Shown here piece after piece: positions 1 through 64,000 of a stretch of DNA of 64,000 nt. The translations under genes were made by a program, and so were the position numbers. Origin of the DNA: Caldilineaceae bacterium (GTDB taxonomy: Bacteria > Chloroflexota > Anaerolineae > Caldilineales > Caldilineaceae); assembly GCA_011523365.1 (NCBI GenBank), contig WTGY01000211.1:1-64000 (forward strand). The letters are read 5' to 3'. Numbering within the stretch: the stretch's first letter is position 1; each line of letters opens with the position of its first letter. The notes beneath the pieces are model-generated. The model did not search any database. It was not told the origin of the DNA and was given only the letters and a program-made list of their open reading frames with translations.

Positions 1-479
1 GTGGGGGCGGGCGGGCGCAGGCGCTGATTGTCCTCTCCGAGGGTCTCGCCGGCGAGGGCTTTTTTGAGGGTGATGAGGGCGTCGGTGGTGCGCTGGTGGC
101 GGCTGTCGATATCGACGCCAAAGGCTTCGAATTCGTCGGCGTCGCTGCCGCTGCCGACGCCAAGCTCGAGGCGTCCGTTGCTGATGATGTCGACGACGGC
201 GGCGTCTTCGGCGACGCGGAGCGGGTGTTCAAAGGGCAGGACGATGATGGAGGTGCCGAGGCGCAGGCGCTTCGTGCGCTGGCCGACGGCGGCGAGGAAG
301 GGGAAGGGGGAGGGCAGCATACCGCCCAGGTCTTTGAAGTGGTGCTGGGCGACCCAGACCGAGTCAAAGCCGAGCCGGTCGGCGGCGTCAAAGATCTCCA
401 GGTTTTCGCGGTAGGCCTGTTCGGCGTCGGCGCGGCCGCGCAGGTGGCTCAGAAAGCCGAGTCGAAAGGGGTTCGGCAT
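1..479 (-). CDS. LLM class flavin-dependent oxidoreductase (partial, C-terminus outside window)
   Basis: The reading frame opens at an ATG at 479 on the minus strand and runs off the window edge, so about 159 N-terminal residues are visible. The start MPNPFRLGFLSHLRG, the stretch GFDSVWVAQHHF and the later GRLELGVGSGSD are typical of the bacterial luciferase-like TIM-barrel family, which uses reduced F420 or FMN to oxidise small organic substrates. The true substrate cannot be read from the sequence. It lies just downstream of the PLP-dependent dehydratase, with about 30 bases between the two, so the two may be co-transcribed. Family assignment is firm; function is open. Confidence 0.85.
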   Translation of the reverse strand, partial: MPNPFRLGFLSHLRGRADAEQAYRENLEIFDAADRLGFDSVWVAQHHFKDLGGMLPSPFPFLAAVGQRTKRLRLGTSIIVLPFEHPLRVAEDAAVVDIISNGRLELGVGSGSDADEFEAFGVDIDSRHQRTTDALITLKKALAGETLGEDNQRLRPPAP

Positions 480-510
480 AGCGTGTTTCCTCGCAGTATC
501 CTCGCTCGTT

Positions 511-1566
511 TTACTGTTCCAAGACCCGTTGCCAGGTATCTGAATCCACATTGCCGCCGCAGATGACGACGGCGAGGCGTTGTCCGGCGAAACGCCTGCC
601 GGTCTTGAGCAGGCTGGCTACGGCTACGCCGGCGGCGCCTTCGATGGACTCGCCGAGTTCGCGGTAGATGAGGCGCATGGCGGCGGCGATCTCCTCCTCG
701 GTTACGGTCAGCCAGTGGTCGACATGGTTTTTGCTGAGGTCGAAGGTGAGGGAGTGCGGTTCGATGCCGCCGGCGCTGCCGTCGGAGAGGGTGGGCAGGC
801 TTTCGGTGTCGACGATGCGGCCGGCGCGCACGGAGGCGAGCATGACGGCGGAGTTTTCAGGCTGGCAGCCGACGGTCTGGATTTGGCTTCCGGTGCTCTT
901 GAGAAAGCCGGCGATTCCGCCCATGAGGCCGCCGCCGCCGACGGTGACGAAGACGGCGTCCAGCTGCGGCTGCCGGCGCAGGAGCTCTACGGCGATGGTG
1001 CCCTGGCCGGCGATGATGTGCGGGTCGTTGTAGGGGGAGATGAAGGGCTGGTTGCGTTGCAGGGCGGCGGCGCGGGCGCTGATTTCGGCGTTGAGGGCGT
1101 CGCCGGGGACGCGGCAGAGCGTCACGGGGAAGGACTCAAGCTTCTCTACTTTGCGGGGAGAAGCCCCTTCCGGGAGATAGATGGTGGCGGCAATATCGAG
1201 TTGGGCGGCGGCGCGGGCTACGGCGAGGGCGTGGTTGCCGGTGGAGGCGGTGACGACGCCGCGGGCGCGGTCTTCTGCCGTGAGGTTGAGGAGTATGTTG
1301 GTTGCGCCGCGCAGTTTGAAGGAGCCGGTGTGCTGGCGGTTCTCCAGTTTGAGGAAGACCTGGGCGCCGGTGCGTTCGGACAGGGTGGGGGACAGGCGGA
1401 GCGGTGTCTCGACGACGTGGGGGCGGATGCGCGATGCGGCCAGCCGGACGTGGCGGGGGAGGTCGGCGAAGGAGGGGGACAGGCCGGTGGGATGGCGCCC
1501 TCCATTTTCCGATCCCCTAGAAAGGGAAGCGTCATCTATCTGCTGGCGACCGGGCGACGCAGCCAT
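511..1566 (-). CDS. PLP-dependent threonine/serine dehydratase family protein
   Basis: A fold-type II PLP enzyme of 351 residues. The PLP-binding lysine is Lys84 in GSFKLRGA, the substrate loop is STGNHALA near residues 108-115, and the phosphate-binding glycine loop is VGGGGLMGG near residues 209-217. The family deaminates threonine or serine to the 2-oxo acid; some members are racemases. The frame is open further upstream to 1821, but that extra stretch reads through the GGGCACCC-type palindromic repeats and is unlike any dehydratase N-terminus, so I take the ATG at 1566. No ACT regulatory domain follows, so this is the short, catabolic-type form rather than a classical biosynthetic IlvA. 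Confidence 0.88.
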   Translation of the reverse strand: MAASPGRQQIDDASLSRGSENGGRHPTGLSPSFADLPRHVRLAASRIRPHVVETPLRLSPTLSERTGAQVFLKLENRQHTGSFKLRGATNILLNLTAEDRARGVVTASTGNHALAVARAAAQLDIAATIYLPEGASPRKVEKLESFPVTLCRVPGDALNAEISARAAALQRNQPFISPYNDPHIIAGQGTIAVELLRRQPQLDAVFVTVGGGGLMGGIAGFLKSTGSQIQTVGCQPENSAVMLASVRAGRIVDTESLPTLSDGSAGGIEPHSLTFDLSKNHVDHWLTVTEEEIAAAMRLIYRELGESIEGAAGVAVASLLKTGRRFAGQRLAVVICGGNVDSDTWQRVLEQ

Positions 1567-1703
1567 CTGTTGCTGGATCCTTGCCTGTTTCAGGAGCTCG
1601 TGCTCAGTTGGTGTGCTACAATGAAGAACTGTGTGTCTTCCCGTTATTTTAACATATCCCTTCGCAGCGGCGGGCCGGGGAGAGAGTGTTGTGTGCAGTG
1701 AGC

Positions 1704-1750
1704 AAGGGCACCCATGAGGGCACCCACAAGGGGTGCCCCTACGGGGGGCG
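1704..1750. repeat. palindromic GGGCACCC repeat, copy 1
   Basis: Contains GGGCACCC, ACAAG and GGGTGCCC followed by CCTACGGGGG. The arms pair over 8 bp. The same unit recurs at 1807-1843, 18313-18341, 60507-60540 and 60575-60607, so it is a dispersed, REP-like family. Confidence 0.85.
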
Positions 1751-1806
1751 TTCGGTAGGTTGGCCTTTTTTGGGGCCGCGGGTGTGGGTACACACGAGGG
1801 CACACG

Positions 1807-1843
1807 CAAGGGCACCCACAAGGGGTGCCCCTACGGGGGCTTG
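1807..1843. repeat. palindromic GGGCACCC repeat, copy 2
   Basis: Same hairpin unit as at 1704, about 65 bases downstream in the same orientation. The two copies form a tandem pair, mirrored by a second tandem pair near 60.5 kb. Confidence 0.85.
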
Positions 1844-1873
1844 CGGTAGGAGAACTGGAGACGGATTTTCATT

Positions 1874-2668
1874 ATGCGAATTGCGATAATTTCAGACATT
1901 CACGGCAACTGTGTGGCGCTGGACGCGGTGCTTGCGGATATTGCGTCTGAGGATCAGGAAGCTGTTGACGGGTATTGGATACTTGGTGATCTGGCGGCGG
2001 CGGGTGCGCAGCCGCTGGAGGTGATGGAGCGGGTAGTGGGCCTGGAAAACGCGCGTTTCGTGCGGGGAAATTCGGAGCGGTACCTGACTACGGGAGCGAG
2101 GCCGCTGGCGACACCGGTGGAGGAGGTGACGGACCTTGCGTTGCTGCGCGACTGTATCGGGATCCTGGAGTCGTTCTCGTGGACGGCGGGGGCGATGGCT
2201 GCCGCGGGCTATGTGCCCTTTATGTTGGATCTGCCGCTGGAGGAGAGGCTGACGCTGCCGGATGGCAGCCGCGTCTTGCTGGTGCATGCGGCGCCGGGGA
2301 GAGATGACGGGAAGGGTTTCGTGCCCTGGTACAGCGACGGGGAGATGAGTGAACGGCTGGAGGGCTGCGGCGCTGATCTTGTGTGTGTAGGGCATACGCA
2401 CTGGCCGCAGAATTTCCATCTGAACGGAGCGCACGTGGTCAACCCGGGCAGCGTGGGCAACCCGATGATTCCCAGTTTGCGAGCGACTTACGCGGTGCTG
2501 GAGGCGGACGAGAGCGGATACCGAGTGGAGCACCGGGCAGTGGCGTACGACAGGAAGCTGGCAGAGGAGAAGGCGTGGGCGGTGCAGCATCCGCAGGCGG
2601 GGTTTATCAGCAGTTTTCTGCGGGGGGACCGTGTGCGTTCGTGGGGTGAACCGGAGGTCCTGAAATGA
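1874..2668 (+). CDS. metallophosphoesterase (YfcE/calcineurin-like)
   Basis: A 264-residue calcineurin-fold phosphoesterase. The dinuclear-metal motifs are seen in order: SDIHGN at the N-terminus, GDLAAAG near residue 37, GNSER near residue 63, a conserved His in LVHAAPG, and GHTHWP with NPGSVGNP near the C-terminus. The family cleaves phosphomonoesters or phosphodiesters in the cytoplasm. No signal peptide is visible. The stop codon overlaps the ATG of the following methyltransferase by four bases, so the two are translationally coupled. The substrate is unknown. Confidence 0.9.
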   Translation: MRIAIISDIHGNCVALDAVLADIASEDQEAVDGYWILGDLAAAGAQPLEVMERVVGLENARFVRGNSERYLTTGARPLATPVEEVTDLALLRDCIGILESFSWTAGAMAAAGYVPFMLDLPLEERLTLPDGSRVLLVHAAPGRDDGKGFVPWYSDGEMSERLEGCGADLVCVGHTHWPQNFHLNGAHVVNPGSVGNPMIPSLRATYAVLEADESGYRVEHRAVAYDRKLAEEKAWAVQHPQAGFISSFLRGDRVRSWGEPEVLK

Positions 2669-3483
2669 GCGGGCAGCCCAGCCAGTTTGGCTTCGAGTAC
2701 TCGAGTATCTTTCAGGACGAAAGCGTGGTGCGGGCCTACCGGTACCGGCCACAGTATCCGGAGCCTACGTTTGAGCTGCTGGTGGAACTGTTGCCGGCGG
2801 GTTGCAGGCCGCGGACGGTGCTGGACGCGGGTTGCGGGACCGGATTCGTGGCGCGGCCGCTGGCGCGGCTGGTGGACCGGGTGGATGCGGTGGACTTCTC
2901 GGCGGCGGCAGTCCGGGAGGGCAGGCGGTTGCCGGGCGGAGATCATCCGGGGCTGCGCTGGATCGAAGGGCCGATCGAATCGGCGGCTGTGGACCCGCCC
3001 TACTGTCTGATCACGGCGGGTGCGAGTTTGCACTGGTTCAAGTGGGACACGGCGTTCCCGCGCTTTGCGCGTCTGCTGGCGGCGGACGGGCTGTTTGTTG
3101 CGGTGGGGATGGAGCATGAGAGGCCGGCGTGGATGCGAGAGGAGCTGGGTCCGGTGCTGGCGCGTTATTCGATGAACAAGGCGTTTGCGCCGTACAGTGC
3201 GGCGGGGATTCTGGCCGAACTGGAGACCCGGGGACTGTTCCGGCTGATGGGCAGCGCGCAGACCGACATGATCGAGTGGCGACAGCCTATCGGCGAGTGG
3301 GTGGAGAGCATCCATGCGCGCAACGGCTTTTCGCGGGACCGGATGGACCCGAGGGAGGCGGCAGAGGCTGACGCGCTATTTGCTGAGATGGCGGTGCGTC
3401 ATGCGGATGGTGGGGACGGTATGATCACGCATCGTTACGCCGGCAGGCTGTTGTGGGGGCGCCCGCTGCAGCCGAACGGATAG
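2665..3483 (+). CDS. class I SAM-dependent methyltransferase
   Basis: A 272-residue soluble protein. SAM-binding motif I is VLDAGCGTGFVARPLA near residues 52-67, followed by the acidic end of strand 2 in VDAVDFSAAAV and a motif around LITAGASLHWFKWD that matches motif IV of the Methyltransf_11 group. The start overlaps the preceding metallophosphoesterase stop (ATGA), so they form a two-gene unit. The layout resembles small-molecule or trans-aconitate-type methyltransferases; the acceptor cannot be named. Confidence 0.87.
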   Translation: MSGQPSQFGFEYSSIFQDESVVRAYRYRPQYPEPTFELLVELLPAGCRPRTVLDAGCGTGFVARPLARLVDRVDAVDFSAAAVREGRRLPGGDHPGLRWIEGPIESAAVDPPYCLITAGASLHWFKWDTAFPRFARLLAADGLFVAVGMEHERPAWMREELGPVLARYSMNKAFAPYSAAGILAELETRGLFRLMGSAQTDMIEWRQPIGEWVESIHARNGFSRDRMDPREAAEADALFAEMAVRHADGGDGMITHRYAGRLLWGRPLQPNG

Positions 3484-3495
3484 GCTGGGGCAGGT

Positions 3496-5187
<1,692 letters not shown>

Positions 5188-5250
5188 TCACTACTCCCTG
5201 GCTAAAGAGTTGAAAACCTGGAATTTGATGCCAGGCATTGCGGATGCGGC

Positions 5251-5886
5251 TTAGCCGGCGGGCTGCACAATGGATTTCCAGGCGACATTGTTACGCATGA
5301 CCTGGAGGATGGCCTTCTCCCCGGGGAAGAGGGCGTCCAAGCGGTCGATGATCTGGAGGAGGAGGGCAGGGACGAGCGGACTGTTGTGGGCGAGGAGCGT
5401 AGCCGCGTAACGCAGAGCGGGGCGGCCGTTGCGGTCGCGGTGGAACTGCCGGACCTCCTCGTCAGTCAAGCGGCGAACGGTGGCGCCGACCTCGGCGGAC
5501 AGCCTTGGGGTCCCCTGCTGCAGGCCAGACTCGTCATGCCAGCCCAGGGCCAGCAGACCGACCAGCATGGCGGTCTCGTCGATCAGGTCGGGGCTGAACA
5601 CTGCCTGCTCCGTGTGGGAGGTGAGCCGGGGCCCCAGGTTGGTAAAGCTTGGATTGACGAGCATAGAGTTGTAGACGACGCCGATCAGGCATGGCGCGCC
5701 GGTCGTGGTGTTTTGCACAGTGGCTGGAGACGTTGCAGGGAAGGGGGGCAGCGAGATGGCAACGAAGGAACCGAAGGCGTAGGCGTCGGGCGGGGGCCGC
5801 TGTTCCTGGTCCATGGGGCCGAAGAGCTGGCAGACGTAGTCGATATGGGAATTGGAGTTGGCTATCACGCCGATTTGGTGTGTCAT
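5251..5886 (-). CDS. hypothetical protein, HAS-barrel-like, upstream of HerA
   Basis: A 211-residue protein that I do not recognise as a named family. Its N-terminus (GVIANSNSHIDYVCQLF, then YAFGSFVAI and LIGVVYNSML) has the alternating strand pattern of the HAS barrel found at the N-terminus of HerA and ATP synthase subunits. It lies 63 bases upstream of the HerA-like ATPase on the same strand. I infer that it is an accessory subunit of that ATPase. It does not show the nuclease motifs expected of NurA, so it should not be called NurA. Confidence 0.6.
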   Translation of the reverse strand: MTHQIGVIANSNSHIDYVCQLFGPMDQEQRPPPDAYAFGSFVAISLPPFPATSPATVQNTTTGAPCLIGVVYNSMLVNPSFTNLGPRLTSHTEQAVFSPDLIDETAMLVGLLALGWHDESGLQQGTPRLSAEVGATVRRLTDEEVRQFHRDRNGRPALRYAATLLAHNSPLVPALLLQIIDRLDALFPGEKAILQVMRNNVAWKSIVQPAG

Positions 5887-5968
5887 GTGTATATTGAATC
5901 AGAATGTTTGTTCGGTGGCAAATCGGGGGGAGGACGGGAGTTCCGACCAGATTGGGATTGCGTGTGGG

Positions 5969-6272
5969 CGGGCACAAGGCCGGCACCTGCGGGGATCTGA
6001 TGGGACTGGCGGGACGGGGTCTGGCTGGACACGTTCGATTAGGCACCTGTTACGAATATCGACACCCGGTCGATGAGGCATGGCCTGGTTTAGGGGGGGG
6101 CGTTGCGGGGGCTCCGCCCCCGCACAAGGGAGGGCCGAATAGGCCCGACCGCCCAACTGCAGTAGTCAGTAGTCAGAGGCGGCGCTTCCGTTGCTGGAGG
6201 TTGGAACGGGTACTGACCGCGGCCTGGTTGCAAGCAGGCGAAGACGATAGCTTACCCCCAATTTTTGGGATG
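5969..6272. repeat. composite interspersed repeat, copy 1 (units A and B)
   Basis: Unit A (5969-6080) carries CAAGGCCGGCACCT and ATTAGGCACCTGT, then TATCGACACC. Unit B (from about 6092) has GGGGGGGCGTTGCGGGGGCT with CCGCCCCCGCACAAGGG and CTGCAGTAGTCAGTAGTCAG. A diverged tail follows and ends near a CCCCAATTTTTGGGATG box. Related copies are at 33975-34283 and 45275-45501. Confidence 0.8.
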
Positions 6273-6349
6273 CGCCGCGAGGATGTGTTTGCAGGGTGGG
6301 GAAGATGCGTGGAGAGCTGGGCTGCCAGTCGCTGGAAGATCAGACGGGG

Positions 6350-7246
6350 TTAGCGGCCGCCCATGCCGGAGAGGGTGATGCCTTCGACGAAGCGTTTCTG
6401 GGCGAAGACGTAGACGAGGAGGACGGGCAGCAGGGCGATGACGGAGCCGGCCATGAGTAGGTGCCAGTCGGTGTTGTACTGGCCCCGGAAGGTGGCCAGG
6501 CCGACGGGAATGGTGCGGGTGGCGTGGGAGTTGGAGACGACGAGCGGCCAGAGGAAGTCGTTCCAGGAGCCGAGGAAGACGAAGATGGTGAGTGCGGCGA
6601 GGACGGGCCCGCTCAGGGGCATGATGACCTGGCCCCAGATGCGGAAGGAGGAGGCGCCGTCCATGCGGGCGGCCTCGTCGAGCTCGACGGGGATGCCGCG
6701 GAAGTATTGACGGAGCAGAAAGACGGCGAAGACGGAGAAGGCGGTGGGGACGATGAGGGCATAAAAGGTGTCGAACCAGCGCAGATAGCGGATGAGGATG
6801 AAGTTGGGGATCATGGTCACGTGGAACGGGATCATGAGCGTGGCCAGGTAGACAAGGAAGAGGGCTTCGCGGCCACGGAAGCGCAGGCGGGCGAAGGCGA
6901 AGGCGGCCAGTGAGGAGGTGAGGATCTGGAGGGTGGTGACGCTCACGGCGACGAAGAGGCTGTTCAGGTAGAAGCGCCCGAACGGCATGGCCTGCACCGT
7001 GTCCAGGTAGTTGCGCCAGACGACGGGGTTGGGAACGAGGGAGGGAGGGTAGGTGAAGATTTGCGGGGGCGACTTGAGCGAGGTGGCGAGCATCCAGCCG
7101 AAGGGCAGAAGCATGGCGACGCTGCCCAGGATCAGGGCGACATGAAGAACCAGATGCCCCGTGTTGAAGGTCGCGCCAGGTGCGGCTCCCGGGCGTATGG
7201 AGGCAGGCGTAGTCGTAGTGGGAGGGGTCGTGGTGGTGGTTGTCAC
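6350..7246 (-). CDS. carbohydrate ABC transporter permease (MalG/UgpE type)
   Basis: A 298-residue inner-membrane protein with about six hydrophobic helices. The EAA loop that docks the ATPase reads EAARMDGASSFRIWGQVIMP, and the following FVFLGSWNDFLWPL is the usual MalG-type helix. It is the last gene of a minus-strand binding-protein/permease/permease operon and overlaps the upstream permease by four bases. As in many CUT1 systems, the ATPase is not encoded here and is presumably a shared MsmK/UgpC-like subunit elsewhere. The sugar is not predictable. Confidence 0.93.
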   Translation of the reverse strand: MTTTTTTPPTTTTPASIRPGAAPGATFNTGHLVLHVALILGSVAMLLPFGWMLATSLKSPPQIFTYPPSLVPNPVVWRNYLDTVQAMPFGRFYLNSLFVAVSVTTLQILTSSLAAFAFARLRFRGREALFLVYLATLMIPFHVTMIPNFILIRYLRWFDTFYALIVPTAFSVFAVFLLRQYFRGIPVELDEAARMDGASSFRIWGQVIMPLSGPVLAALTIFVFLGSWNDFLWPLVVSNSHATRTIPVGLATFRGQYNTDWHLLMAGSVIALLPVLLVYVFAQKRFVEGITLSGMGGR

Positions 7247-8226
7247 GATTCCCCGCCCGCTTCATAGTGCACCCATCGTCGTTGCAGGCGCGTCTGCACG
7301 AGGGTGAAGATAAAGATGAAGATAAAGAGCACCCAGGCGACGGCGGCGCCTCTGCCCATGCGCTGGAATTCGAAGGCCATCTGGTAGATATAGTAGACGA
7401 TTGTGAGCGTGGCCTGGGCCGGGCCGCCCTGGGTCATCACGAATGCTTCGCTGAAGAGCTGGAAGGCGCCGATCATCTGGATGACCATGAGGAAGAAGGT
7501 GGTCGGGCTGACCATGGGGAAGGTTACATAGCGGAAGCGTTGCCAGGCGCTGGCGCCGTCGACCTTGGCGGCATCGTACAGTTCAGACGGCACGCCCTGG
7601 AGCGCGGCCAGGTAGATGACCATGGTAAAGCCGGAGTTTTTCCACAGGGTCAGGATCACGACGGCGGGTTTGGCCCAGTCGGGATCGTTGAGCCAGTCCG
7701 GGGGGCGGATGGGGAGGCCGGTGGCGGCCCCCAGCTCCCAGATGGCGGCGGCCAGAAGGCCGAAATCGCGGTTGAAGAACCATTGAAAGACGAGGGCGGC
7801 GGCGACGATTGTGGTGACCACCGGCATGAAATAGATCAGCCGGTAGATTTCAAGGCCGCGCAAGCCCTGGTTGAGGGCGACGGCGAGCAGCAGACCGAAG
7901 GCAAGCTGGAGGGGGACGATGGTGACGATGAAGTAGAAGGTGTTGAAGAGGACCTTGCGAAAGACACGGTCGTTGGTGAGAAGCTGGGTGTAGTTCTCGA
8001 TGCCTGCGAACTCCGGGGGGGAGAGCAGATTCCAGTTGAAGAAGCTGAGGGCGAGGGATGCGACGACCGGGACGGCGACGAAGATGAGAAAGCCGGCGAA
8101 GCTGGGCAGCAGGAAGAGGTAGGCCTCCCATTGCTGGTCGGGCCGGTAGCGGCGCCAGCGGGAAACGGAGGCTTGCGTGGAAACCGAGGCGGTCTGCGCG
8201 GTCACGTGCGGTATGGATTCCGGCAA
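7243..8226 (-). CDS. sugar ABC transporter permease (MalF/UgpA type)
   Basis: A 327-residue permease with a short cytoplasmic N-terminus, a first helix around FLLPSFAGFLIFVAVP, and about six membrane segments in total. The EAA-type coupling loop is YDAAKVDGASAWQRFRYVTF. It pairs with the MalG-type permease (four-base overlap) and follows the binding-protein gene by about 70 bases. An insertion near residues 160-185 (GLPIRPPDWLNDPDW) matches the periplasmic loop seen in UgpA-like proteins. Confidence 0.93.
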   Translation of the reverse strand: MPESIPHVTAQTASVSTQASVSRWRRYRPDQQWEAYLFLLPSFAGFLIFVAVPVVASLALSFFNWNLLSPPEFAGIENYTQLLTNDRVFRKVLFNTFYFIVTIVPLQLAFGLLLAVALNQGLRGLEIYRLIYFMPVVTTIVAAALVFQWFFNRDFGLLAAAIWELGAATGLPIRPPDWLNDPDWAKPAVVILTLWKNSGFTMVIYLAALQGVPSELYDAAKVDGASAWQRFRYVTFPMVSPTTFFLMVIQMIGAFQLFSEAFVMTQGGPAQATLTIVYYIYQMAFEFQRMGRGAAVAWVLFIFIFIFTLVQTRLQRRWVHYEAGGES

Positions 8227-8294
8227 AGAGTCGGGAGGTGACAGGGGACGAGGCGTTCAGCCTACATCCCCTATCACCTTCTCTGAGCAGCTAC

Positions 8295-9641
8295 TTACTT
8301 GGGAAATCCGTTGTCGGCCAGGAAGGCGTCCACCTGCTCGCAGATGGAGTTCAGACCTTCCTCGACAGAGACTTCGCCGATGAGGATCTGATCGCGTCCG
8401 GGGCTGACGAAGGATCCGTTGATCTCGCTGTATTCGACAAAGTAGCCGATGCGACCCATGCGGGCGTTCTCACCTTCGGTGATGAAGGCCTGGCGGTTGG
8501 CGGGCGGCTGGCCACTGTTGAGGAAGGCGTCGGACTTGGCGGTGGACTGCAGGGCAGGCAGGATCTCACCGGAGGCGGTGTAGATGCGCTGGCCGCCGTT
8601 GGTGCTCTGGAGCCAGCTCAGGAATTCCCAGGCCTCGTCCTTGTTGTCACTGAGTGCGCTCATGACCCAGGCTGCGCCGCCGGCGGCAGAGGCGCGGTGG
8701 CCGTCAGCGGGAATCGGGATGACGGAGACGTCGTAGTTCATGCCGGCAGCGTTGAAGGCAGAGACGCGGCTGGCGTTCTGGATGATCATGGCCACCTGGC
8801 CGCTCTGGAAGACAGCGGCGTCACCGCCGGCCTGGCTCATGTTGGCCGGAGGCATGAAGGAGTTGTTGTCGATCATGCCCTTGAAGAATTGTACGGCTTC
8901 GACCGCTTCGGGATCGGCCAGGGCGCAGCGCGAGGGGTTGCGCATGTCATCCAGGGCCATGCCGCCTTTCTGCATGATCCAGATCAACCACTTGCCGCCT
9001 TCCATGCCGAGGGCATAGCGGGAGACGCGGCCGCTGTCTTCGACAACGGTCAGCAGCTCGGATACGGCCGCCAGGTCGTCCCATGTCCAGGTGTCATCGG
9101 GGTAGGGGACGCCGACCTCGTCGAAGATGTCGATGTTGTAGTAGAGCACCTCGAGGCCGATGTCACGCGGGAGGCCATAGACGCTGCCCTCGTACATGCC
9201 GTACTGGAGCAGAGAGGGCCAGTAATCGTCGGTATCGTAGCCGCTGGCCTCGATCCAGGGGTCAAGGTTTTCCAGCACGCCCTGCGAGGCATAGTTCACG
9301 ATGGGCGAGAGGAAGAGGACATCGGGGACGACGGACGAGTCACCGCTGGCCCAGAGGGTCTGGATCTTGGTGAAGTAGTCACCCCAGGGCTCGGCCAGGA
9401 TCTCGATGGCGATGTCGGGGTTTTCCTCCATGAAGGCGTCGGCCACGGACTGGTGGGTGGCGACTTCGGCGGGGCTTCCCCACATAGCCCAGGTAATGGT
9501 TACCTTCTCGTCGTCCATGGCCGCCATGCCGCCATCGTCAGCCGGCGCGATAGGGGCGCAGGCGGAGAGAAGCAGTGCGGTCAACGCCAAGACGAGGAGC
9601 GCCTTGAAGCTGAAACGGTTCTGCCATTGTCGGAATTGCAT
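8295..9641 (-). CDS. extracellular sugar-binding lipoprotein of an ABC transporter
   Basis: A 448-residue solute-binding protein of family 1. The N-terminus has a basic start, a hydrophobic stretch (ALLVLALTALLLS) and the lipobox SACAP, so it is a lipid-anchored protein outside the membrane. The mature part begins TITWAMWGSPAE, followed by the two-lobe pattern of CUT1 binding proteins. A GGGAGG Shine-Dalgarno site sits seven bases before the ATG at 9641, which fixes the start; an in-frame ATG seven codons upstream lacks such a site. It is first in the operon with both permeases. Confidence 0.94.
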   Translation of the reverse strand: MQFRQWQNRFSFKALLVLALTALLLSACAPIAPADDGGMAAMDDEKVTITWAMWGSPAEVATHQSVADAFMEENPDIAIEILAEPWGDYFTKIQTLWASGDSSVVPDVLFLSPIVNYASQGVLENLDPWIEASGYDTDDYWPSLLQYGMYEGSVYGLPRDIGLEVLYYNIDIFDEVGVPYPDDTWTWDDLAAVSELLTVVEDSGRVSRYALGMEGGKWLIWIMQKGGMALDDMRNPSRCALADPEAVEAVQFFKGMIDNNSFMPPANMSQAGGDAAVFQSGQVAMIIQNASRVSAFNAAGMNYDVSVIPIPADGHRASAAGGAAWVMSALSDNKDEAWEFLSWLQSTNGGQRIYTASGEILPALQSTAKSDAFLNSGQPPANRQAFITEGENARMGRIGYFVEYSEINGSFVSPGRDQILIGEVSVEEGLNSICEQVDAFLADNGFPK

Positions 9642-9905
9642 TAGTTTCCTCCCTGAAAACAACTGAAACTGCGAGTGAGTGTGCTAGAGCGCCCCTACTC
9701 GACAGGAGCGCATTGGGGTTGTGTCGACTGCTGATTCATCGCGAGATTCGCGGTCTGTCTATTGTACAGGATTCGGGACTGCAATTCAAGCGCGAAAAAT
9801 CTTATTTCGGGCTCCCAGTGGAGCCGGAAACGCAGTGTGCGGCGACGATCCGGTCGCTGCCGGAGAGGTATTTCCTCCGGGGGTAAACGGGTTAGCGAAT
9901 TGCGT

Positions 9906-10880
9906 TCAAGACGACCGGCGGCGCAGGCGGGCCAGTTCGGCTTCGAGTGACTGCAGGCGTTCTTCGGCTTGCCGGCGGGAGGCTGTTTCGGCGTCGATTC
10001 GTTGCTCGGCCTGCCGGCGGGCGGCTGCTTCGGATTCAGCCCGCTGCTCGGCCTGCTGGCGGGCGGCTGCTTCGGATTCGGCCCGTTGCTCGGCCCGCTG
10101 GCGGGCGGCAAGAGATTCCTGGTATTTGGGAAGCACAAACCCTTGATATACCTCGTCGAGTGCGAGTTCCTCCAGCGCTCTCAGTTCGTAGAGATCGCTG
10201 TGCCGAAATTGGAAGCCGGGCAGCAGTTGGGATCGAATCACCCCTTCAGCGTCGGGTTGGATTTCTTCATATTGGCGGTCCGGCGTCAGTTGGAAGAAGT
10301 GCATGTGCTCGCTGGTGGGGTCGAGAATGTAGTACTCTTGCACGCCGGTCAGCGCGTAGTCACGCCTTTTCTCTTGAGTATCGCGCCGGACTTCGACCTG
10401 CGTGGAATCGGAGATGAATTCGACGACGCCGTCGCAGACTCCGGCAAAGGAGCGCTGGTCCACGCGTCCCCAGGGGACGGGGTTGCTGTTCAGAATGATG
10501 CCGATGTCCGGCTTGCGGACGGCTTTGCGGATTCCTGACGGCTCGGTTACGTCCTCCATGGTGAGGACAAAGCCGGTCTCCAGATTGATCAGCTGTGCGA
10601 TGTCACGCGAGTAGAGGTACTGGCCGAGCAGGAAAAGGAACCAGAATCCAAGTTCGATTTGGGGGGCATTGGCCAATGGTTTTGCCTCCAGAATGCCATT
10701 GTTCCATTCGTAGCTGACGTCGATGTCCGGGTAGGGGTTCTCGTACCATTTTTCCCAGTACTCTTCGAGGGAGACACGACGTCCTTCATCGGGCGCGAGG
10801 GGATTGACCGGCGCAGTACGATCCCTGGTCTGCTCTGTCTGTTCCTTTTGCAGTTCATGCAATGCTTCTGCAGATCCCAT
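9906..10880 (-). CDS. Uma2 family endonuclease-like protein with coiled-coil tail
   Basis: A 324-residue protein of the Uma2 (DUF820) group, a PD-(D/E)XK-fold family. The expected acidic residues are in RKPDIGIIL and DGVVEFISD, and the basic step is in TQEKRRDYALTGVQEYYILD. Residues from about 250 to the end are a charged, Ala/Glu/Gln/Arg-rich coiled coil built from near-repeats of EQRAESEAAARQQA; the DNA shows it as tandem units at about 9995-10110. The family is common in cyanobacteria and Chloroflexota and its biological role is unsettled. No partner gene is evident. Confidence 0.85.
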   Translation of the reverse strand: MGSAEALHELQKEQTEQTRDRTAPVNPLAPDEGRRVSLEEYWEKWYENPYPDIDVSYEWNNGILEAKPLANAPQIELGFWFLFLLGQYLYSRDIAQLINLETGFVLTMEDVTEPSGIRKAVRKPDIGIILNSNPVPWGRVDQRSFAGVCDGVVEFISDSTQVEVRRDTQEKRRDYALTGVQEYYILDPTSEHMHFFQLTPDRQYEEIQPDAEGVIRSQLLPGFQFRHSDLYELRALEELALDEVYQGFVLPKYQESLAARQRAEQRAESEAAARQQAEQRAESEAAARRQAEQRIDAETASRRQAEERLQSLEAELARLRRRSS

Positions 10881-11002
10881 GTTTTCTCCTATCGCTCAGA
10901 CAGTTCGGACTTTACCTCATGTGCGGCGGTCGGCTCTGTGCGGATTCTTACACATTTCGTGTGACCGATTCCGGTAACCGGCAGGGCATGTTGTGCGGCC
11001 GG

Positions 11003-11482
11003 CTACTTTCGGCTTGCGGCCAGCGTGCGGCGGATCTGGTCCAGGTGGGCTTCGCCGTGTTCGACGTAGAGTTCGAGCTGTCTGGCCAGGGTGACGGGGC
11101 CGCTTTCCGGGTGCTGTCCGGTGCGCTGCCAGGCGTCCTCCGGCAGATTTTCCCAGAACTGGGCCCAACGGGCGTGAAGCGCCTTCAACAGGGTCAAGGA
11201 ATCGGAAAGGTCGGGGCTGCTGCCGTCAGAGAGCAGGGCCCAGGCGCCCTCGTCGTAGGGTTTGAGGGTTGGATTGTCCTCGGTTGCCATCAGTTTGCAG
11301 CGCACATAGCTGTTGATGTGGGAATCGGCGATGTGATGGACATTTTGGGCGACCGTCCATTCATCCGGCAATGGCTTGGCGGTCAGTTCGTGCGGCGAAA
11401 GCCCGGATATGAGTTCTTCGACCTGTTGAGGCAGGCGGCGGATCTTATCGATGGCTTCTGCGCGGGGGTCAGATGTTGGCAT
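11003..11482 (-). CDS. DinB-like four-helix protein
   Basis: A 159-residue protein with the DinB/YfiT layout: helix one around residues 8-25, DEWTVAQNVHHIADSHINSY with a metal-type His cluster in helix two, and LYVEHGEAHLDQI near the C-terminus supplying the last His residues. Members are metal-binding helical bundles; some are thiol transferases (bacillithiol or mycothiol linked) but this one cannot be assigned. It is a single gene between the Uma2 and FG-GAP genes on the same strand. Confidence 0.85.
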   Translation of the reverse strand: MPTSDPRAEAIDKIRRLPQQVEELISGLSPHELTAKPLPDEWTVAQNVHHIADSHINSYVRCKLMATEDNPTLKPYDEGAWALLSDGSSPDLSDSLTLLKALHARWAQFWENLPEDAWQRTGQHPESGPVTLARQLELYVEHGEAHLDQIRRTLAASRK

Positions 11483-11544
11483 ATTTGTTATTTCTCATCG
11501 ATATGGTTGGTGCTTTCGACAGATACGTTGCATGCGACAGCGCT

Positions 11545-13326
11545 TTACTCCTGCCCCAGATCTGTTCTGGCAACGGTTATCCGCTGTCCCGGGGCCGGGC
11601 CGGAGACGGTGGACCACTTGCCATCGGGCCAGCGGACCAGGAGGAGGCGGGGCTGGGTATCGGCGGGAAGGCCGAAGTGGAGCTGGCCGGGGTCGCTGGA
11701 GAGGTAGCCGCGGGTTACGCGCACCTCACGTCGCAGGCTGCCTGCGGACGTTTCGAGAATGGCTGTGGCGCCGATGGCTGCGTGGTTGGCGCTGCCGGGC
11801 TGGCGCAGTTGTACTTGTAATGAGGCACCGCTGCAAAGGCGGTTCTCGAAGATCTGGGCATTGGCGCGCAGGTTGTTGACGACGATATCGAGGTCGCCGT
11901 CACCGTCGAGGTCACCCTGGGCTGCGCCGCGTCCGCCGCGCTCGCTGCCGAGGCCCCAATCGGGCATAAGTTCGAAGCGGCCGCCGGTGTTGCGCAGGGC
12001 CTGATTGCGCTCGACCAGCTCATGATCGTCCATGTGGGCGAAGGTGGTGGATTCGGCGAAGCCGTTGACGATGTAGAGATCGAGCTGGCCGTCCTGGTCG
12101 AGGTCACCGAAGAGGCTGGCCCAACTCCAGCCGGTGGCGTCGAGCTGGCGGTCACGTCCGAAGTTTTGGTAGTCGCCGCCTGGACCGGCCACCAGGAGCA
12201 TATTTTCCATGCGCTGGGGATCGCCGGCCGGCAGGGGAGGGTGTTCCTTCTCCATGAGCGGCGCCCAGGCGCGCATGGTTTCGGGGTTCATGTCGGGCGG
12301 CTTCATGTCGCTGGCGAATAGGGCGGTGCGGCCGGAGTTATCGACGTCGGCGAGGTCGAAGCTCATGGTGCTGTGTGTGGTTTCGGGGAAGATAGAGGCG
12401 AGCTGCCAGCCGTCGGCGCGGTTGCGCCAGAACTGATCGGGCAAGGCGAAATCGTTGCCGACGAGAAGGTCGAGGCGGCCGTCGCCGTCCTGGTCCCAGA
12501 GGGCGATGGCGAGAGCCTGGGCCTCGTCGGTGAGGCGCTGGGCGCGGAAGCCGTCGGGTTCGTTCCAGTGGATATAGACGCCGGCTTCATCTCTGAGCAG
12601 GTATTCGTTGCCCAGCTCGGTGAGGAGGCCGATATCGTAGGAGGCGGTGACGGCGTCGAGGTCACCGTCGGCGTCGAGGTCGGCCCAGTCGATGGCGTAG
12701 GCGGGCTTGTCGAGGCCGTTGACGAACTCCTGTACGAAGCGACCGGGCTCGCCGGCGGCCAACTCGGGGCCGCGGTTGCGCCAGAAATTGATTGCGCCGC
12801 CGACGCGTGTGAGGGCGAGGTCGGTCCAGCCATCGCCGTCGACATCGACAGCGGTTACGGCGCGGGTACGTCCGACGGGCATCTGCTCGTGGATGAAGTT
12901 GAGGCCGCCCTGGTTCCAGAAGATGGAGTTGGGGTTGTCGTAGTTGCCGAGGACGAGGTCGAGGTCGCCGTCATTGTCGAGATCGTTGATGGCAACGCCG
13001 GCGCCGTTGGCCTCGTACATGCGGATGATGCCGTCGGCGGTGGTGGTGTTGTGGGGGAGGTCGTGGGTGACGAACTGGTCGGCACAGGGACCGGTTTCAG
13101 GGCTAAATTGCTCAACCTGGACCGAAGCGGGCACGGTCAGGTTGAGAAGATCGTAGTTCGGGGCACAGCCGCTGAAAACGAGACCGAACAGGGCAAACAG
13201 AACGGCGGCGGGCAACATCCTGGAGCCTGTGTTGATTCTGACTGCTGTCCGATGACGGCCGGCATGGTCAGACCGGTTAAGCGAGAGCATCGGAAAAACC
13301 GATTGCCAATTCCGAAAAGTATTCAC
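11545..13326 (-). CDS. CRTAC1/FG-GAP repeat lipoprotein with ASPIC/UnbV C-terminus
   Basis: An extracytoplasmic beta-propeller lipoprotein. Calcium-binding FG-GAP type loops recur: DLDNDGDLDLVLGNYDN, DVDGDGWTDLAL, DLDADGDLDAV, DQDGDGRLDLLVGND, DLDQDGQLDLYIVNGF and DLDGDGDLDIVVNNL. The C-terminal segment LVRWPDGKWSTV is the ASPIC/UnbV signature. A hydrophobic segment ending LFGLVFSGCAP is a lipobox, so the protein is probably lipid anchored. I place the start at a GTG at 13326 because GGGGAG lies eight bases upstream; an ATG at 13218, directly before the signal segment, is the main alternative. The open frame extends to 13404. Its function is unknown beyond surface binding. Confidence 0.85.
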   Translation of the reverse strand: MNTFRNWQSVFPMLSLNRSDHAGRHRTAVRINTGSRMLPAAVLFALFGLVFSGCAPNYDLLNLTVPASVQVEQFSPETGPCADQFVTHDLPHNTTTADGIIRMYEANGAGVAINDLDNDGDLDLVLGNYDNPNSIFWNQGGLNFIHEQMPVGRTRAVTAVDVDGDGWTDLALTRVGGAINFWRNRGPELAAGEPGRFVQEFVNGLDKPAYAIDWADLDADGDLDAVTASYDIGLLTELGNEYLLRDEAGVYIHWNEPDGFRAQRLTDEAQALAIALWDQDGDGRLDLLVGNDFALPDQFWRNRADGWQLASIFPETTHSTMSFDLADVDNSGRTALFASDMKPPDMNPETMRAWAPLMEKEHPPLPAGDPQRMENMLLVAGPGGDYQNFGRDRQLDATGWSWASLFGDLDQDGQLDLYIVNGFAESTTFAHMDDHELVERNQALRNTGGRFELMPDWGLGSERGGRGAAQGDLDGDGDLDIVVNNLRANAQIFENRLCSGASLQVQLRQPGSANHAAIGATAILETSAGSLRREVRVTRGYLSSDPGQLHFGLPADTQPRLLLVRWPDGKWSTVSGPAPGQRITVARTDLGQE

Positions 13327-13447
13327 GGATCTGTCTCCCCGTTGCATTGCATGTGAGGGGTAAGGAAGTGAGTTCAGTATAAGTCGAAGGGCAGCGGCTG
13401 TCAACGGATAACGAGATCGGGTTAGGAACCGATTTTGGTGTAACTGC

Positions 13448-13488
13448 AGTAGTCAGTAGTCAGTGGTCAGTGGTTAGTGGTTAGTAGC
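13448..13488. repeat. AGTAGTCAGTGGTCAGT simple-repeat tract
   Basis: A degenerate run of AGTAGTCAGT/GGTTAGT units. The same tracts end unit B at 6.1, 13.6 and 34.1 kb and occur again at about 52.06 kb, so they may mark insertion edges. Confidence 0.7.
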
Positions 13489-13571
13489 TTGAGATTGGGC
13501 GAGGGAAGGTAAGCACTGTTGGGTAGGCACGTTGGTGGGGACAAGTGAGCACGGTGGGGTAGGCTGGTGTA

Positions 13572-13660
13572 GAGGGGGCGTTGCGGGGGCGGAGCCCCCG
13601 CACAAGGGAGGCCGCTTGCGGCCGACCGCCCAGAACTGCAGTAGTCAGTGGTCAGTGAAA
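13572..13660. repeat. unit B of the composite repeat, solo copy
   Basis: GGCGTTGCGGGGGCGGAGCC then CCCGCACAAGGGAGG, a GCCGCTTGCGGC hairpin, and CTGCAGTAGTCAGTGGTCAG, matching unit B at 6.1 and 34.1 kb, here without unit A. Confidence 0.8.
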
Positions 13661-13830
13661 GCGGTGATTGATGGTGGACCGGCCCGATAAGGAGAGAGAA
13701 AAGGCTGTCGTTTGCTTATTCAGAGGATTGAGGAGGGGACGGCGCTTACGGGGGGATGACGAGACGTGTACGGGCTTTGTACGAGTTGGCGGGAGTAGAG
13801 GGGAGGGACGCTTTTTCTTTGACATTTTAC

Positions 13831-13859
13831 TTGCCGGGCTCAATGTTCTTGTGTATTCT
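13831..13859 (+). promoter_or_regulatory. promoter candidate for topA
   Basis: TTGCCG and TATTCT lie 17 bases apart, about 90 bases before the topA ATG. A TTGACA at 13819 is better as a -35 but has no -10 at the right distance. Confidence 0.4.
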
Positions 13860-13947
13860 ATCTCGGCTGAAATGCAGGAGGCTGCAGAATTGGCGGCGTT
13901 TTTTGCGTTCAGTCCGTGTTTATAGACCATCAGCCAAAAGAAGAAGA

Positions 13948-16848
13948 ATGTCGAAATTAGTCATTGTAGAGTCGCCGACGAAGGCGAGAACGATTCGCGG
14001 TTTTTTGCCGAGTGGATATGAAGTCAAAGCCAGTATGGGGCACGTGCGGGATCTGCCGGCCTCTGCGGCCGAGGTTCCGGCGAAGGTGAAGGGGGAGCCG
14101 TGGGCGCGGCTGGGCGTAAAGGTAGAGGAGGCGTTCGAGCCGCTGTATGTGGTGCCTTCGGACAAGAAGAAGGTGGTCTCCGAGTTGAGGTCGGCTCTGA
14201 GAGGGGCGGATGAGGTCCTGCTGGCGACGGACGAGGACCGGGAAGGGGAGAGCATCGGCTGGCATCTTTTTGAGGTGCTGAAGCCGAAAGTTCCGGTCAG
14301 GCGGATGATTTTTCACGAGATTACGAGGGAGGCGATCGAGCAGGCGCTGAAGACGACGCGGTCGATCGACAATGACCTGGTGCGGGCGCAGGAGACGCGG
14401 CGCATTCTGGACCGTTTGGTGGGTTATACGATATCGCCGTTGTTGTGGAAGAAGATTGCGCCGAAGCTGTCTGCCGGCCGTGTGCAGAGCGCGGCGGTGC
14501 GGTTGCTGGTGCTGCGGGAGCGGGAGCGGCGGGCGTTCATGAGCGGCTCCTATTGGGATTTGAAGGCGCAACTCAACAAGCGCCCGGACAGTGCGGCGCA
14601 CCGTTTTGAGGCCACGCTGGTATCGGTGAACGGGACGCGGGTTGCCACTGGGCGGGACTTCGATGAATCGACGGGAAAGATCGCGGCGGGAAAGCGGGTC
14701 AAGACGCATCCGAGCGAGGGCAGTGGGGACGTTCTGCTGCTGGACGAGGAGCAGGCGAGGGCTTTGCAGCAGCGCCTGCAAAACGGCAGTTGGGTTGTAG
14801 ATTCGACTAAGAGTTCGGAACAGTCGCGTTCGCCGGCGCCGCCGTTCACGACGAGTACCTTGCAGCAGGAGGCCAACCGCAAGAATCGGTGGGGCGCGCG
14901 ACACACGATGCGGGTGGCGCAGTCTCTATACGAAAACGGATACATCACGTATATGCGCACCGATTCGGTGCATCTGAGCGACGAGGCCGTGAACGCGGCG
15001 CGGCGGCGGGTGCGTGAGCGGTACGGCGTGCAGTTTCTGACCGAGAAGCCGCGGCGGTACAGGACGAAGTCAAAGGGCGCGCAGGAGGCGCATGAGGCGA
15101 TCCGGCCGGCGGGCAACGCGATGCGTCGGCTGGAAACGCTGCCGCTTTCGGGCGATGAGGCGACGCTTTACGATATGATCTGGAAGCGTACGGTGGCGAC
15201 GCAGATGGCAAACGCCCGACTGCGCACAACGACGGTGATGATCCGCGCCACTGGCCAGCTGGAAAAGGATGCGGCGGATGAGGCGCTATTCCGCGCATCG
15301 GGGCGGGAGATCCTCTTCCCGGGATATTTCCGTGCCTATGTAGAAGGCTCCGATGATCCCGATGCCGCGATTGAGAACCAGGAATCGCCGTTGCCGGCGC
15401 TGGCCAAGGATGAGGGGGTGGACTGCCGGGAGTTGGAGGCGGTGGGGCACGCGACGAAGCCGCCGGCCCGTTACACGGAGGCGACGCTGGTGCGAGCGCT
15501 GGAGACGGAAGGGATCGGCCGCCCGAGCACGTACGCCACGATCATCGACACAGTTCAGAACCGGGGCTACGTTTTCAAACAGCGGCAGGAGTTGGTGCCC
15601 ACTTTCGTTGCGTTTGCAGTCGTGCAACTTTTGGAGAGCAACTTCGAGGAGCTGGTGGACCTGAAGTTTACGGCGGAGATGGAGCAGACGCTGGATGACA
15701 TCGCCGAGGGCGAGGTCGACTGGCTCGAATATCTGAACCAGTTTTACCTGAGTGAGCAGGGGTTGGAGAGCCAGGTCAAGGAAAAGGAGAATGACATCGA
15801 TCCGCGCAATGCGGGCCGGGTCGATTTTCCCGATCTGCCGGTTGAGGTGCGGATTGGTCAGTTTGGGCCGTTTCTGGCGAAGGAGGTCAACGGCGACAGG
15901 CAGACGGTGAGCCTACCGGATGATCTGGCGCCGGGGGATTTGGATGCAGCGGCGGCAGAGGCGCTGGTGAATGCCAAACAGGAGGGGCCGATCGTACTGG
16001 GGAAGGACCCGGTGAGCGGCCAGCCGGTCCTGGTTAAGGATGGGCGTTTTGGCGCGTATGTGCAACTGGGCGAGGACGGGGAGAGGGAGGAGAAGCCGCG
16101 TACACCGCCTGGACCGGTCGATATCAACACGGCTACGGCCAAGGAGCTGGCGACGCTGCCGGGGATCGGTCCGGGGCTGGCCAAAGGGATCATTGCAGGT
16201 CGTCCCTATGCGTCGGCGGAGGAGTTGGAGCGAGTTCCCCGGCTTAGCGCCAAGGGCGTTGAAAAGTTGACGCCCCTGGTTGTCGCGGGCAAAGGGAAGC
16301 CGAAGGCGGAGGACGCGCCGGCGGAGAAAGCGAAGAGCCGGTCGGATGGGAAACCGAAGAGGGCCAGCCTGCTTGAAGGCATGACAATAGAGGGGATGGA
16401 CCTGGAGACTGCGCTGCAACTTCTGAGCCTGCCGCGGGACCTGGGGACGCATCCTGAAGACGGGGAGGCGGTGCGCGCCGGCGTGGGGCGTTACGGGCCT
16501 TATGTCGTGCACAACCGGAAGTTTGTGAGTTTAAAGGCGCCGGACAATGTGCTGGAAGTTGATTTGCCGCGTGCGCTGGCGTTGATCAAGGAGGCGCCGG
16601 ACCGGAGGCGGGGCAGTTCGACGCGCACGGTTCTGAAGGAGCTGGGCGCGCATCCCAAAGACGGCGAGCCGATACGCGTGCTGGACGGGCGCTATGGTCC
16701 GTACGTCAACCACGGTGGTACGAACGCCAATATTCCGAAGGAGACGGATCCGCAGAGTGTTACGTTTGAGCAGGCGGTGAAGATGCTTGCGGAACGGGAG
16801 AAAAGTGGGAAGGGCAGAGGTAGAGGCGGTCGCAGGAGGAGGAGGTAG
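13948..16848 (+). CDS. topA: DNA topoisomerase I with inserted helix-hairpin-helix domain
   Basis: A 966-residue type IA topoisomerase. The Toprim domain starts at [11 protein letters not shown] and contains ATDEDREGE; the active-site tyrosine is Tyr335 in YITYMRTDS. The protein cuts one strand and relaxes negative supercoils. The C-terminal region carries glycine-rich [18 protein letters not shown] and GRYGPYVNH repeats instead of zinc fingers. Between the first and second of these, about residues 720-776, sits a ComEA-like helix-hairpin-helix segment ([23 protein letters not shown]). The frame is open upstream to 13756, but the ATG at 13948 gives the conserved N-terminus. Confidence 0.96.
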
Positions 16849-16884
16849 TCCGGTCCGTCGTTACCGCTTTCAGGGAGGTTAGGT

Positions 16885-17703
16885 GTGAGTTGGGCGAAGC
16901 AGCTTGGGAAAGATCAACGTGGAAGCCGGCCGCGCTGTGTGCTGCTTGTGGACGGCGATGGAGAGGAGGTCGCTGCGCGGCTGGCCCGGTTGGTGGGCGT
17001 CGGAGACGTTACAGTTACAGCTGACGACAAATGGATACCTCGCGGCAAGCCGGTACAGAGGGAAGACGGCTCGTGGGATGCGACGGTTGCGGAGGAAGTG
17101 GAGCTGGACAAGCCAAATGATCTGCTGCCTCTTGGGGTAAGTGAGCGTCTGGGCAGCTGGTGGCTGGCTGTCTCCGAAAACGACCCGAGGACACCGAATT
17201 GGGGTATAGCGAGCACGTGCACGGTTGGGGGCAGGAAAGGGTTGCTTCTGGTCGAGGCGAAGGCACATTGGAACGAAGTCAAGGGGTCATCGTCGGGAAA
17301 ACGGCTAGGAAAGACTGCCTCTGATGGCACGCTGAAGAATCACGAGAGGATCGGCGAGGCTATCGGGGAGGCTGCCGTTGGGCTCCGAACGGCGACCGGC
17401 GGCAGTTGGAATATCACGCGGGACAGTCATTACCAGCTGTCGAACCGGTTTGCGTGGTCGTGGAAGCTGGCCTCGCTGGGGGTGCCGGTTGTTCTGGTCT
17501 ATCTGGGATTCCTCTATGCTACGGATATCGCCAAAGGGGGGAATCTTTTTCACTCCGAGGAGCACTGGGAGCGGGTTATCAAGGGCCATAGCGAGGGCGT
17601 GGTTGACAGTAGCTGCTGGGGTAGGCGGCTGGATGTGGATGGCGCGCCGATGCTCCCTCTGATTCGGGCGTTGAATCAACCATTGCGGTATTGCGGGGAT
17701 TGA
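16885..17703 (+). CDS. hypothetical protein, possible PD-(D/E)XK nuclease fold
   Basis: A 272-residue protein starting at GTG, 36 bases after topA, with GGGAGG upstream. I do not recognise the family. The segment NWGIASTC then GLLLVEAKAHWNE looks like the D...(E)xK core of restriction-endonuclease-like folds, and a later VPVVLVYLGFLYATD could be a further core strand. The last residues (RALNQPLRYCGD) are encoded by one arm and the spacer of an inverted repeat at 17666-17715, so the natural C-terminus may have been altered by insertion of that repeat. The nuclease idea is an inference from one motif. Confidence 0.55.
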   Translation: MSWAKQLGKDQRGSRPRCVLLVDGDGEEVAARLARLVGVGDVTVTADDKWIPRGKPVQREDGSWDATVAEEVELDKPNDLLPLGVSERLGSWWLAVSENDPRTPNWGIASTCTVGGRKGLLLVEAKAHWNEVKGSSSGKRLGKTASDGTLKNHERIGEAIGEAAVGLRTATGGSWNITRDSHYQLSNRFAWSWKLASLGVPVVLVYLGFLYATDIAKGGNLFHSEEHWERVIKGHSEGVVDSSCWGRRLDVDGAPMLPLIRALNQPLRYCGD

Positions 17704-17715
17704 GATTCAACGCCC
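17666..17715. repeat. 12-bp inverted repeat spanning the stop of the 16885 gene
   Basis: GGGCGTTGAATC at 17666-17677 is matched by its exact complement GATTCAACGCCC at 17704-17715, with 26 bases between. The stop codon of the upstream gene lies in the loop. It could act as a transcription terminator, but there is no T-run, and the sequence reads more like a REP/MITE-type insertion. Confidence 0.7.
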
Positions 17716-17796
17716 GCCCTACCAAAGCAGGTTGATTACAGAAAGCAGATTGTTGCGCCAGTTCGCCGGCAGCGCAGATTGGACGCGAGAAGAGGA

Positions 17797-18129
17797 ATGA
17801 TCAGAAAGACATACGACATCGTGGGCGTTACAGGCGATAAGACGCATCCTGTCGTCTGGCATATTCATACGCTGTGGCAGACGGACAGTGAAGGTCTGCT
17901 GCGTGAATTCCATTCCAAATATGCCTCTCTCGACAAAGCCGAGGATGTGGTGCGCGAGCGCCTTATCCACGGGGGGCATCGCGCGGACGTATCGGCGCTG
18001 GCGGCGAGGAAGATTGCGGTCAGGGCGCTGAGGACCTACATGGACCAGTTGGACAGCGACGAGTGGGTCGACAGCGTCCTGGACGACGCGTTGGACGCGG
18101 CGGAGGAGGACGAGCGGCAGAAGGATTAG
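17797..18129 (+). CDS. hypothetical protein, 110 residues
   Basis: A small acidic protein without recognisable domain. It begins MIRKTYDIVGVTGDKTHPVV and ends in a strongly acidic helix (LDDALDAAEEDERQKD). A GAAGAGG-like site abuts the ATG at 17797; a TTG six codons upstream is an alternative start. No membrane segment or signal peptide. The gene follows the unknown 16885 gene and precedes the convergent chromate transporter. Codon bias resembles the neighbours, which supports it being real. Confidence 0.5.
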   Translation: MIRKTYDIVGVTGDKTHPVVWHIHTLWQTDSEGLLREFHSKYASLDKAEDVVRERLIHGGHRADVSALAARKIAVRALRTYMDQLDSDEWVDSVLDDALDAAEEDERQKD

Positions 18130-18312
18130 CCGGGCGGAATTCTGGGTTCGACGACCTTGCCCGGCGCCGGGACACGGCGAGTTTACGGCATCGTGAACTG
18201 TAGCGCCAGTTGTGCGGGAAGAGGGCCTGATTCTTTGTTGTCTGTTTATTGAGGAAATCCCAGGCGTAAGCAGGAATTCACGCAAGTTGGGAAAGCAAGC
18301 TTGATGCAACTA

Positions 18313-18341
18313 CGGGGGCAACCACAAGGGTTGCCCCTACG
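18313..18341. repeat. palindromic GGGGCAACC-type repeat
   Basis: A diverged member of the GGGCACCC/GGGTGCCC repeat family: GGGGGCAACCACAAGGGTTGCCCC, able to fold into a hairpin with the same ACAAG loop as the copies near 1.7 kb and 60.5 kb. Confidence 0.75.
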
Positions 18342-18373
18342 AATTTCAGCTGGACGAGACCGTCAACTACTCC

Positions 18374-19603
18374 TCAGCCGAGCAGGGTGAGCGGCCAGCC
18401 GAGCAGGGCGCCGCCGATGACGACCCAGGCGGAGGTGACGCGCCAGCGCAGGACTGCGGCTGCGGCGAGGAGGGCGATTACGGCGGCGGGCCAGGCGGTG
18501 ACTATGTCGGTGGTCAGGCGCACGAGGACTGCGGCCATGAGGCCGACGGCGCTGACGTTGACGGCGTCGAGGAAGGCGCCCATCCACGCCGAGCGGCGCA
18601 GGCGGGGCACGATGGGGTTGAGGATGGCGACGAAGATGAATGAGGGGGCGAAGATGGCGGCTGCGCTGACGGCGGCGCCGGGGATGCCGGCGAGCACGTA
18701 GCCGATGAAGGCGGCGGTGGAGAGGACAGGGCCGGGGGTGAACTGGCCGATGGCGATGGCGTCGAGCAGCTGCTGTTGTGTGAGCCAGCCGTATTCGTGG
18801 ACCAGGTCGCCTTCGAGAAAGGCGACGAGGACGTAGCCGCTGCCGTAGAGGACGGCGCCGACCTTGAGGAAGAAGAGGCCGAGGGCGCCGAGGGTCAGGG
18901 CGGGGGCGGTTGCGGCCAGGAGCAGCGCGGCCCACTTGAGCGCCGACGCCGGGGACTGATTTGCCCAAGGGAAAACAGAGTGGCCATCCGGCAGTGCCGG
19001 CAGTGCCAGAAGCCCGGCGGCGCCACCACCACTGTCCCAGCCGGAGATGGCGCGCAGGGCGAGCATCCCCAGCAGGCCGCCGGCGATCAGCGACCAGATT
19101 ACCGGCACGCCTAGGTAGACGGCGACGGCGACCGCGATGCCGATGACGGCGAGGGCGATGCGGGTCTGGGCCGCCTCCCTGGGCTTGGAGGCGGTCAGGC
19201 CGAGCCGCCAGAGGGCGCCGAGGATGACTGCGAGGACGGCGGGTTTGACGCCGGCGAGGAAGGGTTGCACGGCGGGCAGTGCGCCGAATTCGACATAGAT
19301 CCAGGCGATAAGCGTCGATAGGAGGACGGCAGGCAGTACGAAGGATATGCCGGCGGCAAACAGGCCGGGCCAGCCGGCGCGCTGATAGCCGATATGGATC
19401 ATCATCTCGGTTGAATTGGGGCCGGGGATCAGATTGGTGGCGCCGACGAGGTCGAGGAAGTGTTCGCGGGTCAGCCATTTGCGGCGGGCGACGGCCTCGT
19501 CTTCGAGCATGGCAATGTGGCTGGCCGGCCCGCCGAAGCCGATAATTCCCAGTTTTCCGCACAGTTTGACGACTTCAGCAACAGTTCCGGTAGCCAATTT
19601 CAC
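18374..19603 (-). CDS. chrA: chromate efflux transporter (long-chain ChrA)
   Basis: A 409-residue membrane protein of the CHR family. The first half has the signature FGGPASHIAMLEDE, ATNLIPGPNSTEMMIHIGY and the second half repeats it as FLEGDLVHEYGWLT and AIAIGQFTPGPVLSTAAFIGY, giving the typical two-domain, roughly 12-helix architecture. The family exports chromate by proton or sulfate exchange. The gene stands alone; no chrB-like regulator is adjacent. The converging 17797 gene and the divergent capA-like gene flank it. Confidence 0.93.
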   Translation of the reverse strand: MKLATGTVAEVVKLCGKLGIIGFGGPASHIAMLEDEAVARRKWLTREHFLDLVGATNLIPGPNSTEMMIHIGYQRAGWPGLFAAGISFVLPAVLLSTLIAWIYVEFGALPAVQPFLAGVKPAVLAVILGALWRLGLTASKPREAAQTRIALAVIGIAVAVAVYLGVPVIWSLIAGGLLGMLALRAISGWDSGGGAAGLLALPALPDGHSVFPWANQSPASALKWAALLLAATAPALTLGALGLFFLKVGAVLYGSGYVLVAFLEGDLVHEYGWLTQQQLLDAIAIGQFTPGPVLSTAAFIGYVLAGIPGAAVSAAAIFAPSFIFVAILNPIVPRLRRSAWMGAFLDAVNVSAVGLMAAVLVRLTTDIVTAWPAAVIALLAAAAVLRWRVTSAWVVIGGALLGWPLTLLG

Positions 19604-20001
19604 ACCTTCTTCACAGTATGGTTTTGCGCGCTTCGCTCTGGGAGGGAGTTCGCGTGGAACTGCACGCGCATACGACTCGTTGAGAGTGCATCGTCGAAAT
19701 GGCGGAATCAGACGAAAATGTACCGAATTGCATGTCGTTTGTCAACGTCGGAACTACAGAGGGGTGGAGGAGGAGGGACGCGTCACCGGCAATAGTCCGG
19801 TCAGCCGCCCAGGTTGCGGCGGCCCGGCAGGGCAGAGGCTGACAGAACGGGTCAGTCCACAGAAGGGGCGCCGCCGACGGGTGCGGCAAGGCAACGGGAT
19901 GTTGACCGATGCCAGTGATGGTCATATACTCTAAAATTGGACTCTGTGTCAGAAGAGTTCCGCATTCCAGCTATCGAGAGTTGTCAGGCAGTTAAGCGGC
20001 C
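19604..20001. other. intergenic region between chrA and capA-like gene
   Basis: About 400 bases without a credible gene; short open frames here lack ribosome sites and matching codon bias. It separates divergently transcribed genes and carries the capA-like promoter candidate at 19902-19930. Confidence 0.6.
19902..19930 (+). promoter_or_regulatory. sigma-70-type promoter candidate for the capA-like gene
   Basis: TTGACC at 19902-19907 and TATACT at 19925-19930 are separated by exactly 17 bases. The predicted leader to the ATG at 20002 is about 65 bases. Confidence 0.6.
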
Positions 20002-21846
20002 ATGTTGAACCGACTAGGCGCGATCCGAAATCAGATTGAGGAGCAGTTGGGACCTGGATTGCAGGTCATGCGAGCGGGCGTGCGAAGGGTGTGCGCAGCT
20101 GGCCGGGCCGCCGAAATCATGGAGGCGGTAACGAACTTGCGGTCTTTCAACCGGCTGCTTGTGACCGTTCTGCTGGGCTTTGCGGGGGTGGCGGCGGCCA
20201 CGTCGATTGCGAGTTTTGCGAGCGGGACACAGGGGGAAGGTGTTGGGACCATCGCGGAGACGCAGCTGCAACCGGCGGTGCAGCAGGCGGACAGCCGCGA
20301 CAGCTGGCTGACGGTCGCTCTGGACACTTCTCTGCCGGAGCGCTATTTCAGTCAGTTGCTCACAGCGGCCTTCGGTCTGGAAGAGATCGAATCCGGGGGC
20401 ATGCGCAAGACGGTCTTTTTGCTGGACCAGCCGCGCAACGCCGACGTGCAGATCCGCCTGGTGGCCGGGAGTGAGCCGGCGGAGAGCGTGCTGTACACGC
20501 GCTACCTGGCACCGGTGGCGCCGTTTGCCACAGTTCAGGATGAGGTATCAATGGCAGAGTTGACGCTGCGCTGGCAAGGCAGGGGCAGCGGCCCGTTGAT
20601 CATTGACGCCGATTACGTATCGGAGCTGGAGGCGGTTTTCGGTGAGGAGGCGGCCGACTCGGTGCAGACTGCGAGCGGCAGCGCTCTGCCGGCGGTGTTG
20701 GAGGTGACTGCCGGCGGACTGGGGATAGTGCCCTTTGAGGGCCTGACGCCGGTCCTGAAGGTGATGAATCTGAACGGTGCGAACATACTCAGCAATACTT
20801 TCGATGCGGCGGAGTATCCGTTGACGGCGGTTGTTTCGGCATTTGGTCCGGACAGAGAGGCGGTGGCTGCGGCGCTGCGGCCGCAGATAACGGAGCCGAC
20901 GAATCGCAGGGCGGACGGGTTGACGACGCTGATCATGACAGGCGTCACGGCGATGGCGCGGGTAACGGCGGCTCGGATGGAGACGATGGGATACGACTAC
21001 CCGTCCCAGGTGATCTCGCCAACGCTGCGTGCGGCTGACATTACTCACATCAGTAATGAAGTGCCGTTCCTGGAGGGCTGTGACGTCAATCCGACGTTGA
21101 ACAACATGATCCTGTGCAGCAGTCCGAACTACTGGGCGGCGCTGGAGGCGCTGGGCACAGACATTGTGGGGCTGAGCGGCAATCATGTCAACGACTTTGG
21201 GCAGGACGGTGCGCGCGAGTCGATCGGTTGGTACCGGGAGAACGGGATCCCCATTTATGGGAGCGGTTTGAATGAGGAGGAGGCGTGCGCGCCGCTGTTG
21301 TTTGAGCACAACGGCAACCGCTTTGCCTTTTTCGCGGCGCTGGCCCACTATCCCAGTTTTGCCTGGGCGACGAAGGACGGGCCTGGGGCATGCCACTATA
21401 GCGGAAACAAGGAGCGCATATTTGCGAAGATTGCATCGCTGCGCGACGAGGTCGACGTGATCGCGGTAGAGTTGCAGCATGAGGAGATCTACAACCCGGC
21501 GCCAATTTTCCGGCAGGTGCAGGATTTCCGCGAGTTGCGTGCGGCCGGCGCAGACATTGTCACCGGTGTGCAGAGTCACGTGCCGCAGGCGATGGAACCG
21601 TATGGGTATGGGAATGAGAAGCCCGGCATAATCGTGTACGGTTTGGGCAATCTGTTCTTTGATCAGATGTGGAGCTGGCAGACGCGCACTACTTTGATAG
21701 CGCGCCATACGATCCACGACGGCAATGTGATCAGCACTGAGATCCTGACGGCGGTGCTAGAGGACTATGCGCAACCGCGTTGGATGACGGAGGTTGAACG
21801 GGCTGATCTACTGCGGCAGATCTTCAATGCAGCGCCGTCGCGCTGA
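20002..21846 (+). CDS. CapA family protein (metallophosphatase-like)
   Basis: A 614-residue protein. A single hydrophobic segment near residues 50-72 (LLVTVLLGFAGVAAATSIA) anchors it in the membrane. Residues about 300-600 form the CapA/PgsA fold of poly-gamma-glutamate synthesis proteins: SNEVPF, LGTDIVGLSGNHVNDFG, and YGLGNLFFDQ. The usual first metal motif GD is GV here (IMTGVTAMAR), and the usual GHHPHV reads GVQSHV, so metal binding may be altered. The region before CapA (residues 80-290) resembles a binding-protein-like module but is not assigned. Actual polyglutamate synthesis cannot be inferred since no capB/capC neighbours are present. Confidence 0.82.
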   Translation: MLNRLGAIRNQIEEQLGPGLQVMRAGVRRVCAAGRAAEIMEAVTNLRSFNRLLVTVLLGFAGVAAATSIASFASGTQGEGVGTIAETQLQPAVQQADSRDSWLTVALDTSLPERYFSQLLTAAFGLEEIESGGMRKTVFLLDQPRNADVQIRLVAGSEPAESVLYTRYLAPVAPFATVQDEVSMAELTLRWQGRGSGPLIIDADYVSELEAVFGEEAADSVQTASGSALPAVLEVTAGGLGIVPFEGLTPVLKVMNLNGANILSNTFDAAEYPLTAVVSAFGPDREAVAAALRPQITEPTNRRADGLTTLIMTGVTAMARVTAARMETMGYDYPSQVISPTLRAADITHISNEVPFLEGCDVNPTLNNMILCSSPNYWAALEALGTDIVGLSGNHVNDFGQDGARESIGWYRENGIPIYGSGLNEEEACAPLLFEHNGNRFAFFAALAHYPSFAWATKDGPGACHYSGNKERIFAKIASLRDEVDVIAVELQHEEIYNPAPIFRQVQDFRELRAAGADIVTGVQSHVPQAMEPYGYGNEKPGIIVYGLGNLFFDQMWSWQTRTTLIARHTIHDGNVISTEILTAVLEDYAQPRWMTEVERADLLRQIFNAAPSR

Positions 21847-21928
21847 GGATGGCCGCGGTTGGGCTACGAGTGTTTTTGCGAAGTGTCTTTGCGTTGGGTC
21901 CAGCCGTGGAAAGTGTGCGGCGGGCGAC

Positions 21929-22465
21929 TTACTCCGTTCTGGTAACCCCGCGAACCCCATAGTCTCCTGCTTTACGCATAAACTCCTTGTAGGGTTCGCA
22001 GATTTTCCTTACGTCTTTGCGATTCATGTCGTCAAATAGCGCTGCAATTTCCGCGTAGGAAAGCGGATTGGTAAGACGGACACCAAGCGTCAGGATGGCA
22101 TCGTCGACGGGGTCGGCGAGGCGGTCGGCGCCATTCACAATCTGCTGTTTCTGAAACATTTCTCTTCCACTGTTGCCGAACGCGGCATTTTCCCACATGG
22201 CGCGCGGCCGGACTGCTTTGCGGGATGACCGCCGCGCAAACGTAAGGGCGGGACCGTCTTCGCCGGTCGAGCGCAGCGTCTCTCTATACGGCTCGCAGAT
22301 TTTGCTCACATCGTCGCGAGCGATGCCGAGCGCCGACGCGATTTCCGCGTAGGAAAGCGGTTCGCGCATGCGCACGCCAAGTGTCAGAACGGCATCGTCA
22401 ACGGGGTCGGGCAGCCTGACCTCGCCGCTGACGGTTCGTTTGCGGGACAGATTTTCCTGGCCCAT
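21929..22465 (-). CDS. hypothetical protein with duplicated HTH-like unit
   Basis: A 178-residue protein that contains the same roughly 50-residue unit twice. Unit one has DPVDDAVLTLGVRMREPLSY then AEIASALGI and KICEPYRETLR; unit two has DPVDDAILTLGVRLTNPLSY then AEIAALFDD and KICEPYKEFMR. The helix-turn-helix-like core (SYAEIA followed by a turn and the KICEPY helix) suggests DNA binding, in the style of small sigma region-4-like domains. An Arg-rich linker joins the units. I do not recognise a named family. It is a lone minus-strand gene downstream of AIM24. Confidence 0.65.
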   Translation of the reverse strand: MGQENLSRKRTVSGEVRLPDPVDDAVLTLGVRMREPLSYAEIASALGIARDDVSKICEPYRETLRSTGEDGPALTFARRSSRKAVRPRAMWENAAFGNSGREMFQKQQIVNGADRLADPVDDAILTLGVRLTNPLSYAEIAALFDDMNRKDVRKICEPYKEFMRKAGDYGVRGVTRTE

Positions 22466-22568
22466 GGCGGATCTCCAAATAATGGGAGCGGCGTATCAGT
22501 TTTGCCACTTGCAGGACTCCGCCCAACATTGTGTTCGATGTGCAGGCAGACGGCAAATCGCAGTTGTT

Positions 22569-23231
22569 TCAGCCGGAGGAACTGGCGCCGGCGTTGCGCT
22601 TGAGGGTCTGGAGCAGGACGCGTCCGGGGCCGCGCAGGTTGGTCATGAAGAGGCCTTCGCCGCCGAAGATCATTCTGCGGCAGCCGCCGACGCCGCGGAT
22701 GTCGTAGTCGACGGCGGAGGAGAAGGCGGCCAGATTGCCGGTGCTGACGAGGAGTTCTTCGCCGGCGGCCATCTGGTGGTCGAGGAAGTCGCCGCTAGCG
22801 TGCACGAGTGCGATGCCGTAGCCGGAAACTGTCTGCAGAAAGAGGCCGGCGCCGCCGAAGACGGCTGCGCCGGCGCGGCGGGCGACCGTCACAGTGATAT
22901 CGACTTCATCGCCCCAGGCGGCGACAAAAGAGCCGCGCGTCGTGGTCACGGGGCCGTCGCGTTCAAGGTCCCATATTTCCAGGTGGCCGGGTGCGTTGGC
23001 GGCGAGGAGAGCATACTGGTCCTCGGCTTTCGCTTCCAGATAGGTAAGGGCTATGCCTTCGCCGGAGAGGCTGCGCCTGAGTGCGCCGCCGGCGCCGCCG
23101 GGTAGGCGGAGGCTCCACTGCATCTGGGAGGAGTAGGCCATGAGGGCGCCCTTGCTGACCCAGGCGTGTTCACCGGGGGCGAAAACGAGGCGTGCGGACT
23201 GGGCAATTTCACCGCTGATGCTATACTGCAT
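22569..23231 (-). CDS. AIM24/TIGR00266 family protein
   Basis: A 220-residue beta-rich protein of the AIM24 family, whose bacterial members have an unknown role. Visible family features are the strand-rich repeats LVFAPGEHAWVSKGALMAYS, GGAGLFLQTVSGYGIALVHA and the near C-terminal FGGEGLFMTNLRGPGRVLLQ. The ATG at 23231 is preceded by AAGGAG at a good distance, so the frame open to 23291 is trimmed. It is divergent from the SUI1-like gene with only 46 bases between the start codons, so the two share a promoter region. Confidence 0.88.
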   Translation of the reverse strand: MQYSISGEIAQSARLVFAPGEHAWVSKGALMAYSSQMQWSLRLPGGAGGALRRSLSGEGIALTYLEAKAEDQYALLAANAPGHLEIWDLERDGPVTTTRGSFVAAWGDEVDITVTVARRAGAAVFGGAGLFLQTVSGYGIALVHASGDFLDHQMAAGEELLVSTGNLAAFSSAVDYDIRGVGGCRRMIFGGEGLFMTNLRGPGRVLLQTLKRNAGASSSG

Positions 23232-23277
23232 GGTGCAACTCCTTTCTACTTTGCGGCCGGCAGAGGAGGAACGAACC

Positions 23278-23661
23278 ATGTCCAAGCGCAAGGCAAAGAA
23301 GCCGGAACGCGGCTCTTCCAGGAGGGCGGGAACGCGACTCGTCTACTCGACGGACCCGGTAGCTGAGTCTGAACAGCGTCCGCCTGAGCTTCCGCGCAAC
23401 CCGGCCGCGCCGTTCGCGGTCCAGGGGACGCAGCCGGTGCGCGTGCGCCTGGAGCGGAAGGGGCGCAAGGGGAAGACGGTCTCTATCGTTACGGGAGTAA
23501 AGAGCCCTGATGTGGGCAGGCGCGCTTTGTTGAAGCATTTGAAAGGCAAGTTGGGATGCGGGGGCGCGGTCAAGGGCGCGGAGATTGAAATCCAGGGGGA
23601 TCAGAGGGAGAGGCTGGTTGCGCTTCTGAATGAACTTGGGTATCGGGCCAAACAGGGCTAG
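23278..23661 (+). CDS. SUI1/YciH-type translation initiation factor
   Basis: A 127-residue protein with a basic N-terminus (MSKRKAKKPERGSSRR) and a C-terminal SUI1/eIF1-like domain: KGKTVSIVTGVKS, then LKHLKGKLGCGGAVKGAEIE, ending in a helix LVALLNELGY. Bacterial YciH resembles eukaryotic eIF1 and affects start-codon or initiator fidelity, though it is not essential. GAGGA lies upstream of the ATG at 23278. Divergent from the AIM24 gene. Confidence 0.9.
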   Translation: MSKRKAKKPERGSSRRAGTRLVYSTDPVAESEQRPPELPRNPAAPFAVQGTQPVRVRLERKGRKGKTVSIVTGVKSPDVGRRALLKHLKGKLGCGGAVKGAEIEIQGDQRERLVALLNELGYRAKQG

Positions 23662-23711
23662 GGGAAGGGTTTTCACGGCGGTTGCCGAAATCCGGGGCTT
23701 AGCGGTTGCGG

Positions 23712-24968
23712 TTAGCGCAGGTTGCGGCCCACACTGGTTCCGCTCTCCACGCTCTTGCCGTTGCTGAACGCCTCGGCGCCGCTGTAGGGATGGATTACGA
23801 CATTACGACCCAGCGTCGTGCCAGCCGGCACGACGCTGCCTTTGCCGACGAGGGAGAGGCCGGTGTTGAGCCGGGCCGGCAGCTCCGGATTGGGGTCGTT
23901 GTTATCGGAATGGCCCACGTGCGCGTCCTGGCAGACGCGCACTTCTTTGTCGATGATACAGCGCTCGACGACTGCGCCCGATTCGATGATGGTATCGTTG
24001 AGGACGACACTATCGCGTACGAGGGCACCCTGGCCCACCTGCACACCGGGGGACAGGACGCTGCGTTCGACGGCGCCTTCGATCTGGCAGCCGTTGGACA
24101 GGAGCGCCCCATCGACGTCTGCGGCCGGTCCCAGTTTGACCGGGGCCCTCTCCTGGCTGCGGGTATGCACGACCCATTCCGGCGCATAGAGGTTGAGCGC
24201 CGGCTCCTCGGCCAGCAGGCTCATATTGGCACCCCAATAGGCCTGAACCGTGCTGGCATCAGCCCAGTAACCCGGATAGGTGTAGCTGTTGACATGGCCT
24301 TTGGCGACCAAGCCGGGCAGGAGATCGCGGCCGATGTCATCGCCGCTGCCGTTGCTCAGGACTTCCACGAGGTAGTCGCGGTTGAAGATATAGACGCCCA
24401 TGCTGGCAAGATTCTGCTGCGTGCGGCGGGGTTTCTCCTGAAACTCGACGACGCGTTGGTCAGCATCCTGCGAGACGATGCCGAAGCGATGGGTTTCGTG
24501 GCGGCTGACGCGGCGGACGGCGATGGTGACCGGGGCGCCGGCGCGCAGGTGGTGCTCAAGAAAGGGGCGGTAGTCCATCAGGTAGATGTGTTTGCCGGAG
24601 AGGATGAGTACGCACTCCTCCTTTTGCTGGATTACGTAGTCGAGGTTGCGCCGAATGGCGTCAGCGGAGCCGCGTTGCCAGTCTCCGTAGGGACCGCCTC
24701 GGTAGGGTTGCAGCAGACGCAAGCCACCGCTGGAACGGTCGAGATCCCAGGGTTTGCCGATACCGATATGATCGTTGAGGCTGCGGGGCCGGTATTGGGT
24801 GAGCACGGCGACGTTGTGGATGCCGCTGTTGACACAGTTGCTGAGCGAGAAGTCGATCAGACGGAACTTGCCGGCGAAGGGGACGGCGGGCTCGGAGCGG
24901 ATTTCGGTGAGGACACTGAGGTCGGCGTTGTCGGCGCCGGCCATGATCATAGCGAATGCGGAAGACAT
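23712..24968 (-). CDS. GlgD-like degenerate ADP-glucose pyrophosphorylase paralogue
   Basis: A 418-residue protein with clear GlgC ancestry: [39 protein letters not shown], and a C-terminal left-handed beta-helix with hexapeptide-like repeats. The catalytic residues are gone. The nucleotide loop GGxGTRL of GlgC is GADNADL here, the KPAVP lysine is Glu (SEPAVP), and the catalytic aspartate of the [10 protein letters not shown] motif is Lys ([10 protein letters not shown]). It follows the intact GlgC by 47 bases on the same strand. By analogy with GlgD of Bacillota or plant large subunits, I infer a regulatory partner in a hetero-oligomer. A GAGG site precedes the ATG at 24968. Confidence 0.85.
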
Positions 24969-25015
24969 AGGGAGCGATCCTCGCGGTCGGTTTATGTAGG
25001 GGCGCAACGTGGGAG

Positions 25016-26275
25016 CTATACGGTTTGCCCGTCCTCGACGACGAGGTCAGGTGGAAAGTCCTGCTCGCCGCTGTCGCTGTTGACGATCACGTTGGTGCCG
25101 ATCCGGGCGCCGTCGGGAATGAAAGCGCCTTTGCCGACGACGGTATGGCCGCTATCCAGCTTGTCGGGAAACTGCTGGTTGGGTGCGGGCGCGTCGGACG
25201 TGGTACAGCCGACTTTGGCGCCGAACCCGACGATGACCTGCTTGTCGATGATGACGCGTTCCACGCGGGCGCCGGGGCCGATCCAGGAGTCGTTCATGAG
25301 GATGCTGTCCTGCACGACGGCGCCGGGGCTGACGTAGACGCCAGGGCTGAAGATGCTGTTTTTGACGAGCCCATGGACTTCGCACCCGTTCGACACCATG
25401 CTCTGCACGACCTGAGATTGGGGGCCGAATTTGGCCGGGGGCCGTTCTTCGGAGCGGGTGGAGATGGGCCAGTTGTCGGTATAGAGGTCCAGAGCCGGGT
25501 TGGGTTGGAGCAGCTCGAGGCTTGTTTTCCAGTAGGCATCTACGGTGCCGACATCGACCCAGTAGCCGGAGAAGGGGTAGGAAAGGACGCGGTCTCCGGC
25601 GGCCAGCATGGCGGGGACGACGTGCTGGCCGAAATCTGTGCGGGGTCCGTCGGCGCCTTTTTCCTGGAGGCGTTGGGCCAGTAGGCGGCTGTTGAAGACA
25701 TAGATGCCCATCGAAGCCAGATTGCTGGTCGGTTTCTGCGGTTTTTCGTGGAACTGAACGACTTCATCCTCTGCGTTCGTCTCCATGATACCGAAACGGT
25801 GCGCGTCCTCGATCGGTACGGGCATAACGCCAATGGTGACATCGGCGCCCTTGCGCTGGTGGAAGTCCAGCATCGGGCCGTAGTCCATCTTATAGATGTG
25901 GTCGCCTGAGAGAATCAGGGCGGTGTCGGCGTTGTATTCGGTGAGGAAGCTGAGGTTTTGCAGAATTGCGTCGGCGGTGCCGGCATACCAGTCCTGTTCG
26001 CCGCGTCCCTGAAAGGGCTGCAGGAGGCGGATGCCGCCGTACTGCCGGTCGAGATCCCAGGGTTTACCGATGCCGATGTGTTCGTTGAGACTGTGGGGCC
26101 GATATTGGGTGAGGACGCCGACGGTATCGATGCCGCTATTGACGCAGTTACTGATCGTGAAATCGATAATGCGAAACTTGCCGGCGAAAGGAACCGCGGG
26201 TTTGGCCCTTTCTTCGGAGAGGACGGTGAGACGGGTGCCCTCTCCGCCAGCCAGAATCATAGCAACGGTTCTCAT
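25016..26275 (-). CDS. glgC: glucose-1-phosphate adenylyltransferase
   Basis: A 419-residue nucleotidyltransferase with all catalytic motifs: [20 protein letters not shown] at the N-terminus, [42 protein letters not shown] with the catalytic Asp, and VQFHEKP. The C-terminal third is the left-handed beta-helix. It makes ADP-glucose from ATP and glucose-1-phosphate for glycogen or other alpha-glucan. The frame is open to 26410, but the conserved N-terminus starts at the ATG at 26275. It is the first gene of a pair with the degenerate paralogue downstream. No glycogen synthase or branching enzyme lies in the window. Confidence 0.95.
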
Positions 26276-26802
26276 AGGCGACTTTCCAAGCGGCACCAAT
26301 ACGAGGATGCGAAACGAAGTAGCTGAAACTGGGTCTATCATATCTGAAAGAGTTTGAAATTTCAATAGGAGGAGGGAGCGGCGAACCATTTTCCGAGTTG
26401 CGCGGGTCATTGTTGGAACTTTCGATGAATGTATCTCGTCAAAAGCTCATCGACTAATCTGCGATATCTGTTCGTTCTATTCCCGGTTTTGTCTCCTGAC
26501 TTTCAGTAGTTGGCAGTTGAGTCTCTTATGGACGCAGCCCGGCCAGATTTTAGAACCACCAAGGGACGGATACCCGAACCTGTGTGGACTGAATGCCAGA
26601 GGCTCTGTCCAAGGTGATCAGGGCATTTGTGGCCGAAAGCCCCGGACCAAAGAGGTATGAAGAGACGGAGCTTGGTTGGCCGCCACCCGGAGGGTGTGGA
26701 CTGCAGTTGTTCCTCTGAGGGGCTAAGATAGTGCCCGACATCCGGTAAAGATACCTGGGAGCCGGAGATGGTTTTGGGACCGTTGTCGTGGGAGGAATTG
26801 CA
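26276..26802. other. intergenic region between glgC and first GT-C-like gene
   Basis: About 530 bases separating two divergent genes. It must hold both promoters, but I see no convincing -35/-10 pair, no known riboswitch consensus and no gene. A short minus-strand open frame at 26550-26741 has no ribosome site or family. Confidence 0.5.
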
Positions 26803-29037
26803 GTGACCGACGGCAGCTACAAGTGGCTTCGGACATTCAAGGCACAGAGCATATCTGGAACGTCAATACCGTTACGACAGCGAGAGTTCGTTGCCGCGAC
26901 AGCAGGAAGCGGACGCTTTCTCCTGGCGCTGGCGACCGGGGGGATACTTCTTTTACTGACAGTCGCCGTCGCAGTCCTCCGTCTCTCTCAGTTGACCGAT
27001 TATCCGCCGGGGTTATTCATCGACGAAGGGGCACATGGATTAGATGCACTTCGCGTGCTGAGCGGAGAGCACGCAGTTTTCTTTGCGGGGAACAATGGAC
27101 GGGAAGGGCTTATGGTCTATGCGGCGGCCCTGTCGATCTCATCTTTGGGACGCACGGCGCTGGCCGTCCGATTGCCGGCAGCTCTTGCCAGCGCCAGCAC
27201 GGTTTTCGCTGTTTTTTTGCTGGGCCAGTTACTTTTTGGCCGAGATGGGAGCGGGCGGGCAACACGCTGGCGCGGCCTGCTGATCGCTGGCGTTGGAGCC
27301 GGACTTCTGGCGGTGTCACTAGGTTGGACTGTTCTGGGCCGCATTGCGTTCAGAGCCAATTTCCTGCCTTTGCTTCTCTGCCTGTGTCTGGCGCTTCTGT
27401 GGTCAGGGTGGCGTCAGAGGAAATGGGGGCAGATCGCATTAGCAGGTGTATGCGCCGGGCTGCTTCCGTATACGTATATTGCTGCGCGTTTTGCTCCGTT
27501 TCTGTTTTTCTTCTTTGGGTTGAGTTTAGTTTTTCCTCTTGCCAGCATGAGCAGACAAAGAATACGCAGTGAGATACCCAATTTAAGTGTCTTTACTTTG
27601 GTTGCCGGGCTGATTGCCAGCCCGATTCTGATCTTTTTTGCGCTGCATCCCGAGCTGTTTATTGAACGCAGCGGACACCTCTGGATTTTCAACTCGATCC
27701 ATAGCCAAGGAACGCCACTGAGGGCGCTCCTTGGAAATGTATGGGAACATTTATCCGTATTTGGATTTCAGGGCGACTTGAATTGGCGGCGCAATTTCGC
27801 AGGCCAGCCCTTGCTCAACATATGGGAAGCCTTCTTTTTCTGGCTTGGCGCGGTAATGGGCACGTGGCGCTGGCGGGAGGAACCCGCCTACCGGTTGCTG
27901 CTTGTCTGGCTTGGTGTGATGCTCCTGCCAGCGATGTTAGCAGAGGGAGAGACTCCGGGGCCAAACACATTGAGAATGATGGGCGCTGCACCGGCCATCT
28001 ACCTGCTCATCGGTGTCGGCATATGGGAAACGTTCCAATTCATAGCGATGCGAAGCCGGGCGAGCAGCTTCATTCTGAAGAACAAAGGCGGGATTGGCGC
28101 AATTTTGGGGACCGCGTTCAGCGGCTTGATCATATTTCAAGGCGCGGCCACGTACCACACCTATTTCGGGCAGTGGGCGAATGCCCCCGAGACATACAGC
28201 TGGCACGGAGCCGTCTGGACGGATCTGGTCGAAGTTCTGAATGCAAAGGCGCCCGCAGCAGACACGTTATACCTAGTGCCGCAGGCCGGTTCGAGTGAGC
28301 ATTATGGCTTCAGATACCTTTACACGGGTACGACATCGGCCCAGATCCTTGATTCGACCCTGCCTACCCTGCCAGAAGAGGCCAGGTCTGCTTTGTCAAC
28401 AGTGGAGAATCTGTCGACTGCCAAGGTGGTGGACTGGAGGACGGACGCGCCTTGGGCAGAGAAGGGTGACCGAAACATCATTCTTCTGATGAACAAGTAC
28501 GGCAACTACGCGGCAAGCGAAGAGTTTGACGGTTTTCACATCCATGCCTACACCGACATTGACCTCGAGCGCCCCTGGACATTTTACGGGCAGTTGGAGC
28601 CGGTGAATCTACGCTACGATGGCGGCATTGCACTGCAGGGGCTTGCCTTGGGCGTTGGCGAGGAGCAGATGCCGTCGCGGCAGTTGCTTGAACTGGGTCA
28701 GGAGCGTTCGCTGTGGGTAGCGCTGCAGTGGCTTGCCGGGGCCAGTCTGGATGTTGACTATGCGATTTCCATGCGTTTGTACAGTGCCGTGGGCGCATTC
28801 GCATTTCAGAGGGATGTTGTTTTGGGGAACCGAGACCATGCGCGTACCAGCCAGTGGTCGGCGGAGGAGGTTGTTGACACCGTGTACATCCTCGATTTTC
28901 CGGCTGAACTCCCGTTGGGCGAATATGAACTGCGGTTGATCGTCTACGATACTGAGACCTTGACCCCGACCGTGGAAACCGGTGTCTGGGAGCCGGAGTT
29001 TGTCGTGGCAAGGTTACGCCTGGCGGAAACGGAGTGA
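26803..29037 (+). CDS. GT-C-like membrane glycosyltransferase, tandem copy 1
   Basis: A 744-residue polytopic protein. A cytoplasmic N-terminus is followed by about ten hydrophobic helices to residue 440, then a soluble extracytoplasmic part. The first loop has the acidic pair of GT-C enzymes in FIDEGAHGLDAL, and RLPAALASAS follows as in ArnT/PMT-like families that use polyprenyl-linked sugars. The C-terminal part ends in a beta-rich module (DRPWTFYGQL-like, then YELRLIVYDTET). I start at the GTG at 26803, since the upstream in-frame GTG at 26788 is part of the GGGAGG ribosome site. First of three tandem paralogues. The sugar and acceptor are unknown. Confidence 0.82.
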   Translation: MTDGSYKWLRTFKAQSISGTSIPLRQREFVAATAGSGRFLLALATGGILLLLTVAVAVLRLSQLTDYPPGLFIDEGAHGLDALRVLSGEHAVFFAGNNGREGLMVYAAALSISSLGRTALAVRLPAALASASTVFAVFLLGQLLFGRDGSGRATRWRGLLIAGVGAGLLAVSLGWTVLGRIAFRANFLPLLLCLCLALLWSGWRQRKWGQIALAGVCAGLLPYTYIAARFAPFLFFFFGLSLVFPLASMSRQRIRSEIPNLSVFTLVAGLIASPILIFFALHPELFIERSGHLWIFNSIHSQGTPLRALLGNVWEHLSVFGFQGDLNWRRNFAGQPLLNIWEAFFFWLGAVMGTWRWREEPAYRLLLVWLGVMLLPAMLAEGETPGPNTLRMMGAAPAIYLLIGVGIWETFQFIAMRSRASSFILKNKGGIGAILGTAFSGLIIFQGAATYHTYFGQWANAPETYSWHGAVWTDLVEVLNAKAPAADTLYLVPQAGSSEHYGFRYLYTGTTSAQILDSTLPTLPEEARSALSTVENLSTAKVVDWRTDAPWAEKGDRNIILLMNKYGNYAASEEFDGFHIHAYTDIDLERPWTFYGQLEPVNLRYDGGIALQGLALGVGEEQMPSRQLLELGQERSLWVALQWLAGASLDVDYAISMRLYSAVGAFAFQRDVVLGNRDHARTSQWSAEEVVDTVYILDFPAELPLGEYELRLIVYDTETLTPTVETGVWEPEFVVARLRLAETE

Positions 29038-29412
29038 CAGACGGACGCAACGCAGTTTTGTGACAGACCTTTCTGGCAGTCTTTTCCGCTCCGGCAAGAG
29101 GACCTTGGAGGGCGGCGTCTCGGTCGGGGGATCGTGGCGAAGCCGTTCACCTTCTGACCCCGATTGTGCACTACACTTCTTTCCCCGCGGGTATGCGGTC
29201 CTGACGGGCGTTTCTTCTTGCGAAGAATTCAGACGCGCGTGTACTTGGGTTTTGCTGTCTGGGTCTCTATACTTGACGTTTGGGTCGAGAAAATGGTCCC
29301 CGGCTGAGACATTGGGACCAGCGGCTTGCCCGGTCCAGAAATGCAAAGCCAAGCTGGCGGGCGCCCCGTCCGAGTCGGCGCGGGGCAGGCAGCACGACTA
29401 AGGCGAAAGAGT
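29038..29412. other. intergenic region between GT-C copies 1 and 2
   Basis: A 375-base gap. Open frames in it are short and have no ribosome site. No terminator with a clean T-run and no clear promoter was found. Confidence 0.5.
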
Positions 29413-31641
29413 ATGACTGAAGGTCTGTCGCGCGCCTCTTTCGAGCAGGGGGGCGACGCAACGGTTGCGGCACACGCAGCCACCGGCAGTCCGGCGCTGG
29501 ATAAGACTTCGCGCCAGCGTCTACTACTGGTTACAGGGGGAATCCTGCTGGCATTGGCGCTGGCGGTGGCGTTGTTGCGGCTGCAGCGTATAACCGAGTA
29601 TCCGCAGGGGATTCAGAGCGATGAGGGGCCTGACGGCGTGTATGCGCTGCAGGTGTTGGCGGGAGAGCATGCGGTTTTCTTCCCTGAGGCGGCCAGCGGG
29701 CGCGAGTGGATGGGCGTCTATACGATTGCGCTGACGACGTCCTTTCTGGGGCGCACGCTGCTTGCCTTTCGGTTGCCGACGGCACTGGCGAGCGCGGGCA
29801 CGGTGTTTGTCGTCTTCTGGCTGGGACGGCTGCTGTTTGGGCGGGACGAAAGCGGGCAGGAGACACCCTGGCGGGGCGTATTGATCGGGGGCGTAGGCGC
29901 GGGCCTGGCGGCGGTGTCGCTGGGGCAGACGATCATCGGCCGGGCATCGCTGCGGGCGAATTATCTGCCGCTGTTTCTCGGGCTGTGTTTTGCGCTGCTC
30001 TGGTGGGGGTGGTCAGGTTGCGGGCGGGAGCGGAGATGGTGGGGGATTGCGCTGGCAGGCGTGTGTGCCGGGTTGCTGCCGTACACTTACATTCCGTCGC
30101 GCTTTACGCCGTTTCTGTTTCTCCTTTTTGGTCTGAGCTTTCTGTGGCCGCTGCGCGCCGTGACGAGAGAGAGATTGAAGGCTGAACTGCCGCGGGCGGC
30201 CATTTTCGCCGGCGCGGCCGGGGTGGTGGCTGCACCGATTCTCATCTACTTTGCTCTTAACCCTGAACACTTTTTCATTCGCAGCAGAGAGGTGTGGGTG
30301 CTCAACGAGAGCCAGGGGACGGCGTTGGGCGCGTTTCTGCAGAACGTTTGGGAGCATCTGCTGGCGTTTGGCTTTCGCGGCGACCTGCGCGAGCGGTACA
30401 ACTTTGCGGGGCGGCCGATGCTGAACGCGTGGGAGGCGTTTTTCTTCTGGTATGGTGTGGGGACGGCGCTGTGGCGCTGGCAACGGCAGCCGGCATACCG
30501 GCTGTTGCTACTGTGGATGGCGGTACTGCTCGTGCCGGCCATGCTGGCCCGGGACATCGGGTTGGGGCCGAACACGCTGCGCATGATCGGCGCGGCGCCG
30601 GCAGTCTATCTGCTGATAGGCGCGGGTATGTGGGAGTTGTACCGGTTGTTGCGGGACCGGTGGGGTCCGACACGGATATTCGGGGGAAATGGGACCAGGG
30701 TAGCGGTTGCGCTGGGGGCGGTTGCCGGGGGCGTGGTGCTGCTTCAGGGGGTAAACACGTACCGCACTTATTTTGATCAGTGGGCGGTCTCGTCCGAGTT
30801 TTACCTGGCGTACCACGGAGAATGGGCGGATGCCGCCCGGATTCTGAATGCGCAGCCGGCGGCGGCAGACATGGTTTATTTGATTCCTTACAGGTTTGAT
30901 GAGCACTACGGATTCGAGTACCTGTATGTGGGGGATACGCCGGCGCGCGTTGTGCGCGCGGTCCGGCCGGACCTGGCGCAGAGGGTCGAAAGTTTATTGG
31001 CGGAGTTGGGAGAGGTATCGACCGTGAAGGTGCTGGACTGGAATGAAGAGTTCGTCTGGGCCGGCCAGGGCGATGAAAACATGGTCGCCCTGTTAGACAA
31101 GTTTGGACGGTACACGGGCAGTGAGGCGTTCACCAATTTCCAGCTCCATGCCTACACCGATCTTGATCTGGACCGATCCTGGACTTTCTATGAATATCTA
31201 GAGCCGCTGACGGTTCATTACGACGGCGGCATCGACCTTGTGGGGCTTGCGCTGGGCCAGGGCGAGGCGCAGATGTCTTCGGAGCAGGTGCTCGAGCTGG
31301 GGCAGGACCGGACGCTCTGGGTTGGGCTGCAATGGGAGACCACGCCAAGCCTGGAAACGGATTATGCGGTCTCGTTGCGGCTGTACAACAGTGCGGGGGA
31401 AATGGCGTACCAGGACGACCATGTGCTGGGCAACTCGACCTTTGCGCGTACGCGCCACTGGGCAGTGGGCGAAGCGGTCGACACCCTCTTCCACCTTGAC
31501 CTTGGCGCTGAACTGCGGGGGGGCGAGTACGAGTTGCGGCTGATCGTATACGGCACCGAGACAAATGTGCCGACTGTGGAGATTGGTGTGTGGGAGCCGG
31601 AGCTGCTGCTGGCGCGATTGCGGCTGGAGGAAGGGCCGTGA
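29413..31641 (+). CDS. GT-C-like membrane glycosyltransferase, tandem copy 2
   Basis: A 742-residue paralogue of the preceding gene, collinear over its full length. The first-loop acidic motif reads QSDEGPDGVYALQVLAGEHA, followed by GREWMGVYTIAL and RLPTALASAG. The C-terminal soluble region carries DRSWTFYEYLEP and YELRLIVYGTET. The ATG at 29413 gives an N-terminus (MTEGLS) that lines up with copies 1 (VTDGSY) and 3 (VTESVS), which is why I trim the frame open from 29326. Likely the same reaction class, perhaps with different substrate preference. Confidence 0.82.
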   Translation: MTEGLSRASFEQGGDATVAAHAATGSPALDKTSRQRLLLVTGGILLALALAVALLRLQRITEYPQGIQSDEGPDGVYALQVLAGEHAVFFPEAASGREWMGVYTIALTTSFLGRTLLAFRLPTALASAGTVFVVFWLGRLLFGRDESGQETPWRGVLIGGVGAGLAAVSLGQTIIGRASLRANYLPLFLGLCFALLWWGWSGCGRERRWWGIALAGVCAGLLPYTYIPSRFTPFLFLLFGLSFLWPLRAVTRERLKAELPRAAIFAGAAGVVAAPILIYFALNPEHFFIRSREVWVLNESQGTALGAFLQNVWEHLLAFGFRGDLRERYNFAGRPMLNAWEAFFFWYGVGTALWRWQRQPAYRLLLLWMAVLLVPAMLARDIGLGPNTLRMIGAAPAVYLLIGAGMWELYRLLRDRWGPTRIFGGNGTRVAVALGAVAGGVVLLQGVNTYRTYFDQWAVSSEFYLAYHGEWADAARILNAQPAAADMVYLIPYRFDEHYGFEYLYVGDTPARVVRAVRPDLAQRVESLLAELGEVSTVKVLDWNEEFVWAGQGDENMVALLDKFGRYTGSEAFTNFQLHAYTDLDLDRSWTFYEYLEPLTVHYDGGIDLVGLALGQGEAQMSSEQVLELGQDRTLWVGLQWETTPSLETDYAVSLRLYNSAGEMAYQDDHVLGNSTFARTRHWAVGEAVDTLFHLDLGAELRGGEYELRLIVYGTETNVPTVEIGVWEPELLLARLRLEEGP

Positions 31642-31723
31642 CGGGGAAGTGGGTGCGCGAGTTCTGCGGCCGGCGGATCGGACAGCGACGCGAAGACGTG
31701 CTACGGGATTCAGGCGAGAGTAG

Positions 31724-33919
31724 GTGACTGAGAGCGTGTCTGAGAGTTCAACTTCGGGGCGGCGTGGAACAGGCGCTGCCGGGGCAACGGAAGGCGAGCT
31801 AGGCCGGTTGCGGCTAGTCGCCGGGGCGGTCCTGCTGGCGCTGGCGGTGGCGGTAGTTGCGCTGCGACTGCAACGCCTGGACGAGCTTCCGATGGGTCTC
31901 AACCGGGATGAGGGGATAGACGGGGCGCTGGCCCTTCAGGTTCTGCGGGGCGAGCACGCGATATTTTTTCCGGTGGACCAGGGCCGCGAGCCGTCGGCGA
32001 TCTACGCGCTGGCCCTGTCGACGATCCTGTTTGGGCGGACGCTGCTGGCCATGCATCTGCCGACAGCGCTGGGCAGCGCAGGCCTGGTCTTTGCCATATT
32101 CTGGCTGGGGAGTGTGCTGTTCGGCAGGGAAGAGGGGGGAAGGCCGACGCCGTGGCGCGGTCTGCTGATCGGCGGGGTTGGGGCTGGGTTGATGGCGGTG
32201 TCCGTCAGCCAGACGATCATCGGGCGCACGTCGTACAACAAGGTCACGCACATGCCGCTGCTTCTTGTGCTGGCTTTTGCGCTGCTGTGGCAGGGGTGGC
32301 GGGAGAGAAGCTGGTGGCGGATCGCGCTGGCAGGGATCTGCACCGGGCTGTTGCCGTACACTTATATTCCGGCGCGTTTCACCCCTTTTTTGTTTTTGCT
32401 CTTTGGCTTGAGCTTTCTCATTCCGTTCGGTTCCTTTTCCAGGGAAAAGGTACGGAGAGAAGTGCCGTGGGCGGCAGTGTTTATTGGCGTAACCGCGCTG
32501 GTTGCTGCGCCGATTCTGCTCCATTTTGCGCTGAATCCTGAGCACTTTCTGATGCGCAGCAAAGAGGTGTGGCTGCTGCGCGGGGGCCAAGGGGACGCGT
32601 TCCGTTCCTTCCTTGGGAATGTCTGGGATCATCTGCTGGTCTTCGGCATTCGCGGCGACCCGAACTGGCGGCACAACTTTGCCGGCCAGTCGATGCTGCG
32701 GCCATGGGAGGCGATCTTTTTCTGGCTGGGCGCGGGCATGGCGATTTGGCGTTGGAGGCGGCCCGCCTACCGTCTGCTGCTGCTGTGGCTGGGGGTGCTA
32801 CTGCTGCCGGCGATGCTTTCGCGGGACGATATTCTGCCCCACTTCCTGCGCATGATGGGCGCGACGCCGGTCATCTATCTGCTGGCGGCTGTGGGATCGT
32901 GGGAGGCTGTGCAGTTCTTGTGGGCGCGGCGCGACGGCTTACGACTGCAGGCCGTTGGGCAGATGGGGAACGGGGTTGCCGCCGGATTGGGGCTTGTGTT
33001 GGGCGGGTTGATTCTGGTGCAGGGGGCATTTACATACCGCACCTATTTCCAGACGTGGGCGAATCTGCCTGTGGTGTATGAGGCGAACGAGACGGAGTGG
33101 GCTGAGCTGGCGCGGACGCTGAACGCGCAGCCGCACGTTCCGGGGGTTGTCTATTTGTTACCGTATACGATCAGCGAGCATTTCAGTTTTCAGTATCTGT
33201 ATACGGGTTCAGCGCCGGTCGACGTGATTGCGGCGAGTGTCCCCTATCTGCCGCAGGAACTCGAATCGGCGCTTGGGGCGATGGGGAATCCGGCAACGGT
33301 AAAGTTTGTCGACTGGGCGAACGACCGTGTCAGCGGGGACACGCTTGCCGAGCAACATGTAGCCGTTCTTCTCGGCAAGTATGGGCGCTATGAGGGCGCG
33401 GAGGAGCATGGCAGCTTTTGGATTCACACCTTTTCCGGTATGGCGACAGATCGCCCCTGGACCTTCTACGAGTATCTGGAGTCGCGGACGGTAGACTATG
33501 ATGGCGGAATCTCTCTGCAGGGGTTTGCTACGGGTCAGGGCGAAGGGCAGTTGAACACGGAAGAGGCGCTAAGTCTGGTTGAGGGCGGCGCCCTGTGGCT
33601 GGCCATGCAGTGGCAGACTGCGCCGGGGTTGGAGATCGACTATTCGGTTTCGCTGCGTTTGCACGATGCCGAGGGGGGACGGGTCTATCAGAAAGATTCG
33701 GTTCTGCTGAATTCGCGGCACCGACGCACTGGCCGCTGGCTGGAGGAAGAGCCGGTCGATACGGTGTTCTACCTTGATATTCCGACTGATCTGCCGCCAG
33801 GCGACTATGAACTGCGGCTGGTTGTCTACGACTCGGCGACGCTGAGCCCGACCGTCGAGCTGGGCGTATGGGAGGCGGAGGTTGCGCTGGCGCGGGTGCG
33901 GCTGGGAGACGGTGGTTGA
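31724..33919 (+). CDS. GT-C-like membrane glycosyltransferase, tandem copy 3
   Basis: A 731-residue paralogue starting at a GTG 82 bases after copy 2. The acidic loop is NRDEGIDGALALQVLRGEHA, then GREPSAIYALAL and HLPTALGSAG. Transmembrane layout and the C-terminal beta-rich region (DRPWTFYEYLES, YELRLVVYDSAT) match the other copies. Copies 2 and 3 look closer to each other than to copy 1, which is lower in GC and more divergent. The short spacing suggests copies 2 and 3 are co-transcribed. Confidence 0.82.
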   Translation: MTESVSESSTSGRRGTGAAGATEGELGRLRLVAGAVLLALAVAVVALRLQRLDELPMGLNRDEGIDGALALQVLRGEHAIFFPVDQGREPSAIYALALSTILFGRTLLAMHLPTALGSAGLVFAIFWLGSVLFGREEGGRPTPWRGLLIGGVGAGLMAVSVSQTIIGRTSYNKVTHMPLLLVLAFALLWQGWRERSWWRIALAGICTGLLPYTYIPARFTPFLFLLFGLSFLIPFGSFSREKVRREVPWAAVFIGVTALVAAPILLHFALNPEHFLMRSKEVWLLRGGQGDAFRSFLGNVWDHLLVFGIRGDPNWRHNFAGQSMLRPWEAIFFWLGAGMAIWRWRRPAYRLLLLWLGVLLLPAMLSRDDILPHFLRMMGATPVIYLLAAVGSWEAVQFLWARRDGLRLQAVGQMGNGVAAGLGLVLGGLILVQGAFTYRTYFQTWANLPVVYEANETEWAELARTLNAQPHVPGVVYLLPYTISEHFSFQYLYTGSAPVDVIAASVPYLPQELESALGAMGNPATVKFVDWANDRVSGDTLAEQHVAVLLGKYGRYEGAEEHGSFWIHTFSGMATDRPWTFYEYLESRTVDYDGGISLQGFATGQGEGQLNTEEALSLVEGGALWLAMQWQTAPGLEIDYSVSLRLHDAEGGRVYQKDSVLLNSRHRRTGRWLEEEPVDTVFYLDIPTDLPPGDYELRLVVYDSATLSPTVELGVWEAEVALARVRLGDGG

Positions 33920-33974
33920 GAAGGGGTGCTTCACAGTTCAGACTGGGGTGCAGTTTAATTTTGGGGCGAGAGAG

Positions 33975-34283
33975 GGCAGGCACAAGGCCGGCACCTACGG
34001 GGATTTTCTGGGACTGGCGGGACGTGGTCTGGCCAGACACATTCGATTAGGCACCTGTCACCAATATCGACACCAGGTCGACTAGGCATTAGGGGGGGCG
34101 TTGCGGGGGCGGAGCCCCCGCACAAGGGAGGGCCGAATAGGCCCGACCGCCCAGAACTGCAGTAGTCAGTAGTCAGTGGTCAGTAGTCAGTGACGGCGTA
34201 GCCCCTGCATCAGAGTTGATCTTGGACTCGTCATGGTTTAGTTTCTGACAGAGGTGTGGGGGAAACCGCCCCATTTTGGGATG
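33975..34283. repeat. composite interspersed repeat, copy 2 (units A and B)
   Basis: Same order as copy 1: unit A to about 34090, unit B from 34092 to about 34190, then a tail with ATCAGAGTTGA and finally CCCCATTTTGGGATG at 34269-34283. It lies between the third GT-C gene and the 34455 gene, whose promoter candidate starts right after. Confidence 0.82.
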
Positions 34284-34303
34284 GAACTCAGATTGGCGCG
34301 TTC

Positions 34304-34332
34304 TTGAATTTTGGGGCCTGAACCGCTATACT
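34304..34332 (+). promoter_or_regulatory. sigma-70-type promoter candidate for the 34455 gene
   Basis: TTGAAT at 34304-34309 and TATACT at 34327-34332 are 17 bases apart. The conserved box CCCCATTTTGGGATG ends 20 bases upstream of the -35. The leader to the ATG at 34455 is about 115 bases. Confidence 0.55.
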
Positions 34333-34454
34333 TCATTGTTGGGCTGCAAAACCGCCTTGACGCCGGTTGCGGGCGAAGAATAGGAACGAGAGCCCTTTCA
34401 CTTACTCTGCAGTCCGACGGTTTGCGTAGTTTTTCCGGTCTGGCGGGGAAGTTT

Positions 34455-36167
34455 ATGCGTTTGGACACAGACCGCGAAAGCGCGGAGCCGGGGCCGTTGG
34501 TGCCCACGAGCAGGAGGGCGCTGAGCCGACTTTTTCAGGCGGGATGCCTGCGTTTCCAGGAGGAGGAAGACGTGCTGTTGCGAAGGACCCAAACTGCTTC
34601 ATTTTGGCGCGATCAGTTCAGAGTTTCGGATGAAGATTTGGATTTTATCCATGAGTTGATCCTGGATGCAGAGTCACCGATGACGACCAGCCAGCTGGCG
34701 CTGCGCCTGATCCAGGAATACCAGCGCCGCGAGACAGCGCGGATGGAGTCCGAGCTGAAGAAGGGGGCGGTCTACCAGCCCATGAACCTGTATGATGTTG
34801 GGGAGACGCTCATCTTTCCGGCGATGGACTTTCTGGTGGGAGAAGTTCTGGAGACGCGTGCGGGCCAGAACCCGGAGCATGGCGCCTTCGACGTGATCCG
34901 GGTGGGTTTTGCCGACACGGGCGAGACCCGAGAATTTGCGGCCAACCTTCAGACGGGCCACCGGCTCAACGGAACCAATGGTCAGGCGACAGGCGATGAG
35001 GAGGCTCTCCTTTCGGCCGAGGAGATTCATTCTCTGTACCAGGAGGAGATCGAAGAGAGTTTGCTCTTTGTCCTGAGCGATGGGGAGCGGAACGAAGATT
35101 TCGTGGCAATTGAAGACTACTGGTTGCTGGCCGACATGCTGGCCGAAGTTCATGTGGGTCACCTGAACATTGCCGAGGCGCTGCTTGAGATGCAGAACCG
35201 GCCGATGTCGCCTGAGGAGCTGCTGCCGGAGCTCGATCTGCAGTCGGAGAATGTTTCGCAGGCCATGCAGGTTATCAGCTTGAATCACGCGCTTGGGAAT
35301 GATGAACGCTTCGACCAGATTGGGAGCGGAGGCGGCCCTCTGTGGTTCCTGTCGCGGTTGGAACCAGCGGAGGCGCAGACGATCCCTCCGCTCCTGCGTC
35401 CCAGGATAGGCCGTTACAACCGGGCAATCTTGAGTGTGGAACTTCTGCAGATGGAGTGGGAGCTGGACGACGAATGGGGCGAGAGCGGCGCGAGCACGCC
35501 GGTCTCGTCGGTTGTGCCGAGCATCAGTTTCACGCTGACCTTCCCGCACTGGCTATACGGGACGCTTCCGCTCAGCAGCCGCACGCGGGCGCTTTTCCCG
35601 CACAGTGCGCAGGAGCGTTCGATGGTGACGGTGGTCGACGGTCGTTGGGGCACCCGCCACAAGGCTTGGGTGGTCCATAGCGGACGCTATGTGTGCGGTC
35701 TGAAGGAATGGATGGTTGGGCACAATCTTCCGGTGAGCGCGCTGATCACGCTGGAGCGGACGAATGAGGCGGATGAGGTAGTCATTGACTACCGCCCGCG
35801 CCGCATGAGGCGGGAGTGGAGCCGCATTGCGAGAGTGGATGCGGAACAGCTGCGGTTCGGCCTCGAGATGAACAAGGTGCAGATCTCCTGTGAGTATGAC
35901 TTCGACCTGATTGTTTCATGCGACGACCGGGAGGGGCTGGAGGCGTTCAACGCCGGATTGGAAGGCAACGACGATGCGCTTGCGCAGCTCGTGGATATGA
36001 TCGTGCCGGAGATTGCGAAGCTGAACCCGCAGGGCACGGCGCATGTCAAGACGATATACAGTGCGGTCAACATGTTCTGGCGGTGTCCGCCGGGACCGAT
36101 CTTTTCTGCATTGCTGAGCAATTCCCGATTCCAGGACTATGGGGACGGACTGTTCAAAGTGAGGTGA
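34455..36167 (+). CDS. hypothetical protein with several winged-helix-like segments
   Basis: A 570-residue soluble protein that I cannot assign to a named family. Several stretches look like winged-helix units: the region around MTTSQLALRLIQEYQRRE, the one starting RPMSPEELLPELDLQSENVS, and the C-terminus from HVKTIYSAVNMFWRCPPGPI to FQDYGDGLFKV. The middle (residues about 300-450) is beta-rich. I start at the ATG at 34455 because a promoter candidate lies inside the longer frame open from 34311. The small gene at 36233 follows after 65 bases and also ends in a winged-helix-like segment. A nucleic-acid-binding role is an inference. Confidence 0.6.
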   Translation: MRLDTDRESAEPGPLVPTSRRALSRLFQAGCLRFQEEEDVLLRRTQTASFWRDQFRVSDEDLDFIHELILDAESPMTTSQLALRLIQEYQRRETARMESELKKGAVYQPMNLYDVGETLIFPAMDFLVGEVLETRAGQNPEHGAFDVIRVGFADTGETREFAANLQTGHRLNGTNGQATGDEEALLSAEEIHSLYQEEIEESLLFVLSDGERNEDFVAIEDYWLLADMLAEVHVGHLNIAEALLEMQNRPMSPEELLPELDLQSENVSQAMQVISLNHALGNDERFDQIGSGGGPLWFLSRLEPAEAQTIPPLLRPRIGRYNRAILSVELLQMEWELDDEWGESGASTPVSSVVPSISFTLTFPHWLYGTLPLSSRTRALFPHSAQERSMVTVVDGRWGTRHKAWVVHSGRYVCGLKEWMVGHNLPVSALITLERTNEADEVVIDYRPRRMRREWSRIARVDAEQLRFGLEMNKVQISCEYDFDLIVSCDDREGLEAFNAGLEGNDDALAQLVDMIVPEIAKLNPQGTAHVKTIYSAVNMFWRCPPGPIFSALLSNSRFQDYGDGLFKVR

Positions 36168-36232
36168 GGATGCGAAGCCGGGATCGCACGAATTTCACCG
36201 GATGTTGATTATCGAGGAGGGATAAGAAGGAG

Positions 36233-36679
36233 ATGACAGCGGCAGCGTCCAAGCAAAAACTCAAGTGGTTCCGACCGGACGTGAACACAAAGTTTCACAT
36301 CGACTACAATTGGTGGGAGCAGAGCGGCCGGAATTTCCGCCTATACCTACGCGATCAGTTGTGCACGGAGTGCCGGGACAGATTCCAGGACCATAGAAAC
36401 ACGGAAGATGTGGATTGGATTGACCCGGAGACGGGGGAGGTTCACCGTACGGATGCCCTGTGGGAATGTCTGCGCAGCCGTTGCACCAAGGATCCGGACT
36501 ACATCAACGAGCATCTTTCGCTGACGGCGGCCTGTTTCCGCGTTTTTCTGGCGAACAACAATACGCCGTTGAGCCCATCGGAGTTGAATCAGCTTCTGCC
36601 GTGGAAACCGGCGCGCACAATTTTGCAGACGCTGGGCGGTCGCGTCGTTTATCTTGGTCTACGTCCGGTGCGCGACTAG
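36233..36679 (+). CDS. hypothetical protein, partner of the 34455 gene
   Basis: A 148-residue protein of unknown family. It has two cysteine pairs, LCTECRDRF and ECLRSRCTKD, that could bind zinc, and a C-terminal segment (TPLSPSELNQLLPWKPARTI then GGRVVYLGLRPV) with winged-helix character. AAGGAG lies upstream of the ATG. The position directly after the 570-residue gene suggests one operon and a shared task. Confidence 0.6.
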   Translation: MTAAASKQKLKWFRPDVNTKFHIDYNWWEQSGRNFRLYLRDQLCTECRDRFQDHRNTEDVDWIDPETGEVHRTDALWECLRSRCTKDPDYINEHLSLTAACFRVFLANNNTPLSPSELNQLLPWKPARTILQTLGGRVVYLGLRPVRD

Positions 36680-36722
36680 AGAAAGGTATGGAGAAGAGAG
36701 AGCGGATCTCGCTTCTCACAGT

Positions 36723-37610
36723 TCAATTGGGGCGTTCTCCTACCGTCCCATTCCCCGCCCTGGCTAACAGATCCTGCGCGGCACGATACATCGGCATATC
36801 CACCATTTTGCCGTCGAGAACGCAGACGCCACGCCCGGCCCGTTGATGGGCCTCAAAGACGGCGATGAGCCGTCGCGCCGCGGCCACGTCGGAGAGGTCG
36901 GGCGTGAAGGCGCGGTTGATGACCTCCACCTGGCGAGGATGGATCGCCAGTTTGCCGCGGAAGCCCATTTTCTGAACAGTCTCACATTCATCGGCCAGAC
37001 CGGAATCGTCGGCCAGGTCGGTATAGACGGTATCGATTGCCTGTAGCCCGAAGGCGGCGGCCGCGGTGACGACGGCGCTGCGGGCATAGAAGACCTCCCA
37101 GCCTTCGCGCGAGCGCTGTGCGCCGATATCGCCGGCAAAGTCCTCGGCGCCGAAGGCAAGCGCCACGATCCTGGGATCTGCGCGGGCAATTTCGGGCAGA
37201 TTGACCACCCCTGCAGCACTCTCTACAATCGGCAGCAGACGCACAGTTCCGACAGGCATTTCTGCGGAGCATTCCAATTCTGTCAGCTGATTGTTCACGC
37301 TTTGCAGGTCGGCGGCGGACTCGACTTTGGGAATCACGTAGACCTGGGGCGCGGCGGCGAAGGTCTGGAGCAGGTCATCGGGCCAGAAGGGGCTATGGAC
37401 GGGGTTGATGCGAATGCAGCGAAGGGGGCCGTCTTGGGGGAGTGTGCGGAAGGAGTCGACGAGAAGCGAGCGGGCTACCGTTTTGCGGGCGTGTGCCACC
37501 GCGTCTTCGAGGTCGGCGATGATGGCGTCGGCGGGCAGGCCGGCGCCGCGGGCGATCTTGCGGGGCGAGTCGGCGGGCATGAAGAGGAGAGAGCGCAGCG
37601 GCAGGGTCAT
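36723..37610 (-). CDS. HpcH/HpaI aldolase/CoA ester lyase family protein (CitE-like)
   Basis: A 295-residue TIM-barrel lyase. The N-terminus LRSLLFMPADSPRKIARG, DAIIADLEDAVAHARK with the acidic metal residues, LRCIRINPVHSPFW with the conserved Arg, LLPIVESAAGVVNLPEIA, and ALAFGAEDFAGDIG mark the CitE/malyl-CoA lyase group, which cleaves CoA esters such as malyl- or citramalyl-CoA. Here Lys/Gln lid motifs cannot separate the substrates. The frame opens upstream to 37757, but the ATG at 37610 matches the family start and has GGAG before it. Confidence 0.9.
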   Translation of the reverse strand: MTLPLRSLLFMPADSPRKIARGAGLPADAIIADLEDAVAHARKTVARSLLVDSFRTLPQDGPLRCIRINPVHSPFWPDDLLQTFAAAPQVYVIPKVESAADLQSVNNQLTELECSAEMPVGTVRLLPIVESAAGVVNLPEIARADPRIVALAFGAEDFAGDIGAQRSREGWEVFYARSAVVTAAAAFGLQAIDTVYTDLADDSGLADECETVQKMGFRGKLAIHPRQVEVINRAFTPDLSDVAAARRLIAVFEAHQRAGRGVCVLDGKMVDMPMYRAAQDLLARAGNGTVGERPN

Positions 37611-38042
37611 GGGCGGGCTCCGCAGGGGCGGGTGAGGCGGTGGTGTGGTGGTTGCGTACGGGTTGTGCGCTGTTCGTTTTATTTTACATGGTTTGCGCGT
37701 ATATGGCAGGTTGGACCGGAGGAGAGATCCTGAAAAACTGGGATGTGTTTCATTCACCTGCAGAGGATTGGCGCAGATCCTGGAGGGTGCGACGTGCGAA
37801 CTCTACTGTACCCAATTCTGACATTTTTGCAGTATGAATCCACTTTAGGTCTGACATTGTCAGAAAAACGTGGTAGGATTTGCATAGTGAAAGGAAAACC
37901 CGGGGTTACATGATATAGAACGGCCATCCATCCAAAGGGGTTGTCAGGACGGCCAGAGGTAAGTAAATCATGTGCATAAGGCAGACGGTGCGTCATTTCG
38001 ATAAGTAACTTACTTGTTCTCTCCCGACAGACAGGAGGCACC
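37611..38042. other. AT-richer intergenic region upstream of the XRE-ImmA gene
   Basis: About 430 bases without a credible gene and visibly lower in GC than the surroundings. It holds a palindromic operator candidate at 37850-37864 and is the likely promoter region for the regulator/PIN pair. Confidence 0.6.
37850..37864. promoter_or_regulatory. palindromic operator candidate
   Basis: TCTGACATTGTCAGA is a perfect 7-1-7 palindrome. A half-site TCTGACAT lies about 30 bases upstream. TTGTCA inside the palindrome can serve as a -35, with CATAGT 18 bases further on as -10, so repressor binding would block transcription. This fits autoregulation by the XRE-ImmA protein, by inference. Confidence 0.5.
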
Positions 38043-39263
38043 ATGCAAGGGCAGGCAGTCGAGACGATTCCTCCGCCGGTGATAGGACGCCGCCTACAGG
38101 CGGCACGCAAGGCTCGCGGCTTGACGCAGCAGGAGGTAGCCGACACCTTGGAAGTCGCCCGTACTACCGTTACGGCACTAGAAAAGGGCGAGCGGCGAAC
38201 CCGGCCGGATGAGCTGATACAGATGGCCCGACTGTATGGCCGGCCGGTGGGTGATTTCGTCGGCGCGAAGGGCGTTTTTTCCGATTTTACTTTGCTGTTT
38301 CGCGCAGCCGTCTCAAGTTTGGAATCTCAGAAGCTCCAGGGCGAGATGCAGGAGGCGGTCCAGACATTTCAACGATTGTGCGAAGACTATGTGTATCTTG
38401 AAAAGCTGAACGAGGCGTCGTCATGCGGCAACTATCCCGCCCAATACGCGACGGGCGGGGTCTCTCCCGAAGTTGCAGCGGAGGATGTGGCCTTGGCCGA
38501 ACGACACCGTCTGGCGCTTGGCGACGGGTCGCTCCTGAATTTGAGAGAGACTCTTGAGAACGATGTCGGGCTTCGGGTTTTCTGCATCGAACTTCCCGCG
38601 TGCGTGGCGAGTATGTTCAGCTATTCGGAGTTGCTGGGCGGCTGTATCGCCTTGAACGCCCGCCATCCTTTGGACCAGCAGCGATGGTCTCTGGCGCACG
38701 AGTACGGGCACTTCCTCACAGACCGCTTCAGGTCGGAGGTATCAATGTTGGGTGGGCAGGGTCGCTCGCGTTCCGGGGAGGGCTTCGCGGATGCCTTTGC
38801 CAATTGCCTGCTGATGCCGACCTCAGGTTTGCGACGCAGGTTTGCTGAGACGTCACGCGCGACCGGGGGCAAGATTACGGGGGCGGAGATCTGTCTTCTG
38901 GCCGGTCAATATTCCGTGTCGGTGGAAGCGTTGATGCTGCGCCTGGAGGCGCTGCGTCTTCTGTCGGGCGGGGCATGGGAGCGGTTGCGAGAGGGCGGAC
39001 TCGAGGCGCAAGAAGCACTGTTGCAGCCAGATATGCATCCCTATGCCAGCGACGAAAGGGTCTTGCCAGTTCGATACCGGTACTTGGCTGCACTGGCCTA
39101 CGAAGACGGTAAGCTGACCGAAGGTGAATTGGCCCGCTATCTGCGAGTCGACCGCGTAGCAGCAAGGCGACTGATCCAGGGGCTGGCACAGTCTTCGTTT
39201 CTCCATGATGGAGGCCAAGTTGGCTTGCTCACCATCGATCTCACGCGCAGCGTTTTCGGGTAG
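38043..39263 (+). CDS. XRE-family regulator with ImmA/IrrE metallopeptidase domain
   Basis: A 406-residue two-domain protein. Residues about 12-66 are an XRE helix-turn-helix (GRRLQAARKARGLTQQEVAD then VARTTVTALEKGERR). The middle has the zinc metallopeptidase motif HEYGHFL (HExxH) with NCLLMP downstream, as in ImmA/IrrE proteins, which cleave repressors or antitoxin-like partners. The C-terminal part (LRVDRVAARRLI) may be a second HTH. AGGAGG lies seven bases before the ATG. The PIN-like gene at 39360 follows on the same strand, forming a toxin-antitoxin-like pair. Confidence 0.9.
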   Translation: MQGQAVETIPPPVIGRRLQAARKARGLTQQEVADTLEVARTTVTALEKGERRTRPDELIQMARLYGRPVGDFVGAKGVFSDFTLLFRAAVSSLESQKLQGEMQEAVQTFQRLCEDYVYLEKLNEASSCGNYPAQYATGGVSPEVAAEDVALAERHRLALGDGSLLNLRETLENDVGLRVFCIELPACVASMFSYSELLGGCIALNARHPLDQQRWSLAHEYGHFLTDRFRSEVSMLGGQGRSRSGEGFADAFANCLLMPTSGLRRRFAETSRATGGKITGAEICLLAGQYSVSVEALMLRLEALRLLSGGAWERLREGGLEAQEALLQPDMHPYASDERVLPVRYRYLAALAYEDGKLTEGELARYLRVDRVAARRLIQGLAQSSFLHDGGQVGLLTIDLTRSVFG

Positions 39264-39359
39264 GAGGAACCTGTTCCACAGCAGTAGAAGATGGCAAGTT
39301 CCTTCGATAGAGAACGACGGCACTCTACCGTACCAGACGTCTGAAGGGTACACTTTTTC

Positions 39360-39929
39360 GTGACGCGTGGTTTCGACTCGATCCTACTCGATGCCAGCTG
39401 CCTGCTAAACCTATATGCGACCGGTCACCTGCGAGAGATCGCTATCGCACTGCCCAATCAGTTCTGGGTCGCCGACTATGTGGCCGAACGCGAAGCCCTG
39501 TTTGTTTGGCGTCGCAGCAGGACTGATGGCAAGGAGGTGCACGAACCTGTAGATCTGAGTTCCTTTACTGAAGAGGGCCTGATTCAGTTGATGCGCGCGG
39601 AGGAACCGGTAGAGGAGGCCACTTTCGTAGCGTTGGCCGCTGAACTTGACGATGGCGAGGCGGTAACCGGCGCGCTGGCCTTTCACCGGGGATGCGCTGT
39701 CGCGACCGACGATCGAAAGGCCCGCCGCGTACTTGGGCAGCTCAGTCCGCCGGTAGAATTGGTTTCCACCCTGGAAATATTGAAGTGGTGGGCGGAGGAA
39801 TCCCGTATCCCCGGGGACGAACTGAGGGCGGCCTTGGCCGAGATGCAGTCGAGCGCCAGCTATATTCCCGGCGTGCGCCATCCGCTTTACGAATGGTGGC
39901 GGTCGGTTGCGGGTCGCTCAGGGAGTTGA
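39360..39929 (+). CDS. PIN-domain-like protein, putative toxin
   Basis: A 189-residue protein starting at GTG. It shows the spaced acidic residues of PIN ribonucleases: SILLDASCLLNLYATG at the N-terminus, AAELDDGEAVTGALAFHRGC in the middle and VATDDRKARRVL after it. PIN toxins cut RNA with a metal-dependent centre. It follows the XRE-ImmA gene by 96 bases. A toxin-antitoxin or repressor/effector role is inferred from this pairing; no direct proof. Confidence 0.72.
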   Translation: MTRGFDSILLDASCLLNLYATGHLREIAIALPNQFWVADYVAEREALFVWRRSRTDGKEVHEPVDLSSFTEEGLIQLMRAEEPVEEATFVALAAELDDGEAVTGALAFHRGCAVATDDRKARRVLGQLSPPVELVSTLEILKWWAEESRIPGDELRAALAEMQSSASYIPGVRHPLYEWWRSVAGRSGS

Positions 39930-39966
39930 CGCGGCAGCTTTGGACATGTTGTCTCGACATCAGGTC

Positions 39967-40377
39967 TCACATTGTCGGCACTTGCGTTCGCGCGGCCCTT
40001 CTGGCCGCTATTTTTCTGAAGGCCAGCGACGCAGACAGGCCGAGCAGGCCGCCGAGCATGTCGACGGTGATGTCAAAGAGGTTGTCCGGGTGTAGTACGC
40101 TCTGCCGGCTGAGGAGCTGGAAGCCCTCCTGAAGGATGGCGGCGGCGAGTACGAGGGTGAGGGTGAGGCCGACGCGGCGGGCAGGGGTACCGGACAGGCG
40201 CTGCATCAGGAGGGCGCCCAATACGGCGAAGAGCAGGCTGTGCATGAGGATGTGCATCCAGGCGGGGCTGAAGAGTGTGTTGAAGATGCGGTAGGCCACG
40301 GGCGAGGGCCGGAGGAGCCAGGCCATTGGCATAAGGATTCCGATAATCCAGAAGACCAGGAACAGATTCCGTTTCAT
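39967..40377 (-). CDS. VanZ family membrane protein
   Basis: A 136-residue protein with four hydrophobic segments. The VanZ pattern is HILMHSLLFAVLGALL, then LQEGFQLLSRQ and LFDITVDMLGGLLG. VanZ-like proteins are small membrane proteins of uncertain role, named for teicoplanin resistance. AAGGAG sits directly before the ATG at 40377; the frame is open to 40491 but that part lacks any feature. Convergent with the PIN gene. Confidence 0.87.
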   Translation of the reverse strand: MKRNLFLVFWIIGILMPMAWLLRPSPVAYRIFNTLFSPAWMHILMHSLLFAVLGALLMQRLSGTPARRVGLTLTLVLAAAILQEGFQLLSRQSVLHPDNLFDITVDMLGGLLGLSASLAFRKIAARRAARTQVPTM

Positions 40378-40768
40378 TTTTCTCCTTTCCTTTTCCCCCT
40401 GCCGGTATCGTGCAGAGGGCCGATGCTTACGATAACTGTTGGGCATCGATCCTGGTTCCCAGAATGGCGGCCGGGGGCCATTGAGGGGCACCGACTCGGA
40501 GGCCCTGAAGGTGGTTTTGGGCGACCTGCCAGACAGGTTCTTCGCGCCCTGAAACAGTAAAGTGAGGTTGCCCGGATCGGGTGCCTATGCTAGACTTCGC
40601 GCAGTGAAATTCAGGCCCCATCCCACCGCAATCAGTTCGCCTGTCAGACAGCAGATGAGGGCAATTTTACGCTTACCCCGGTGAGGTTGGGGGGAAACCG
40701 TTTGTCGGTTGGGCCGCAGTTGCTTGCGGTCGTCGGGACAGCTGGCGGCGTGCAAGAGAGGAATAGAG

Positions 40769-41209
40769 GTGTTTCGACGAAACGAACGGCCACAGCCGGA
40801 CGCGATCGAGGTTATCATTGGGCCTAGGGCCACGTACAACGGGGCGTTGCGCAGCGACAGCAGCATCCGTATTGACGGAGTGGTAGAGAGCGGCCTGCTG
40901 GAAACGCTGGCCAATGTCATCCTGACGGAGGCCGCCCGCGTCAACTGCGAGATTCGGGCCCGGAACGTGAGTATTCGGGGATATTTTGACGGCGTGATAC
41001 GCGCCGACCGTGTCGAACTGCTGGCGGGCTGTTACGTGCGCGGCGCGCTGCATGTGAACAGCTTCCTGCTGGATGAGGGGGCTACGCTTGAAGGGGAGCT
41101 GCACATGCGGAGTGAGAATGTAGAGGAGTCGTTGGACCTGCCCTCAGATATGGAGACGCCACCGGACTTGCCGGGCGATCCGTCTCAGGAAGAGCCGCAG
41201 TTCAGTTAG
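40769..41209 (+). CDS. bactofilin-like polymer-forming cytoskeletal protein
   Basis: A 146-residue protein of the DUF583/bactofilin family. Its core is a right-handed beta-helix of short repeats: VIIGPRATYNGALRSDSSIR, IDGVVESGLLETLANVIL, NCEIRARNVSIRGYFDGVI and ELLAGCYVRGALHVNSFLL. The C-terminus is a Pro/Glu/Asp-rich tail. Bactofilins polymerise without nucleotide and act in cell shape or membrane organisation. The GTG at 40769 has GAGAGG upstream and gives the usual short basic N-terminus. PlsY follows. Confidence 0.88.
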   Translation: MFRRNERPQPDAIEVIIGPRATYNGALRSDSSIRIDGVVESGLLETLANVILTEAARVNCEIRARNVSIRGYFDGVIRADRVELLAGCYVRGALHVNSFLLDEGATLEGELHMRSENVEESLDLPSDMETPPDLPGDPSQEEPQFS

Positions 41210-41306
41210 CGTAAGCTCGCGAAAGGCAGGAGACCACAATGTTTGTTGGGCGAAGGGGGACCGGGACTGCGGCCGGCCCAGCGCGAGGAATGACGGTGCC
41301 TCTGCT

Positions 41307-41942
41307 ATGGAATTGCTGCTGATTGTCGGGGGTGGGCTGCTCGGCTATTTACTTGGGTCGGTGCCGGTCGGTTTGCTGGCCACCAGGGTATACGGTGTGG
41401 ATATCCGCACGGTAGGCAGCGGGCGCACGGGCGCGACCAATGCGTGGCGGGCGGCCGGGCTGAAGGCGGCTATCCCCACACTGTTGGGTGATGCGCTCAA
41501 AGGCGCGGCGGCAGTGCTGTTGGTTCGCTACGCGGCAGGTGCGTTTATGCCTGAGGTGAGTGCGATCGCGGTGGCTGCTGCGGCGGCGCTTGCGGGCGCG
41601 TGTGCGGTGGTCGGTCACAACTGGTCGCTTTATCTGGGCTTCAAGGGGGGTGCGGGCGGGATCACGACTGCGGCCACCATACTGGCGATTTCGCCGCTTA
41701 TCGGCGGGGTCGTGTGCCTAGTGGGGCTGCTGCTGATCTGGTGGAGCCGCATGGCATCGATAGGCACCTACAGCGTGAGCGCGACCTCGCTGGTGTGCGC
41801 GGTCGTGTTTGCCGTCGCCGGTCAGACCCCCTGGCCGTATGTGATCTTTGGTCTTGTTGCCTATGTGGCCGTCACCATCTCGCTGAGCAGGAATCGGCAG
41901 GCACTCAGAGATGGCGAGGAGCGGGTGATCACCCTTTGGTAA
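41307..41942 (+). CDS. plsY: glycerol-3-phosphate acyltransferase (PlsY)
   Basis: A 211-residue inner-membrane protein with five helices. The conserved loops are YLLGSVPVGLLATR, then GSGRTGATNAWRAAG (the family usually has GSGNPGATN), and VVGHNWSLYLGFKGGAGGI, the glycine-rich acyl-phosphate site. PlsY transfers an acyl group from acyl-phosphate to glycerol-3-phosphate, the first step of phospholipid synthesis. The ATG is at 41307; it follows the bactofilin gene by about 100 bases. Confidence 0.93.
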   Translation: MELLLIVGGGLLGYLLGSVPVGLLATRVYGVDIRTVGSGRTGATNAWRAAGLKAAIPTLLGDALKGAAAVLLVRYAAGAFMPEVSAIAVAAAAALAGACAVVGHNWSLYLGFKGGAGGITTAATILAISPLIGGVVCLVGLLLIWWSRMASIGTYSVSATSLVCAVVFAVAGQTPWPYVIFGLVAYVAVTISLSRNRQALRDGEERVITLW

Positions 41943-42232
41943 TCGCCCGTTTTCGGGTGTATCCTTGCCACTACTGCCTTGAGTTCAGGACATGGCGCTA
42001 TGGACAAAGTCGTCGAGTTTCTGTATATTGCGGTGAGACCCTGCCATACCGAACAAAGCTCACGCGAACGGGGAAGTGTTCAAAGGCGAAACTCGCAGAT
42101 TTTCTCTTGCCTTAAAGCGTACTCCAGGTCACAACCGGGAGCATGTCCTTAAGGTGTCGGAGCCGTCGCTCTCGCCGGCAGGCAGTTTGGGGGTAGTTCA
42201 CTTTAACTGTCAAGATTCATAGGAGGTAATCA

Positions 42233-43798
42233 ATGGCTGAACGCAAACAATTGACAACGGCTCACGGGGCGCCAGTCGGCGACAACCAGAATTCACTAAC
42301 TGCCGGCCCCCGCGGGCCGCTTCTGATGCAGGACTATCAGCTCCTGGAGAAGATGGCTACTTTCAACCGCGAACGCGTCCCCGAGCGGGTCGTGCATGCC
42401 AAAGGTTCGGGGGCTTACGGCACCTTCACCGTAACCAATGATGTCACGCGCTACACCAAGGCCAGAATATTTTCTGAAGTAGGTAAACAGACCGACTGCC
42501 TGCTCCGCTTCTCGACCGTCGCGGGTGAACGCGGCGCCGCAGACGCTGAACGCGACGTCCGCGGCTTCGCTGTCAAGTTTTACACTGAAGACGGAAACTG
42601 GGATATGGTCGGCAACAACACGCCGGTCTTCTTTGTACGCGATCCCTATAAGTTCGGCGACTTCATCCATACGCAGAAGCGCGATCCCAAGACGAACATG
42701 CGCTCCGGCACAGCCATGTGGGACTTCTGGTCACTCTCCCCTGAAAGCCTGCACCAGGTCACCATCCTGATGAGTACTCGCGGTCTGCCGCAGGGATACC
42801 GCTTTGTCAACGGCTACAGCAGCCACACGTACAGCTTCATCAATGCAGACGATGAGCGTTTCTGGATCAAGTTCCACTTCAAGACCATGCAGGGAATCAA
42901 GACGTGGACCAATGCGCAAGCGGCCGAAATCGTCGGGCGGGATCGAGAAAGCTCGCAGCGAGACCTCTTCGAAGCCATTGAACAGGGAGACTTTCCGCAA
43001 TGGCGCGTCTGCGTCCAGGTGATGCCGGAAGAGGATGCCGAGACCTACCACGTCAACCCCTTCGATCTGACCAAGGTGTGGCCGCATGGCGACTACCCGC
43101 TGATCGAGATCGGCATAATGGAACTCAATCGCAACCCGGATAACTACTTTGCCGACATCGAGCAGGCCGCGTTTGAACCCTCCAACATTGTGCCCGGCAT
43201 CAGCTTTTCGCCAGACAAGATGCTCCAGGCCCGGATTATGTCCTACGCCGATGCCCACCGCTACCGCATCGGGGTAAACTATGCCGCTCTTCCTGCCAAC
43301 AAACCTCAGTGCCCTGTTCACAACTATCATCGCGACGGCAACCTGCGTTTTGACGGCAACTTCGGCGGTGCGGTCAACTATGAACCGAACAGCATGGGGG
43401 GAGCAGTCGAAGATTCCCGACACCTCGAGCCGCCGCTCAAGGTGTCCGGCGACGCTGATCGCTACGACCATCGCGTGGGTAACGACGACTATACCCAGCC
43501 CGGCAATCTGTTCCGCCTGATGAACGAGGAGCAGAAAGAGCAGCTGTTCAGTAATATCGCCGAAGCGATGGATGGTGTGCCCGAACGCATCAAGGTGCGT
43601 CAGCTTGTCCATTTCTACAAGGCCGATCCGGACTACGCTTGCGGCGTGGCCGGAAAGTTGGACCTTACCCATGCCTCCGAGCGGGTGGCTGCCCTCGCGG
43701 ACCTGTCTCTGGCTGAATTAGCAGAGAAGACCAGCGCAGAAGCATATTCGGAGCTACAGTCGGTACCGGAAGGGTCACTGGCCAAAGCCGCCGACTGA
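42233..43798 (+). CDS. katA: catalase
   Basis: A 521-residue monofunctional haem catalase. The distal His is in [14 protein letters not shown], the Asn in [14 protein letters not shown], and the proximal Tyr haem ligand in [14 protein letters not shown]. The region from [18 protein letters not shown] is the family helical part. It decomposes hydrogen peroxide in the cytoplasm. AGGAGG precedes the ATG. Codon use is richer in C-ending and GAA/AAG codons than the neighbours, so it may have been acquired by transfer or be highly expressed; I cannot separate these. A terminator follows at once. Confidence 0.96.
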
Positions 43799-43838
43799 TC
43801 CTCCAGCAGGTTGTGCATTCGTTAACCTCAGCACTCTG

Positions 43839-43862
43839 AAAATGGTGGGTCGCACCATTTTG
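43839..43862 (+). terminator. terminator-like hairpin after catalase
   Basis: AAAATGGTG and CACCATTTT form a 9-bp perfect stem around a five-base loop, about 40 bases after the catalase stop. The 3' arm ends in TTTT. Confidence 0.65.
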
Positions 43863-43961
43863 AGTCTATATCGTAGCGACGAATGTTGGTGGCGTTCTTG
43901 CAGGATTGCGCAACCGCCATCACCTTGAAGAGGCCTGATTACAGATCGAAGCCAAGTACAG

Positions 43962-43990
43962 AGCCGACCGGGAAGCCGGTCGGCTTTTTC
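43962..43990 (+). terminator. intrinsic terminator
   Basis: GCCGACCGG and CCGGTCGGC pair over 9 bp with loop GAAG, followed by CTTTTTC. This is a textbook rho-independent terminator; it lies 165 bases after catalase, perhaps ending a longer transcript or a small RNA. Confidence 0.8.
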
Positions 43991-44158
43991 GCGTCTATGA
44001 CCGCGCAGCATGGAACCTGCTTTCTCCCGACGTCGTCCTACTGTGTGATCGCGACCGTTGCCGAATTAGCACGTATGATCTATTCGTGCTAAACTGGAAA
44101 GGGTCTGCGTCAAGCAGGCGACAAACTTACCGAATTCTGTCAGAGAAGGGGGAGATTT

Positions 44159-44956
44159 ATGCAGGTAGTAGAGCGCTATCCGGACAACATGTTCTGTTGG
44201 GTGGACCTGGCAACAACCGACCCTGCCGCGGCCAAGGAGTTTTACAGCGGTCTGTTCGGTTGGGAGTATTTTGATATCCCGACGGGGATGGGCTTCCACT
44301 ACTCATTGTGCCAGATTGAAGGGTATAACGTGGCCGGCCTGAGCAACCTGCCGCAGGACATGATGGAGCAGGGCATTCCGCCGGTCTGGTCATCCTACAT
44401 CAAGCACGACAACGTCGATGCGGTGGCCGAGAAGGCGGTTGCTGCCGGCGGAACGGTGGCGATGGAGGCCATGGACGTCATGGATTCAGGGCGCATGATC
44501 GTGCTCCAGGACCCGACGGGGGCGATGGTTGGTCTGTGGCAGCCGAGGCAGCACATCGGCGCGCAGCTGGTCAACATGCCCAATGCACTTGTCTGGAATG
44601 AGCTTCAGACGAAGGATGTCGACACGGCGCGAAGCTTTTACGGGGAGGTTTTCGGCTGGGGTCATGACAGCGACCCGAACGGTTACCACCTCTTCAAGTT
44701 GGGCGAGCGGATGCAGGCGGGCATGTTGAAGATGGACGATTCCTGGGGGGAGGTTCCGCCCAATTGGGCGCCCTACTTCATGTCGGAAGACATTGAGGCG
44801 ACGGCGGCCAAGGCGAAGGAGCTGGGCGGCGTCATTCATGTTCCGCCGACCGAAACAGGCACGGTGGGACGGTTCGCGGTGATCGGGGACCCGCAGGGCG
44901 GGGTCTTCACGTCGATGCAGTTTGACGGGCCAGTTGATCCGCCGCCTGGTTACTAG
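44159..44956 (+). CDS. VOC superfamily protein with two glyoxalase-like domains
   Basis: A 265-residue protein made of two vicinal-oxygen-chelate modules. Module one begins MFCWVDLATTDPAAAKEFYS then LFGWEYFD, module two ALVWNELQTKDVDTARSFYG then VFGWGHDSD. The pattern matches the CFP32/glyoxalase-like two-domain group common in actinobacteria and Chloroflexota. These bind small molecules or metal; the activity is not predictable. GGGGGAG precedes the ATG. A terminator follows, so it is likely a single-gene unit. Confidence 0.9.
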   Translation: MQVVERYPDNMFCWVDLATTDPAAAKEFYSGLFGWEYFDIPTGMGFHYSLCQIEGYNVAGLSNLPQDMMEQGIPPVWSSYIKHDNVDAVAEKAVAAGGTVAMEAMDVMDSGRMIVLQDPTGAMVGLWQPRQHIGAQLVNMPNALVWNELQTKDVDTARSFYGEVFGWGHDSDPNGYHLFKLGERMQAGMLKMDDSWGEVPPNWAPYFMSEDIEATAAKAKELGGVIHVPPTETGTVGRFAVIGDPQGGVFTSMQFDGPVDPPPGY

Positions 44957-44965
44957 GAAGGCGAA

Positions 44966-45025
44966 CAGGGACACCGCGATTGACTGCGCCGTGTATTGCG
45001 TAGGCAGGGCGGTGTCCCTGGTTTT
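44966..45025 (+). terminator. terminator-like inverted repeat after VOC gene
   Basis: CAGGGACACCGC at 44966-44977 and GCGGTGTCCCTG at 45009-45020 are exact complements, with GTTTTG after. The loop is 31 bases, longer than typical. Confidence 0.6.
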
Positions 45026-45274
45026 GATGAAGGCTGGTTACAGGATGCGGATTGTCTTTGTCCTGAGGGATAGTCCAGACATCACACGCATTCACCAGAC
45101 CTCTTAACCCTACTCGTGCGCTGGATGCGTGCATCCCAGATTTGGGGTGGGAACAGTTTGGCGGGGAATCAGTGCCAGCGGTGATTGGCGTTGTTTTCCG
45201 TCTTTGGGCGAGACGCAGGGCAGGCGTCAGGCCTGGATGTACGGTGGAGTCCGTCAGCTGGGGAGGGTGCGAAG

Positions 45275-45501
45275 GCAGGCATATGGCCGGCACCAACAGG
45301 GATCTGATGGGACTGGCGGGACGCGGTCAGGCCGGACACCTTCGATTAGGCACCTGTAACGAATATCGACACCCGGTCGGCCAGGGATGTTGTTGGCCAG
45401 GGGGCAGTTTCGGCGCTTCCCCTGGCTCAGAGTTGAACGTGAGATGGTTGGGGCTCCGCAGCGACCTGAGGAATGGGGAAGTTCGCCCCCATTTTGGGAT
45501 G
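45275..45501. repeat. composite interspersed repeat, copy 3 (unit A, tail, no unit B)
   Basis: Unit A from 45275 to about 45390 has GGCCGGCACC and CGATTAGGCACCTGT, then a tail with CTCAGAGTTGAAC, ending in CCCCATTTTGGGATG at 45487-45501. Unit B is absent. It sits directly upstream of the FdhA-like promoter candidate. Confidence 0.82.
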
Positions 45502-45522
45502 CAGCCCTGCTGGATTCGGGTG

Positions 45523-45551
45523 TTGACAAGACTGCCCCAGCCTGATACACT
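45523..45551 (+). promoter_or_regulatory. sigma-70-type promoter candidate for the 45619 dehydrogenase
   Basis: TTGACA at 45523-45528 and TACACT at 45546-45551 are 17 bases apart; the consensus -35 is perfect. The conserved box CCCCATTTTGGGATG ends 21 bases upstream. The leader to the ATG is about 60 bases. Confidence 0.65.
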
Positions 45552-45618
45552 CGACTCGGCGATTAAAGAGATTGACCGCTTAGGTTCAGCATTCCAAGAG
45601 GGCAAAGGGGAGGTCACT

Positions 45619-46770
45619 ATGAGAGCCGTCGTGTACCAGGGTCCGTTCAGCGTTGCCGTAGAGGAAGTTCCCGATCCCGAGATAAAGCATCCGAATGACG
45701 TAATCGTCAAGATTACTTCGAGTTGCATCTGCGGCTCCGACCTGCACATGTATGAGGGTCGGACTGCGGCCGAACCGGGCATAGTCTTCGGGCACGAGAA
45801 CATGGGTGTAATCGAAGATGTCGGGTCCGCTGTGAAGACATTGTCCGTAGGCGACAGGGTCGTGATGCCTTTCAACGTCGGCTGCGGCTTCTGCAAGAAC
45901 TGCCAGCGGGGTTTTACGGGTTTCTGCCTCACGGTCAACCCTGGATTTGCCGGCGGCGCGTATGGATACGTGGCAATGGGACCATGGGTCGGCGGGCAAG
46001 CCGAGTACATTCAGGTGCCTTATGCGGACTTCAACTGTCTGCCTCTTCCGTCCGGGGATGCGTTCGAGTGGGATTTCTCTCTTCTGGCGGACATATTCCC
46101 CACGGGTTATCACGGCGCTGAGCTTGCCGACGTGAGTCCCGGCGAGAGCGTCGCGGTGTGGGGCGCGGGACCGGTTGGGCTGATGGCCACCTATAGCTGC
46201 ATCATCAGAGGGGCGGCGGAGGTCTATACGATCGATCACGTGCAGGAGCGGCTGGACATGGCCAGCGACATTGGCGGTATTCCCATCAATTTCGATGTCG
46301 GCAATCCGGTAGAGCAGATCAGGGACATGCGCGGGGGCGACGGTGTGGACAAGACGATCGACGCCGTGGGCTATCAGGCCGCTGCGCAAGGATCGTCTGC
46401 CGCCGGAGGCGAGCAGACCGAGATTCCCAACGTGGTCCTGAATCAGATGATCGACCTGATCAATCCCACGGGGATCATGGGCATTCCGGGCCTGTATGTG
46501 CCATCGGACCCCGGTGGAGTGGACGAGGGCGCCAAGAGGGGCTCTCTGGCCATCAACTTCGGGAAGCTCTTTGAGAAGGGTCTGAAGCTGGGGACGGGTC
46601 AATGCAACGTGAAGCAGTACAACGCCTACTTGCGCGACCTCATCATATCGGGCAAGGCCACTCCCAGCTTCGTAGTGTCCCACGAGGTGCCGCTGGACGA
46701 CGCCGTTGACGCCTATGACAAGTTTGACAAGCGCATCGACGGGTACACCAAGGTCATCCTGAAACCTTAA
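45619..46770 (+). CDS. zinc-dependent alcohol/formaldehyde dehydrogenase (FdhA-like)
   Basis: A 383-residue MDR enzyme. Catalytic zinc residues lie in SCICGSDLHMYEGR and FGHENMG; the structural zinc lobe is CGFCKNCQRGFTGFC; the Rossmann loop is VWGAGPVGLMA. The stretches CLTVNPGFAGGAYGYVAMG and QAEYIQVPYADFN match glutathione-independent formaldehyde dehydrogenase of the Pseudomonas putida type. It oxidises formaldehyde or a related alcohol with NAD. GGGGAGG precedes the ATG at 45619; the longer open frame from 45142 reads through the composite repeat and is not coding. Confidence 0.9.
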   Translation: MRAVVYQGPFSVAVEEVPDPEIKHPNDVIVKITSSCICGSDLHMYEGRTAAEPGIVFGHENMGVIEDVGSAVKTLSVGDRVVMPFNVGCGFCKNCQRGFTGFCLTVNPGFAGGAYGYVAMGPWVGGQAEYIQVPYADFNCLPLPSGDAFEWDFSLLADIFPTGYHGAELADVSPGESVAVWGAGPVGLMATYSCIIRGAAEVYTIDHVQERLDMASDIGGIPINFDVGNPVEQIRDMRGGDGVDKTIDAVGYQAAAQGSSAAGGEQTEIPNVVLNQMIDLINPTGIMGIPGLYVPSDPGGVDEGAKRGSLAINFGKLFEKGLKLGTGQCNVKQYNAYLRDLIISGKATPSFVVSHEVPLDDAVDAYDKFDKRIDGYTKVILKP

Positions 46771-46994
46771 ACGGAAGGCGCCGGTTCGTTCCCGGGCAGT
46801 ACGTCTTCGAGAATCGGGGGATGTTGGTGCGGCACCACACCCACGCCGTCCCCCGACCCGCGTGTAATCACGTGTGCTGGAAAGCTTCTCTCTGCATGTT
46901 CGGGAGCGGCAGGCGCGCTTCAAGCGCAGGCAGACGCTAAAACAGCTGTCCTTGAATTTCAACAACGAGATTGACAGGCACAGGAGGTTGTGTC

Positions 46995-48002
46995 ATGCGG
47001 GTAGGCAGCGAAGGGCATTCATACGACTGGATCGACAATTGGGCCAAGCTTCCCGAGAGTGAAAGCTCACGCAAGGGATGGGCGCATCCAGGCATCGTTG
47101 TCACGGAATCGGGAAACGTTATGACCAGCCACCCCGGCGATCCGGAAGTGATGACCTTCGACGGGGACGGCAACCTGATTTCCTCGTGGCGCGGCGACTT
47201 TGCCGAGGCGCACGGGATCACCCTCGTCAACGAGGGCGGAGTCGAGTATCTGTGGATTGTGGACCACGGATCCAAGAATCACTATCTTCACGGCTATCAG
47301 AACGCTCCGGGCGTGGGCGAAGGGCCCGGTCAGGTATTCAAGACGACATTGGGCGGTGAAGTGGTCATGAGGCTGGAGACGCCTCCCCTTCCCGTGTACA
47401 AAGACACACGCTACGCCCCCACAGCCGTCGCGTTGAACGAGGAGCGCTTTGGCGGCAACGGCGACATCTGGGTGGGCGATGGGTACGGCGCGTACCAAGT
47501 CCACAGGTTCACGAAAGACGGCGAGTATGTCAGCAGCATCAACGGCGAGGAAGGAGCCGGGGCCTACAACTGCCCGCACGGCATCTTCTTTGATTATCGC
47601 AAGTCCGAGCCGGAGCTCTACGTGGCGGACAGGGCCAACGACCGCGTACAGGTCTACGACATGGAGGGTGGATTCAGGCGGATGTTTGGTGACGGTTTTC
47701 TGAACACGCCCAGTTGTTTCGCGACACATGGCGATCTGATGATCATTGCTGAGCTTCGCGCCCGCCTCGTGGTCACCGATATAAACGATGAACTGCTCAC
47801 GTACCTCGGCGGCAACAAGCAGGTGTGCGACGTTGCGGGCTGGCCCAACAATTTGAACGAATCGGGGCAGTCAGTACGCACGAGCCACCTGGAGACGGGC
47901 AAGTTCAACAGCCCTCACGGTTTGGCTGCGGACGCCAGCGGTAACCTGTATGTGGCCGAATGGCTCATTGGGGGCAGGGTAACCAGACTGAACAGGGCCT
48001 AA
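46995..48002 (+). CDS. NHL-type beta-propeller protein
   Basis: A 335-residue protein resembling six-bladed NHL propellers and the lyase part of peptidylglycine alpha-amidating enzymes. Blade-like units are VTESGNVMTSHP, EYLWIVDHGSKNHYL, NGDIWVGDGYGAYQVHRFTK, ELYVADRANDRVQVYD and NLYVAEWLIGGRVTRLN. No signal peptide is seen, so it is probably cytoplasmic. The ATG at 46995 has AGGAGG seven bases upstream. It follows the dehydrogenase by 224 bases on the same strand and may belong to the same catabolic set; the substrate is unknown. Confidence 0.82.
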   Translation: MRVGSEGHSYDWIDNWAKLPESESSRKGWAHPGIVVTESGNVMTSHPGDPEVMTFDGDGNLISSWRGDFAEAHGITLVNEGGVEYLWIVDHGSKNHYLHGYQNAPGVGEGPGQVFKTTLGGEVVMRLETPPLPVYKDTRYAPTAVALNEERFGGNGDIWVGDGYGAYQVHRFTKDGEYVSSINGEEGAGAYNCPHGIFFDYRKSEPELYVADRANDRVQVYDMEGGFRRMFGDGFLNTPSCFATHGDLMIIAELRARLVVTDINDELLTYLGGNKQVCDVAGWPNNLNESGQSVRTSHLETGKFNSPHGLAADASGNLYVAEWLIGGRVTRLNRA

Positions 48003-48081
48003 GCGCCCTGGGGACGCTTTGCGTCGCCGCCTGACAAACGAGAGTAAGCCACACGTCCTGCCGGAATTGCAGCACGGTGGC

Positions 48082-48120
48082 AAGGGGGACTGCACGGTTG
48101 CGGCGGTCCCCTTTCTGTTT
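48082..48120 (+). terminator. intrinsic terminator after propeller gene
   Basis: AAGGGGGAC and GTCCCCTTT pair around a 15-base GC-rich loop, followed by CTGTTTTT. It ends the 46995 transcript. Confidence 0.75.
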
Positions 48121-48242
48121 TTCTGCGGTTACGCGCCAAGTTAGCGCGGCTTTTCCCCTCTTTCCAATCCCTGCTATAGTATCCCGGACAGCGCAGACCG
48201 CTCAGCGCGGCGGCGCGACCACTCTGAAGACCCTGTCATACC

Positions 48243-49412
48243 ATGCACCAGGAAACAGACGGAATGTCCTCTCACTCGATGCTCGGCGCTTACGGCTCGT
48301 GGGCGGCTGCCCTTGCCGGCGAAGGTCCCAGTTTTCTCTCTTTCCGGCACACGCACTGGATCGAGCCGGCAGCCTGGCGGCCGGCGGCGCGGCAGCGTTT
48401 TCGCGAGCGGGTGGCGATGCCGGAGACGGAGGGTGCGGAGGACTGCCGGATCGAGCGTCAGTACGAATATGACGGGTTACAGGTGGAGGAGCTCTCGTGG
48501 CAGCTTCCATACGGACCGCGCACGGAGGCGGTGCTGTTGAAGCCGGCAGGTGCGAGCGGTCGGCTGCCGGGCGTACTGGCTCTGCACGATCACGGCGGCC
48601 ATAAGTTCCACGGCTGGCAGAAGATCACAAAGACGGGCGACGAGCAGAATGCGGTCAACGTCGACCACCAGGCGCGCGCGTACGGGGGCGCGCCGTGGGC
48701 GAACCGGCTGGCCAAGCGGGGGTATGCGGTGCTGGTGCCGGATGCTTTCGCTTTCGGCAGCCGCCGCGTACGCATCGCGGACCTGCCTGCAGCCATTCGC
48801 GACGGTATGGAGGAGCAGGAGTCGGAGGACCCGGAATACATCGCCGCGTACAACCAGTGGGCTGGCGGTCACGAGTCGACCCTGGCGAAGTCGTTGCTCA
48901 GTGTGGGGACGACGTGGGCGGGGGTGTGGCTGGCCGAGGATGTGCATGCGCTGGGCGTGCTGTGCGGGCGCGATGACGTGGACGCTGAGCGGGTGGGCAT
49001 CGGCGGGCTGTCGGGCGGGGGATTGCGGACGGTCTACCTGGCAGGGCTGGATGACCGGGTACGCTGCGCGGTCTGTGTGGGCATGATGACGACTTGGCGG
49101 GACTTTCTGCTGAATAAGAGCCATACGCACACTTGGATGATCTACGTGCCGCATTTGCCGACGGAGATGGACTACCCGGACATACTGGGGATGCGGGCGC
49201 CGCTGCCGACGATGGTACAGAACAATACGGAGGACCCGCTGTTCACGCTGGCAGAGATGAGGCGGGCTGACGTGATGCTGAGGCAGGTGTACGAGAAGGC
49301 GGAGGCAGGCGATCGCTACAGTTGCTCATTCTATGCCGGCGAGCACAAGTTCGATATTGCGATGCAGGAGGATGCGTTCGACTGGTTCGACCGCTGGCTG
49401 ACGGAGTCCTGA
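48243..49412 (+). CDS. alpha/beta hydrolase family protein (abhydrolase_7-like)
   Basis: A 389-residue hydrolase. The nucleophile elbow is IGGLSGGGLRT, the oxyanion region is VLALHDHGGHKFHGW, and a C-terminal His in AGEHKFDIAM completes the triad with an acidic residue in between. The size and the long insertion between strand one and the elbow match the acetyl-xylan-esterase/dienelactone-hydrolase-like group found in Chloroflexota and Planctomycetota near sugar catabolism genes. Start at 48243 is uncertain, with 48264 as alternative. The PHP metallohydrolase follows after 80 bases. Confidence 0.85.
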   Translation: MHQETDGMSSHSMLGAYGSWAAALAGEGPSFLSFRHTHWIEPAAWRPAARQRFRERVAMPETEGAEDCRIERQYEYDGLQVEELSWQLPYGPRTEAVLLKPAGASGRLPGVLALHDHGGHKFHGWQKITKTGDEQNAVNVDHQARAYGGAPWANRLAKRGYAVLVPDAFAFGSRRVRIADLPAAIRDGMEEQESEDPEYIAAYNQWAGGHESTLAKSLLSVGTTWAGVWLAEDVHALGVLCGRDDVDAERVGIGGLSGGGLRTVYLAGLDDRVRCAVCVGMMTTWRDFLLNKSHTHTWMIYVPHLPTEMDYPDILGMRAPLPTMVQNNTEDPLFTLAEMRRADVMLRQVYEKAEAGDRYSCSFYAGEHKFDIAMQEDAFDWFDRWLTES

Positions 49413-49491
49413 CACACCTGGAGTTGGAAAGAGTATACAGACGAGACAGCTGCATCAACCGCCGCGAGGCGCGGCAGAAACGGAGAGTCCC

Positions 49492-52059
49492 ATGAACCCA
49501 GTCTCCCCACATTTTACGCCCGTTGATCTGTCGGAATCCTTCAATGTTGGACGCGCCGAGCTTCCTGAATCGGTGCGCGTGCCCTCCTTGATTGAGGACA
49601 GGTCGGGTTCGACCGCCTTCAACGGCGTTCCGTTCCTGCTCGGTGGATTCGAAGGCCCTGCCGTAATCCTGCTTGACAAGGAACCGGTGACGGTCGAGCT
49701 GGGAGGGGAGCGCGCCACCTACGCGGTTTTTCTGCATGCCGTAGCGGACCGCGTCACCAATTATCTGGACGGGTTTGCCGACTTCGCGCAGGACGGAAAC
49801 GAACTGGGCGATCACGTGTCCTCCTATATATTTGAGTACGAGGACGGCAGCCGTCACGAGACGCCGGTTCGGCGCCGATTTGCAATTCAGCAGAGTCGCG
49901 TCGTGTGGGGTGGCAGCCCCTTCGAAACGGTGCCGGCGGCGAAGGCGACCGTCTTCAATTCTGCGACGGAGGAGATCCAGCTGGGGCGGGTCCCAAGCAC
50001 CGAATACGGCCGCGGCGAGACGCGCACCAGTTCCGCCCGCGATCAGATGGAAGAGAAGATGTGGCTTTACGCGCTGGAGAACCCGCATCCGGACAGACCG
50101 ATTCGCCGCCTGGTTTTGCAGCCGCGCAACGAGGGATCGACCGTTTACGCGATCAGCCTCACGAATCTTGCGGAGCACCCTCTGCGCCCCGGTGTGCGCC
50201 GCAAACTGCGACTGACGCTGCCGGAAGGCGTCGAGTTCAACGCCATCGGCGAATACGAGGACCTGGCTATCGACCTGGGCTATGTGATGTCGGCCCGAGC
50301 TGCATTCGACTACGACCGCGGCCGATGGATGGGTGATGAGGCGAACGTGCAGCCCGCGGTATCGCAACGGGACTTGATCATCGAGTACAGCGCGCATCCG
50401 CAGGCGTGGCTGCACGTGGGCGTGGACAGTGACGAGCCGATCGTCTATGACCTTTCGCAACTTGAAAACGGCCAAGCTTCAGACGCCATCGTCGCGGTGG
50501 CGCCGGCCCACCGGCTGGTCGACGTGCGGGTGGTGCAGAAGGGGACGAACAACCTGGTACCGGTGCGGATACATTTTCACGGAGAGCACGGCGAGTATCT
50601 GCCGCCGCGCGGGCGCCATCGCAAGGTGAACCCACACTGGTTTGAGGACAACTATGGCGAGTTTGTGAACGGGCGCAACCAGTACAGCTATATCGACGGC
50701 CACTGCGAGGTGGATATGCCTCTGGGCGAGATCTTCGTGGAGATCACGAAGGGCTATGAGACGGCGCCGGTGCGGAAGCAGGTAACGATCGCAGACGACA
50801 CGGATGAGCTGGTGTTCGAGCTGGAGCGGGTGCTGCCCTGGCGCGAGAAGGGTTGGGTGACAGCGGATACGCATGTTCACTTTCTGAGCCCGTCGACGGC
50901 GCTGCTGGAGGGCCAGGCCGAGGACGTGCACGTGGTCAATCTGCTGGCGAGCCAGTGGGGCGAGATGTTCAGCAACGTCAGCGACTTTGACGGCAGGACC
51001 ACGCTGGGCGCGCGTGAGTTCGGCGGCGACGGCGAGTTTCTGGTGCGGGTGGGGACGGAGAACCGCATGCAGATCCTGGGTCACATTTCGCTGCTGGGTT
51101 ACAACGGCAAGATGATCCACCCGCTGTGCAGCGGCGGCCCGTCGGAGTCGGCCCTGGGTGATCCGCAGGAGGTGGTGATGGCCGAGTGGGCGCAGAAGTG
51201 TATCGACCAGGGCGGGCTGGTGGTGATGCCGCACGCGCCGAACCCGCAACTGGAGCGGGCGGCGGATATCGTCCTCGGCCTGATCCATGCGATCGAGATG
51301 ATGACTTTCAACCCCTGTGAGCGGGAGTTGAATCCTTACGGCATCGCGGACTGGTACCGTTATCTGAACCTGGGCTATCAACTGCCAATTGTGGGCGGCT
51401 CGGATAAGATGGCGGCCTCGTCGCAGCTGGGGGGCGTGCGCACTTACGCACATTTGGGGGAGCGGGAGTTCACGTACGAGAACTGGATGGCGGCGGTGCA
51501 GGCGGGCAATACGTTTATGACGATCGGTCCGCTGGCGGAGCTGACGGTTGAGGGCGTTGCGCCGGGCGGGCAGGTGCAACTGCCGGCCGGCGGCGGGAGC
51601 GTGGGTGTCGACTGGCGAGTCGAGTCGGTGCAGGTGCCGATCGAGCAGGTGGAGGTGGTACAGGGCGGGCTGGTGGTCGACCAGGTCGACGTGAAGGGGG
51701 AGTACAGCGCGTCGGGCAGCTTGCAGGTTGCGGTTACGGCTTCGTCGTGGATAGCGCTGCGGGTACGCGGCAGCTATCGGGGCGAGGCGGGCGAGATCGC
51801 GGCACACACGAGCGCGGTGCAGACGCTGGTGGCGGACAGCCCGCTGTTCAACGAGCCGGACGCGTCGGCGGTGTTGGAGCAGATCGAGGGCGCGATTGCG
51901 TATGTGGACACGATCGCTCCGCGGCCGAACGCCAAGCGCTTTCGTGAGATGCGGGCGGTGCTGGAGGCGGCGCATAACCGGCTGCACCAGCGGATGCACG
52001 CGCACGGGATTTACCACGAGCATACGCCTGTGCATGGGCACGAGGACGACAGTGGTTAG
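49492..52059 (+). CDS. CehA/McbA-like PHP-domain metallohydrolase
   Basis: An 855-residue protein. Residues 1-440 are beta-sandwich-like and without clear assignment. The PHP metal site starts at KGWVTADTHVHFLSPS near residue 460, continues with VVMPHAPNPQ and ends around PIVGGSDKMAA. The C-terminal region (about 680-800) holds a beta domain and closes with a His-rich tail (IYHEHTPVHGHED). CehA/McbA are metal-dependent hydrolases first found for carbaryl, but most members have unknown substrates. It lies between an alpha/beta hydrolase and an oxidoreductase. Confidence 0.88.
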   Translation: MNPVSPHFTPVDLSESFNVGRAELPESVRVPSLIEDRSGSTAFNGVPFLLGGFEGPAVILLDKEPVTVELGGERATYAVFLHAVADRVTNYLDGFADFAQDGNELGDHVSSYIFEYEDGSRHETPVRRRFAIQQSRVVWGGSPFETVPAAKATVFNSATEEIQLGRVPSTEYGRGETRTSSARDQMEEKMWLYALENPHPDRPIRRLVLQPRNEGSTVYAISLTNLAEHPLRPGVRRKLRLTLPEGVEFNAIGEYEDLAIDLGYVMSARAAFDYDRGRWMGDEANVQPAVSQRDLIIEYSAHPQAWLHVGVDSDEPIVYDLSQLENGQASDAIVAVAPAHRLVDVRVVQKGTNNLVPVRIHFHGEHGEYLPPRGRHRKVNPHWFEDNYGEFVNGRNQYSYIDGHCEVDMPLGEIFVEITKGYETAPVRKQVTIADDTDELVFELERVLPWREKGWVTADTHVHFLSPSTALLEGQAEDVHVVNLLASQWGEMFSNVSDFDGRTTLGAREFGGDGEFLVRVGTENRMQILGHISLLGYNGKMIHPLCSGGPSESALGDPQEVVMAEWAQKCIDQGGLVVMPHAPNPQLERAADIVLGLIHAIEMMTFNPCERELNPYGIADWYRYLNLGYQLPIVGGSDKMAASSQLGGVRTYAHLGEREFTYENWMAAVQAGNTFMTIGPLAELTVEGVAPGGQVQLPAGGGSVGVDWRVESVQVPIEQVEVVQGGLVVDQVDVKGEYSASGSLQVAVTASSWIALRVRGSYRGEAGEIAAHTSAVQTLVADSPLFNEPDASAVLEQIEGAIAYVDTIAPRPNAKRFREMRAVLEAAHNRLHQRMHAHGIYHEHTPVHGHEDDSG

Positions 52060-52081
52060 AGGTCAGTGGTCAGTGGTTAGA
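52056..52081. repeat. AGTGGTCAGTGGTTAG tract after the PHP gene
   Basis: A short run of the AGTGGTCAGTGGTTAG type that begins within the last codons/stop of the PHP-domain gene, like the tracts near 13.45 kb and 34.17 kb. Confidence 0.6.
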
Positions 52082-52150
52082 GACGGCTCTTATGAGTGAT
52101 CTTTGGTAGGTATTGGGAAATTAACGGTGAGCCGGGTAGGGGACGGAGAG

Positions 52151-53143
52151 ATGGCAAAGATTCGGTGGGGAATTGTCGGTTGCGGGGACGTGTGCGAGGT
52201 CAAGAGCGGGCCGGGGCTGTACAAGGCCGATGGCTCGGCGCTGACGGCGGTGATGCGGCGCAACGGGGCGCTGGCGGAGGACTTCGCGCGGCGGCACGGC
52301 GTGGGGCGCTGGTACGATGACGGCGACAGTCTGATCAACGACCCGGAGGTGGACGCGGTCTATGTGGCGACGCCGCCGGACACGCACATGTCGTACACGT
52401 GCAAGGCGGCGGAGGCGGGCAAGCCGGTCTACGTGGAGAAGCCGATGGCGCGCACTTACGAAGAGTGCCAGACGATGATCCGGGCCTGCGAAGAGGCCGG
52501 CGTGCCTCTGTGGGTGGGCTATTACCGGCGGCGGCTGCCGAAATTCCTAAAAGTACAGGAACTTATTGAAGAGGGCGCGATTGGCGAGGTGCGGTCGGTG
52601 CTGATTCGCTATTATCAGCAGCCAAGGCCGAGTGATGCGTTTCCGGACCAGAGAGGCTGGCGGGTTGACCCGGAGATTGCGGGGGCGGGTCTGTTCCTAG
52701 ACTTGGGCTCGCACATGCTGGACATCCTCGACTATCTGCTGGGTCCGATCAGCCGCGTGCAGGGGTTTGCGGGGAACCAGGCTGGGCTTTACGACGCCGA
52801 GGACATTGTGTGCGGCAGTTTTGCATTTGAATCGGGCGTGCAGGGGACGGGGACGTGGATGTTCACCGGCTTTGAAAACCTCGATTGGACGGAGATTGAA
52901 GGCACGAAGGGGCGCATCGGCTATGTCTGCTTCGATGCCAGCCCGATCGCGCTGACGACGAGCGCGGGTACCGAGGAGATCCCGGTAACGCAGCCGGACC
53001 ACGTGCATCAGCCGCTGATTCAGACGATCGTGGATGAGTTGAACGGGCACGGGCAGTGTCCCAGCACGGGCGTCAGCGGCGCGCGTACGTCGTGGGTGAT
53101 GGACCAGATGCTGGCGGAGTACCGGCAGAAAAACTATGGATAA
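52151..53143 (+). CDS. Gfo/Idh/MocA family oxidoreductase
   Basis: A 330-residue NAD(P)-dependent sugar dehydrogenase-like protein. The Rossmann loop is WGIVGCGDVCEVKSGP, the conserved motif is PVYVEKPMA with the catalytic Lys, and the substrate domain has LFLDLGSHMLDILDYLLG with the conserved Asp/His. These oxidise or reduce sugars and inositols. GGAGAG lies directly before the ATG at 52151. The aldose epimerase starts seven bases after its stop, so the two act as an operon, probably handling a sugar. Confidence 0.92.
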   Translation: MAKIRWGIVGCGDVCEVKSGPGLYKADGSALTAVMRRNGALAEDFARRHGVGRWYDDGDSLINDPEVDAVYVATPPDTHMSYTCKAAEAGKPVYVEKPMARTYEECQTMIRACEEAGVPLWVGYYRRRLPKFLKVQELIEEGAIGEVRSVLIRYYQQPRPSDAFPDQRGWRVDPEIAGAGLFLDLGSHMLDILDYLLGPISRVQGFAGNQAGLYDAEDIVCGSFAFESGVQGTGTWMFTGFENLDWTEIEGTKGRIGYVCFDASPIALTTSAGTEEIPVTQPDHVHQPLIQTIVDELNGHGQCPSTGVSGARTSWVMDQMLAEYRQKNYG

Positions 53144-53149
53144 CGAGGA

Positions 53150-54205
53150 ATGAGACTAAGCAGCCAGGCATTCGGCAGGACGGGGAGGGGGCACGGGGTC
53201 AGGCAGTATTCGCTGGCCAACAACAGGGGCGTGGAGGTCGATGTACTGGACTACGGGGGGCTGATCCGCACGTTGACGACGCCGGATCGCGACGGCGAGG
53301 CGGGGGACGTGGTGTTGGGCTTCGACACGCTCGACGAGTATTTGGCCGGGCACCCCTATTACGGCGTGCTGGTGGGCCGCTGCGCGAACCGCATCCGCGG
53401 GGGAAGTTTCGAGTTGGATGGTGTGCGCTACCAGCTTGCGCGCAACGTCAACGAAGACCATCTTCACGGCGGGGAGGTCGGCTTCGGCAATGTGGTGTGG
53501 CATGCGCAGCCTTTTCAGAACGAACGGGAGGTCGGGCTGCTGCTCTCACACGACAGCCCGGACGGAGAAGACCTGTATCCGGGGGCGCTAGAGACGACGG
53601 TGAGGCTGAGTCTGAACGATGACAACGAGGTGCGTCTCGACTATCATGCGACCTGCGACGCGCCGACGATCGTGAACCTGACCAATCACAGCTACTTCAA
53701 TCTGGCCGGGGAGGGCAACATCCACGACCACGTCGCCATGATCGATGCCGACGCGTTCACGCCGATGGACGACGCGCTGATCGTGACAGGTGAGGTGCGG
53801 GACGTGACCGGCACACCGTTCGATTTCCGCCAGCCCACTGCCATCGGCGCGCGCATCAACGCAGACGACGAGCAGATCCGGTTTGGCGGCGGCTACGATC
53901 ATAACTTCGTTCTCAACGGGGAGCCGGGCACGCTGAGGCTGGCGGCGCGGGTCATGGAGCCGGTCAGCGGACGGGTGCTGGAGGTGCTGACGACGGAGCC
54001 GGGCGTGCAGTTCTATACTGGCAACCAGATGGAGGCGGCGAACCCGGGCAAAGACGGACAGGTCTATCCGCACCGCGGCGGGTTCTGCCTGGAGACGCAG
54101 CATTTTCCGGATGCGCCGAACCAACCGCACTTTCCATCGATTGTTCTGCGGCCCGGCGAAGCGTATACGCAGACGACCGTATTCCGCTTTTCGATCGGAC
54201 AGTAG
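53150..54205 (+). CDS. galM: aldose 1-epimerase (galactose mutarotase)
   Basis: A 351-residue enzyme of the aldose epimerase fold. Catalytic residues are seen in NEDHLHGG, TNHSYFNLAGEG and RPGEAYTQTTVFRF (catalytic Glu). NRIRGGSFELDG is the substrate-site Arg/Asn motif. It interconverts alpha and beta anomers of hexoses. The gene is close behind the oxidoreductase and is followed by a strong terminator. Confidence 0.95.
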   Translation: MRLSSQAFGRTGRGHGVRQYSLANNRGVEVDVLDYGGLIRTLTTPDRDGEAGDVVLGFDTLDEYLAGHPYYGVLVGRCANRIRGGSFELDGVRYQLARNVNEDHLHGGEVGFGNVVWHAQPFQNEREVGLLLSHDSPDGEDLYPGALETTVRLSLNDDNEVRLDYHATCDAPTIVNLTNHSYFNLAGEGNIHDHVAMIDADAFTPMDDALIVTGEVRDVTGTPFDFRQPTAIGARINADDEQIRFGGGYDHNFVLNGEPGTLRLAARVMEPVSGRVLEVLTTEPGVQFYTGNQMEAANPGKDGQVYPHRGGFCLETQHFPDAPNQPHFPSIVLRPGEAYTQTTVFRFSIGQ

Positions 54206-54247
54206 AACCGGCTCCGGGGCGAAGCGCCCCAGGACAGGGCCGGTTTT
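54206..54247 (+). terminator. intrinsic terminator after galM
   Basis: AACCGGC at 54206-54212 pairs with GCCGGTT at 54239-54245; an inner stem GGGGCG/CGCCCC sits at 54216-54230. TTTT follows. It separates galM from the DUF3179 gene. Confidence 0.75.
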
Positions 54248-54275
54248 CCGTGTTCGACTGGGGAAGGGGCTGAAG

Positions 54276-55280
54276 ATGGAAGGGTACCCAAGCGAACTGA
54301 CTGCGGCGGCGGCCTTTGACGCGAAGCGGGCGATCCTGAGCAAGCGGGACATGTTCCGGCCGCTGGCTGTGGGGCGCACAGAGGGGCTGGCCGACGCGTT
54401 GGGCGGAAAGAAGGTGCGGGGGGAGACGCCGGTGCTGGTGCTGGAGCGGGAGGGCGCGGCGCTGGCACTGCTCACCAGCGAGATGATCTTTCACCATGTG
54501 GCGCAGGGCGAGTGGAACGGGACACCGTTTCTGGCCACTTTCTGAGCGCCGTGCAACAGCGGCGTCGGTCTGACGCCGGTACTCGACGGGGAGACATACA
54601 GTTTTGCGACGCGGGGCCTGTATAACGGCATGTCGTTGATGGGGGACCACCAGACGGGGTCGTACTGGGACCACGTCACGGGCGAGTGTCTGCACGGTCC
54701 GCTCAAGGGTAGGCGTCTCGAACTGGAGCCGCTGCGGCATATGCGGGCTGACCAGGCGCTGGCGCAGTTCCCGGACGCGCGTATAGCGCGGTCACGGCTG
54801 CCGCTGCCTTTTGGTCTGGCGGCGGGCCTGATGAAGGTCCTGGTGCGACTGACCAACGGACGATTTTTGCCGCCGAGGTTCGCGGGTTCGATGGGTGAGG
54901 AAGACCCGCGTCGGCCGCGGCTTGAGATGGGTCTGGGGGTGTGGACGGAGAGGGTCAGCCGTTACTATCCGCTGGAGGTTCTCAAGGCGGGGGACGGTGT
55001 GTTGTTCGACGTCATCGACAGCAGAAATGTGCTGATCTACCTGGACCCGGTGTCGGGCACGCCGACGCCGCTTTTCGCCGATGGGCAGGATGCCGAGTGG
55101 GATGGGAGCGACCTGCGCCTGGAAGACGGTGCGATCGTGCGCGACGGCAGGCTTTTCGATCCCTCCGGAGAGGAGTTGCCGACCGAACAGCCGCTGCACC
55201 TCTTTGCGCGCTGGTACGGTTTCTCGCTGACCTTTCCGAACTGCGAGATCTACGGGGACGCGGGAGAAGGAAGCGGATGA
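54276..55280 (+). CDS. DUF3179 protein with in-frame TGA, putative selenoprotein
   Basis: One frame of 335 codons with a single internal TGA at 54543-54545. Upstream, 89 residues end EWNGTPFLATF; downstream the same frame continues APCNSGVGLTPVLDGETYSF to a natural stop. The joined protein fits DUF3179: an ALALL/EMIFHHVA half-site, then the signature where family members have YCxxC, here F-(TGA)-A-P-C, then DHQTGSYWDHVTGECLHGPL. The second DUF3179 half has RYYPLEVLKAGDGVLFDVID. So TGA replaces the first Cys of CxxC, giving UxxC. A hairpin with GGUCU loop follows (54560-54578). AAGGGG precedes the ATG at 54276; the later ATGs at 54630 and 54639 have no ribosome site. A nonsense mutation is the alternative. 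The role of DUF3179 is unknown. Confidence 0.75.
54560..54578 (+). promoter_or_regulatory. SECIS-like hairpin downstream of in-frame TGA
   Basis: CGGCGTC at 54560-54566 pairs perfectly with GACGCCG at 54572-54578 around loop GGTCT. The loop starts 21 bases after the TGA. The bacterial SECIS bound by SelB has a stem-loop shortly after UGA with GG/GU in its apical loop; E. coli fdhF uses a GGUCU-type loop at about this distance. Confidence 0.65.
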
Positions 55281-55354
55281 GGGCGGCCTCCAGGTAAACC
55301 ATCGTTGCGCAGGCAGATCTTGCAGGACAACACTCTTGAAGGAGAAGGCAGACC

Positions 55355-56152
55355 TTGCAACTCAATCTTTCGGGCAAGACAGCTATTGTCACTGGAGGCA
55401 GCGCGGGCATCGGGTTGGCCTGCGCGCAGGCCCTGTACGCGGAGGGTGTCAGCGTGCTGATCGCGGCGCGCGACGTAGACCGGCTGGCCCAAGGTCTCGA
55501 AGCGATCACGGATCATGCGCCCGAGAGCAACGCCAAGGCGCTCTCTGTGAGCGCGGACGTGAGCACGGCAGGCGGGGTCGAACGGGCGGTCGAACGGGCC
55601 CTTTCGACATGGGGTCAGGTGGACATTCTCATCAACAACGCCGGGTCGGCGCCGAGCGGAGACTTCTACAGCCTGAGCGACGACGCTTATCAGGGTGCGT
55701 GGGAACTGAAACTGCTGGGATATATACGGATGGTGCGAGCGCTGGCGCCGCAGATGAAGGCGCGGCGGGAGGGACGGATCGTCAACATTGTAGGCGCTGC
55801 GGCCCACAATCCCACGCCGTCATTTGTTGCCGGCGGCACGGCCAATGCTGCGATCATCAACTTTACGAAGGGGATCTCCCAGGACCTTGCCCCCTACGGC
55901 GTGCGTATCAACGCCATCTCTCCCGGCCCCGTGAACACGGAACGGGCAAGGCAACTCGCCCGCCAGGAGGCGGAAGCGCAGGGGATTTCGGTGGAGGAGG
56001 CAAAAGCCCGCCGCATCGCGTCGGTGCCGCTAAGCCGCATGGCGGAGGCGGACGAGATCGCGGACATGGCGCTGTTCCTGGTCTCGGACCGGGCGGCGAG
56101 CATTACAGGTGCGGAGGTCCTCATCGACGGGGGAGCGACCGCAAGTGTCTGA
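55355..56152 (+). CDS. SDR-fold protein lacking the catalytic Tyr/Lys
   Basis: A 265-residue Rossmann protein of the short-chain dehydrogenase/reductase type. The cofactor loop AIVTGGSAGIGLACAQAL and INNAGSAP are intact, and VRINAISPGPVNTE is standard. The catalytic region is not: the Ser-Tyr-Lys pattern IS..YxxxK appears as IVGAAAHNPTPSFVAGGTAN, so Tyr and Lys are Gly and Asn and the Ser is also missing. It may bind NAD(P) without the usual chemistry. Start is a TTG with AAGGAG upstream. It overlaps the MFS gene by eight bases. Confidence 0.85.
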   Translation: MQLNLSGKTAIVTGGSAGIGLACAQALYAEGVSVLIAARDVDRLAQGLEAITDHAPESNAKALSVSADVSTAGGVERAVERALSTWGQVDILINNAGSAPSGDFYSLSDDAYQGAWELKLLGYIRMVRALAPQMKARREGRIVNIVGAAAHNPTPSFVAGGTANAAIINFTKGISQDLAPYGVRINAISPGPVNTERARQLARQEAEAQGISVEEAKARRIASVPLSRMAEADEIADMALFLVSDRAASITGAEVLIDGGATASV

Positions 56153-57398
56153 TCCGCTGCGCGTTGCGGCCCCGCCGTCCGCGGACCCTGCTTCCGCCGA
56201 AGGCGCGTACCGATGGTACGTTCTGGTGCTGGCCGCGCTGACCCACACGCTGGTCGTGGGCATGCCGATGATGTCGCTGCCGGTCCTGTTTGACGAGATC
56301 GGCACTGAACTTTCACTGAACCTGGTGCAGATCGGATACGTCTGGGGGGCGTCCTCGCTGTTGGGCGTTGCGATGAGCCTGACCGGCGGCGTAGTTGGCG
56401 ACCGCATTGGCGCGAGGCGGATGTTGGTGATCGCCTGTCTGCTTGCCGGCGTTACAGGGGCGACGCGGGCGTTTGCCAGCGACTACGGCAGCCTGACTGC
56501 CACGGTACTGGTGGCAGGGCTCTTTCCGATGGCGGCGCCGATGAATGTGCACAAGACGTGCGGCGTCTGGTTTTCAGGGAAGCGGCTGGGGATGGCGAAC
56601 GGCGTGGTGTCGGCGGGGATGGCGTTGGGCTTTCTGCTTGGCTCGCTGATCAGCGCGACTTTCCTTTCGCCATTGCTGGGCGGCTGGCGCAACGTTCTCC
56701 TATTCTACGGCGTGCTGGCAGTCGTCGTCGGTATTTTGTGGGCGTTTACAAGGCCTGGGCCGGACGGCGATGGAAGGGTTACAGCACGAGGGGACCGGCC
56801 TTCGCTGCGCGACTCGATGCTGCAGGTGGTCCGTCTGCGCAACGTGTGGCTGCTGGCGGTGGCGATGTTTGGCATCGGCGGGGCGATACAGGGATCGCTT
56901 GGCTACCTGCCGCTCTATCTACGCAATGCGGGTTGGGAGCCGAGCACGGCGGACAGCGCTCTGGCCAGCTTCCATTTCGCCAGCCTGTTGTTCACGGTTC
57001 CGTTTACACTGTTGTCGGACCGGATGGGAGTGCGCCGTCCGCTGCTGCTGGCGTCGGCGCTGATGTTAGTGGCTGGGTTCGGTCTCCTCTCGTTCGTGCA
57101 GGGGATCGTTGTGTGGCTGGCGGTTCTTTTCGCGGGTATTACGCGGGACGGCTACATGGCGACGATGATGACGCTGATCATCGAGCTGCGGGGGGTTGGC
57201 CCGGCTCTTGCCGGGACGGCCACCGGTCTGATCATGGCTATCTCCCGGATTGGATCTGTCGTCGCGCCTCCGCTTGGAAACGGACTGGAGTCGATGGGGC
57301 CCGGTGTACCTTTTCTGTTCTGGACTGCGCTGGCGCTGGTGGGTTTTGTTGCGCTGACAGCGGTGCGGGAGGAGAAGGGAACGGCGAGGAGGGAGTGA
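56145..57398 (+). CDS. MFS transporter
   Basis: A 417-residue protein with about 12 hydrophobic helices. The loop between helices 2 and 3 reads GGVVGDRIGARRM, matching the MFS signature, and the half-way repeat is TLLSDRMGVRRPLLLAS. It starts at a GTG inside the end of the SDR gene, with GGGGGAG upstream, so the two are translationally coupled. The substrate is unknown; the general shape fits nitrate/oxalate-type or CynX-like members. Confidence 0.88.
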   Translation: MSDPLRVAAPPSADPASAEGAYRWYVLVLAALTHTLVVGMPMMSLPVLFDEIGTELSLNLVQIGYVWGASSLLGVAMSLTGGVVGDRIGARRMLVIACLLAGVTGATRAFASDYGSLTATVLVAGLFPMAAPMNVHKTCGVWFSGKRLGMANGVVSAGMALGFLLGSLISATFLSPLLGGWRNVLLFYGVLAVVVGILWAFTRPGPDGDGRVTARGDRPSLRDSMLQVVRLRNVWLLAVAMFGIGGAIQGSLGYLPLYLRNAGWEPSTADSALASFHFASLLFTVPFTLLSDRMGVRRPLLLASALMLVAGFGLLSFVQGIVVWLAVLFAGITRDGYMATMMTLIIELRGVGPALAGTATGLIMAISRIGSVVAPPLGNGLESMGPGVPFLFWTALALVGFVALTAVREEKGTARRE

Positions 57399-57558
57399 AG
57401 AGGAGTGAGGAGAGGGATACAGCTTTGCTCGTCTCAGTTGGGCTTGCGGTTTGACCGTGGCTGAGCTGAAAGACTATTGGTAGTAGTACTCGATGATTCA
57501 AAGTGCGGATTGATGCCTTGTATATGGATTGGGCAATTAGGAGATGAGGAGGCAAAGG

Positions 57559-59340
57559 ATGACAACCGAAGTTGCTGCCGGCGCTTTTCAGCGCATTGCA
57601 AGTGTCGCCGAAGTCAAAGAGACCGGCCTGCATACGGTCCAAGTGAACGGGCACGTGATCGTGCTGGTCGATCACGAGAACGAAATCTACGCGCTCGACA
57701 ACCGCTGCCCGCATATGGGTTTTCCCCTGGACAGGGGCAGCGTGCATGACGGGATTCTGACGTGCCACTGGCACCACGCCCGATTTGATCTGTGCACGGG
57801 AGGTTCATTCGATCTGTGGGCGGACGACACGCCCAGTTTCCCGGTGGAGGTGCGGAACGGTGATGTGTTTGTGGATGTAACGCCGCGGCACGATCCGGTG
57901 GAGCACCAGCGCCACCGTCTAGGGGTCGGGCTGGAGCGCAATCTGTCGCTGGTTGTGGCCAAGGCTGCGATCACGATGGTGGACGAAGCCGGGGACACGC
58001 TGTCTCCGTTTGCGGCCGGCCTGGAGTTCGGGGCCCGGTACCGCATGGAGGGTTGGGGGCAGGGCTTGACGATGCTGACGTGCTTCCAGAATCTCCTGCC
58101 CAGCCTGGGACGTGAGGACAGGGCGAGAGCACTGGCCCACGGGCTGGCCGCGGTCGCGGCTGATTCGGCAGGCAGTTCGCCGCGCTTTTTGGTTACGCCT
58201 CTGCCGGACGGCAGCCCGGACCTGAAGACGTTGAAGCAGTGGTTCCGCCGCTTCATTCTGGTGCGGGATGCGGAGGGTGCGGAGCGGTGCATCATCACGG
58301 CGCTGAGGTCGGGCGCCGGGCCGCAAGAGATGGCCGATATTCTGTTCAGCGCGGCGACGGACTTCCGCTATATCGATGTCGGACATCCGCTGGACTTTAC
58401 GAACAAGGCCTTTGAAGCGCTGGATATCGTCGGCTGGGAACAGGCGGAAGCGGTACTGACCAGCCTGGTGCCCGGATACGCCTCGGCGCGGCGGATGGAG
58501 GAGTCGAACGCGTGGCGCAATCCGATCGATCTGATCGACGTGTTGGGCGATGCGCGGGCACAGATTCCAGCCGCCCTGGCCGCGGGACAGGGGCAGCGGG
58601 GCCTTTGGGCAGGACGCGCCGAACTGGTGGAGGTGTTGTTGCGGGATGATCCGCACGCGATCGCCGAGGCGCTGTTGGCGGCGCTGCGGAGCGGGGCCAG
58701 CGAGGTTGAGCTGGCGGGTGCGGTCACCTATGCGGCGGCGCTGCGCATTGCGCGATTCCACACGAGCAACGAGTTTGGCGACTGGGACACGGCTCTGCAT
58801 ACGTTCACGTTCGCCAACGCGGTCCACCAGGGTCTGCGGCGTCTGGAGGGGTACGCGCCGCCGGACGAGTATCAGCTGTTGCTGCGGGGTGTTTTCGATG
58901 CGGCGATGAGTATCTATCTGGACCGTTTCCTGAACATTCCGGCGGCGAGGCTGCCGGCGGCTAACGGTACGAACGGGGCAGCTCCTTCGCTGCCGGCGCT
59001 CGATGACATGCTGGACCAGCAGCAACAGGTGAACGAGGCGGGCAACGCGGTCGGCAGGTACCTTTTCGAAGGAGGCGGCGCGGAAGCGCTGCGGGCGGAG
59101 CTGGGTGCGCTGCTGCTGCGGGAAGACCGCAACTTCCATACGATTCAGTGTATCGAGGCGGCATTCCGCCAGCATGATCTGCTGTCGGCCGACCCGAACT
59201 CGCAGGAGGAGGCCGTGCTGGTGCTGGTGGCTGCGGCCCGCTACCTGGCGGCACATGCGCCGACGATGCGGGCGCAGGGCCAGACATTCGGCATTGCCCG
59301 CCGACTGCACCGAAACGAGAAGCTGTTCGAGGGAGAGTAG
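57559..59340 (+). CDS. Rieske [2Fe-2S] protein with long helical C-terminal domain
   Basis: A 593-residue protein. Residues 1-105 are a Rieske domain with ligands Cys50 and His52 (CPHMGFPLDRG) and Cys69 and His72 (CHWHHARFDLCTGG). The rest, about 490 residues, is mostly helical with many His (HTSNEFGDWDTALHTFTFAN) and is not a Rieske oxygenase catalytic domain I can recognise. Electron transfer to an unknown oxidase or hydrolase-like module is an inference. AGGAGG precedes the ATG at 57559; the ATG at 57544 overlaps that ribosome site. Confidence 0.85.
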   Translation: MTTEVAAGAFQRIASVAEVKETGLHTVQVNGHVIVLVDHENEIYALDNRCPHMGFPLDRGSVHDGILTCHWHHARFDLCTGGSFDLWADDTPSFPVEVRNGDVFVDVTPRHDPVEHQRHRLGVGLERNLSLVVAKAAITMVDEAGDTLSPFAAGLEFGARYRMEGWGQGLTMLTCFQNLLPSLGREDRARALAHGLAAVAADSAGSSPRFLVTPLPDGSPDLKTLKQWFRRFILVRDAEGAERCIITALRSGAGPQEMADILFSAATDFRYIDVGHPLDFTNKAFEALDIVGWEQAEAVLTSLVPGYASARRMEESNAWRNPIDLIDVLGDARAQIPAALAAGQGQRGLWAGRAELVEVLLRDDPHAIAEALLAALRSGASEVELAGAVTYAAALRIARFHTSNEFGDWDTALHTFTFANAVHQGLRRLEGYAPPDEYQLLLRGVFDAAMSIYLDRFLNIPAARLPAANGTNGAAPSLPALDDMLDQQQQVNEAGNAVGRYLFEGGGAEALRAELGALLLREDRNFHTIQCIEAAFRQHDLLSADPNSQEEAVLVLVAAARYLAAHAPTMRAQGQTFGIARRLHRNEKLFEGE

Positions 59341-59370
59341 AACCCACTGCCAAGCGACTATAGTGTTGGG

Positions 59371-59398
59371 AAGAGAGGCGATCTGCCTCTCTTCTCTT
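59371..59398 (+). terminator. intrinsic terminator after Rieske gene
   Basis: AAGAGAGGC and GCCTCTCTT form a 9-bp stem with loop GATCT, then CTCTTT. It lies 30 bases after the stop. Confidence 0.75.
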
Positions 59399-59450
59399 TA
59401 TGTAGGGTTGAGGCCGCGGGTTGGATGAGACCGCCATTTGGGAGGAACAG

Positions 59451-59732
59451 GTGACAGAAAAGATCTTGACGCTGCACCCGGCTGGAAAGCAGGGTGTGAA
59501 TATTGATAAGGGCAAGTATGACACGGTGCGGGAGGCGATTGAGGTGACGCTTAAGGCGCAGCCGGGTATCACGTTCAGCGAGTTGACGGAGGAGGTGGGG
59601 CGGCGGATCGGTGACGTCTTTGAGGGCTCGGTAAGCTGGTACATGGTATCTGTGAAACTGGATCTGGAGGCGCGGGGTGTGTTGGAGCGGGTAGATGGGC
59701 GCAGTCCGCAGCGGTTGAGGCTGGTTGGGTAG
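59451..59732 (+). CDS. small DUF6958-like protein
   Basis: A 93-residue soluble protein starting at a GTG after GGGAGG. Segments LHPAGKQGVNIDKGKYD, VREAIEVTLKAQPGITFSEL and MVSVKLDLEARGVLERVDG suggest a winged-helix-like fold and resemble what I recall of DUF6958. The family name is from memory and not certain; no function is known. It stands alone after the Rieske terminator. Confidence 0.65.
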   Translation: MTEKILTLHPAGKQGVNIDKGKYDTVREAIEVTLKAQPGITFSELTEEVGRRIGDVFEGSVSWYMVSVKLDLEARGVLERVDGRSPQRLRLVG

Positions 59733-59819
59733 CTGACCACAATGGGGATTGATGATCGAAGAGACCGATGTTAGATTCACCCTGTAGGGACTGCGTCTAA
59801 GCAACAAGGCAAGATAAGT

Positions 59820-60230
59820 ATGGCAACTCTAACACATGAGGTCTCCGATTCTCTCCTCACTCGCGCTCGCGAAACAGCCCAGGCCCTGGACCACCCCTTA
59901 GAAGAGGTATTGGTTGGGGCATTGGCGGTCGGCCTGCCTGACGTACATGGCGCCCCGGAATCGGTACGGAATGAACTTCTGGAGATGACTTTTCTCGACG
60001 AAGAATCACTTTGGCGGATTGCGAAGGATGAAATGGCTTCCACAGATCAGAAAGAGCTTCAGGCGTTTCTTGACGTACAACGGCGCCCCCTTGTCCCGCG
60101 AGAAGAGGTGCGCTTACAGGCGTTGCGAGAAAGTTACGGGAAAGCCATGCTTAAGAAGGCACGCGCCCTGGCGCTATTGAGTTTACGCAGCGGTCAGCCG
60201 CTTCTGGCAGCTCTGGAAGTGTCAGAATAG
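59820..60230 (+). CDS. hypothetical protein, 136 residues
   Basis: A helical protein beginning MATLTHEVSDSLLTRARETA. A segment LEEVLVGALAVGLPD and a Leu/Ala-rich C-terminus (KKARALALLSLRSGQPLLAA) are seen. Similar proteins in Chloroflexota and cyanobacteria accompany HNH nucleases or toxin-like genes, but none is intact here. The 394 bases after it carry repeats. No function can be stated. Confidence 0.6.
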   Translation: MATLTHEVSDSLLTRARETAQALDHPLEEVLVGALAVGLPDVHGAPESVRNELLEMTFLDEESLWRIAKDEMASTDQKELQAFLDVQRRPLVPREEVRLQALRESYGKAMLKKARALALLSLRSGQPLLAALEVSE

Positions 60231-60506
60231 AACCAATGTATTCTTTCCGCCAGGAGTCATTGAATACTGGCGGGATGGCACGCACTTCAGTCAGACTGAC
60301 AGAACTCTGATACGTCTCCCAGATTCATGGGGCTCTTCAAACATCGTAATGCAGCACTCCGAGCTGCTTTTCCTGCATTGGCGCGCAGACTGACCAATGC
60401 CTTGGGGTCGTTGACGATCCTCTGATCTGGAATTTGCTGGCCCGAAGTGTTGTTAGTCCTTGAGGGACACAGAGTTTCACGGAGATGCCGCGAGTGGGGT
60501 AACTAC

Positions 60507-60540
60507 GAGGGCACCCACAAGGGGTGCCCCTACGGGGGCT
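60507..60540. repeat. palindromic GGGCACCC repeat, copy 3
   Basis: Same unit as at 1704 and 1807; first member of a tandem pair in the 394-base gap before the CrtI-like gene. Confidence 0.85.
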
Positions 60541-60574
60541 TTCCGTAGTATGGCGCGTCTTGGGGGTGCGGGCT

Positions 60575-60607
60575 TGGGCACCCACAAGGGGTGCCCCTAC
60601 GGGGGGA
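60575..60607. repeat. palindromic GGGCACCC repeat, copy 4
   Basis: Second member of the pair, 35 bases after copy 3 and directly upstream of the CrtI-like ribosome site. No other gene lies in this 60231-60624 gap. Confidence 0.85.
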
Positions 60608-60624
60608 TGGCCGGGTGAGAGGAG

Positions 60625-62049
60625 ATGTCAACGGGCGCTAGTTACGATGCCGTTGTTGTCGGGGCCGGGCCGAATGGGTTGGCGGCAGCGATTACTTTCG
60701 CCAGGGCCAGGCAGTCGGTCCTTTTGATCGAAGGCAGGGAGACGATCGGAGGGGGGAATCGTACTGCCGAGCTTACACTGCCCGGATACCGTCATGACGT
60801 GTGTGCGGCGGTGCACCCGCTGGTGCCCGGCTCGCCTTTTTTGCGCAGTTTGCCGCTGGAGCGTTACGGGGTGGAGTGGATCCAGCCGGAGATTGCGGCG
60901 GCGCACCCTCTGGATGACGGCACTGCGGTCGGACTCTATCGTTCGCTGGCAGAGACGGCGGCGTCGATCGGCTTGGACGGGCGGAGATGGACCCGGCTTT
61001 TTGGCTCGTTAGCGGCTGACTGGGAGAAGCTGGCGCCGATGGTGCTGGGGCCGTATCCTGTGGGCGTGGAACTGCCGGCGCTGGTGCGTTTTGGAATTCC
61101 GGCGGCAATGCCGGTGCACGTGCTGTCACGCCTTTGTTTTCGTGAAGAACGGGCGCGGGCCCTTTTTGCGGGGCTTGCGGCCCACTCCTTTCTTAGTTTT
61201 CGGCAGCCATTTACATCAGCATTCGGAATGTTGCTGGGGCTCCTAGCCCATGCGGTCGGGTGGCCGTTTGCGCGCGGCGGGGCGCAGGCGATTACGGATG
61301 CGATGGGCGTGTATCTGCGCGCTCTGGGCGGGGATATCGTAGCGGGCTGGCAGGTGCGGTCGCTGGATGAACTGCCTGCGAGCCGGACGGTACTGTTGGA
61401 TGTGACGCCAAGGCAGGTTTTGCGGCTGGCGGGGGCGCGGCTGCCGACCGCGTACCGGCGCAGACTGGCGGGATTTCGCTACGGTCCGGGTGTGTTCAAG
61501 GTGGACTATGCGCTGAGCGAGCCTGTGCCGTGGCGGGCGGAGGTCTGCCGCGGCGCGGGCACAGTTCATCTGGGGGGCACGCTGGCGGAAATCGCGGCCT
61601 CGGAGGAGGCGACAAGCGGCGGGCGCATTCCGGAACAGCCGTATGTGCTGGTGGCGCAGCACAGCCTGTTTGACAAGACACGTGCGCCGGCGGGCAAGCA
61701 TACATTGTGGGCCTACTGTCACGCGCCGCATGCCTCGACGGCTGATATGACGGAAGCGGTCGAGGCGCAGATCGAACGGTTCGCGCCCGGTTTTCGGGAT
61801 ACGGTTCTGGCGCGGGCGGTGATGAACAGCGCCGACTACGAACGTTACAACCCCAACTATGTGGGCGGCGACATCAACAGCGGCGTGCAGGACCTGCGCC
61901 AGCTGTGGACGCGGCCCGTGTTGCGGTTTCCGCCATACAGCACGCCGGTACCCGGCCTATACCTGTGCTCCTCCTCGACGCCGCCCGGGGGCGGTGTTCA
62001 CGGTATGTGCGGCTTCAACGCGGCGCGGGCCGCGTTAAGACGGCTGTAA
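60625..62049 (+). CDS. phytoene desaturase-like NAD(P)/FAD-dependent oxidoreductase
   Basis: A 474-residue flavoprotein of the CrtI family. The FAD-binding N-terminus is YDAVVVGAGPNGLAAAITFA followed by LLIEGRETIGGG; the C-terminal CrtI signature is GGGVHGMCGFNAARAAL. Carotenoid enzymes use such a fold, but many CrtI-like proteins in soil and marine bacteria act on other polyunsaturated or unknown substrates. The gene is single, without carotenoid genes near it. The ATG at 60625 follows GAGAGGAG. Confidence 0.88.
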   Translation: MSTGASYDAVVVGAGPNGLAAAITFARARQSVLLIEGRETIGGGNRTAELTLPGYRHDVCAAVHPLVPGSPFLRSLPLERYGVEWIQPEIAAAHPLDDGTAVGLYRSLAETAASIGLDGRRWTRLFGSLAADWEKLAPMVLGPYPVGVELPALVRFGIPAAMPVHVLSRLCFREERARALFAGLAAHSFLSFRQPFTSAFGMLLGLLAHAVGWPFARGGAQAITDAMGVYLRALGGDIVAGWQVRSLDELPASRTVLLDVTPRQVLRLAGARLPTAYRRRLAGFRYGPGVFKVDYALSEPVPWRAEVCRGAGTVHLGGTLAEIAASEEATSGGRIPEQPYVLVAQHSLFDKTRAPAGKHTLWAYCHAPHASTADMTEAVEAQIERFAPGFRDTVLARAVMNSADYERYNPNYVGGDINSGVQDLRQLWTRPVLRFPPYSTPVPGLYLCSSSTPPGGGVHGMCGFNAARAALRRL

Positions 62050-62083
62050 GCGCTCGTTGCGGCGTTGTTCGTCCCCGTTCCGC

Positions 62084-63358
62084 TCAAATGGCCTCCCCTT
62101 GCAGCCGCGCTTTCAGCTGCGCCCAAGGGCTGCTTTCGAGCGACCCGAGTCCATCATCGGAATCGCCATCTTCTTTGCGGAAGAGGATATTGAGGCGGTC
62201 GCCTTCGTATTTGGCGCCGTCGATCTGCAAACGCGCCAAGCCAATTGGCAGGGCGATATTGCGTTTCCAGTTGCCGATACGGACGATGAGCTCGTCGACG
62301 ACACTGCGGTGCAGGTTCACCTCCTCTTTGGCGACCAGGGGCAGAGCGATGCTGAGAATGTAGTGACCGTTGCGGGCGAAGATTTGCTGCGGTTCTCCCT
62401 GATAGCAGAGGCGGGTGGGGTCACCTTCGCCGCCGCGCACCAGTTCGTTTCCGAAAAGTGTTGCGGCCATGCGCTGGAGCATATTCTGGCCCAGCACCTC
62501 CTCCTCAAAGAAGGGAATGCGAAAGATGGGAAGCGGTTGGAATGCTTCCTCGACGAAGGCAAGATTGCGGCGCTGTGCTTCGATCCAGCCACTGAAGTAG
62601 GCATCCTGCAGTTCCTGGGGGAAGACGCGATTGCAGACGACAGAATCGACGGCATAGCCATAGAGATTGAGGTAGGCGAAGGCGCGCTGGGCCTCCTTAA
62701 TGACCATTTTTTCGGGGTTGATCACCAGGCGCATACTGCTGACGCTGCTGTCGCTGAGGAGGAGGCTTGTACGTTCGAGGACATTCACCAGATCTTCGAC
62801 GCTCTCGAATAGGTCGTCGTCCGGCAGTGGGATATCGCTCATACGGGACACTATAGGCCGTGCGATCTGGAGTGTGCGGCGTTCAAAGGGCATGATCTTC
62901 TCGATATACCAGCGGGCGATATCGGGGAAGCTGAGCAGCTGCAGGGTGGAACCGGTGGGCGCGGCGTCGATGATAATGGTGTCGTAGGCACCGCTGTCGG
63001 CCAGATGTGTAATGTGCATGAGGCTGGCGAGTTCCTCCATGCCCGGCAGCACGGAGGTTTCCTCGGCGACCAGCGAATCCATGCCGCGCCAGGAGAAGAG
63101 TACATTCAGGTATTCCTGCACGCGCCCCCAGTATTTGTCCATCTGATGGAGCAGGTCGATTTCCTGTCCCCAGAGGTTGGGCGCCAGTTCCACCAGTTCG
63201 CTGCCGATGCGGGTGTCGAAGCTGTCGCCGAGGCTGTGGGCGGAGTCGGTGCTTAGGACGACTGTTCGGTAGCCGAGTTCGGCGCAGCGAAGTGCGCAGG
63301 CCGCGCTGACACTGGTTTTGCCGACTCCGCCTTTCCCGGTATAGAGAAGAATACGCAT
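62084..63358 (-). CDS. ArsA/GET3-family ATPase
   Basis: A 424-residue P-loop ATPase of the ArsA/TRC40 type. The deviant Walker A is YTGKGGVGKTS at the start; switch I is STDSAHSLGDSFD, switch II DTIIIDAAPTGST. One ATPase domain is followed by a C-terminal alpha-crystallin-like segment (about residues 330-400), as in bacterial ArsA_HSP20 proteins. No metal-binding Cys triad of true arsenite pumps is evident and no arsB lies nearby, so membrane-protein handling or an unknown role is more likely than arsenic export. GGAGT precedes the ATG at 63358. Confidence 0.9.
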   Translation of the reverse strand: MRILLYTGKGGVGKTSVSAACALRCAELGYRTVVLSTDSAHSLGDSFDTRIGSELVELAPNLWGQEIDLLHQMDKYWGRVQEYLNVLFSWRGMDSLVAEETSVLPGMEELASLMHITHLADSGAYDTIIIDAAPTGSTLQLLSFPDIARWYIEKIMPFERRTLQIARPIVSRMSDIPLPDDDLFESVEDLVNVLERTSLLLSDSSVSSMRLVINPEKMVIKEAQRAFAYLNLYGYAVDSVVCNRVFPQELQDAYFSGWIEAQRRNLAFVEEAFQPLPIFRIPFFEEEVLGQNMLQRMAATLFGNELVRGGEGDPTRLCYQGEPQQIFARNGHYILSIALPLVAKEEVNLHRSVVDELIVRIGNWKRNIALPIGLARLQIDGAKYEGDRLNILFRKEDGDSDDGLGSLESSPWAQLKARLQGEAI

Positions 63359-63627
63359 CAAAGTCACTCCGTGGATTCGTTTATGAGCGGGCGTTGCATT
63401 TTTGGTTGATCATGTACAAAAGAATACGCCGCGCGGCCGGAATGGTTCCCGATGATGTCCGAAACCTGGGGCGGCCGGTACGGCGCGTTGGTAGTGCAGA
63501 GTCAGTTGTGGTAGTTGCGGTGTCTGTGCTTCAGACGGCTCTTGTCAACACCCCTACAAAGTCATGGGTGAAGTAATCCAGACCTGTGGCTGGGCAAACC
63601 TCCCTCGCCGTTATTCTCTTCGCTGGA

Positions 63628-64000
63628 CTATGTCCCGGCATCATCATTGGCGTCCTGTTCGCCCTCTGCGGGGAGGATGTCGGCGAGAGCCGCGAGAATC
63701 CAGAAACCGTTTTCGAGTTGTAACCATTCTTCGTCGTCGGACCGATCGACGATGGTCAACTGTGTACCTGCGGGGGCGAAGTCGACGATTGTTGCATCGA
63801 GGCCCGGGCCGTCGCGCAGATTGGCGTCGGTGTTTACAGTTGCGAACAGGACCGGAGTAATCTCTTCCAGTGTATCCTGGTCGTCCTCGTCGGTCTGCTC
63901 GTCCTCGTCGGTCTGCTCGTCCTCGTCGGTCTGCTCGTCCTGGTCGTCTTCCCCGGTTTGTGTTTCCTGATCGTCTTCGCCGGTTTGCGCGTCCTGCTCG
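63628..64000 (-). CDS. SH3-domain protein with acidic repeats (partial, N-terminus outside window)
   Basis: The C-terminal 123 residues of a protein that begins beyond the window. A low-complexity acidic stretch with repeats of DEQTDE and TGEDDQ precedes a bacterial SH3b domain (ANLRDGPGLDATIVDFAPAG, then TQLTIVDRSDDEEWLQLENG). Such domains often bind cell wall. The DNA of the acidic part consists of 18-base tandem units near 63880-63940. The stop is TAG at 63628-63630. Confidence 0.75.
   Translation of the reverse strand, partial: EQDAQTGEDDQETQTGEDDQDEQTDEDEQTDEDEQTDEDDQDTLEEITPVLFATVNTDANLRDGPGLDATIVDFAPAGTQLTIVDRSDDEEWLQLENGFWILAALADILPAEGEQDANDDAGT
63880..63942. repeat. 18-bp tandem repeat within SH3-domain gene
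   Basis: The unit GTCCTCGTCGGTCTGCTC occurs about three times in tandem, with a diverged fourth at the edge. It codes for DEQTDE-like residues on the minus strand. Slippage in this array would change tail length by six residues. Confidence 0.75.

Follow-up and report, generated by a model that had tools for sequence, protein, structure and literature searches.

The closest described proteins belong to the same Pfam family as the gene reported here. The entry 'DUF3179 domain-containing protein, pfam11376, UxxC/T' stands among the prokaryotic selenoprotein families in two reviews (PMC9312934, PMC13188914), with reference to Zhang and Gladyshev (2007), and goes back to the 2007 work on Olavius algarvensis symbionts. 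Mentions of DUF3179 in the literature searched are few, and are chiefly these two reviews. An earlier note on the DNA analyzed here had proposed a DUF3179 selenoprotein and had stated that no selenoprotein of this family was described. The claim of novelty is wrong, the family being already listed; the selenoprotein reading itself stands, and the checks made of Sec machinery, of homologues, and of SECIS covariation all favor it.

The window, that is, the whole stretch of 64,000 nucleotides that was analyzed, comes from a draft genome of 5.67 Mb in 214 contigs (G000); the named genomes nearest to it are Caldilineaceae (Chloroflexota) MAGs. The features considered in the window are as follows, the two neighboring genes being given as context only.

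53150 to 54205, plus strand: upstream neighbor, aldose 1-epimerase family, outside the feature under study
54276 to 55280, plus strand: predicted DUF3179 selenoprotein gene; read-through of TGA gives 334 aa with Sec as residue 90, and the final stop is TGA at 55278-55280
54543 to 54545, plus strand: UGA codon, predicted to be read as selenocysteine, the U of F-U-A-P-C-N; the U-x-x-C aligns with the C-x-x-C of Cys homologues
54552 to 54554, plus strand: codon (TGC) for Cys93, presumed resolving partner in U-x-x-C, invariant in 69 aligned homologues
54560 to 54578, plus strand: candidate bacterial SECIS hairpin with a 7-bp stem and the loop GGUCU; distance from UGA to apical loop, 21 nt
55355 to 56152, plus strand: downstream neighbor, short-chain dehydrogenase

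The frame starts with ATG at 54276, comprises 334 codons and a stop, and has as its sole in-frame interruption the TGA at codon 90, in the context T-F-U-A-P-C-N. The frame, single TGA, and DUF3179 identity given in the earlier note are exact to the base, and its hairpin has the coordinates, 7-bp stem with GGUCU loop, and spacing that it claimed. In profile searches, the read-through product matches PF11376 (DUF3179) over residues 47-171 with 77.1 bits (E 2e-21), above the Pfam gathering score of 27 bits; of the 292 positions of the profile, only 22-147 are covered. The CxxC motif of DUF3179 is present as UxxC; across 69 sequences, position 90 is invariably C or U and position 93 invariably C. 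The same genome contains an intact second DUF3179 copy, a Cys paralogue (G000:C31, L001), which resembles the gene at 54276-55280 in belonging to the same Pfam family and in having CxxC at the corresponding motif, but differs from it in having a Cys codon where that gene has TGA.

The hairpin, CGGCGTC-GGTCT-GACGCCG, is perfectly paired and begins 14 nt past the TGA. Comparison with the bSECIS model (Zhang and Gladyshev, 2005, as described in PMC13188914) places it wholly inside the model limits, with a 7-bp stem, a 5-nt loop starting with GG, a spacing of 21 nt (range 16-37), and a dG of -11.9 (threshold -7.5). The z-score for the whole 61-nt fold is -0.73. Equally stable perfect hairpins in bSECIS geometry are found at 23 of the 1685 TGA trinucleotides of the GC-rich window, and those that also share the spacing and loop type of this one at only 3 of the 1685. 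Judged on this one sequence, the hairpin carries only moderate weight, and in a GC-rich genome it does not stand out statistically. An Rfam scan of the window at gathering threshold gave no match, and a permissive scan of 54500-54640 gave sub-threshold matches to unrelated families only.

Conservation across genomes, together with covariation, places the hairpin far beyond chance. The six inner pairs of the hairpin are 99.4% paired across 54 homologues with TGA; four of the six show compensatory changes on both sides, and pair 21-33 is seen as GU, GC, AU, CG, UA, and UG. The covariation score, 0.452, with 31 double-changed cells, is higher than in all 500 shuffles (0.202), a control that leaves relatedness in, and higher than in all slid controls (at most 0.134). 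In the Cys control, comprising 12 homologues, the same columns are 59.7% paired and show no covariation excess; the covarying hairpin of the TGA copies is thus lacking in the Cys copies. Given the slid controls and the Cys control, a conserved structure is the only reasonable reading. The best hairpin loop lies 20-22 nt past the UGA in 58 of 60 distinct Sec sequences. The threshold of -7.5 kcal/mol is reached by none of the 12 Cys sequences, and is missed by 14 of the 60 distinct Sec hairpins when perfect helices alone count. Within the genus, divergence at four-fold sites is 0.053 in the six hairpin codons vs. 0.32 at the other downstream codons, approximately six-fold lower. Scanned in windows of 12 codons, the hairpin region ranks among the least divergent, with a window from codon +152 lower still, and synonymous divergence alone therefore would not prove constraint on the hairpin.

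The UGA codon is itself conserved. A search of all 17 available same-genus genomes found the gene in 15, each time with a TGA inside the match and, in every copy whose motif was read, with the motif FUAPC; the gene is missing from the other two. Among the best 80 relatives in other genomes, drawn from a scan of species-representative genomes, the codon is TGA in 66 and is TGC or TGT in 14, as in a family in which Cys stands opposite the TGA. A motif search yielded 62 of the TGA copies and 12 of the Cys copies, and the remaining six were read by eye (four stops and two Cys); three of the four stops were verified as TGA, and the fourth, L118, has one TGA and ambiguous bases. Roughly four fifths of the subfamily members sampled have Sec. 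TGA copies are found in eight phyla: Chloroflexota, Gemmatimonadota, Acidobacteriota, Myxococcota, Calditrichota, Planctomycetota, Pseudomonadota, and Bacillota. When mapped onto a 69-sequence tree, the Sec/Cys label requires only 3 changes vs. 13.8 expected. Members of the class beyond the close subfamily (L047, L048, L054) have TGA at the same site together with a hairpin, and these distant subfamilies indicate that Sec is not confined to one subfamily. One genome, that of Marinithermofilum abyssi (L093, L117, L139), contains both Sec and Cys DUF3179 paralogues of the same subfamily, natural material for comparing the two forms. Among plasmid records, a protein search returned no more than four DUF3179 matches, all of them weak.

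The genome that contains the gene also contains the full Sec machinery that the earlier note had proposed seeking: a tRNA-Sec with anticodon UCA (67.6 bits), SelA (553.6 bits in a profile search), SelB (312 bits in a profile search), and SelD. The selD gene (L024, G000:C59:69397-70392) has its own in-frame TGA, which lies in the context CAGUASK and is followed after 32 nt by a GGUCG-loop hairpin, and the organism therefore very probably produces one or more further selenoproteins. SelA was detected in 22 of the 25 genomes that have a Sec copy vs. 5 of the 12 in which the fetched copy is Cys (Fisher p = 0.006, for the fetched copies only and uncorrected for phylogeny). The three genomes with a Sec copy and no detectable SelA probably reflect MAG incompleteness. 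Within the class, SelA co-occurrence is uninformative, because SelA is nearly universal there (58 of 61 DUF3179 genomes examined). As a separate observation, SelA of the genus (L019, G000:C200:56135-57565 in the host genome) is matched by its profile in two pieces, which an insert of about 30 extra residues near model position 245 separates (all genus members searched except G300).

Several other readings of the TGA were weighed against these results. A pseudogene, in which the TGA would be a nonsense mutation and the DUF3179 gene would be undergoing decay, would accord with the existence of an in-frame stop and with the presence of the intact Cys paralogue in the same genome, but decay is at odds with the recurrence of TGA at this codon across 15 genomes of the genus and 66 of 80 wider homologues, and also with the pattern of divergence on the two sides of the codon. 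Divergence at third vs. first and second codon positions is 0.290 vs. 0.092 downstream of the UGA and 0.295 vs. 0.108 upstream; the similarity of the two parts indicates that the sequence beyond the UGA is maintained as protein, under protein-level purifying selection as is the part before it. The pseudogene reading is refuted because the TGA is conserved across phyla, and we consider it extremely improbable. A sequencing or assembly error that converted TGC or TGT to TGA might be suspected in a draft assembly of 214 contigs, but many projects have independently produced assemblies with the same TGA, among them two single-contig genomes; because independent assemblies agree, this reading too is refuted, and its probability is vanishingly small.

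Recoding of another kind, in which TGA is read as Trp or Cys, or is read through by a suppressor, without Sec, has a precedent in that genetic codes with UGA as Trp occur in other lineages. It conflicts with the use of TGA as the final stop of the same gene and of several same-genus copies, with the finding that homologues lacking the TGA have Cys, and never Trp, at the position, and with the presence of a covarying SECIS hairpin and Sec machinery, and we judge it very improbable. Production of two proteins, one of 89 aa ending at the TGA and one of 216 aa restarting at an ATG at 54630, could draw on the ATG-initiated frame that does exist there. Yet the two parts form one chain in Cys homologues, and conservation at the protein level does not break off between the TGA and the ATG, a stretch that includes invariant Cys93; the chance that two separate proteins are made is exceedingly slight. 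The computational support for selenocysteine consists of conservation of the UGA at a position that is Cys in other homologues, covariation of a hairpin that lies at the bSECIS distance, downstream purifying selection, and complete Sec machinery. We conclude that the gene very probably, indeed almost certainly, encodes a DUF3179 selenoprotein in which UGA is decoded as selenocysteine through SelB and the downstream hairpin.

According to the selenoprotein reading, SelB with Sec-tRNA(UCA) would bind the hairpin just 3' of the UGA and would deliver selenocysteine at codon 90, yielding a 334-residue U-x-x-C protein rather than an 89-residue fragment. Sec and Cys93 could then form a reversible selenenyl-sulphide in a thiol-redox reaction, reductase or peroxidase-like, and the selenenyl-sulphide may be reduced by a thioredoxin-type partner. 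The U-x-x-C motif, the Cys replacements, and general Sec chemistry suggest thiol/selenol redox catalysis; our specific functional assignment, a thioredoxin-linked selenol/thiol redox enzyme, is somewhat likelier to be right than wrong.

An AlphaFold model from 69 sequences has a pLDDT of 91.8, and one from 19 sequences is poor, with a pLDDT of 65.9. Foldseek found no match to the AlphaFold model in the PDB at E <= 0.001, and the family sequence profile gave no match to PDB chains. Residues 59-161 of the model resemble Rieske domains, with VIA-align Z values that reach 7.1 over 91-101 residues, too low to tell homology from a common arrangement, and Rieske proteins fill the VIA-align matches listed. 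No conserved pair of Rieske ligand loops, C-x-H and C-x-x-H, was found in the sequence or the alignment. Homology to Rieske [2Fe-2S] domains was unsupported when tried with hhalign against 13 Rieske domains of the same genome (probability 1.3), and an internal duplication, suspected from a repeating strand pattern, received no support from hhalign between the halves. It is conceivable, although doubtful, that the Sec-containing DUF3179 proteins form an ancient family of redox enzymes, one that mostly uses Sec, with Sec possibly original, and that has the fold of a Rieske-like barrel without an iron-sulphur cluster and with a U-x-x-C site instead.

No conserved operon around the DUF3179 gene was found across phyla. 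A shared adjacent neighbor was seen in gammaproteobacterial members only: a TlpA-like thioredoxin gene, located directly downstream, at about +950 from the match start, in five loci (L099, L106, L108, L118, L127). Both gammaproteobacterial products, the Sec-DUF3179 protein and the TlpA-like protein, have signal-peptide-like N termini and the DUF3179 protein of the window has none, and the location of the protein therefore probably differs between lineages. Further downstream in the window, at 57544-59340, lies a gene for a 598-aa Rieske-domain protein, unrelated to the DUF3179 gene as far as tested.

DUF3179, a table entry only in PMC9312934 and PMC13188914, occurs commonly, and often with Sec, in Chloroflexota, Gemmatimonadota, and Acidobacteriota. 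If UGA is annotated as a stop, genes of this kind are truncated at codon 90, and NCBIfam models gave no match to the DUF3179 protein of the window; such genes are therefore probably mis-annotated. The analysis adds to the listed family a covariation-supported SECIS element and a phylum-level distribution of Sec and Cys, and the SECIS alignment, together with Sec/Cys sister copies such as those of Marinithermofilum abyssi, offers means to test what Sec adds to an uncharacterised enzyme. The gene of the window resembles the DUF3179 selenoprotein of the Olavius algarvensis delta-1 symbiont in belonging to PF11376 and in having Sec in a UxxC-type motif, and differs from it in lineage, coming from Chloroflexota. 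The gene is a well-supported, solid further member of the listed selenoprotein family, and the family is spread more widely than PMC9312934 and PMC13188914 indicate.
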